Shown here: positions 1-34,053 of the stretch, piece after piece
Layout of the letters: each line of letters begins with the position of its first letter
Position numbering within the stretch: the first letter of the stretch is position 1
From: Deltaproteobacteria bacterium
Lineage (GTDB): Bacteria > Desulfobacterota > DSM-4660 > Desulfatiglandales > Desulfatiglandaceae
DNA length: 34,053 nt
Assembly (NCBI GenBank): GCA_021163285.1
Contig: JAGGXA010000164.1
Span: 1 to 34,053 of the forward strand
Direction: 5' to 3'
Program-made: the position numbers and the translations under genes
The notes under the pieces: model-generated
The model's database searches: none
What the model was told of the DNA's origin: nothing
The model's input: only the letters and a program-made list of their open reading frames with translations

Positions 1-404
1 ACTGTCTGCACAGGACGAAATATTCTGTAACCGTTCACGGAACGTTGAAATTTAAAATAGAAATTGGAAACCTGTCTCAAAGTTGAATTCTTAATGCTCT
101 TGCCATAAAGCAATCCTTCCAGTCAGTTATCAAGACAAAAAATTTGTTTTACCACCCTTATTCGGCCCTTTTCTTGCTTATTTACCGTTCAATGGTAATA
201 TTTCAATATTCAGGAATAATAATTCATCGGTTCCTGCAACCATTTACAGTCCGGTCAAAAAAAGAAGGCCGGGTTTCCTGTTAACATCGGTTTGAATGGG
301 TAAATCCATGAAACAGCAGATTTACCCCGTTAAATGATACCTAAATCCTGCAAGCGTCGAGTTTGCCGAAGATGCAAAATAGTTTATGCAGGTTTTAGGT
401 GATA
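1..404. other. Non-coding left flank with one hairpin
   Basis: No convincing ORF was seen on either strand. The stretch holds a perfect 9-bp hairpin (298-327, listed separately) and one short copy of the GGACGAAATA motif near base 13 that recurs elsewhere in the window. It probably contains the promoter of the gene starting at 405, but I could not assign -35/-10 boxes with confidence. Confidence 0.5.
298..327 (+). repeat. Perfect 9-bp inverted repeat upstream of first gene
   Basis: GGGTAAATC and GATTTACCC pair perfectly around a 12-nt loop, about 80 nt before the start of the coiled-coil gene. It has no U-run, so it is not a classical terminator. It could be a 5'-UTR hairpin, an operator or a chance palindrome. 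Confidence 0.4.
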
Positions 405-1265
405 ATGAGCGCTGAAAATATGGACACTGAAATTCATAGGCCCGGAGATATTGATTATTCCTTAACCGCGATTAAAAATTGTTCCATAATGCTTGATATA
501 GGCAGTGAATACCTTTGTGAAACACCTCTTTTACAAAAGGTGGGCACCTGCCTAAAAGAAAATGTCTCCTATTTAATCGATCACATCAATGACATCAAAA
601 AACAATTCGTAGGGAAACCTGCCCAGAAAACAAAGTTAGAAGATCGTCTCGAACAACTTGCCGATTTTTCAAGACTTCTGCAAAAGACTGAGAAAGATAT
701 AATACAAAAATGCATTTCCGGCGAGCTTGGCGATAAATTCATGCCGGTTGTAAAAGAGATTAATTTCCTTAGAGGCAGGGTGGAAGGGAATCCCATCTCC
801 TATACAAAAATTGATTCCGCACTCGGCATTATTGGCCGGTTCAAATTCGTTGCAACATCCATTAAGTCTGTATTTTTCTTTCTTTTTAAAATCTTCTTTG
901 TGTGTGCCCTGATCTGCCTGATCGTCTTTTCATTGCTTTATTTTAATATGGGTTCGGAAAAAGAGATAACTTCCAGGATTAATCAAAAAAAAGACCTGCT
1001 CAGCTCTGAAAAGGCCCGGTTTTCCATCTTAAATAAGAAAATTGAGCAAATTCAGAAAAAAATAGATACCATTAATCAGGACGAATTAAAACGGCAGGAC
1101 GTAATAGAACTGATTGATCTGAATATCAAAGTCTATAGGTTAGAAGAAGAAAAGCAAAACAGATTAAGCAAGCTTAAAAACATAAAAGATTCACTCAATA
1201 AATGTCAGGACGAACTGGAAGAGATGCAGCGCAAATCTATATGGCAAAGGCTTTTAAAACAATGA
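405..1265 (+). CDS. Membrane-anchored coiled-coil protein, unknown function
   Basis: I do not recognise a family. The 286-residue product has a charged helical N-terminal half and one strongly hydrophobic segment at about residues 155-185 (rich in Phe, Leu, Ile and Val). After it comes a Lys/Glu/Gln-rich region with coiled-coil character to the C-terminus. There is no obvious signal peptide, catalytic motif or metal site. A single internal membrane segment with soluble helical domains on both sides suggests a structural or scaffolding role (inference). The track begins at GTG 399. ATG 405 is preferred because AGGTG lies just before it. The gene stands alone on the plus strand, and the next gene is convergent. 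Confidence 0.7.
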   Translation: MSAENMDTEIHRPGDIDYSLTAIKNCSIMLDIGSEYLCETPLLQKVGTCLKENVSYLIDHINDIKKQFVGKPAQKTKLEDRLEQLADFSRLLQKTEKDIIQKCISGELGDKFMPVVKEINFLRGRVEGNPISYTKIDSALGIIGRFKFVATSIKSVFFFLFKIFFVCALICLIVFSLLYFNMGSEKEITSRINQKKDLLSSEKARFSILNKKIEQIQKKIDTINQDELKRQDVIELIDLNIKVYRLEEEKQNRLSKLKNIKDSLNKCQDELEEMQRKSIWQRLLKQ

Positions 1266-1390
1266 TACCCTGCCCTCCTCCGGGCCATTTTACATCTTGA
1301 GCCAATTTTAAAACATCTCATTTCAAAGTCCGCCCTTATCTGCCAATTTCTGCGTCAGGCTCAAGTTTTAAAGGACGAAATACTCACATG

Positions 1391-1415
1391 ATTCCTGTGG
1401 TCAGGAATTTTAAAA
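1391..1415 (+). terminator. Possible terminator between convergent genes
   Basis: ATTCCTG and CAGGAAT form a 7-bp stem with a 4-nt loop, followed by TTTTAAAAA. It lies between the plus-strand coiled-coil gene and the convergent solute-binding protein gene. The stem is AT-rich and short, so this is a weak call. Confidence 0.35.
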
Positions 1416-1440
1416 AGTGGCCGAAGTCAAAACCAAATCT

Positions 1441-2646
1441 TTATTCTTCAAACCCTGCAAATCTGACACGAACGAATTTATGATTCTCTATTCTGATAAA
1501 GACCATGTCATTTTTTCCAAGCCCGTCATGGTCGGCAGGGCTGAAATTGAAAACGCCGGTACATCCTTTAAAACCCTTTGTTTTTTCAAGTGCGTCCCTT
1601 AGTCTTAAACGGGTTACATTACCACGACACCTGATAAAAGCATCATAAAGGAGCCATATAATATCGTATCCATGTCCTGATATCTGGTCTGCCCCTACCC
1701 CGAACCGGGTCATCATCCTCTCCTGAAAAGCCGTTATAACAGGACGAACAGGGTCATCCTCGTTAAGTTGAAAAGGAACGACCGGCTTTCCGGCTGGAAA
1801 TTCGACTCCTTCCATTGCATCCCCGCCCAGATCAATGATAAAACCAAATCCAAAGGCATGCGTTCCTATAACAGGGATATTTATCCCAAGGTTTCGCATG
1901 TTTCTGCATATGACAGGTGCGGGTGGACCACCGGTTACAGCGTATAATGCATCGGCCCCTTCAGTTTTTATTAAAGGCATAAGCTTTATCAACTGGGGGG
2001 TCATATCGATATCAGCGGGGCTATGTGTCTCATTCGATACGATCGCTTTAATTCCTGTTTTTTCGGCAATATCTCTAAAATCATGCGCAAGGCTTTGAGC
2101 CAAAGGCCAGTTGCCTGCAAAGACAAGCACTTTCCTGTATCCTCGTGCAAGGCACAAGTCCACCACCTTCCGGGTGACGACTATATCGTTCTGAGCAATA
2201 TTAAATGACCAGCGCTGTTTCAATGCGCGCAGCCCAGGATTAGACGGACACACAATGATATTGGTAATCCCCTCCCTTTCAGCAATTGCCCTCGCAGTTG
2301 GCTGGAAGTTGTCTTCAAAGGGGCCAACCACTGCCAGAATTTTGTTGTCACGGGCAAATTTCAGCATATTAAAAGAAATTCTGGTAATATCAAACCCGTT
2401 ATCTTTAATAACAAGCTCCATGGGATGGCCATTTATTCCGCCCATTTTATTAATCCTTTCCACCTCCATCTCCATGGCCATCTTCAGTGTTCTCGCGGGA
2501 TTTGCCCATGGCCCCGTCAACTCAAGGTTGACACCGATCTTATAAGGGCTTTTATCAACTGCCACGGCAGATGAAACCGGTAAAAAGATAATGAAAAGAG
2601 ATAGAATCAAAACCATTGTCAGGTTATTCAGCTTAAAGTTAATCAC
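1441..2646 (-). CDS. ABC transporter substrate-binding protein, LivK (branched-chain amino acid) type
   Basis: The 401-residue protein has a Sec signal peptide: a hydrophobic run at residues 9-24 followed by an AVA-like cleavage site near residue 29. The mature protein shows the periplasmic-binding fold of the Leu/Ile/Val-binding family (Peripla_BP_6), with an N-terminal GVNLELTGPWA strand and ligand-pocket regions such as VGPFEDN and THSPADIDMTPQL. The family delivers amino acids, amides or aromatic acids to Liv-type permeases. No permease or ATPase genes are present, so this is an orphan receptor. The start is GTG, with AAGGAG about 11 nt upstream. A palindromic repeat separates it from the biosynthetic cluster, so co-transcription is uncertain. 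Ligand unknown. Confidence 0.88.
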   Translation of the reverse strand: MINFKLNNLTMVLILSLFIIFLPVSSAVAVDKSPYKIGVNLELTGPWANPARTLKMAMEMEVERINKMGGINGHPMELVIKDNGFDITRISFNMLKFARDNKILAVVGPFEDNFQPTARAIAEREGITNIIVCPSNPGLRALKQRWSFNIAQNDIVVTRKVVDLCLARGYRKVLVFAGNWPLAQSLAHDFRDIAEKTGIKAIVSNETHSPADIDMTPQLIKLMPLIKTEGADALYAVTGGPPAPVICRNMRNLGINIPVIGTHAFGFGFIIDLGGDAMEGVEFPAGKPVVPFQLNEDDPVRPVITAFQERMMTRFGVGADQISGHGYDIIWLLYDAFIRCRGNVTRLRLRDALEKTKGFKGCTGVFNFSPADHDGLGKNDMVFIRIENHKFVRVRFAGFEE

Positions 2647-2768
2647 AACCTTATAATCTCCTTTAAGTATTATACGTTACTACTTGAATTATATCAATAT
2701 ATAATCCTTTCCAGCAACCGAGGCAACGTCCCGCAAAAAAAATAACCGCTTCCGGGCGGACATTATTC

Positions 2769-2930
2769 AGGGAACTTACAGAAAATAATCTCAGCATCCT
2801 GCTTGCCCTTTTGCCCGTCTTCTGCGTTGCGGTAACAGTTGTATAGTTCACTATGCAAATGTTACCACGCCTTGAAGACGAACAAAAATTCTGCGCGATA
2901 TGCTGAGATTATTACCTTTCAGTTCCCTTA
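2769..2930. repeat. Palindromic repeat family A, copy 1 (about 160 bp)
   Basis: The two halves are near-complementary: AGGGAACTTACAGAAAATAA at the left end matches the reverse complement of the right end, which closes with CAGTTCCCTTA. The whole element is nearly identical to the reverse complement of 16359-16518. The centre contains ATAGTTCACTAT. The right end coincides with the TAA stop codon of the U32-family gene. There is no transposase ORF. It resembles a MITE or other non-autonomous palindromic repeat. Confidence 0.8.
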
Positions 2931-4082
2931 TTGCAGAACCTCAATTGCTTTATCAAACTTTTCTATCATCTCCATTCTCCAATCTTCATCTATGGTTACG
3001 GCACGGCCTGCAATTTTTTCGCAATAACCGCAAATCTCACAATCCGTATGAAGACAGTCGATCTTTTTTATATGATCAAGAAAACCATCCAGCCTGGTGT
3101 TGTCTATATAGACCTTTTGAGGAAAGGGTTCACGTAATACTCCCATAATCCGGTCCATTTTCTCCTTTTCGATCAGATCCGGACGGTCAATAAGATCAAG
3201 GTTCGGCTGTATATATATTCCCTCCTGAGGGAGTGTCAATATCTCGGCAAGGTTTCCGGGATAAGACCTGAGCTCATAGGCATTAAGTATCCTGATAAGA
3301 CTTTCCGTCCCCCTGAATCTTTCTACAAGCTTAATGCAGTCTATGCCTGCATCCTCATAATAACAGATATCCTCTGGACGTATCCAGCATGACCTTAAAA
3401 ATTCCGACGGTCTAAAGAGCTTCCTTCTCTGGCAGGACAGCTTGCAGTAATCGACTGCAAAACCACCTGATGGGTGACTGTTCTGCGAGCCGTGAGAAAC
3501 CATATTACGGTGATGCAGATCAAAAGGGCAGTTATAGAGGCAACAGTGATTGGCTATTACCTCAAGCTCGCAATCCACCCCTTCCCTGATGAGGCCCAAT
3601 GTTTTGAAGTCCCTTGTCACGGATTCGGGCAGGATGATCTTATCCGCCCCCATCTCTTCCCAGAAACGTGCAAGATAGACGCTGTTTATCCGGGCAAAGG
3701 ATGAAATGCTCACTTTTAGCTGAGGGAAGTTCTTTTTGATCAACTGGATGAGAAAAGGGAGTGAAACCGTCACCATATCGGCTCCGGTCGAGGAGATCCA
3801 TTCAAGATGTTCCATGATCCGCTTATGCCCTTTTTTTGTGAACTCTTCATTATCAAAACAGGTGGCATTTATTATGTAGTTAAAACTCAATCCCCTCCTC
3901 CGGGTTTCGGAAATAAAGCCTTTTGCCTCCTCCTTATACACCCTGGGGATAAATATGAGCATCCTGCCGCCACCGAGAGGGTCTCCCCATGCCTGGCCAT
4001 AGAGACTGCTCACGGTAGTTCCCTCAAGATTATCTAAAAGCGCCGGGTCCCAATTGGTTGCAATCGAATATTGAACACCCAT
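2928..4082 (-). CDS. U32-family (peptidase U32-like) iron-sulfur protein, paralog 2
   Basis: The 384-residue product belongs to the U32 family, whose characterised members UbiU, UbiV, TrhP and RlhA are [4Fe-4S] proteins acting in hydroxylation rather than proteolysis. The upstream gene encodes a clear paralog with the same N-terminal pattern (SxxTNWDxxLLD). Shared Cys sites are a CC-x3-CP motif at about residue 208, further downstream cysteines, and CWIRPEDI. At the C-terminus is a C-x4-C-x2-C-x2-C cluster (TDCEICGYC) suggesting a second metal site (inference). ATG 4082 is chosen over TTG 4088 because AAGGAG sits 8 nt upstream of it. The gap to the upstream gene is 2 nt, so the two are surely co-transcribed. 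Substrate unknown. Confidence 0.8.
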   Translation of the reverse strand: MGVQYSIATNWDPALLDNLEGTTVSSLYGQAWGDPLGGGRMLIFIPRVYKEEAKGFISETRRRGLSFNYIINATCFDNEEFTKKGHKRIMEHLEWISSTGADMVTVSLPFLIQLIKKNFPQLKVSISSFARINSVYLARFWEEMGADKIILPESVTRDFKTLGLIREGVDCELEVIANHCCLYNCPFDLHHRNMVSHGSQNSHPSGGFAVDYCKLSCQRRKLFRPSEFLRSCWIRPEDICYYEDAGIDCIKLVERFRGTESLIRILNAYELRSYPGNLAEILTLPQEGIYIQPNLDLIDRPDLIEKEKMDRIMGVLREPFPQKVYIDNTRLDGFLDHIKKIDCLHTDCEICGYCEKIAGRAVTIDEDWRMEMIEKFDKAIEVLQ

Positions 4083-4084
4083 TC

Positions 4085-5260
4085 TCAATTCTCCTTAAAG
4101 ACATCGCCGTTTAACATGGCCTTGATAAAATCTTCAAAAGGCTTGCGCCGCTTTTCCGCCTCATCCCTGTCAAAATGGCCTGTCTTATCAAAGGTTCTTT
4201 GACAGAAACCGCACTTTTCGCAGTCTCTGTTGCGGCAGGAGCCGTTTTCCCGGAAAAAATCAATAAAATTCCCAAACTTCTTGTTATCTATATATATAAA
4301 ATCCCTGAAGGCAAAATTCATAAGCCCTGCTATCCGTCCGATCTTTGAAACATTAACATGTTCCGGTTTATTGAAATAATCAAGATTCGGCTTTAAATAG
4401 ACGTCAGGGTTTGTAAGTGTGAGTATGTCTATGAGATTTCCGTCAAAGCTCCTCTTTTGATAGCTCATTACCGTATTAAGGAGCACCTCTGACTTTTTGA
4501 ACCTTTCCACCACCTTGAATTTGTTAAATCCGATCTCTTCATAGGCCCAAAGGTCTTCAGGCCTGATCCAGCAGGCCTTAATGATCTCGACCGGCTCTGT
4601 AAATTTCTTCAGGGTGCAATTGAAATAAGGAAATTGAAGGTAACATGAATTGTCCATGCTATGGGTCTGTGAGGCGTGGCCGTCATGAGCCACATGCTCC
4701 AATTGATGGGGACAGTCGCGCAGACAGCAGGGATTGGAAATAAGCTCAATCTCACATTTAACCGCCTCCCTGATGGCGGAAAGCGTATCAAAATCCCGGT
4801 TTATATTCTCATCAATAATCATCTCATCCACACCAAAGTCCTCATATTGTTTCGCCCTGCTCACGGAGTTTATCCGGCATACGCTCGAGGCCTTGATCTT
4901 CATCCCCGGGAGGACTTCCTGAACCAGTTTTATCATGTAAGGAAAGCCGACTGTTACAAAATCCACACCAATAGAACCTATCCATTCAAGAAGCTCTACA
5001 ATCTCTCTGTATCCCTTCCTTGAATAGTGAATATTGTTTATGCACATCGTGTTCAGAAGGTAATTAAATCTTATTCCCGCCTTATGCGCGTGCGTTACAT
5101 GTTCCCTTGCCTGCTCGCGGCTTATCTGCGGTAGCAAAAAAGAGGGCCTTGCTCCGCCTATCACATCAAAAGGGAGCTTTCCATATATTTCCTCGGTACA
5201 TGTGTCTTTAAGGCCATCCAGCAAAGAATCATCCCAGTTAGTCGATACTCTTAATTCCAT
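4085..5260 (-). CDS. U32-family (peptidase U32-like) iron-sulfur protein, paralog 1
   Basis: This 391-residue U32-family protein is homologous to the next gene along its whole length. It carries NPCCLRDCPH in the middle, CWIRPEDLW after it, and the same C-terminal C-x4-C-x2-C-x2-C spacing (RDCEKCGFC). The track ORF begins at 5326, but ATG 5260 (MELRVSTN) is preferred: GGAG lies at the right distance and the N-terminus then matches the paralog. The coding region overlaps the end of the LuxC-like gene by 23 bp. Paired U32 proteins have a precedent in the UbiU-UbiV heterodimer, which performs O2-independent ring hydroxylation. By analogy these two may form one complex (inference). Confidence 0.8.
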   Translation of the reverse strand: MELRVSTNWDDSLLDGLKDTCTEEIYGKLPFDVIGGARPSFLLPQISREQAREHVTHAHKAGIRFNYLLNTMCINNIHYSRKGYREIVELLEWIGSIGVDFVTVGFPYMIKLVQEVLPGMKIKASSVCRINSVSRAKQYEDFGVDEMIIDENINRDFDTLSAIREAVKCEIELISNPCCLRDCPHQLEHVAHDGHASQTHSMDNSCYLQFPYFNCTLKKFTEPVEIIKACWIRPEDLWAYEEIGFNKFKVVERFKKSEVLLNTVMSYQKRSFDGNLIDILTLTNPDVYLKPNLDYFNKPEHVNVSKIGRIAGLMNFAFRDFIYIDNKKFGNFIDFFRENGSCRNRDCEKCGFCQRTFDKTGHFDRDEAEKRRKPFEDFIKAMLNGDVFKEN

Positions 5261-6716
5261 AATCATTCTCCTTTTTCTCAACGTCGCACCAGCGCAAGAG
5301 GGAAGAGATTGGAGCAATACCGTCATGATGCCACATCATGGACGGCAATGCCATGTTGCCTGGTGATGTAATCCTCGCCACACCTGCCTCCCCAAGCCTT
5401 GATATAAACTCTTTTTCCCTGTTATCCCCTATTGACAGCGCTGCATTTTGCAAAAACGGCCCCAAAGGCCTGAGGGCTGGAATGATCTCAAAGATATCAT
5501 GCACGGCAAATACCCTGATAAACCTGTTCAGTGGAGAGGCATGAAAAATACCGGGGTCTTTTTCACAGACGACAGTCCATCCTGTGTTCTTTGAAGATGC
5601 AAACATGGTTACATCCTCTCCATTCAGTTCTCTGAACTCATATCTCCCCCTGAGTTGATTGATCAAAGCGGCCTCTCCCGGAGATAGGGCGCCCCGCGGC
5701 ATCTTTGTTTCCATCTTTTTCATCGCATTTGCCAGGGCACCGGCAAACTCCTTTGGCGATACCTCTCCCCCATCCTCCACGTAATAGACATGCGGCGCAA
5801 GACAGGCATGTTGATCAAACATGGAGATGTCATATGCAACAGATGCGGCAAGCGCATCAAGGGCATCATAATTCAATCTGTTCCTGCCAAGCACCCCGAA
5901 CCCTAACTTATGCCCGTGGGTCAGGACCGTGACCCTGCGGGGGATCCTCTTCATGACAGAGGTCAAGGTCTCCACTCCGCCGAAGAGGATTGCGGCATCC
6001 GCCTGATTAAAGGCTGCACTTTCCAGGTCTTTATTCCCTCCTTTCCAGTAAAGGGCTGCGAGACTGCAAGCCATTTCAGGGTCAATATCCTCAATCGTCT
6101 TTAAGTAGAGAGGGATAAATGAGGGTTCACCTGATGCCAGTTTTCCCAGGCAGGCGGACTTTATAAGGAGAGACCTCATGAAAACGAGATGGGGAAGGGC
6201 CGGGATATTCCCTGAAAAAAAAGAGACGATAAGCCGGGGTCCAAAGGCCCTGCAATAACCGTTTAAACTTTCCGAGTATTGAAAATCATCTAAATAGAAG
6301 GGATTTCCTGTCTCTGACTTGAGAGCACGCAGGATATCTTCCTTAAGGGAGCTTTTCATCTCCACATCAATGCTTTCATCCACTGCCCCGGGAGAAAGGC
6401 CGGTCATTACAGGTATTATCTTCAGCGCCAGTTTTCGGTATGGATATTTCCTGTCAAGCCACAAACGGGAGGCCTTGTCGAGTGTATGGACGATTTTCTC
6501 TACAGGCATACCGCTCAAGTATTTATCCCTCTTCTCTTTTAAGTAGCCTGCAAGAAGTGCCACCTTTTTTTTTGTGAGAACCGGAAACTTTAAATGGACA
6601 ATTTTGTCCCCGCGTTGATACTCTCCTGTTGTTACGGGGGGCATCTCAGGGCTGAAGCCGGGCGGGAAATAAAAGCCATTTGCCTCTATTACCTCCATCA
6701 CATTCCCCTCCATCAT
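5238..6716 (-). CDS. LuxC-like long-chain acyl-CoA/acyl-protein thioester reductase
   Basis: The 492-residue protein matches the LuxC family (PF05893), an aldehyde-dehydrogenase-fold NADPH-dependent reductase that turns an acyl thioester into an aldehyde. The best landmark is FDQHACLAPH at about residue 305, which fits the LuxC site where Cys carries the acyl group. The C-terminal half also has conserved LuxC-like patterns (ITSPGNMALPSMMWHHDGI). The start overlaps the stop of the LuxE-like gene as ATGATG. An internal ATG at 6698 has a stronger ribosome site (GGAGGGG, 6-nt spacing) and could be the true start. No luciferase genes are nearby, so bioluminescence is not implied. The partner LuxE-like enzyme directly upstream would supply the acyl thioester. 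Confidence 0.9.
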   Translation of the reverse strand: MMEGNVMEVIEANGFYFPPGFSPEMPPVTTGEYQRGDKIVHLKFPVLTKKKVALLAGYLKEKRDKYLSGMPVEKIVHTLDKASRLWLDRKYPYRKLALKIIPVMTGLSPGAVDESIDVEMKSSLKEDILRALKSETGNPFYLDDFQYSESLNGYCRAFGPRLIVSFFSGNIPALPHLVFMRSLLIKSACLGKLASGEPSFIPLYLKTIEDIDPEMACSLAALYWKGGNKDLESAAFNQADAAILFGGVETLTSVMKRIPRRVTVLTHGHKLGFGVLGRNRLNYDALDALAASVAYDISMFDQHACLAPHVYYVEDGGEVSPKEFAGALANAMKKMETKMPRGALSPGEAALINQLRGRYEFRELNGEDVTMFASSKNTGWTVVCEKDPGIFHASPLNRFIRVFAVHDIFEIIPALRPLGPFLQNAALSIGDNREKEFISRLGEAGVARITSPGNMALPSMMWHHDGIAPISSLLRWCDVEKKENDYGIKSID

Positions 6717-7840
6717 ATCCCTTCCATGATACCTGTCATCCTGCTCATCTCCTCTATTGTCAGGGAACAGCCGCGGACATCCCTTTCTCCGGCCCTCCCT
6801 GAAACCTCAAAACCACCATCAATAATCCTTCCAAGATCATCAGTCTGAATAGCGCAAATGTGTCCTCTGTTTGCCAGATCAAAGTACCTCAAAAGACCTG
6901 TCTCACCTATGGGCAGAGGCTCAAGAGTATCAGGGTTTACAACCAGGACCCTGGTCCATGGCGGGATAAATTTTGCAGGGAGATTATCCACCCCAAGGCC
7001 CCGGTTTTTCAGGTTGTTGTCATAATACTGTGAGGCTGTCTCGGTCATTCCAATGAGGTTTACACAAAATTCCCTTGAAACCCCCAGGAATTCTCCGCAA
7101 TAATCGAGAAATTCTTCCCTTACCACATCTCTGCTCTTTCCCTTGATCCCGCCTGCATCGAGGCATCTGGAACCTTTCGGGAGTCTGAATTTCAACCTGT
7201 TGGCCCTCAAAAAATCGAAAAAATTGATGAAGCCGAATGAACCTCCGCAAATGGTTGCCGGTATATTGTCCTCTTCAGAACTTCTGAGAGCGTCTGCAAG
7301 GGCATCGGCATCAAATCCATTCTTCCCTATAAAAAAACGGCTCCCCTGAAGGCCGAAAGAATCTTTCAACCTGTTCATGCCAAAAACCATAACCATATTT
7401 GGGGCGATATCAGGGGAAGGAGCAATAACAAAGAGCCTGCTCTTTATCCTGTCGGGAAAAAGGAGGCCTGAGGCAGCATGAGAAATGGTGGCCTTCATCA
7501 GTGCGAGTCCGCCCATATCATAGTCTACCCTGCCCTTTTGATCCGGATTAACGGTTCCGCTTGTCATGAATGTTTTAACTGTGAGAGAAGGAAGGAGGGT
7601 AAGACGAACCGCCTTAAAGACATCTGTGAAAACAGGGGGAACATCTTTCCAGGAGGCAATATTGCCGGGCGTAACCCCTCTCCTTTGACAATAACGCCTG
7701 TAGAGGGGGATATATTTATACTGGAGAGCAAAGCTCCTGATGGCCAGCCGGTTAAAGCCTTCATCATCCCGGTGGTCAACCCCTCTTTCGATAAAAGACA
7801 AGATATCTTCATCAACAGCCTTTACATCGGGGGGAAACAT
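6713..7840 (-). CDS. LuxE-like acyl-protein synthetase (acyl-AMP ligase)
   Basis: The 375-residue product fits the LuxE family (PF04443) of the ANL superfamily, which activates a carboxylic acid as an acyl-adenylate and then holds it as a thioester for LuxC. Visible landmarks are the PPVFTDVFK-like segment at about residue 70, the TSGTVN phosphate-binding loop, and a Cys 18 residues from the C-terminus (RGCSLTIEEM, Cys358). That Cys matches the acylated Cys near the C-terminus of LuxE. AGAGGT precedes ATG 7840. The gene overlaps the flavoprotein gene upstream by 19 bp and the LuxC-like gene downstream by 4 bp, so translational coupling is likely. Acid substrate unknown. Confidence 0.88.
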   Translation of the reverse strand: MFPPDVKAVDEDILSFIERGVDHRDDEGFNRLAIRSFALQYKYIPLYRRYCQRRGVTPGNIASWKDVPPVFTDVFKAVRLTLLPSLTVKTFMTSGTVNPDQKGRVDYDMGGLALMKATISHAASGLLFPDRIKSRLFVIAPSPDIAPNMVMVFGMNRLKDSFGLQGSRFFIGKNGFDADALADALRSSEEDNIPATICGGSFGFINFFDFLRANRLKFRLPKGSRCLDAGGIKGKSRDVVREEFLDYCGEFLGVSREFCVNLIGMTETASQYYDNNLKNRGLGVDNLPAKFIPPWTRVLVVNPDTLEPLPIGETGLLRYFDLANRGHICAIQTDDLGRIIDGGFEVSGRAGERDVRGCSLTIEEMSRMTGIMEGI

Positions 7841-9075
7841 TCCCGTACCTCTATATGAAAGGTGATCATTTTTTTTAGAAGCAGCCTTTTTAACATCTCG
7901 GTCAGCTCCCCCCTTGAAACCCCTTTTTCGCTTATTATCTCATTTATGGACATGCGGCCGTTCAGCATCTCCGTCAACCAGCCCCAGGCCTTGCCGAGAA
8001 TCTCCTCTATCTCCTTATTTCCTGAAAGGGCCATGGGTTTAAGACCGTCATCAAGGGCCGGAAGTTCCCGGAATCCTTTATAAAGGCAAAAATCGGTCGG
8101 CCGGTAGGCGAAAAGACAGGGTTCCCTTCCGAACTTTCTGTGATAGATATAGCGATATGCGCTCAAACCGGCGCTGATCCCATCGGAGACGGCCCTTGAA
8201 AATGAATTATACCCCCCTGCCGTAACATCCCCTGCGGCAAAAATCCCGGGGACGGATGTCTGCATATCCCGGTTTACCTCTATAAATGACGACCCTGACC
8301 AGATGTCTCCCATGTTAATCCTGCAAGTGGGTAAAAGTTCATAGGAATTAAAGTCAAGCAATACCCCGGCGCACAGCATATCCCGTCTGCCTTCAGGTGT
8401 CAAAACACTTATTCCTTTCAGGCCTCCATCACCCCAATAACTTTCGACCCAACCGCGAATGATCTCACCTGAACCATCTTTGCCTTCCCCGTCATCTCCC
8501 TCTTCCTCCATTACAAAGGCAATATCCGACCCTGCGCCTGCACGATTCAGCTCTCTTATAAGGGGAATCAGGTTCATAAGCTTTGGACTGCCTACGATAA
8601 CAAGTCTCGGCTCCCACCTCCTGCTTAACAACTCCTTCGTGCGGGATACGATAAACTCATACCCCATACTCGTTACCATAAGCCCTTTTCCAAGATAATC
8701 TATCTCATTTACAAGAACCTTAATCCCGGTCGTAATAACAACGGCAAGTGACCTGAAGACCTTTCCGCCGGAAGTTATGACCTCTTTCACGTCTCCCCTG
8801 CCTGTGATACGCGTAACCCTTCCATAATGGACAGGTATATTTAATTTTAAGATGTCTTTCTTCATACGGCTGAGGATTTCCTTCCCCTCAATTTTCCATG
8901 AAGGTCCGGTAAAAAAACACCCCTGCCATGCAGCGAGACCGCCTATAGAAGAATTCTCGATAAGGAGAACACTGCATGGGACGGCCCTGTCTCTTTTCAC
9001 CCATCGGGCCCTGACAGCAGCGCTTATACCTGCAGGCCCTCCCCCGACTATGATAAGGTCCCAGTCATAATTCAT
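7822..9075 (-). CDS. Thioredoxin-reductase-like FAD protein with extra C-terminal helical domain
   Basis: The N-terminus (LIIVGGGPAGISAA) is a clear FAD-binding Rossmann motif, and FAAGDVTAGG near residue 300 is the second flavin motif. The layout is that of thioredoxin-reductase-like pyridine nucleotide-disulfide oxidoreductases. The redox-active CxxC of true thioredoxin reductases is not visible, and the NAD(P)H loop reads VIVGSPKLMN instead of GxGxxG, so electron transfer may be unusual. After the flavoprotein core come about 90 residues ending in a helix-turn-helix-like segment (SINEIISEKGVSRGELTEML). ATG 9075 (MNYDWD) is chosen over 9201 because GGAG lies 8 nt upstream. It overlaps the LeuD-like gene by 11 bp. 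It may reduce or desaturate a pathway intermediate (inference). Confidence 0.82.
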   Translation of the reverse strand: MNYDWDLIIVGGGPAGISAAVRARWVKRDRAVPCSVLLIENSSIGGLAAWQGCFFTGPSWKIEGKEILSRMKKDILKLNIPVHYGRVTRITGRGDVKEVITSGGKVFRSLAVVITTGIKVLVNEIDYLGKGLMVTSMGYEFIVSRTKELLSRRWEPRLVIVGSPKLMNLIPLIRELNRAGAGSDIAFVMEEEGDDGEGKDGSGEIIRGWVESYWGDGGLKGISVLTPEGRRDMLCAGVLLDFNSYELLPTCRINMGDIWSGSSFIEVNRDMQTSVPGIFAAGDVTAGGYNSFSRAVSDGISAGLSAYRYIYHRKFGREPCLFAYRPTDFCLYKGFRELPALDDGLKPMALSGNKEIEEILGKAWGWLTEMLNGRMSINEIISEKGVSRGELTEMLKRLLLKKMITFHIEVRECFPPM

Positions 9076-9583
9076 CCGAATTCTCCACAAGGTATGGGAT
9101 GAGTCCCCCGGAGGACAAGACCTTTTTGATATGCGAATCAATGGGAGAGAATCGATATTTATTTTTACTGGAAAGTTTAATAAAACCGTTTTCCGGATCA
9201 ATCAGGCATTTCTCTCCATCGCAGGCCCTGTCATGGATATTACCGCATACAAGGGGAGGTATCCCCATATTCACAAGGCTGCGAAAGAATATCCTGGCAA
9301 AGGATTTTGCAACAACCGCCTTGATCCCGCAGGCGAGAAGCGCTCTTACAGAAGTCTCGCGGCTGGAACCGCAGCCAAAGTTGTATCCTGCCACAATCAC
9401 CAGGTCTTCATCCAATGAGGCGCTGTTAACGCCTGAACCAAGCCTTTTCATCCCTTCAAGCAGGCCTTTTTTAATCCTTTCCCTTTCGAGGCTGAAAAAG
9501 GAGGGAGGGTGCAGGATATCCGTGTTTACCTGGTCGCCAAGCTTCCATATCCTGCCCTGAATTATAGTTGAAGTATCCGTCAT
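9065..9583 (-). CDS. LeuD-like small subunit of an aconitase-family hydro-lyase
   Basis: This 172-residue protein is the swivelling small subunit of isopropylmalate, homoaconitate or methylmalate-type dehydratases. Landmarks are GDQVNTDILHP at the N-terminus and YNFGCGSSRETS in the middle, both standard for LeuD. It works with the LeuC-like large subunit encoded upstream to isomerise a 2-hydroxyacid by dehydration and rehydration. A gap of about 100 nt separates the two subunits and contains a degraded copy of the GTTCCCACGC repeat. ATG 9583 has only a weak ribosome site. The short length (about 165-170 aa) matches archaeal-type LeuD/HacB/AksE rather than the longer enterobacterial LeuD. Substrate specificity cannot be read directly. 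Confidence 0.9.
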   Translation of the reverse strand: MTDTSTIIQGRIWKLGDQVNTDILHPPSFFSLERERIKKGLLEGMKRLGSGVNSASLDEDLVIVAGYNFGCGSSRETSVRALLACGIKAVVAKSFARIFFRSLVNMGIPPLVCGNIHDRACDGEKCLIDPENGFIKLSSKNKYRFSPIDSHIKKVLSSGGLIPYLVENSDEL

Positions 9584-9618
9584 AATAATATCCGTTCATA
9601 GTCCTTATCCAACAACTT

Positions 9619-9641
9619 GTTTCCACGCTCTGCATGGGAAC
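9619..9641. repeat. Degraded copy of GTTCCCACGC-TCT-GCGTGGGAAC repeat
   Basis: GTTTCCACGC-TCT-GCATGGGAAC is an imperfect version of the hairpin found intact at 31916-31936. It sits in the spacer between the LeuC-like and LeuD-like genes. I recall similar short palindromes being widespread in environmental bacterial genomes. Confidence 0.6.
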
Positions 9642-9685
9642 GAGCGCCATAACCCTGAACCTTTAAACCTGTAATCCGTAACCAT

Positions 9686-10930
9686 TTACACCTCCCCTGG
9701 ATCAGTAATCTCTCCCTTCAGGGCTGATGCCGCTGCGGTCAGAGGGGATGCAAGATACACCATGGATAAGGGGTCTCCCATCCTGCCCTTGAAGTTCCTG
9801 TTTGAGGCGCTGACGCACCTTTCACCGGCAGCGAGTATCCCCTTGTCTATACCGCCGCATGGGCCGCAGCCCGGATTCAGGATCACCCCGCCTGCATCCA
9901 TCAGGGACTGGATATAACCTCTCTTCAGGGCCTCCATATAAACCTTGTTTGATGCCGGCTGAATAATGAGTCTCACATGTCTTTCCACCCTTTTTCCCCC
10001 AAGAATATAAGCCGCCATCCTGAGATCCCTGAGTCTGCCACCCGTACAGGAACCTATAAAGACCTGATCGATTGCCACCCCCTTTAAATCAGCCGCATTA
10101 ACTACGTTTGAAGGACTGTGGGGAAGGGCAACCGCAGGTTTTAGTTGGGCAAGATCTACCTTGATCTTCTCCTTATACTGAAAGTTATCCTCAAAAGGAG
10201 GGGTGATTCCTCCCCGGGCTCCTCCCCTTTTCGTCATATATTCATAGGTGATATCATCAGGGAAGAATGAACCGTTTTTTGCGCCCCCTTCCACCACCAT
10301 GTTGCATATTGCAAACCTGTCATCCATGGAAACGGCCTTGTCTCTATCGTAGAACTCCAGCGCCTTATACAGGAAACCGTCCTGACCTTTTCTTTTCAGG
10401 AGTTCAAGAGCAATATCCTTTCCCATGATATATGGGGGGAGTTTTCCTGTAAGGTCAATGCGCACGGCTGTCGGAGGCATAAGCCATGTCTTTCCGGTAA
10501 TAAGGGTATACAAAATATCGGTAGAGCTCATTCCCGTGGCAAAACAGCCGAGAGCGCCCGCTGTGGTGGTATGGGAATCCGCCCCAAGCACCAGCATCCC
10601 GGGCCCAATCCATGGCCCTTCAACAAGGAGCTGATGGCATATTCCCTTGTATACAAGGCTGTTTGTTATCCCCTCCTTCTCGATAAAATCAATGACCTTC
10701 TTTACCAGATTGGCCCGTTCCACCGTGGATGGAGGAGCGAAATGGTCAACAGTTATAAGGACTTTTTCTTTGTTCCAGATCTTCTCCTGCAGTTTCTCAA
10801 GTTCCGGCAAAAGGAGCACAAGAGCCGGATCATGCAAAAGCACAAAATCGACCTTTACAGGAAGATATTCACCCTCCCCTTCTCCTGTTACATGGTCCGT
10901 GATGATCTTTTTTGAAAATCCATTACCCAT
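9686..10930 (-). CDS. LeuC-like large subunit of an aconitase-family hydro-lyase
   Basis: The 414-residue product is the catalytic [4Fe-4S] subunit of a LeuC/HacA/AksD-type dehydratase. Cluster ligands appear as the Cys in GSCTGGRL and the pair in NPGCGPCGG. The substrate-side motif GADSHTTTAGALG is intact. The length fits the archaeal/NifV-linked subgroup. The track start at 11008 runs deep into the upstream synthase gene. ATG 10930 (MGNGFSKK) is preferred because it gives an 8-bp overlap and the family's usual N-terminus, with AGAGGTG upstream. With the synthase and small subunit it forms a 2-oxoacid chain-extension module, but no isopropylmalate-dehydrogenase-type gene follows, so the module as seen stops at the isomerised hydroxyacid or the unsaturated acid. 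Confidence 0.9.
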   Translation of the reverse strand: MGNGFSKKIITDHVTGEGEGEYLPVKVDFVLLHDPALVLLLPELEKLQEKIWNKEKVLITVDHFAPPSTVERANLVKKVIDFIEKEGITNSLVYKGICHQLLVEGPWIGPGMLVLGADSHTTTAGALGCFATGMSSTDILYTLITGKTWLMPPTAVRIDLTGKLPPYIMGKDIALELLKRKGQDGFLYKALEFYDRDKAVSMDDRFAICNMVVEGGAKNGSFFPDDITYEYMTKRGGARGGITPPFEDNFQYKEKIKVDLAQLKPAVALPHSPSNVVNAADLKGVAIDQVFIGSCTGGRLRDLRMAAYILGGKRVERHVRLIIQPASNKVYMEALKRGYIQSLMDAGGVILNPGCGPCGGIDKGILAAGERCVSASNRNFKGRMGDPLSMVYLASPLTAAASALKGEITDPGEV

Positions 10931-12110
10931 CCCCCGAAAGCACCTCTTGCACAATTTCCATGAATACGGCCTCCGAAAAACCGAGGCAGCGTTCATAATA
11001 CTTTTCAAGCTCCACAGCCATTCTGATGATATCCTTTTTTCCCTCTCTTATCTTCCGCTCCTTGACCTTACGGAGTATCTCCTGTAACTGTACGTAATGG
11101 GCCTCATATCCCAGTTCTTTTAAAAGGTGTCTTATTGTCCCTGTACCTGTATGCTTTCCGAGGACAAAGGCTGATTTTCTGTTTACCTCCGCGGGGTCAA
11201 TGCCTGTGTAAATCTCCTTGTCTTTAAGTATTCCATCAACGTGTATTCCTGACTCGTGACGAAAAGAGTTTTTCCCGACAATCGGGGTATGGGGCGGCAG
11301 GAATATGCCGGAACATCTCTCAACAAGCCTTGAGAGGTCATAAACCCTTTTGGTATCTATCCCATGGGGCCGACGGATGAATTTATCGATGCCGAGAGCC
11401 ACTTCATGCAGGGGGGCATTCCCCGCCCTCTCACCAATCCCGTTGACCGTGACGGATGGGCAACTCGCCCCTGCTTTCAGCGCTGTGAGCGTGTTGGCGG
11501 TTGCAAGCCCTAAATCATTGTGACAGTGAACTCCGAGCTCCATCCCGCAGGGAACACTTTCCCTGAGTTTTTTTACCATCCTCTCCATCCCGTCCGGTTC
11601 CATAATACCCACAGTATCGCAGATAAAGGCCCTTTTAGCCCCCCATTCACCTGCCTTGCGACATAGCTCACAAAGGAAAGGCAGACAGGCCCTCGACGCA
11701 TCCTCGGCAACGAGATTAACCCTGAGGCCCATCCGGACGGCATAGATAATCATATCTCTTGTCAGCCTCGTTACTTCATCCCCTGTCATCCCGAGCTTGC
11801 TTTTAAGGTGTATCGGGCTTACAGGGCATATAAGGAATATCTCCCCTGCCCCGCACCCCCTTGCCTGCTCAACCTCTTCTCGTCTTAACCTTGCCGATAC
11901 CCCAATTGATGCGGAAAGATCCTCCCCGACGATGGCTTTAATCGTATCCCTCTCCTCTTTAGAGACCGAAGGCATGCCGACATCGAGTATCTGGACTCCC
12001 GCCCGGTCAAGCTCCCTTGCAATTCCGATTTTTTCTTCTTTGGTAAAAAAAACCCCGGGGGTTTGCTCCCCCTCTCTCAAGGTACCGTCTAAAATACTGA
12101 TACTATCCAC
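10923..12110 (-). CDS. Homocitrate/2-isopropylmalate synthase-family enzyme (NifV/AksA-like)
   Basis: This 395-residue HMGL-like TIM-barrel enzyme condenses acetyl-CoA with a 2-oxoacid. Diagnostic motifs are LDGTLREGEQTPG at the N-terminus, HCHNDLG with the metal-binding His pair, NGIGERAGN, and the C-terminal FRHESGIHVDG. It lacks the LeuA regulatory domain (LeuA is about 510 aa), and its length matches NifV/AksA homocitrate synthases. No nif genes are visible. The start is taken as GTG 12110 because GGAGG lies 5 nt upstream; the track's TTG 12125 has no such site. It overlaps the radical SAM gene by 8 bp. The exact oxoacid (2-oxoglutarate, pyruvate, a branched acid or other) is unknown. Confidence 0.9.
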   Translation of the reverse strand: MDSISILDGTLREGEQTPGVFFTKEEKIGIARELDRAGVQILDVGMPSVSKEERDTIKAIVGEDLSASIGVSARLRREEVEQARGCGAGEIFLICPVSPIHLKSKLGMTGDEVTRLTRDMIIYAVRMGLRVNLVAEDASRACLPFLCELCRKAGEWGAKRAFICDTVGIMEPDGMERMVKKLRESVPCGMELGVHCHNDLGLATANTLTALKAGASCPSVTVNGIGERAGNAPLHEVALGIDKFIRRPHGIDTKRVYDLSRLVERCSGIFLPPHTPIVGKNSFRHESGIHVDGILKDKEIYTGIDPAEVNRKSAFVLGKHTGTGTIRHLLKELGYEAHYVQLQEILRKVKERKIREGKKDIIRMAVELEKYYERCLGFSEAVFMEIVQEVLSGDG

Positions 12111-13662
12111 GGACGCCTCCAACAATCCATCTCATATATCTGCAGTATATCCTTCCCCGGAAAGGGCTGCTGCTCTTTGCGGGATTCGGGTGGAAAGAAC
12201 AATGGTGCCTGCATCTCGTCCTTTTCAGGAGCCTTTCAAATCCAAACCGGTCCAGGAGCTTTCCGTTTCCAAGGTAATCGGGGATATAATATCCAATACC
12301 GCCCGAACCTGCACCTGCCCGAAAAAAATCTTCAAATGAGTTTCTTAAAGATACGATCCCAAACTCCTCAGGGTTCATATACCAGGGGGCAGCAGGCTCA
12401 ATCGAAATGGGAGATGTCCATGTCCTCCCGATATTTTTAAACCTCCGCTTTATCTCCTTGCGAAGTGAATATGTCTTTGCAAGGTCTTTAAACTTCTCTC
12501 CGGGTATCCCCATGGCGAAGAATATATCGACCCTTATTCCCAATTTTTCCGCACGGGATATTGTCTTCATCAATGCATCATTTGAAAATGAAAAGCTCTT
12601 GTTACGACGTCTTATCCGCTCATCTCCCGATTCAGGGGAAAGGGCGATAATAGAGCCGTTCAAGTCAAAAGTCGCTGCAAATGCCTTCAGAAAGGTTTCA
12701 GAAGGAATAGAAAAAGACTCGAAATAACACTTGACCCTTAGCCCCCTCATCCTTAAAAGAGGAAAAAGTTCAAGGTAATATCTTTCTCCTTCCTTTCCCG
12801 GGTCAAAGGCGATATGTATCATCTCATAGCCGGATTCAACCGCCTCAGATACAGTATCTGCGACCTTCGAATGGGTGCGGAATACTACACTGCGCCTGCC
12901 GTTTACGAGATACTGGGCCCTGTTGCCGCCTCCGCACCATGTGCAATTGCCTGAACATCCCCGCCCGATATTTAATGGAAAGATGGCAGGCCCCAAGTGA
13001 AAATACCTCCTGTTCTTTTCTTTTGAAAGGCCCTTTGCCCATACAAAGGGCATTCCCATGTAATGCACATAATCGCTGCTGTCCAAAAGGAGATCAAGAT
13101 TCGCAAAGGAAGAGGCGTCAAGGTCTGATTCATTCGCAACGAAAGAGATGGGATTTTCCCTGATCTCATCCCTCTCCCGCCATATAAGGTTGGGGACTGC
13201 TTTCAGCTCTTTACCATTTTTAATCGAGGCCATCAATGCCGTAAGGGGGGCCTCTGCATCACCCCGGATTATCGCATCAATCTGGGAAAAGGAGGCCATG
13301 ATATCCCTCGAAAAGAAGCTTGCAGTGTAGCCTCCGAGAACAATAAAAATATCCGGACTGTATCGTTTTATTTCCCCGGCAACCTTCATGACGTCATATG
13401 ACTGCTGGTGCCAGTGAAGAGGTATCGCCACAACAAGGGGTTTTTTTTCTTTTAAGAAGGAAAGAGGAGAAAAGACCCCGTTTTTTATCCAGGCAAGTCC
13501 GAGGTGCAGTATCTTTGTCTTATAACCGTTACGAACAGATAGATCGGCTAATGACCATGTGCCCATGGGGAGGAGGTTGATGGTCATGCATTCTCCATAA
13601 GGACGGGAAAAACTGGAAAACCCGGGCACATGAATAAAGAGAAGATCGAGGGTATTTATCAT
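12103..13662 (-). CDS. B12-binding-domain-type radical SAM protein
   Basis: The 519-residue protein has an N-terminal cobalamin-binding-like Rossmann region (residues about 40-130, with IFIVLGGYTASFF) and a radical SAM core with RGCSGNCTWCGGG, the C-x3-C-x2-C motif that binds [4Fe-4S] and SAM. A Cys-rich tail (TRCRHHCSFHPNP) may bind another cofactor. Class B radical SAM enzymes of this shape often methylate unreactive carbons or rearrange skeletons, but the B12-binding His motif DxHxxG is not evident, so cobalamin use is unproven. It is the first gene of the minus-strand cluster. No clear ribosome site precedes ATG 13662. Its product overlaps the synthase gene, tying it to the pathway. Confidence 0.88.
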   Translation of the reverse strand: MINTLDLLFIHVPGFSSFSRPYGECMTINLLPMGTWSLADLSVRNGYKTKILHLGLAWIKNGVFSPLSFLKEKKPLVVAIPLHWHQQSYDVMKVAGEIKRYSPDIFIVLGGYTASFFSRDIMASFSQIDAIIRGDAEAPLTALMASIKNGKELKAVPNLIWRERDEIRENPISFVANESDLDASSFANLDLLLDSSDYVHYMGMPFVWAKGLSKEKNRRYFHLGPAIFPLNIGRGCSGNCTWCGGGNRAQYLVNGRRSVVFRTHSKVADTVSEAVESGYEMIHIAFDPGKEGERYYLELFPLLRMRGLRVKCYFESFSIPSETFLKAFAATFDLNGSIIALSPESGDERIRRRNKSFSFSNDALMKTISRAEKLGIRVDIFFAMGIPGEKFKDLAKTYSLRKEIKRRFKNIGRTWTSPISIEPAAPWYMNPEEFGIVSLRNSFEDFFRAGAGSGGIGYYIPDYLGNGKLLDRFGFERLLKRTRCRHHCSFHPNPAKSSSPFRGRIYCRYMRWIVGGVRG

Positions 13663-13825
13663 TACAAAAAGGTTTTTTCTACAAATCTATATGCGTCTTA
13701 TTTAAAATTGGGTGTCTGAAATTGTTCTTATCCTGCTTACGTTTTTTACCCTATTTATCCTGCGGCGTCTACTAATAATAAATCCGATCAGGAAAGTTGA
13801 GGATCAATGCAATAAACTTAGTAAT

Positions 13826-13873
13826 CGTTCACAGGTTCAAGGTACAATTATTGAACCTGTAAACCCGTGAACG
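13826..13873. repeat. Nested inverted repeat in divergent intergenic region
   Basis: ACAGGTTCAA and TTGAACCTGT form a perfect 10-bp stem with a 10-nt loop. An outer pair, CGTTCAC and GTGAACG, extends it with a bulge. It lies between the divergent radical SAM gene and the TPR gene, close upstream of the predicted promoter at 13892. It could be a regulator site or another palindromic repeat. The window's first bases contain a related CCGTTCACGGAACG string. Confidence 0.5.
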
Positions 13874-13891
13874 GGCACATAAAATCAAAGT

Positions 13892-13920
13892 TTGACTTCA
13901 ATCGGGTTAAATTGTATGTT
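13892..13920 (+). promoter_or_regulatory. Predicted sigma70-type promoter for TPR lipoprotein gene
   Basis: TTGACT, a 17-nt spacer and TATGTT lie about 60 nt before the TPR gene start. The -35 box matches five of six consensus bases, and the spacing is ideal. Confidence 0.5.
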
Positions 13921-13981
13921 AAAAGTTAAGAAAGCGGTAGTTTTATATTAATGAATAAGGAAAATCAGGGCTTCCGGAATC

Positions 13982-16294
13982 ATGAAGATAAATAGATATA
14001 AAATCTTGCCGATCACCATGATTTATATATTCTTTCTCTATATTATTGGAACAGGATGCGCAAGCAAGGAAGAACAAAAAACGAGTCATTTAAAGAGGGC
14101 AAGGCAATACTTTGAAAAAATGGAATACAAAAAAGCCAGGATTGAATTTTTAAATGTAGTTCAGCTTGATCCCAATGATGACACGGCTTACTATGAGCTG
14201 GGCGAGACCTATCAGAAGTTAAGGCAACCGGAAGATGCCCTTCAATCATATAATAGAGCCATACTGATCAACCCTGACAACCTGAAGGCCCAGTTGAAGA
14301 TAGCCCGGTTTTTTCTCTCCGCGAAAATGATCGAGGAGGGGAAAAAAAAGGCTGAACTCGTTTTAGAAAGGTCACCCGAAAATATTGACGCACTGGTTAT
14401 TCTTTCGGAAGCCATGATCCGGAAAAATGATTATAATTCCGCTTCCAGTATCCTTGAAAAGGCCCTTGCAGTCAACCCTGAGGATTTCAAAGCCATTCTT
14501 ATGACAGGCCGTTTAGCAGCGCTGCAAAACAGGTTTGAACAGAGTCAAGAAGCATATCAAAAAGCGATATCCATTAATCCCTCGTCTCGGATCCCTTACA
14601 TGGAGTTATCCCGCATCTATGTAAAAAAAGGCATGTGGGATAGAGCGGAAACAGAACTAAAAAGGATGGTTCAGGCATCAGAAACAATGTCCGAGGAATT
14701 ATTAATTCTTGCCCGCTTTTATGAAACCTGGAAGAAATGGAAACAGGCTGAAAAAACCTACCTCGAAGCAGTTAATTTTTCAGCCAAAGATGATGAGTCT
14801 CCATTGATGAATCTGGGTGCATTTTATTCCCGTAGAAAATCATACGATAACGCCCTGAACACCTTTAAACAGGCAGCAAGCATCAAGGAAGGCGATCCGG
14901 ACATACTTATCATCATTGCAAAACTGCATATTGATTTTAAAAAAATAAACAGGGCAGAGGAAGTAATTGATAAGATATTAAAAAAAGATAAGGGAAATGT
15001 AAAAGCGAATTTTTTAAAAGGCTGGATTTGTCTTGATAAAAAGGATTTTCAAGATGCCGGAAAGAGATTTGATTACGTGCTTCGGGAAAATCCGGACAAT
15101 GCTGAAGCACATTATTTCAGGGCGCTCTGTATGTTGGAAGGTGGGGAGATCAAACTGGCTGAACAGCACCTTGTAAAATCATTGGAGCTTGCCCCCGGAC
15201 TCCTTAAGGCAAGATTACTTTTAACAGAGTGTTATCTTAAAGAAAGACATCAGGACCTTGCCCGCCTGCAGATTGATAAATTACTTGACCAGGCGCCGGA
15301 TAATGTGCTGTGCCTCATGGCAAAGGGCAACCTGAAAATTATTGAAAAGGACTTTAATGAAGCTGAAGCGGTTTTCCAACAAATAATCAAACAATCACCC
15401 GGTTACGCCCCTGCTTATATCAGACTTGCTAAACTCTGTAACTTTCTCGGAGAGCGGGAAAAGGCCATAGAAAACTTAAAAAAGGTCCTTGAGACAGATC
15501 GGAGACAGATAGATGCCCTCTCAATAATTACAGGCATATATATAAAGGATGAAAGATTTGATCAGGCTGTCCGGGTCTGCGAAGAACAGAAGGAGATAAA
15601 TGAAACAGATGCATCTTTTTCAGCCGCTGTTGAAAATTTGGAGGGGAATATTTACCTGGCAAAAAAAGATTTTAAAATGGCCCGTCATCATTTTGAGAAG
15701 GCAATCAATATTGATCCCGATATCCTGGCCCCATATCCTGCGCTTGCAAAACTCAGTATTGAGGAAAAAGAGATTGATAAAGCTATTTCCAAATATAAGG
15801 CCATGTTAAAAAAGAATCCGGAATATCTTGCCGGATATATGGCCCTTGGCATAATTTATGAGAAAAATGGTGACGAAAAAAAGGCAGAGGCTGTTTACAG
15901 GGAGGCGATTGAGATTAAGAACGATTTTGGTCCTGCCGCAAATAACCTGGCATGGAACCTCGCTGAAACGGGTGGTAATATTGATGAGGCCCTCAGATTT
16001 GCACGAATTGCCAAAGAAAAGCTGCCTGACAGCCCGGTCGTCATGGATACGCTCGGATGGATTTATTACCTCAAAGGGAGTTATCTTAACGCTATTTCTG
16101 AATTTCAGGCCGGCCTGGAGTGTAATCCCGACAATCCTTTGATCAATTATCATATGGGACTTGCATATTATAGGGAACATAAGCCGGATATGGCAAAGAC
16201 ATTTTTAGAAAATGCTCTTTCGATCGACCGAAACTTCAAGGGTTCAGGGGATGCACGCGATATACTTGCCCATATCAAGACCGTAGGCCCCTAA
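13982..16294 (+). CDS. TPR-repeat lipoprotein
   Basis: The 770-residue protein starts with a lipoprotein signal peptide: Lys/Arg-rich N-terminus, hydrophobic stretch, and lipobox IGTGC with Cys at about residue 26. The rest is a long array of tetratricopeptide repeats with the typical W/LG-Y-A-P spacing (for example AYYELGETYQKL and NLAWNLAETGGN). It would be a membrane-tethered scaffold for protein-protein contacts, often found in exopolysaccharide export or PEP-CTERM/exosortase loci (PrsT-like). No exosortase or polysaccharide genes are visible here, so that link is speculative. It ends in a repeat-filled gap before the signalling genes, which may be a separate transcript. Confidence 0.88.
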   Translation: MKINRYKILPITMIYIFFLYIIGTGCASKEEQKTSHLKRARQYFEKMEYKKARIEFLNVVQLDPNDDTAYYELGETYQKLRQPEDALQSYNRAILINPDNLKAQLKIARFFLSAKMIEEGKKKAELVLERSPENIDALVILSEAMIRKNDYNSASSILEKALAVNPEDFKAILMTGRLAALQNRFEQSQEAYQKAISINPSSRIPYMELSRIYVKKGMWDRAETELKRMVQASETMSEELLILARFYETWKKWKQAEKTYLEAVNFSAKDDESPLMNLGAFYSRRKSYDNALNTFKQAASIKEGDPDILIIIAKLHIDFKKINRAEEVIDKILKKDKGNVKANFLKGWICLDKKDFQDAGKRFDYVLRENPDNAEAHYFRALCMLEGGEIKLAEQHLVKSLELAPGLLKARLLLTECYLKERHQDLARLQIDKLLDQAPDNVLCLMAKGNLKIIEKDFNEAEAVFQQIIKQSPGYAPAYIRLAKLCNFLGEREKAIENLKKVLETDRRQIDALSIITGIYIKDERFDQAVRVCEEQKEINETDASFSAAVENLEGNIYLAKKDFKMARHHFEKAINIDPDILAPYPALAKLSIEEKEIDKAISKYKAMLKKNPEYLAGYMALGIIYEKNGDEKKAEAVYREAIEIKNDFGPAANNLAWNLAETGGNIDEALRFARIAKEKLPDSPVVMDTLGWIYYLKGSYLNAISEFQAGLECNPDNPLINYHMGLAYYREHKPDMAKTFLENALSIDRNFKGSGDARDILAHIKTVGP

Positions 16295-16358
16295 GGGCTC
16301 GCGCAAAAATAACTTAACATTTCGGCATCTCATCTTCAGGTCATTTTTGACATATTTC

Positions 16359-16518
16359 AGGGAACTGGAAGGAAATAATCTTGGCATATTGCACAGAATT
16401 TTTGTTCGTCTTTAAGGCATGGTAACAGTTGCATAATGAACTATACAACTGTCAACACAACGTAGAAGACGGGCAAAAGGCCAAGCAGGATGCTGAGATT
16501 ATTTTCTGTAAGTTCCCC
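16359..16518. repeat. Palindromic repeat family A, copy 2
   Basis: This element starts with AGGGAACTGGAAGGAAATAA, ends with TTTTCTGTAAGTTCCC, and is nearly the reverse complement of the copy at 2769-2930. Its two 80-bp halves are themselves inverted copies, so the transcript could fold into one long hairpin. It lies directly after the TPR lipoprotein gene and before a family B copy. Confidence 0.8.
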
Positions 16519-16612
16519 TAAAAAGCAAAAACCTTGAAATAGCCCACTGTTACTGCGCCTTTTGCTCTTTAAAATCTACCGAACCTAACCTAAAATATGA
16601 GCGCCAATTCTG
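16519..16612. repeat. Repeat family B, copy 3 (diverged)
   Basis: The string AAACCTTGAAATAGCCCACT, the flanking AAAAGCAAAAA / CCTTTTGCTCTTT arms, and the following CGAACCTAACCT match the copies at 20894 and 26253, with more differences. It abuts family A copy 2. Confidence 0.6.
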
Positions 16613-16661
16613 TAAAGTTATTCTTGTGCGAACCCTAACCGTTTTATCGAGATTATTAGAG

Positions 16662-17033
16662 ATGGAAACGAATGAGACAAAGACAATCCTGGTTATAGAA
16701 GACGACCCGGACGTGCTTTCCGTAATTATCAAGAATTTGAAATTCTTCGGTTATAAAGTGATTACTGCTTCAGACGGTATGGAGGGGCTTAAGAAGTTGG
16801 AATCAGGGGGATATCACCTGGTTATTACTGATATTGTCATGCCTTATGTAAGCGGAGTGGGTGTGATAACAGAGCTTAAGGAAAAAAATCCCGATATACC
16901 GGTTATTGCCATTACAGGATATGGCAAGGAACCGGAGGCTGCCGCAATAGAGAAAAAGGCGGATCTTGTGCTTGCAAAACCGGTGATGATATCCGTCCTG
17001 AAAAATTATATTGACGGCCTTTTAAAAAGGTAA
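16662..17033 (+). CDS. Single-domain response regulator (CheY-like receiver)
   Basis: The 123-residue protein is a lone receiver domain: an acidic pair in VIEDDPDV, the phosphoacceptor Asp in LVITDIVMP, a conserved Thr in VIAITGYG, and Lys in VLAKPV. No output domain is present. It ends 6 nt before the hybrid kinase gene, so it is probably a phosphorelay partner of that kinase or of the sigma54 activator downstream. The track start GTG 16626 is rejected in favour of ATG 16662 (METNETK), which gives the usual receiver N-terminus, although neither start has a strong ribosome site. Confidence 0.88.
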   Translation: METNETKTILVIEDDPDVLSVIIKNLKFFGYKVITASDGMEGLKKLESGGYHLVITDIVMPYVSGVGVITELKEKNPDIPVIAITGYGKEPEAAAIEKKADLVLAKPVMISVLKNYIDGLLKR

Positions 17034-17039
17034 ATATTG

Positions 17040-19466
17040 ATGATGCCCAAACTATACATTTTATGTGGATCTGAAAAGGGAAAGTCATTTGATATCAAAG
17101 AAGGAACGACCTTTATAGGACGATCTCCTGACAATGATATCCGGATCAGGGACGGTTCCGTATCACGAAGACACCTGAAGCTTATAAACAAAGACAATAA
17201 ATATTTCATTGAGGACTTGAAAACTACAAATGGTACATTTTTAAATGACAGGCGCATAAAAACCGGCGAAGAATTCGAGGTATCGTCGGGTATGATTATT
17301 ATAGTTGGAAATATCCTGGTATCCCTCGACAATAAAGACAGGGGGGATGATATTTTTATCGATGAATTAGAACCTCTTTCAAATGAATTATCAAAAACCG
17401 GTATGTTTATCCTGCATAAAGACAGAGACAAAGATACCAATAAAAATTTAGGCCTGGTTTCCAGGGTCTCCGAAGTCCTTATGCAGTCATTAAATATTAC
17501 TGAAATTCTTGAGAAGATAATGGATTATCTGTTTGAACTCCTAAAGAGAATAGACAGGGGTGCTATTATTCTGATCGATAATAAGACGGGTGAGACCCGA
17601 CAAATTATAGGCAAAACAAGAAACCATACAGGCAATACCCCATTAAATTTCAGCAGTTCCGTAGTAAATATAGTAATCAAAAAGGGCAAGGCTTTAATTA
17701 TACCCGACTTGAGCAAAGCAGATCAGAATGGTTTTTCCGATAGTATGCATCAGATCAGGTCCATAATGTGTGTGCCGTTGATCAGTAATTCACAAATCCG
17801 CGGCGTAATCTATGTTGACTCCATAAAAAAAGCATATGGGTTTCGAAAAGATGACCTTCTCCTGCTTAATGCCCTGAGCGGCCCTGCTGCAATAGCTATA
17901 GAGAACGGACTACTTTATTCGGAGCTTGAGAGATTAGTTAAAGAACGGACTAAAAGTCTTCAACAGACGGAAGAAAAGCTCAGGGAAAGTGAGATAAGAT
18001 ATAAGGCTATTTTTAATAGCATGAGCAGCGGAGTCATTGTTTTTGACGCAGTTGATAATGGAGAGGACTTTATTATCATTGCCCTTAACAAAGCTGCCCG
18101 GAAAATTGAAAAAAACAAGAAAAAAATGGTGACAGGCAAAAGACTGCTTCACGCATTCCCCGGCATGAAAGATCATGACCTTTTGAAAGTCTTTAAGCGG
18201 ATATGGAAAACAGGCCAATCTGAACACCATTCCGTCATGTTACTCCAGGATAATAATACCGAGGCATGGAGAGAATACTATGCATATCGCCTGTCTTCCG
18301 GTGAAGTAGTGGCAATTTATGATGACACTACAAAAAAGAAAAAGGCTGAGAAAGAACGTAAGGCCTTGCAGGAGCAACTCCTCGCTTCACAGAAGATGGA
18401 GGCAATCGGTACCCTTGCCGGAGGTATGGCCCATAATTTCAGAAACATTTTACAGGCAATCTCGGGAAACATTGAATATCTTGAATTGATAAGCGAAAAA
18501 GAATCAGGGATCAGGGAGACAGCAAAAAATATTTATGATTCCATTGAAAAAGGTGTGGATCTTATCAATAATTTGATGCATTTTTCAAAAAAAACGGAAA
18601 CACTTGAATCAGTTGATTTAAACCTGGCCGATGTAATTATGAAGACATACGCAATTACCGACAGGGTATTTAATAAAAATATTCAGATCAAATTAAATCT
18701 GGATAACGATCTTTATACCAGGGGTAACCATTCCCTTTTAAGCCAGGTATTTATGAACTTATTTACAAATGCCAGGGATGCAATGCCGAATGGTGGAACT
18801 TTATCGGTCGAGGCAAAAAAGATAGATAATAATATCGTTACTATAATATCCGATACAGGTTGTGGAATGGATAAGGAAACCCAGGAGAAAATATTTGATC
18901 CTTTTTTTACGCTCAAAGAGGTTGGAATGGGTACGGGTCTGGGCCTTTCCACGACACATGGAATTATCGAACAGCATAAAGGTTCTATTACAGTTTCATC
19001 AATCCCTGGAAAGGGTGCAAATTTTACGATATTATTGCCGTTAATAGAACCGATCTTCCTTCAGGATGAAAGGTTTGAAAAGAAACTGATATTCGGCAAT
19101 GGAGAAAAGATTCTTATTTTAGATGATGATTCCGATGTGCTTGATTCGCTTTCCAGTGTAATAACATCTTTGGGCTATAAAGCTATTCCTGTTGATAAAC
19201 CGGCTGAAGCCTTAAAAAGCTACAATTTATGGGAACCTGATGTCGTATTGATGGACAGGAACATGCCTGAAATTGACGGCATAACATGCACTAAAGAAAT
19301 CATTAAAGCCGATCCAAAGGCCAGGATCGTCATTGTCTCCGGTTATGAAGAATCAGGAGATAATGGAATTGATGAAAACGTTAAAAGCATAATAAAGGGT
19401 TATATTACCAAACCATGTAACATGGAAGAACTGAGCCGTACCATCTCAATGATTCTGAAACAATAA
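17040..19466 (+). CDS. Cytosolic hybrid histidine kinase: FHA-GAF-PAS-HisKA-HATPase-REC
   Basis: The 808-residue sensor has no membrane segment. In order it has an FHA domain (GRSPDNDIRI and VSRRHL, residues about 20-90), a GAF domain (about 145-300), a short coiled coil, a PAS-like domain (about 320-430), HisKA with GGMAHNFRNIL as the H-box (about 463), a HATPase with N-box NLFTNARDAM and G-boxes DTGCGM and GTGLGLS, and a C-terminal receiver with Asp in VVLMDRNMP. FHA domains bind phosphothreonine, so the kinase may respond to a Ser/Thr kinase (known for the family; no such kinase is in the window). ATG 17040 is preferred to TTG 17037. Confidence 0.92.
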   Translation: MMPKLYILCGSEKGKSFDIKEGTTFIGRSPDNDIRIRDGSVSRRHLKLINKDNKYFIEDLKTTNGTFLNDRRIKTGEEFEVSSGMIIIVGNILVSLDNKDRGDDIFIDELEPLSNELSKTGMFILHKDRDKDTNKNLGLVSRVSEVLMQSLNITEILEKIMDYLFELLKRIDRGAIILIDNKTGETRQIIGKTRNHTGNTPLNFSSSVVNIVIKKGKALIIPDLSKADQNGFSDSMHQIRSIMCVPLISNSQIRGVIYVDSIKKAYGFRKDDLLLLNALSGPAAIAIENGLLYSELERLVKERTKSLQQTEEKLRESEIRYKAIFNSMSSGVIVFDAVDNGEDFIIIALNKAARKIEKNKKKMVTGKRLLHAFPGMKDHDLLKVFKRIWKTGQSEHHSVMLLQDNNTEAWREYYAYRLSSGEVVAIYDDTTKKKKAEKERKALQEQLLASQKMEAIGTLAGGMAHNFRNILQAISGNIEYLELISEKESGIRETAKNIYDSIEKGVDLINNLMHFSKKTETLESVDLNLADVIMKTYAITDRVFNKNIQIKLNLDNDLYTRGNHSLLSQVFMNLFTNARDAMPNGGTLSVEAKKIDNNIVTIISDTGCGMDKETQEKIFDPFFTLKEVGMGTGLGLSTTHGIIEQHKGSITVSSIPGKGANFTILLPLIEPIFLQDERFEKKLIFGNGEKILILDDDSDVLDSLSSVITSLGYKAIPVDKPAEALKSYNLWEPDVVLMDRNMPEIDGITCTKEIIKADPKARIVIVSGYEESGDNGIDENVKSIIKGYITKPCNMEELSRTISMILKQ

Positions 19467-19492
19467 GGGACGTTTCCAGTACCTAATGATTT

Positions 19493-20896
19493 ATGAAAAA
19501 AGATCTGAACATCCTCATTATCGACTCTGATCCTTCGGTTATTGCCGGGTTGGAGAAGAGTTTAAATTATCTTGGATTAAGACATTATCATGCCGCCGCG
19601 CCGGGCATAGACATTGATCAATTAAATGCCATAAGCCCTGAGCTCGCTATCCTCGGCCCTTCTCTCAAGACTGAAACCTGCCTTAAGTGTATTCATACGT
19701 TAAAAATAATTGATCCTGCCATACCTGTTTTGACATCCCTTGATGATGTTTGTAATAATGGTGTTACAATAAGCACTCCTTTTGAAGGTCTCCATTGTTT
19801 CCTTCCCGGCATGAAACCGGATAAGATTTTAATGACTATTGAAGATTCATTAAGACATAAGGCCGAATGCAGATCACGGCCTGATTTCCAGTTAATTATC
19901 GGGCAAAGCCAGGAGATTATAAGGGTAAGGCAACAAATAAGAAAGGTCTGTGATAAGGATATTACCGTCTTAATCACTGGTGAAACGGGTACCGGCAAGG
20001 AATTGATCGCTCGCTCCATTCATTACCATTCTTCACGAAGCAAGGGGCCTTTAGTCAAGATAAACTGTGGAGCCATTCCGGAAGAGTTGCTTGAAAGCGA
20101 GGTCTTAGGCTTTCAGAAAGGCGCTTTTACCGGGGCCTGCAAAAACAAATCGGGCCGGCTTGAAATGGCCAATGGGGGAACACTGTTTATTGACGAAATA
20201 GGAAGCCTTCCCCTGTCACTCCAGGTAAAATTTCTCCAGGTACTTGAGGAAAAAGGATTTTCAAGGCTTGGCGGAACCTTTGACAAGGCAATAGATGCAA
20301 GGATAGTGGCTGCCACCAATTCCGATCTGACAAAAATGATGAGTGAAGGGACTTTTAGAAAGGACCTTTTCTTTCGTTTGAATGTTGTGCAGATAAAAGC
20401 CCCGCCTTTAAGAAATAGAATGGATGATATCCCCCTTTTGATTCATTATTTTCTTAATAAGTACAGTTATGAATTCAAAAAAAAAATAAAGAATATGCCT
20501 CAAAGAGTCATAAACCTCTTTATGGCATATCATTGGCCCGGTAACGTGAGGGAAGTTGAAAATTTAATCAGGAGGGCAATTGCCCTAAGCGACTGGGATT
20601 TTGTCTATAATCAGATAAAGATACAAGAGACTAATCAAAATCAGAGCGCCGGCATTCATCCGGGGAATAGCGCCAATAACACAGATTGGGAGGATAACAG
20701 AATAAAAAGTTTTATAAAAGAAGAGGCTTTTTCATTAAAAAAGATAACCAGGACATACGTCTCCGAGGTAGAACATCGGGCAATCAGAAACGCTCTTAAG
20801 AAAACCAGATGGAACAGAAAAAAGGCTGCCCGTTTATTAAAGGTAAGCTACAAGACGCTGCTAAACCGTATAGAAGAGTTTAATATCAAACCTTAG
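19493..20896 (+). CDS. Sigma54-dependent transcriptional activator (NtrC family) with degenerate receiver
   Basis: The 467-residue protein has a receiver-like N-terminus, an AAA+ core and a Fis-type helix-turn-helix. The core is intact: Walker A GETGTGKE, GAFTGA for sigma54 contact, Walker B GGTLFIDEIG, and HWPGNVREVENL. The HTH is RKKAARLLKVSYKTLLNRI. In the receiver, the expected phosphoacceptor Asp reads LAILGPSLK, so Gly stands where Asp should be and normal phosphorylation seems impossible. It lies 26 nt after the hybrid kinase. It may be controlled by protein contact or be constitutively competent (inference). Targets would carry GG-N10-GC promoters; none was found by eye in this window. 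Confidence 0.92.
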   Translation: MKKDLNILIIDSDPSVIAGLEKSLNYLGLRHYHAAAPGIDIDQLNAISPELAILGPSLKTETCLKCIHTLKIIDPAIPVLTSLDDVCNNGVTISTPFEGLHCFLPGMKPDKILMTIEDSLRHKAECRSRPDFQLIIGQSQEIIRVRQQIRKVCDKDITVLITGETGTGKELIARSIHYHSSRSKGPLVKINCGAIPEELLESEVLGFQKGAFTGACKNKSGRLEMANGGTLFIDEIGSLPLSLQVKFLQVLEEKGFSRLGGTFDKAIDARIVAATNSDLTKMMSEGTFRKDLFFRLNVVQIKAPPLRNRMDDIPLLIHYFLNKYSYEFKKKIKNMPQRVINLFMAYHWPGNVREVENLIRRAIALSDWDFVYNQIKIQETNQNQSAGIHPGNSANNTDWEDNRIKSFIKEEAFSLKKITRTYVSEVEHRAIRNALKKTRWNRKKAARLLKVSYKTLLNRIEEFNIKP

Positions 20897-21056
20897 GAAC
20901 AAGGAAGAATTAATTTCTCCAACTATGCATCACAGCTTCAGCCCATCTTTGCCCGATCTAAAAGTACAAAAATCTTGAAATAGTTCACTATTCCTGCAAC
21001 TTTTGTGCTTTTAGATCGAACAAACCTGACCTGACTCTGTGCGCCTGCCTGGGGAT
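20894..21056. repeat. Repeat family B, copy 1
   Basis: The repeat begins at the stop codon of the sigma54 activator (TTAGGAACAAGGAAGAATTA). It includes a near-perfect 17-bp inverted pair, GATCTAAAAGTACAAAA and TTTTGTGCTTTTAGATC, around TTGAAATAGTTCACTATT. It is nearly identical to 26253-26417. The hairpin may also act as a transcription end for the signalling operon. Confidence 0.8.
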
Positions 21057-21075
21057 GTTATTTCGTCCTCGTCCC
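21053..21075 (-). repeat. GGGACGAGGACGAAATAACATCC repeat, inverted copy
   Basis: The 23-bp string is the exact reverse complement of 24294-24316. It overlaps the right end of repeat B copy 1, upstream of the selenoprotein promoter. A shorter copy is at 32180. Confidence 0.7.
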
Positions 21076-21092
21076 TTAACTGATTTTACTAA

Positions 21093-21121
21093 TTGACTTT
21101 GTTGCATAAAAGAATTATATA
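21093..21121 (+). promoter_or_regulatory. Predicted sigma70-type promoter for selenoprotein gene
   Basis: TTGACT, exactly 17 nt, then TATATA precede the HdrD-like gene by about 85 nt. Both boxes and the spacing fit the housekeeping consensus well. Confidence 0.6.
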
Positions 21122-21205
21122 AAATCATTCTTCAAAGTTTTTAAGATAGTATAGATATTCAATAACTTATCTGTAATTTTCAATAATTTATGGAGGAAAT
21201 GCCTT

Positions 21206-22498
21206 ATGGCAGAAGAAGCAATAAACCTGAGAGAACAACAGGGAGAATTCAGAAAAAAGGTTAGGGAAATATTACCAGAAGGTAATTTAGACCTTTGTCT
21301 TACTTGTGGGGCCTGTGCCAGCGGTTGCCCTGCTACCGGTCTTGAAGATATGGATCCCAGAAAGTTTGTCAGGATGGTGGTGCTGGGAATGGATGAAGAG
21401 GTAATGACCACGCCATGGGTCTGGATGTGCAGCATGTGTCAGCGTTGCATTTATGTTTGTCCCATGAAAGTGGATATCCCCCGGATGGTTTATCTGGCAC
21501 GTCAGACCTGGCCGCGTGAAAATCGTCCGAAAGGGATACTTGGTTCGTGTGATATGGCGCTGAGAAATGATAGTTGCAGTGCTATGGGGGCATCTCCCGA
21601 AGACTTCCAGTTCGTTGTGGAAGATGTAGCTGAAGAAGTCAGAGAGACACAGCCGGGCTTTGAAACACTCCGGGCGCCGATAGATAAACAGGGTGCAGAA
21701 TTTTTCCTTAACCAGAATTCAAGGGAGCCAGTAACCGAGCCGGATGAAATGATACCGCTCTGGAAAATTTTACATGTTGCAGGGATTGACTGGACTTACG
21801 GAAGCAAAGGATGGGGAGGAGAAAATTACTGCATGTTTCTCTCCGATGATGATGGCTGGAAACATATTGTCAGCACAAGTATCAAGCAGGCCGAAGACCT
21901 GGGGTGTAAGACCTATCTAAACACTGAATGAGGCCACGTAACCTTTGCAGTCCTGGAAGGACTGAGAAAATTCGGAATCAAGACTAACCTGGATGTTGTA
22001 AGTATCTACCAGTATTATGCCAAGTGGATCAGGGAAGGAAAATTAAAGGTTAATTCTGACTGGAATAAGGATCTGAAAGTCAAGTTCACTGTTCAGGATC
22101 CATGTCAGATTGTACGTAAAAGCTATGGAGATCCAGTGGCGGACGATCTTCGGTATGTGGTAAAAGCAGTTGTGGGAGAAGAAAACTTTATTGACATGAC
22201 CCCAAACAAATCAAACAACTATTGCTGCGGCGGCGGTGGTGGATATCTCCAGTCCGGTTATGTGGATGCGCGTCATCAATACGGCAAGATCAAGTTTGAT
22301 CAGATCACAGCCACTGGAGCTGATTATTGTATAGCTGCCTGTCATAACTGTCATGCACAGATTCATGATCTCGCTGAGCATTTTGAGGGTAAATATCACA
22401 CAGTCCATCTATGGACACTTATCTGCCTTTCTCTCGGTATCCTTGGAGAGAATGAACGGGAATATTTAGGTCCTGATCTGGCAGAAGTGGGATTATAA
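21206..22498 (+). CDS. HdrD-like (heterodisulfide-reductase/CCG-domain) iron-sulfur oxidoreductase, predicted selenoprotein with UGA=Sec at codon 242
   Basis: The ORF track splits this gene at TGA 21929-21931, but the same frame stays open to 22498, giving 430 residues. The N-terminal part has two [4Fe-4S] ferredoxin motifs (CLTCGACASGCP and CSMCQRCIYVCP), as in HdrC. The C-terminal part has CCG-type cysteine motifs, as in HdrB: DPCQIVRKS, NNYCCGGGGG, and CHNCHAQ. The TGA falls in TE-U-GHV, where related CCG proteins read TECGH, so selenocysteine replaces a cluster-site Cys. A SECIS-like hairpin begins 16 nt downstream. GGAGG precedes ATG 21206. HdrD-type proteins move electrons between thiol/disulfide or persulfide couples and other carriers. 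A frameshift is not needed to explain the split. Confidence 0.9.
21929..21964 (+). promoter_or_regulatory. Bacterial SECIS-like element following the in-frame UGA
   Basis: After TGA, CAGTCC (21948-21953) and GGACTG (21959-21964) pair perfectly around a 5-nt loop UGGAA. The stem starts 16 nt after the UGA and the loop carries G, which matches the spacing and loop rule known for bacterial SECIS elements read by SelB. The element is inside the coding region, as is usual in bacteria. Confidence 0.85.
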
Positions 22499-22532
22499 TA
22501 TATACTTTAAATCGGCCCGTTTAAAAACAGAC

Positions 22533-22563
22533 ATCCCGTCCCTGAACAGGCGGGATTTTTTTT
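22533..22563 (+). terminator. Rho-independent terminator after the selenoprotein gene
   Basis: ATCCCGTC and GGCGGGAT form an 8-bp stem (one G-U pair) with an 8-nt loop, followed by a run of eight T. It lies 35 nt after the stop codon, so the PocR-like gene downstream needs its own promoter. Confidence 0.85.
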
Positions 22564-22743
22564 AGATATTTTATTGGGCATTGTTCATTTGTACGTTGAC
22601 ACTTTTGAAACAACAATAAGACGCTGGTACACACAGATAAACACAGATAGTGTTGTTTTTTTGTTTTTTAAAAAAAGGGGTAAAGTACTTTTGAAGTGAT
22701 ATGAAGGATGCCGGATTATAATTATATTTAATGAGGGCAAATA

Positions 22744-23232
22744 ATGGATGTATACGATATAAAATCAAAAGAAGAGTGGCAGGATATCCTGGATGATGTC
22801 AGTCACGAATTAGGAATACCCGCCTCCCTCGCGGATAATAAAAACGCCATATTACAATCCAGCGGGAAACGAAATGAACTATGTCTAAAAATACGCGCAA
22901 ATAGTCAGGCATTAACATTTATTTGCGGCCAGACCCAACAGTTTATGGCGGAACAGGCTAAGTCGACAAAGAGGCCTTTCATTGATGCATGCGAAGCGGG
23001 AATGTCAAAATTTGTGCTGCCTCTTTTTCTCAAAGGAGAATGGGTTGGATCCTTTACAGCTTGTGGTGCATGTATTCCAGGCAATGAAATCGAAGATTTC
23101 ATTATTCAGAAAAACAGTGGGTTGAGTGAAGAAGAAATAAACCTGCTTAAAGTGCATGTACCGCAGATCGAAGAGTCAAAGTTTGTTGAAACTGCAAACA
23201 GATTATTCAATGAGTTGCAGAAATATGCATAA
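22744..23232 (+). CDS. PocR-domain-like sensory protein
   Basis: The 162-residue protein resembles a standalone PocR domain (PF10114), a PAS-like sensor named after the propanediol regulator. Landmarks are several conserved Cys (NELCLKIR, TFICGQTQ, DACEAGMSKFVLP, TACGACIPG) and the GEWVGSF segment. No DNA-binding, kinase or other output domain is attached, so it would act through a partner. It follows the HdrD-like selenoprotein gene but beyond a terminator. The four Cys could bind a metal or sense redox state (inference). GAGGG lies upstream of ATG 22744. The family call rests on motif pattern and length only. Confidence 0.65.
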   Translation: MDVYDIKSKEEWQDILDDVSHELGIPASLADNKNAILQSSGKRNELCLKIRANSQALTFICGQTQQFMAEQAKSTKRPFIDACEAGMSKFVLPLFLKGEWVGSFTACGACIPGNEIEDFIIQKNSGLSEEEINLLKVHVPQIEESKFVETANRLFNELQKYA

Positions 23233-23305
23233 AAATATCGACCTGTGCGGTTCGCTTTTGGATAAAACTGTTCAATATCCTCTTTGCCTCATTTTTTACG
23301 AGCTC

Positions 23306-23476
23306 TTACCACCATGATATATTTTTTTCATATTCAAAAATGAGATCTATCAATTTTCCATAGTCAGCATCTTCTTCATAGAGTTTGAAAATTATCGATT
23401 CGCCTTCCGAAACGATCCGCATCAGGGTTTCAGTGTTCTTATCAGGTTTCGATTTCAAGAGGTGGAGAGTTTTCAT
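23306..23476 (-). CDS. DsrH/TusB-like small protein (not in ORF track)
   Basis: This 56-residue ORF was below the track's length limit. It starts at ATG 23476 with AAAGGAAG 6 nt upstream and ends at TAA 23306. The opening MKTLHLLKSKPDKN and its position after DsrE- and DsrF-like genes fit a shortened DsrH/TusB. Members of that family are usually about 95 residues. The conserved Cys of functional DsrH is absent, so it may be a structural subunit. The gap to the DsrF-like gene is 19 nt. In sulfur metabolism the DsrEFH hexamer passes persulfide sulfur between proteins. Confidence 0.6.
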   Translation of the reverse strand: MKTLHLLKSKPDKNTETLMRIVSEGESIIFKLYEEDADYGKLIDLIFEYEKNISWW

Positions 23477-23495
23477 CCGTTCTTCCTTTAAAGTC

Positions 23496-23789
23496 TCAAA
23501 AGGGAATTACAAGGTCCATTTTTCTGAGTTTCATTCCCATATCTTTAAGACTCATATAATTAATGCCGTACTTTTCAAAGTTTAACCTGTTGCTGGAATA
23601 ATATTTCGCATCCATATCGTCCAGCCATTCAAGATTTTCCCTGAATTTTTCCGTCATCTCAATTTCAAAATCCAGGATAAACAAGTAGACATAGAAATTT
23701 TCAACTGCCAGACCAAGAGCCGCACGAGACCCTTCCCACTGGTCCTCTTTCCTGCGAATCAAAAAAGCTACATTTTTGATATTCTGCAT
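23496..23789 (-). CDS. DsrF/TusC-like protein
   Basis: The 97-residue protein has the start pattern of the DsrF/TusC subfamily ([26 protein letters not shown]), where a strand is followed by an RR-x-G-SRAAL helix, and the length is close to that of TusC. No Cys is present, which is usual for DsrF-type subunits. It lies 16 nt downstream of the DsrE-like gene and 19 nt upstream of the DsrH-like ORF, so the three are one operon. The partner proteins would form a small sulfur-carrier complex in the cytoplasm. GGA lies upstream of ATG 23789. Confidence 0.6.
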
Positions 23790-23805
23790 GTTGAAAATTC
23801 CTTAT

Positions 23806-24111
23806 CTATAATACTATATATCGGTCACATTCCTCGATTATCTCACCATGAACAGCCTGGGTGGCATAGTCCTTTTCAGTAATGCCCGTGACCGGAGATT
23901 TTAGACAGTTACTTTCAAATGAGACTTTGCAAAGCGCCATTTTAGCCAGGCCGTTAAGGCTTGCAAACAGGCTATCTTGTGTTAATAACACTCCCTTGTG
24001 AGTAAAGAAGATGGTTACATCAATTTGTTTCTTTTCGGCAGCGTTGCACAGCTTAATAATCTTATCGAGGTGCTTATCAGAGCTAACAAAAATCCCTAAG
24101 GTTCCAGCCAT
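23806..24111 (-). CDS. DsrE-family protein
   Basis: The 101-residue product has the DsrE/TusD-like alternating strand-helix pattern (GIFVSSDKHLDKIIKLCNAAE, then VTIFFTHKGVLL) and Cys in ALCKVSFESNCL where DsrE carries a persulfide-binding Cys. The track start at 24165 is replaced by ATG 24111 (MAGTLG), with AGGT 8 nt upstream. It heads the trio that continues with the DsrF- and DsrH-like genes. It converges on the HdrD-like/PocR genes. Hdr and DsrE-type proteins are known to be linked in sulfur-transfer pathways, so a shared function is plausible but unproven. Confidence 0.65.
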   Translation of the reverse strand: MAGTLGIFVSSDKHLDKIIKLCNAAEKKQIDVTIFFTHKGVLLTQDSLFASLNGLAKMALCKVSFESNCLKSPVTGITEKDYATQAVHGEIIEECDRYIVL

Positions 24112-24293
24112 ATCATTACCTGTAAATATTGCGACCTGTGCTATTGAAAAACTATTCAAAAACAATCACGAAAAAACGAAAAAAGACATAAAAATCAATT
24201 TAATATTCTTTGAGCAAATTTTTAAAAATTCTGGAATGGATTCCAGCGCTTTTTATTGCATGAATGCTGAACAATCAGGAAATGAAAGCATTG

Positions 24294-24316
24294 GGGACGA
24301 GGACGAAATAACATCC
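24294..24316 (+). repeat. GGGACGAGGACGAAATAACATCC repeat
   Basis: The 23-bp string is identical, in inverse orientation, to 21053-21075. A 17-bp core recurs at 32180-32196, and shorter GGACGAAATA pieces recur near bases 13 and 1373. Confidence 0.75.
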
Positions 24317-24471
24317 GCATCAAAGGCTTTTCTAAGGTAATTTGCAATATCAAGTCAATGGTATCTTTTTCGTATTTTCGTAATAATCTTCTTTTTCGTG
24401 CGTTAGACAGCCTGACGCATAACCGCACAGATCGAAATATTGCGCCAGTTTATATGAGGCAGAGTCCCTGC

Positions 24472-24503
24472 AAAAAAAAGGTTCCCGGGCAGAACTGGGA
24501 ACC
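24472..24503 (-). terminator. Rho-independent terminator for the small orphan gene
   Basis: On the minus strand GGTTCCC and GGGAACC form a 7-bp stem with a 10-nt loop, followed by a run of eight T. It lies about 45 nt after the stop codon of the 65-residue ORF. Confidence 0.8.
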
Positions 24504-24545
24504 ATAGAATTTGTGGGCTTGTGATATACCCCGATTTTAGCGCGA

Positions 24546-24743
24546 CTAATTCAAAGAGATCTTAGCGCCTCTATAATCAATAATGGGTATTCTTGTTTCC
24601 TTTACGTCCATATTACTAAGAGCAATGGCATCAGCATGTTCATCGATCCATAACTTATAATATCTCAATAAAGAGGGATCATGAAAAATAATAGTTTCAC
24701 CCATGAATTTTAATTCCTCAATTAAGCGCCAGTACAAATGCAT
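24546..24743 (-). CDS. Small conserved-looking protein of unknown function
   Basis: This 65-residue ORF has a strong ribosome site (AAGGAG 7 nt before ATG 24743) and its own terminator, so I take it as a real gene. The protein is soluble, acidic in its middle part and ends with TRIPIIDYRGAKISL. I recognise no family, Cys cluster or membrane segment. It lies upstream of the DsrE-like operon on the same strand but is separated from it by the terminator and about 430 nt. The upstream MFS gene is also on the minus strand. Confidence 0.6.
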   Translation of the reverse strand: MHLYWRLIEELKFMGETIIFHDPSLLRYYKLWIDEHADAIALSNMDVKETRIPIIDYRGAKISLN

Positions 24744-24922
24744 TCCCATTCTCCTTATTCCTTAATATAAATAGGGCGTTCACCAAAGGTACAAACTTAA
24801 GACAAAAGTTTTACCTGGATCAGCCCGGCCTGCCCTCCCTGTCCAAGATACGAACAGAAGAACAGGCTTGCTTAAATAAATTTTGATTTTAATTCTTAAT
24901 TAGAAAAAATTCAATATAAATA

Positions 24923-26161
24923 TTATCCCGAACAGCTCTTAAAACTTTTCGTCCGTGTGTAAAAGATGGTAAAGACCATTACCAGTCCTACAATAGCGCC
25001 AAGTGATATCCAGGAATTGTTATAACCTATGGTATCAATGCCGTAGCCAAATATCGGAGGAGAGATCACGACCCCGAAATAACATATGGTTACCCACAGC
25101 CCAATGGCCTGGCCGGCCTTTTCAGGCCCTGCTATTTCACCTATCAGGGTCAGGAAAAGGACATTAAAGCCGAAAGCGGCAAACCCGAAAAAGGCGGCAA
25201 TAATACCAATTATCATATAATGTGTGTTAACCGGCAACAACCCTATAATAATACAGGTTATTGACGACATAAGACCTATCAGGATGACTTCATTATTTCG
25301 ATGTTCGGCAAAATACAGATCGCTTATCCTGCCCCAGAACACCCTTCCAAGGGCGCCGAAACCCTGGGTAAGACCCAGGAACAACCCTGCCTGAACTTTA
25401 GTATATGAAAAGTAATGCACCATATACAGGGCCAGATATGCCGTGCCTGACATCTGCACTGCCGCCAAAAATATACTGATAATGCTATAAAAAACTATTT
25501 GTTTGTTTTTCCAGACAGAACTGCCCTTTTTTTTCTTAACAGGGATTGAACATTTATCTTCCGGTTTCTTTTTCGTTACGGTAGCCGGGTACATAACATA
25601 TCCGATAAACCCGAAGAATATAACAGCAACCGCAACAATTGCAACTGACCAGCGCCAGCCTGTCACCTCTGCAACAGAAGGAAGAATCACTGCCGCCGCC
25701 ATAGTTCCAAGTGTAAAACCCGTCTGTTTTACTGCCATGGCGGTCGCTCGCCACTTTGCTGTAAACCAGAGAATAACTCCCTTGCTTGTTGCCGGATTCA
25801 AAACCCCGTAACCCATACCTGCAATGAAAAGAAAAACAGCCATCAGGTTGAATGATGGTGAACATGCCACAAAACCGAGGCTTAACCCAAAAATCAAAAG
25901 TCCAAGCGTAATTGTCTTTGGCACGCCCCAATAATCAGAAAGCAGCCCGACAGGAAAGCCTGATGCAAGGGCCCCAAAATATATCAAAGAGACAAAGAGG
26001 CCTAAACTGGCGCTGCTTATGTGCAGTTCTTCTGAGATAAAAGGGAGTAAGGGAGCAAAGCATAATGCAGCAAAGGCCGAAAAAAAATATGTGCCGGTAA
26101 AGATTGAGAGTATTTTCCATCTGTCTGCCCTGCTCAGAATATCCTGATCTTCCATTCCCAT
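24923..26161 (-). CDS. Major facilitator superfamily transporter (OFA-like)
   Basis: The 412-residue integral membrane protein shows about 12 hydrophobic segments and MFS signatures: LLSDYWGVPKTI in loop 2-3, a GMGYGVLNPATSKGVILWF stretch after helix 4, and GRVFWGRISDLYF in the second half. The pattern is closest to oxalate/formate-antiporter-like MFS proteins, which often carry carboxylates. A charged cytoplasmic loop (KKKPEDKCSIPVKKKKG) divides the two halves. AGGAGGT precedes ATG 26161. It is monocistronic as far as seen, flanked by repeat B copy 2 upstream. Substrate cannot be inferred. Confidence 0.88.
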   Translation of the reverse strand: MGMEDQDILSRADRWKILSIFTGTYFFSAFAALCFAPLLPFISEELHISSASLGLFVSLIYFGALASGFPVGLLSDYWGVPKTITLGLLIFGLSLGFVACSPSFNLMAVFLFIAGMGYGVLNPATSKGVILWFTAKWRATAMAVKQTGFTLGTMAAAVILPSVAEVTGWRWSVAIVAVAVIFFGFIGYVMYPATVTKKKPEDKCSIPVKKKKGSSVWKNKQIVFYSIISIFLAAVQMSGTAYLALYMVHYFSYTKVQAGLFLGLTQGFGALGRVFWGRISDLYFAEHRNNEVILIGLMSSITCIIIGLLPVNTHYMIIGIIAAFFGFAAFGFNVLFLTLIGEIAGPEKAGQAIGLWVTICYFGVVISPPIFGYGIDTIGYNNSWISLGAIVGLVMVFTIFYTRTKSFKSCSG

Positions 26162-26252
26162 TTTAATTTACCTCCTGTATGCAGATTATTTGGCCCCCGA
26201 CGCAAGGCGGAACAAGTACAGCCATGTATGCCAATTACAAGGACAGTGATGT

Positions 26253-26417
26253 TAGGAACGAGGAAGAATTAATTTTCCCAACTAATACATCACAGCTTCA
26301 GCCCATCTTTGCCCGTTCTGAAAATACAAAAATCTTGAAATAGCTCACTACTCCTGCAACTTTTGTGCTTTTGGATCGAACAAACCTGGCCTAAATCTGT
26401 GCACCTGCTTGGGCATC
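26253..26417. repeat. Repeat family B, copy 2
   Basis: It begins TTAGGAACGAGGAAGAATTA and carries TTGAAATAGCTCACTACT with flanking arms ending in TTTTGTGCTTTTGGATC. It is nearly identical to 20894-21056 in the same orientation. It lies upstream of the MFS transporter gene. The rest of the 26162-26696 gap holds no gene that I can support. Confidence 0.8.
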
Positions 26418-26619
26418 CTTCATTTTGACTTTACACTTGGCAGAAAAGTGGCAGCGGCATCCTGCCGCTGATTTAAGAGGCTATAAGCCTCTTCTACAAT
26501 TTACAATTTTTAGTTCCAATAAAAGTGTCAGGTTGCTCTCCACCCCGCCTCGCGGCAATCCTGAACAATTCGATTATTTACTAAATACAGGAAATAATCA
26601 TTCTGAATAAAATTTATCT

Positions 26620-26663
26620 AATTAAAGAAAAAAGATGCAGGACTGTTACAGTCCTGCATCTTT
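26620..26663 (-). terminator. Strong terminator of the thiolase operon
   Basis: AAAGATGCAGGACTG and CAGTCCTGCATCTTT make a perfect 15-bp stem with a 3-nt loop. On the minus strand it is followed by TTTCTTTAAT. It lies 34 nt after the thiolase stop codon. Confidence 0.85.
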
Positions 26664-26696
26664 ATCCGTGTTATCTATCTGTTTCGGTCGGGAAGA

Positions 26697-27893
26697 TCAT
26701 CTTCCAACGATACCAATGCTGATAATATTATTGATTGGAAATCCACCGAGGTTGTGTGTAAGGCCATACTTGGGATTTTCGATCTGCCTGTCTCCGGCCT
26801 TTCCCTGCAACTGTTTATACATTTCATACATCATTCTGAGACCGGAGGCCCCGATGGGATGTCCAAAACACTTAAGCCCGCCATCAGGCTGGCACGGTAT
26901 TTTTCCATCTAATTCATAAAACCCATCTTTTATATCATCACCTGCCTTGCCTCTTGGAGAGATGTGGAGGTCTTCATAGGTTACAAGCTCTGTGATGGAG
27001 AAGCAGTCATGAACCTCCATCATACCCACCTCTTCTCTCGGATTTGTGATGCCGGCCTCATTATATGCCATATCCACGCATTTATTGGTCGTCTTGACAT
27101 AGGTCCCGTCCCAGTCAGTATACATCAATTCTTCACCGGAGCTGATTGCTACCTGCATGGCCTTGACAAGAACAGGATCCGACCTGAAATTCTTGGCCAT
27201 ATCCGCACGGCAGACAATAGCCGCGGCAGAACCGTCACTCACACCGCAGCAGTCAAAGAGACCTAATGGATAGGCTATCATAGGCGCATTCATTATCTGT
27301 TCAACTGTTGCCTCTCTTCTTAGGTGGGCCTTTGGATTTTTGGCGCCATTCTTATGACTTTTTGCGGATATCATGGCAAGCAGCTTTTTCCCCTCTTTCG
27401 GATCGATGCCATATTTTGCAAAATAGGCATTTGCCATCATGGCAAATGCCCCCGGAGCAGTAACATTGGGCATTATCATCCTGTTCTTGTTTCCCATCTG
27501 GGTAAAAAGATCAGGAAGTCCTCCATAGCCGGTATCCTTTAATTTTTCCACACCGAGGGCAAGACAAATATCATAGGCCCCTGAAGCCACGGCATAAACT
27601 GCGTTTCTTAATGCTTCAGTACCGCCGGCACAAAAGTTTTCAACCCTTGTAACGGGCTTAAACGGGAGCTTTAAAGTCATGCTGAGCGGCATGCCGGTCT
27701 TTCCAACGTTATTGCTGTCCATACATGTGCTGAACCAGGCAGCATCAATATCTTTTTTTTCTATTCCAGCGTCTTCAATAGCTTCCTGAAACGCTTCAAC
27801 CATTAAGTCTTCTCCGCCTGCCTCCCAGCGCTCACCAAACCGGGTGCAACCCATTCCGATAATAGCGACCTTATCTCTTATACCTTCTGACAT
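26697..27893 (-). CDS. SCP2-type thiolase (acetyl-CoA acetyltransferase family)
   Basis: The 398-residue enzyme has the thiolase fold, with nucleophile Cys in VENFCAGGTEAL at about residue 88, HDCF in the C-terminal half, and GHPIGASGLRM for the second active site. The final Cys loop of biosynthetic thiolases is replaced by HNLGGFP, as in the SCP2-type subgroup. It would make or cleave 3-oxoacyl-CoA. AGGAGGT gives a perfect ribosome site 5 nt before ATG 27893. The gene follows the HMG-CoA-synthase-like/DUF35 gene, an arrangement known from the archaeal thiolase-HMGCS-DUF35 complex and comparable to BbsA/BbsB of anaerobic toluene degradation. The physiological substrate is unknown. Confidence 0.9.
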   Translation of the reverse strand: MSEGIRDKVAIIGMGCTRFGERWEAGGEDLMVEAFQEAIEDAGIEKKDIDAAWFSTCMDSNNVGKTGMPLSMTLKLPFKPVTRVENFCAGGTEALRNAVYAVASGAYDICLALGVEKLKDTGYGGLPDLFTQMGNKNRMIMPNVTAPGAFAMMANAYFAKYGIDPKEGKKLLAMISAKSHKNGAKNPKAHLRREATVEQIMNAPMIAYPLGLFDCCGVSDGSAAAIVCRADMAKNFRSDPVLVKAMQVAISSGEELMYTDWDGTYVKTTNKCVDMAYNEAGITNPREEVGMMEVHDCFSITELVTYEDLHISPRGKAGDDIKDGFYELDGKIPCQPDGGLKCFGHPIGASGLRMMYEMYKQLQGKAGDRQIENPKYGLTHNLGGFPINNIISIGIVGR

Positions 27894-28048
27894 TTTTTAC
27901 CTCCTAAGTAAAACAACTACCCATCTATATTTTTCAGGATAATTGCTCTCTTTTTCATATAAAATTAGTTGAACCTGTCCTCAAATACCTGTTGGACTGA
28001 ATTAACAGGTCTTAAATCGAGAAATACCGGTGCATACATCTATCAAAA

Positions 28049-29497
28049 CTAATCCATAACCGGAACAGCTTTCCAGAAGTAGGCATGGATTGCGAAAGTT
28101 TCATCAACATATTTTTTTCTGAAACTCATTTCAATGGGCATATTAACTGATAAGGACTCAGGATCAATATCACTTATATCAAACCAGTATCTTCCTCCCC
28201 CATCGAAATCCACCATCCCATACATTCCCGGAGGACTTGGGGTAAACGCCAGGTGATCAACCGTAAAACTTCTCAGGGTTCCCTTTTTTTGTGAGAACCT
28301 GTATTTTTCCATCTCGCCTACAGCGCCGCAGTCCGGCTTAACACATATTATCTGGGATGGGTATTGCGGGGTGCCGCAAACCTTGCATTTGGTGCCGCAA
28401 AGGCCTAAGATTTGGTCGCGAAGCCTCCACAATTCCGATAATGGCGTAAACGGCATGATTTCTCCGCGGATACCTTTTTCAATAGGCAGAATATTACGGA
28501 AGCTTAACATTTTTTCATAACTCGTCAGCTCTGTTTTCGCTTCGAGGTGTTTTTTGATCCCTCTTCTATTCCCCTTGATGTCATTAATCTTGTCGGTTAC
28601 TTCAAAAAGAAGCGCATCGCTTCCTGTTCCAAAGCTTGCAATTACTATCTTGTCGCCCGGTTTGGCATCCTCTAATGCGGCAACAAGCAGCATAAGCGGA
28701 TTGCTCGAACCGGTATATCCCACATTTGCCAGCAACGGGTCCTGTACCTGTGAAGACTCAAGGCCTAATTTTTTTCCGATTTTTTTGTGATCACCTGCAT
28801 AAAGGCACGGATAACCGACTTTGGCAAGGTCTTTTGGATCCACATTATATTTTTTTAGCACTCCTGAAATGGCTTCGGGAATAAAAACCGAGTAGCCAGC
28901 ATCACGAATAAACCTGTCTTCCCACTGACGGTCATATTTGTCATCTTCAGCCTTCCAGTGATCTACGAAATCGTACGAAACGGAAAAAGAGCCGATAAAA
29001 TCAGCAACGACATTATCATTTCCTAAAATAAGAGATGCAGCGCCATCACCGAAGAGCTCTTCCTGAGCGCTTCCGGGCCTGCCTACACGGCAATCCGATG
29101 CGCACACTATTACATTTCTTGATGTCCCTGCCTGCACGGAATCCAGGGCCGAGAGCGTGGCGGTAGTCCCCGATTTAACGGTATCGGTAAAATCAGCTGT
29201 ACGAATATCACTGCGTAAATCAAAAGCGGTTGATATAATCTCCGCGGTCTGTCTTTCTTTGTAAATTGCGGAAGTGCTTGCAAAATAAGATGTGTCAATA
29301 ATGTCGGGATCAATATCACTCAGACAATCCATGCCTGCGGCAACGGCCATGGTTACTGCATCTTCATCATAATTGGCCACAGCCTTTTCACCCTTAAGAT
29401 ACGTAGCCGGGTTAACCCATCCTATGGATTTATAAATAATTTTGCGGTCTATCCTGAATTTTGGAATATAAGCGCCGTAAGAGACGATTCCTGCCAT
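28049..29497 (-). CDS. HMG-CoA-synthase-like protein fused to DUF35 (Zn-ribbon/OB-fold); catalytic Cys apparently lost
   Basis: Residues 1-350 follow the archaeal/bacterial HMG-CoA synthase layout (start IVSYGAYIPKFRI, late NVGYTGSSNPL and SFGTGSDALLF). Residues about 365-482 are a DUF35 module with Zn-ribbon cysteines (CKVC and CVKPDC) and an OB-fold. The position where HMG-CoA synthases carry the acetylated Cys (usually ACxxGT) reads DTVKSGTT, with Val107 there, and the usual catalytic His region reads GYPCLYAGDH. The synthase active site is therefore probably dead or remodelled. ATG 29497 is chosen because AAGGAGGT lies 7 nt upstream; the track start at 29557 has no such site. It is likely an acyl-CoA-holding or scaffold partner of the thiolase (inference). 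Confidence 0.85.
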   Translation of the reverse strand: MAGIVSYGAYIPKFRIDRKIIYKSIGWVNPATYLKGEKAVANYDEDAVTMAVAAGMDCLSDIDPDIIDTSYFASTSAIYKERQTAEIISTAFDLRSDIRTADFTDTVKSGTTATLSALDSVQAGTSRNVIVCASDCRVGRPGSAQEELFGDGAASLILGNDNVVADFIGSFSVSYDFVDHWKAEDDKYDRQWEDRFIRDAGYSVFIPEAISGVLKKYNVDPKDLAKVGYPCLYAGDHKKIGKKLGLESSQVQDPLLANVGYTGSSNPLMLLVAALEDAKPGDKIVIASFGTGSDALLFEVTDKINDIKGNRRGIKKHLEAKTELTSYEKMLSFRNILPIEKGIRGEIMPFTPLSELWRLRDQILGLCGTKCKVCGTPQYPSQIICVKPDCGAVGEMEKYRFSQKKGTLRSFTVDHLAFTPSPPGMYGMVDFDGGGRYWFDISDIDPESLSVNMPIEMSFRKKYVDETFAIHAYFWKAVPVMD

Positions 29498-29702
29498 CTG
29501 TTTTACCTCCTTAAATAAATTAATACCCGTAAATAATATTATTCTATTCCGGAACATTCATCTGCCCATTGCTTAAAGTGTTTCCGTAAAAATACATGTT
29601 TTTGCGAAAACAGAAAGAAGCCCTTACCATTTCTGATACACACAAAACAGAGATACATCAGTCAAGCTTCATACATAATAAAGGGGCAAAAAAATACCGG
29701 GG

Positions 29703-30029
29703 CTACCAGAAGTTAATTTGTGTTACAAGCTCCTTTCTTTTTAATATTTTTGTTATCTCTTTTTTTGAATTTTCATCCACGACAGGTTCCACTTCGGAAA
29801 TCTGCCGGCCGGATTCATTTCTTTTCTTCCAGTTGCGGATATATCCCGGGACAAGGGCATACCTGCAACCACCCATGCCGCAGCATGACGTTTCAATTTT
29901 TCCCATTCCGATAATACATAATACAATATCATCCTTGTATTCAAGCTTCCATTCCTTTTCTACAGTATAAAAGCCTGATATGGCCTGAATCTCAGTGTCG
30001 GGGTTTGTTGTTTGATGAATATATTCCAT
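29703..30029 (-). CDS. Small Cys-rich protein with CCGMGGC motif, unknown function
   Basis: The 108-residue product is soluble. Its only striking motif is ETSCCGMGGCRYALVPGYI in the middle, where Cys and Gly residues could form a metal or cluster site (inference). The C-terminus is Lys/Glu-rich. I do not recognise the family. It shares strand and neighbourhood with the acyl-CoA genes, about 200 nt upstream of the HMG-CoA-synthase-like gene. No good ribosome site is seen at ATG 30029, so the start is uncertain. Confidence 0.6.
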   Translation of the reverse strand: MEYIHQTTNPDTEIQAISGFYTVEKEWKLEYKDDIVLCIIGMGKIETSCCGMGGCRYALVPGYIRNWKKRNESGRQISEVEPVVDENSKKEITKILKRKELVTQINFW

Positions 30030-30483
30030 AGATTAATGTATAAGATCTTTTATTGCTCAGGTGCTCAGTTAAAAGGCTAAAGGAAAGAGAATCATTTTCA
30101 GCAGAAAATAATATAGTTTTTATTTGCAAAAGCACATATGACTATACATCCCATGTTTTACTTTCAATCATCATCTTTCAATCTTTTACCTGAATAATCA
30201 TGGTATCTTTCACTAAACCCTTGAATATTCCGGTTGATAACATTCAAATATCCGGATGAAAACTACAAAATCGGATCTACTGCAAATAGTTCTGCTATGT
30301 TTTGCCTGGATAAACAGTATTAACATGATAGTTTCTTCATCCTGTTGGATTTATATCATTTCTATCCTGTTATCCTTTCAAAGATTTTATTTTACATACG
30401 GTAAACAATTACGATATACTTTATTATATAATGATAAACAAGAAAAAACTTTTTGGTAATCGTTGATAACGTACAAGATGTAG
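30030..30483. other. AT-rich gap with no recognised gene
   Basis: The track lists a 67-residue plus-strand ORF (30256-30459), but it has no ribosome site, is hydrophobic by chance of AT-rich codons, and matches nothing I know. I see no hairpin of note. The stretch probably separates two transcripts of the minus-strand acyl-CoA region. Confidence 0.5.
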
Positions 30484-30924
30484 TTATACCTCAAAAATTA
30501 CTTCGCAACACTCGTCACCATCTGCCAGGGTCTGAATGATGCTCAACTTTACAGGCATTTCAGTTGCACTTTCAAATATCCCCCTGTCACACCCCATTGC
30601 CGCTGCGCAGAGGTCCCTGCCCTTTCCCTTGAGGCCAAGGGCACATGCATATGATTTCAGATGGTAAACCTTATCATCCAATTTAATAAGGTCTATTTTT
30701 GTGCCCCGCTTGCGCGCGCCATCCGTAAAGGACCTGGCAACCGTGCTCAAATTAGTGTCCGGCAGGTTTTTCTTCATCTTTTCTCCGACCGCAAGCCCTA
30801 ATTTATGCCATACATATTCAATTTCAGGCAGGGCATCAGCGCCAAATTTTGAATACATCTTTTGGCTTAACAGTGATAGTGCATCCCTTGCAGAACTTAC
30901 GTTAATCTCCTGGCCCTCACTCAT
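30484..30924 (-). CDS. ATC-hydrolase-like protein (L-2-amino-thiazoline-4-carboxylate hydrolase family)
   Basis: The 146-residue protein has the pattern of the ATC_hydrolase family (PF14196): a helical N-terminus, Cys and Asp residues in GRDLCAAAMGCDRGIFES, and a C-terminal GDECCEVIFEV strand. Members are often found beside acyl-CoA or aromatic degradation genes in anaerobes, and few have a tested function. GGGAGGT precedes ATG 30924. The gene lies 5 nt after the crotonase gene, so the two are one transcript. The Cys pair suggests a thiol active site or metal site (inference). The family call is by motif only. Confidence 0.6.
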   Translation of the reverse strand: MSEGQEINVSSARDALSLLSQKMYSKFGADALPEIEYVWHKLGLAVGEKMKKNLPDTNLSTVARSFTDGARKRGTKIDLIKLDDKVYHLKSYACALGLKGKGRDLCAAAMGCDRGIFESATEMPVKLSIIQTLADGDECCEVIFEV

Positions 30925-30929
30925 AATAA

Positions 30930-31706
30930 TTACCTCCCTGTAAAAACCGGTTTTCTTTTTTCCATAACCGCCTTAATTCCCTCTTCCGCATCTTTGCTCA
31001 TGTTTATCTCATCAACAAGCCCTGCCAATTCCTTTTCAAGGGATGGAGCAAGGCGGTTTTCCTCAAAGAGTTTTTTAATGGTTAATTTTGTAACCCTCAC
31101 CGCCAAAGGGGCTGTTTCTTCTGCAAGTTTATTTGCAAAAGAATATGTAAAACGCTCAAGTTCATCATGTTTTATCACCTGATTAACAAGCCCTGTTTCT
31201 CTTGCCCTGTCTGCGTTAATCAAACTTCCGGTCAGGAGTATTTCTTTTGCCGCTTTAATGCCGACCAGCCTTGTCAGACGCTCAATAGCGGTATAATAAT
31301 AGGTCCTTCCCATTTTAACGAGGGGCACTCCGAATCGAGCGTCTTCGGCAGCGAAACAAAAATCTGAAATAACCGAAATATCAAGACCTGCCCCTATAGC
31401 CGGACCATAAACCATTGAGACAAGAGGCAATGGACAATTTATCAGACCTTCAATACAATAGGTAAGTCCTTCGATTGTACGTTGAAACTCTTTATATCCA
31501 CCGGCAACGTCCCCTCCGGATGTAAAGATCTTTTCACCGGCTCCTCTCAGGATAATAACCCTGGCCTTACCCTCTTTATCTATTTCCCTTACAAGGTCTC
31601 CCAGACTGAAGAGGGCGTCGGCATTCAAGGCGTTTCTCTTTTCCGGGCGGTTAAATATTAATGTAGTAAGATGTCTTTTATCTTCCCTGATAATTTCATT
31701 TGCCAT
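30930..31706 (-). CDS. Enoyl-CoA hydratase/isomerase (crotonase) family protein
   Basis: The 258-residue protein shows the crotonase fold: NRPEKRNALNADAL near the N-terminus, the oxyanion-hole segment FTSGGDVAGG, and GPAIGAGLDISVISDF in the middle. The two catalytic Glu of classical enoyl-CoA hydratase are not in place: GGGxEL reads GAGLDI and FGxPE reads FGVPL. Water addition by the textbook mechanism is thus doubtful, and an isomerase, hydrolase or other crotonase activity is possible. ATG 31706 is preferred over 31712 because AGGT lies at suitable distance. It is the first gene of the minus-strand acyl-CoA group. Confidence 0.85.
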   Translation of the reverse strand: MANEIIREDKRHLTTLIFNRPEKRNALNADALFSLGDLVREIDKEGKARVIILRGAGEKIFTSGGDVAGGYKEFQRTIEGLTYCIEGLINCPLPLVSMVYGPAIGAGLDISVISDFCFAAEDARFGVPLVKMGRTYYYTAIERLTRLVGIKAAKEILLTGSLINADRARETGLVNQVIKHDELERFTYSFANKLAEETAPLAVRVTKLTIKKLFEENRLAPSLEKELAGLVDEINMSKDAEEGIKAVMEKRKPVFTGR

Positions 31707-31915
31707 AGACATACCTGATATACAGACCTCGGAAATTATAGATTGAATAAAAATGCGAAGAGCCTTATTATTCAGGTCGTTCGGCCATTACACAATGATT
31801 TACTGGACAGACACAAGCAAAGAGATTGATTAAAAAACATATACTGCATACAATATGTCCTCCCCTGATTCCGTTATAATCAGAAAAAATATTACCGATT
31901 GAATTATTGCTCTCG

Positions 31916-31936
31916 TTCCCACGCTCTGCGTGGGAA
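31916..31936. repeat. GTTCCCACGC-type palindromic repeat
   Basis: TTCCCACGC and GCGTGGGAA form a perfect 9-bp stem with loop TCT. A degraded copy lies at 9619-9641. From memory, near-identical palindromes recur in many environmental bacterial genomes. Confidence 0.7.
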
Positions 31937-32179
31937 TGCATACCAAACGGGCATCAACAATCACTGCCCCTGTAACCGGCATATAACCCATGAAGGTTCT
32001 TTCATTTTTTTATTTTTATCACTTATATTGATTGAAGATCAAGCTCTAAAATAGAATTTGCAGCAACCTGAAAAAAACATATTTTACTCACATTATCATA
32101 GCTGATAATTATTTGAAATTACACTTAATTTACTTTATTGCATTCAGGGACACATAATTACGGTAATTTTATTTGTAAA

Positions 32180-32196
32180 GGACGAGGACGAAATAA
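32180..32196 (+). repeat. GGACGAGGACGAAATAA repeat, short copy
   Basis: This 17-bp string matches the core of the repeats at 24294 and 21053. It lies just beyond the 3' end of the NUDIX gene. Confidence 0.6.
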
Positions 32197-32211
32197 TTTC
32201 CCCGACACCTG

Positions 32212-32718
32212 TTACATACCGTCTGATTCGATATATGATATTAATTTCTTGCACACCAGAAGATCAGTGGGATATGCCATTGGTTCAGGCAAGGCATGTA
32301 AAGAAAAGAAATCAGCTTTACTTGCATCGGATCCTGCTTTGAGCTCCCCCCCGGTATGTCTGCCCCGGAACCATATGCCTACGGTTTGATTTTCAAGGTC
32401 ATGAAAATTTGAATGCACGTCAAATACAGGGCCAATCTCCACTTCCAGTCCGGTTTCCTCCATGAACTCGCGCCTTGCCGCTGAGCGAACATCTTCTCCC
32501 CATTCTACATGTCCGCAGGGTATGCACCACATCCCCTCGTAAGACCCCAACCGCTTTACAAGGAGCAATTTGTCTTTTTTCATCAAAATTACCGCAACCC
32601 CTATTGTTGGGTTCCGGTAATGAATCTTCTTACACTGACCGCAATAAAGACGTTTTCTGCCGTCATCCACCCTTTTTTGCAAAGGATTTCCGCAAAAAGG
32701 GCAAAATTTCGATTCCAT
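32212..32718 (-). CDS. NUDIX hydrolase with N-terminal zinc ribbon
   Basis: The 168-residue protein begins with a zinc ribbon (CPFCGNPL and CGQCKKIHY) followed by a NUDIX domain. The NUDIX box is seen as [26 protein letters not shown], with the RExxEE core REFMEE. Such enzymes cleave nucleoside diphosphates linked to another group; zinc-ribbon members include NADH pyrophosphatases and broader housekeeping hydrolases. ATG 32718 is chosen over GTG 32724 because AAAGGTG lies 8 nt upstream. It stands alone, with repeats on its 3' side. The substrate cannot be predicted. Confidence 0.92.
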
Positions 32719-33095
32719 AAGCACCTCACCTTTCGTAAGGGCAAAAATACATTAGTGATTTTTTGGTGTCAAAGATATTCAGTATATTCTTCCATTCGTT
32801 CAGATTTGTTCTGCATTTCTCAGACCTTATTTACTGCCTGAAAACTATTACAGTCACATTAACATGATGAATCGAAAATTTGAAGTCTTTCAAATAAATT
32901 TGGCCGTGCAATTTCGTATAAATTTTCTTTACGAAGCACAATGAATTGGCATGGAATTTGATATTTTTAACTTTTATACCAAAGATATCAAGAAGTTACA
33001 GTAATATTTCACTTGAACCTCATCCCTTTTTATGATAGGATATCTACAAAACTTTTTGATATCCCAATGGAAAGGATAGATTATAAATGTTTATT
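32719..33095. other. Gap with no recognised feature
   Basis: The stretch between the NUDIX gene and the decayed AAA-ATPase-like fragment is AT-rich. The plus-strand 65-residue ORF at 33013 has no ribosome site and overlaps the fragment antisense. It presumably holds the NUDIX promoter and possibly lost sequence from the fragment's 3' part. Confidence 0.45.
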
Positions 33096-33731
33096 TTACG
33101 GTTCGCTCATTCCATTTTGGCTTTTATCATTCCTTTTACCACTTATAGTAGGTTTCAGGGATCTGTTCAGACTTTTTTTAACTTCAAGATTAGGGTATGA
33201 GAGCGTGTAAACATATTCAGAATCAAGTTCAGACCGGCTTTTTATGGTAATATAGCCTGTCTGGAATAAAATAGTCTCAAGGGATAGATTATCAATCTCG
33301 AAACTGCCCGGAATTTCATCTCCTGTATGAAAAGATTCAAGAACCGGGACATAATATTTTCTGTCCTGAATAAGTTTTATCAAAAAAGATGGTGAGCCTG
33401 TTTCAAACCAGTAATTTCGGAATTTACCTGATTTTAAATAAAGCAGAACATCAAATGGATTATAAACAGGTTCACCCAAAAAATTATAACCATTATACCA
33501 CTCTTTGATTTCATTCAGATCAGCGAGTTTAAGGGGTTCTTTGAATACAGATTCAAGCTCGTTCCGGGTATAACCGCAAATTGCTGAATAACGATTGTCA
33601 AGACTGATATCTTCAAGATTGTTCAGACCGGAAAGTCTTCTTTTTCCTGTGCCAGGGCAGGGGGGGAAAGGGTCAAAAGTATTAACAGGATTATTTTTAT
33701 GCGTATGATTTTCATAGTTTTTTTTTATCAC
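33096..33731 (-). pseudogene. Fragment of AAA-ATPase-like/DUF1703 (PD-(D/E)XK) family gene
   Basis: Residues about 34 onward match the middle of the AAA-ATPase-like family (PF09820): SGLNNLEDISLD, then YSAICGYTRNELE, the EIKEWYNGYNF motif, and YTLSYPNLEVKKS. Full-length members are about 500-600 residues, with an N-terminal ATPase part and a C-terminal nuclease-like domain. Here the ATPase part is missing and the reading stops right after the YPN motif, so both ends are lost. The first 33 residues look unrelated and low-complexity. In another frame the same DNA encodes a signal-peptide-like start (ATG 33715). This is a decayed remnant, typical of this family, which often occurs as multi-copy and broken genes. 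Confidence 0.75.
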
Positions 33732-33858
33732 GAAAAAAGGAAAAAAATGAATAAATCACTTTTTCATAATATCAAGTAAAAAATAGTGCATGCGGTGGAT
33801 TCAATTCGCTTAAGCCACCAAAACATCTCACGCCAAAGCAAATCGCAGAATAATTTAC

Positions 33859-33874
33859 CCCTGTCGCGACAGGG
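33859..33874. repeat. Perfect 16-bp palindrome CCCTGTCGCGACAGGG
   Basis: The palindrome sits just beyond the 3' end of the PIN-domain gene, without a following T-run on the minus strand. It could be a regulator site, a repeat or part of a transcription end. Confidence 0.5.
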
Positions 33875-33877
33875 TGC

Positions 33878-34053
33878 TTATGGTAACGTTATCAGACCCT
33901 CTTTTCCGGCTGATTTGTTCAGGCTTTTGTCGTAACATGCAAAAATAAATTCTTCTTCAATTCTTTGCCGCACAATTAATGCCGAGGCGAGATGGATGGC
34001 ATCAAATCCTTTAAGTGGATGCGTGGCTATCACTCTTTTAATGGTTTTGTTTA
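33878..34053 (-). CDS. PIN-domain (VapC-like) protein, 3' end only
   Basis: The last 58 codons of a minus-strand gene enter the window from the right edge, so its start is outside. The segment GFDAIHLASALI, followed by FACYDKSLNKSAGKEGL, is the C-terminal half of a PIN domain, where the Asp residues help bind metal for RNA cleavage. Most such genes are VapC toxins paired with a small antitoxin gene directly upstream, which would also be outside the window. It ends at TAA 33878-33880. The ORF track missed it because it is partial. Confidence 0.75.
   Translation of the reverse strand, partial: NKTIKRVIATHPLKGFDAIHLASALIVRQRIEEEFIFACYDKSLNKSAGKEGLITLP

Follow-up and report, generated by a model that had tools for sequence, protein, structure and literature searches.

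A 430-codon frame on the forward strand of the window (the whole 34,053-nt stretch of DNA analysed) is broken solely by a TGA, and the sequence evidence indicates that the region is very probably one intact gene, in which the UGA is recoded as selenocysteine (Sec) and which encodes an HdrD-like protein. This high confidence was based on the comparative evidence for a SECIS-like hairpin and on the conservation of codon 242; the recoding of UGA 21929 itself is considered near certain. A gene that standard annotation would split would thereby be whole. The window derives from genome G000, a draft assembly of 262 contigs and 97% completeness, in which DsrA was found, the host being a sulfate-reducing Desulfobacterota bacterium.

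Table 1. Features of the predicted Sec-HdrD gene, with window positions
Feature	Positions	Strand	Basis
GGAGG ribosome-binding site, 9 nt 5′ of the ATG	21192..21196	+	Read from the sequence
Predicted Sec-containing HdrD-like (HdrC-HdrB fusion) protein, 430 aa, UGA as Sec242	21206..22498	+	Translation; Pfam Fer4_8 28-89, CCG 295-386; full-length orthologs
Two [4Fe-4S] ferredoxin motifs, Cys31/34/37/41 and Cys75/78/81/85, HdrC-like part	21296..21460	+	Invariant columns of alignment A1; Pfam
In-frame UGA, predicted Sec242, motif TEUGH	21929..21931	+	Translation; TGA or Cys at this codon in homologs
Bacterial SECIS-like hairpin, 7 bp, loop GGA at 21955-21957	21948..21964	+	Folding and comparative evidence
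Intact CCG repeat, predicted noncubane [4Fe-4S] site: Cys300, Cys340-Cys341, Cys379, Cys382	22103..22351	+	Invariant columns; EtfD alignment
Intrinsic-terminator-like hairpin and T run 3′ of the stop codon	22533..22563	+	Sequence

Reading frame, codon 242 and recoding signal

When the TGA was translated as Sec, the frame read ...YLNTEUGHVTF... and continued to a TAA ending at 22498, so the 430-aa translation confirms the claim of the preliminary description, made from the letters alone, that the TGA is in frame with both ORFs and that the frame stays open across the gap. It had also foreseen that annotation would give a truncated gene and a fragment, and a mechanical ORF finder indeed returned a 241-aa ORF (21206-21931) followed by a 120-aa ORF from a GTG at 22136. 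Scored apart against Pfam, the 241-aa half matched Fer4 families and the second half the CCG family, and because the two halves match different families, annotation would split the gene. Within the window, this was the sole homolog-supported TGA joining two frames each 80 codons or longer. The terminator-like hairpin after the TAA suggests that transcription probably ends with this gene and, together with the GGAGG before the ATG, that it appears to be monocistronic.

Homologs were sampled from 99 genomes and by a search of genome contigs, some loci being retrieved by both. Of the 116 homologous matches (some loci counted twice), 106 had TGA at codon 242 and 10 had Cys, and no third residue occurred; among the 104 distinct sequences, TGA was found in 96 and Cys in 8. 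The records with homologs include Desulfonema magnum, Desulfatitalea alkaliphila, and Dethiosulfatarculus sandiegensis, and the complete chromosome of D. magnum (L062) carries TGA at the same codon. At least four Sec/Cys exchanges are required by the tree, the Sec members forming two clades with a mutual identity of about 39%, and a Cys paralog of 64% identity is encoded in the window's own genome (C192:8864-10141). The reading that a nonsense mutation or sequencing error split an ordinary Cys gene could draw on the draft state of the source record (262 contigs) and on the TGA being the sole lesion in the frame, but it is refuted by the independent orthologs and retains a negligible probability, because many independent genomes, the complete D. 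magnum chromosome among them, have the identical TGA at that codon, the half downstream of it is conserved in orthologs, and the SECIS hairpin is under constraint.

Besides a Cys/Sec exchange at codon 242, the preliminary description had named the Sec machinery as something to look for, and the genome was found to encode SelA (602 bits), SelB (370 bits), SelD (380 bits), and a tRNA-Sec (69.8 bits, above the Rfam cut-off). Neither of the two grounds that it gave for rejecting the call, missing Sec machinery or orthologs without Cys/Sec at this site, thus applies. SelD of the same genome (G000:C185:11723-12649) contains one in-frame TGA and is probably a selenoprotein too.

The hairpin CAGUCCU-GGA-AGGACUG begins 16 nt past the UGA; it had been noted as 6 bp with a G-containing loop, and proved to be real and of 7 bp when the apical U-A pair is included. 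A comparable 7-bp hairpin with a G at the loop start followed 7 of the 1357 TGAs on both strands of the window, and 7 bp was reached by 14 of 5000 synonymous recodings of the hairpin stretch. Taken by itself, the hairpin region had weak minimum-free-energy z-scores (-1.1 to -1.8), and an Rfam search of the window gave no match; the evidence for a SECIS element is comparative. In 82 distinct Sec orthologs more than 60% identical, the inner six stem pairs were conserved in 79-82 sequences and the apical pair in 81 (T-A 37, G-C 40). The hairpin codons were among the most frozen synonymous sites of the gene: Val249 was GTC in 82/82, Leu253 CTG in 81/81, Gly252 GGA in 81/83, and Arg250 CGG in 42/42. 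The third base of Ala251 was A after Leu250 CTG (27 sequences), and C (30) or T (2) after Arg250 CGG; as it varies with codon 250, this synonymous site tracks its stem partner. Stems of 6 or more Watson-Crick pairs were present in 69 of the 82 Sec orthologs vs. a mean of 1.8 sequences under synonymous shuffling, whereas no Cys member carried the hairpin, none exceeding 4 bp. The distant Sec clade has a 5-bp hairpin of different sequence at the same place. Two marks of a bacterial selenoprotein, a conserved hairpin just 3′ of the UGA and a G in its apical loop, are therefore present. With this comparative support, we propose that the hairpin would direct a ribosome with SelB and Sec-tRNA to read UGA 21929 as Sec.

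Codons 237-238 (window 21914-21919), just 5′ of the UGA, were likewise strongly frozen at their synonymous sites in Sec orthologs (Phe TTT in 40/41, Leu CTC in 75/82), and could be an upstream RNA or context signal.

Cluster ligands and the surroundings of Sec242

Judged from its domains and predicted fold, the protein is an HdrC-HdrB fusion of the HdrD-like type, as the preliminary description had proposed: two [4Fe-4S] ferredoxin motifs and a CCG domain lie in one chain. It is predicted to be soluble, and no membrane domain was found in it. Residues invariant in the alignment include the eight ferredoxin Cys, residue 242 (Sec/Cys), His244, and the five CCG Cys. The predicted structure (pLDDT 89) had EtfD (9ojn) as its best PDB fold match, followed by HdrB. 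A single-sequence search of the PDB gave strong matches to HdrC only and weak ones to HdrB; the family profile reached both EtfD and HdrB.

In the profile alignment, the noncubane ligands correspond to EtfD Cys637/672/673/709/712, residue 242 to Cys581, and His244 to His583; in EtfD, Cys581 is a ligand of the linear D1 cluster and His583 of the noncubane one, D2 (PMC13083937). EtfD Cys503, 538, and 584 of the linear cluster have no Cys counterpart here, Cys503 and Cys584 being opposite Ala164 and residue 245, and Cys538 lacking a Cys partner. The first CCG repeat is thus degenerate (UGH), only residue 242 of the D1 ligands being kept, and the protein does not carry the two complete repeats of HdrB. 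The earlier statement that Sec replaces the Cys of a TECGH motif holds, since homologs have either TGA or Cys, while its placement at a catalytic CCG site does not, this being a degenerate first repeat and not a cluster-binding CCG.

Because three of the four D1 ligands of EtfD are missing, the D1 cluster is probably absent here, which would leave Sec242 beside a D2-type cluster; and as His244 aligns with the His of the EtfD noncubane cluster, the selenolate should sit at that cluster. The first CCG repeat would therefore have lost its cluster, with Sec242-Gly-His244 as the remnant. From the invariant ligands and the EtfD/HdrB fold, electrons are suggested to pass between the two cubane clusters of the HdrC-like part and a single noncubane [4Fe-4S] cluster bound by the second CCG repeat, where the Sec242 selenolate may serve as a redox-active residue or an exchangeable ligand. 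The role of a selenolate adjacent to a noncubane iron-sulfur cluster is a concrete chemical question.

The invariance of the second half also bears on whether the UGA mainly terminates, yielding a 241-aa ferredoxin-only product with Sec readthrough as a minor, selenium-dependent event. A Cys paralog in the same genome would fit such a regulated truncation, as would a published bacterial case in which recoding in vivo was only 30-40% (PMC4513850); but the part encoded after the UGA, including every noncubane ligand, does not vary, indicating selection on the full-length product, and we regard truncation as very improbable.

Gene neighbourhoods and proposed role

About half of the 80 closest loci (~40) carry HdrA/MvhD-type genes, often with metF/metV. 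At L047, L049, L060, and L081, the Sec-HdrD gene is divergent from that of glutaryl-CoA dehydrogenase Acd (NCBIfam equivalog), and a divergent gene for a carboxyltransferase-family protein, probably glutaconyl-CoA decarboxylase alpha, is also present; L047 and L049 are among the nearest to the window copy by sequence. Across the genomes searched, 24 carry a total of 25 Sec-HdrD genes (clade A, 5; clade B, 20) that are divergent from the nondecarboxylating glutaryl-CoA dehydrogenase gene acd at gaps of 0.3-2.5 kb, and no other orientation was seen among close Sec-HdrD/acd pairs. The window copy adjoins neither acd nor hdrA, acd and its partner lying on contig C83 of its genome; a downstream PocR-domain gene is common to the window copy, L047, L049, and L060. 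No ETF gene was identified in the Sec-HdrD neighbourhoods examined. The pairing with acd was not found mentioned in the open-access text searched, and the neighbourhood link of Sec-HdrD to glutaryl-CoA breakdown appears to be undescribed.

Other arrangements were also observed. Downstream of the Cys paralog are HdrA-like and MvhD genes (L130, G000:C192:1-19000, 3379-8507, minus strand), the HdrA frames looking frameshifted in the assembly. At L135 (7342-12672) and L119 (6001-11283), two same-strand Sec-HdrD paralogs from different clades flank HdrA-like genes, with a spacing of about 3 kb. Elsewhere in the window, an unusual run of genes on the minus strand (2928-13662) encodes radical SAM/B12-binding, HMGL-like (isopropylmalate synthase type), and aconitase-family proteins, a pyridine-nucleotide reductase, LuxE, LuxC, and two U32 peptidases, followed by a periplasmic binding protein at 1441-2646; it is perhaps a 2-oxoacid chain-elongation or acyl-reduction pathway.

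Its clusters and fold suggest that the protein transfers electrons. Acyl-CoA dehydrogenases of the Acd type reduce ETF. EtfD-like proteins take electrons from ETF (PMC13083937), and the acd pairing thus points to an ETF-linked role. On these grounds and from the neighbourhoods, we lean towards Sec-HdrD being an electron-transfer partner of acyl-CoA dehydrogenase/ETF, namely of nondecarboxylating glutaryl-CoA dehydrogenase, or of HdrA/MvhD modules. A more specific proposal, put forward only tentatively, is that both divergent Sec-HdrD clades are dedicated electron-transfer partners of nondecarboxylating glutaryl-CoA dehydrogenase, occupying the same divergent slot, with Sec beside or ligating the noncubane cluster. 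If so, Sec-HdrD would serve the electron drain of aromatic-compound degradation, and Sec at a noncubane [4Fe-4S] cluster where a second cluster has been lost would be a use not described in the literature examined. The divergent pairing offers a testable role for a selenoprotein family without a demonstrated function in that literature.

Sec is typical of thiol/disulfide sites. Sec-HdrD might accordingly be a disulfide reductase whose substrate is DsrC trisulfide or some other thiol compound, Sec attacking the disulfide by the noncubane cluster, rather than a pure electron carrier; the HdrB/DsrK-related fold and sequence and the presence of DsrA in the genome agree with this. However, the neighbours are genes of acyl-CoA and C1 metabolism and not dsr, the scores are far under the DsrK, HmcF, and TmcB cut-offs, and, as in EtfD (PMC13083937), the catalytic iron may be obstructed by His244, so that a disulfide reductase seems rather unlikely.

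Comparison with known systems

A selenoprotein of this type is already known; what is added here is the gene context and the mapping of ligands. A Sec-containing Fe-S oxidoreductase (GlpC) was already counted as a family by 2006 (PMC1794560), and a Sec Fe-S oxidoreductase-like/GlpC protein with the motif UGH is listed in a 2026 review (PMC13188914); a term search of the deep-Sep paper found no mention of this family, and a literature search on FadF/EMO found nothing. The UGH/GlpC selenoproteins resemble the present one in their single Sec, UGH motif, iron-sulfur oxidoreductase nature, occurrence in Deltaproteobacteria, and, in some genomes, hdrA-type neighbours, while their published operon is glpC-hdrA-frhD-frhG-frhA vs. 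the acd pairing here. The published UGH member WP_174406253.1 is likened by motif and description only. The Sec-containing HdrD4 reported in Desulfobacterium autotrophicum HRM2 (PMC2702500), likened by description only, is likewise soluble, has HdrC and HdrB domains and Sec, and belongs to a sulfate reducer.

HmcF, TmcB, and DsrK of sulfate reducers share the Fer4-CCG architecture, and related aligned proteins have an invariant ECGH; identity with any of the three was rejected, the scores of 183/750, 169/735, and 127/400 bits, respectively, being far under the NCBIfam cut-offs. EtfD of Mycobacterium smegmatis (PDB 9ojn, PMC13083937) is the best fold match, and its noncubane ligands and C-x-H motif align with those of Sec-HdrD, but it also comprises a membrane/heme part, binds a linear [3Fe-4S] cluster, and lacks Sec. 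In HdrB of methanogens (5odc), the second CCG repeat is homologous and the fold similar, whereas two noncubane clusters are bound there and the first repeat is degenerate here.
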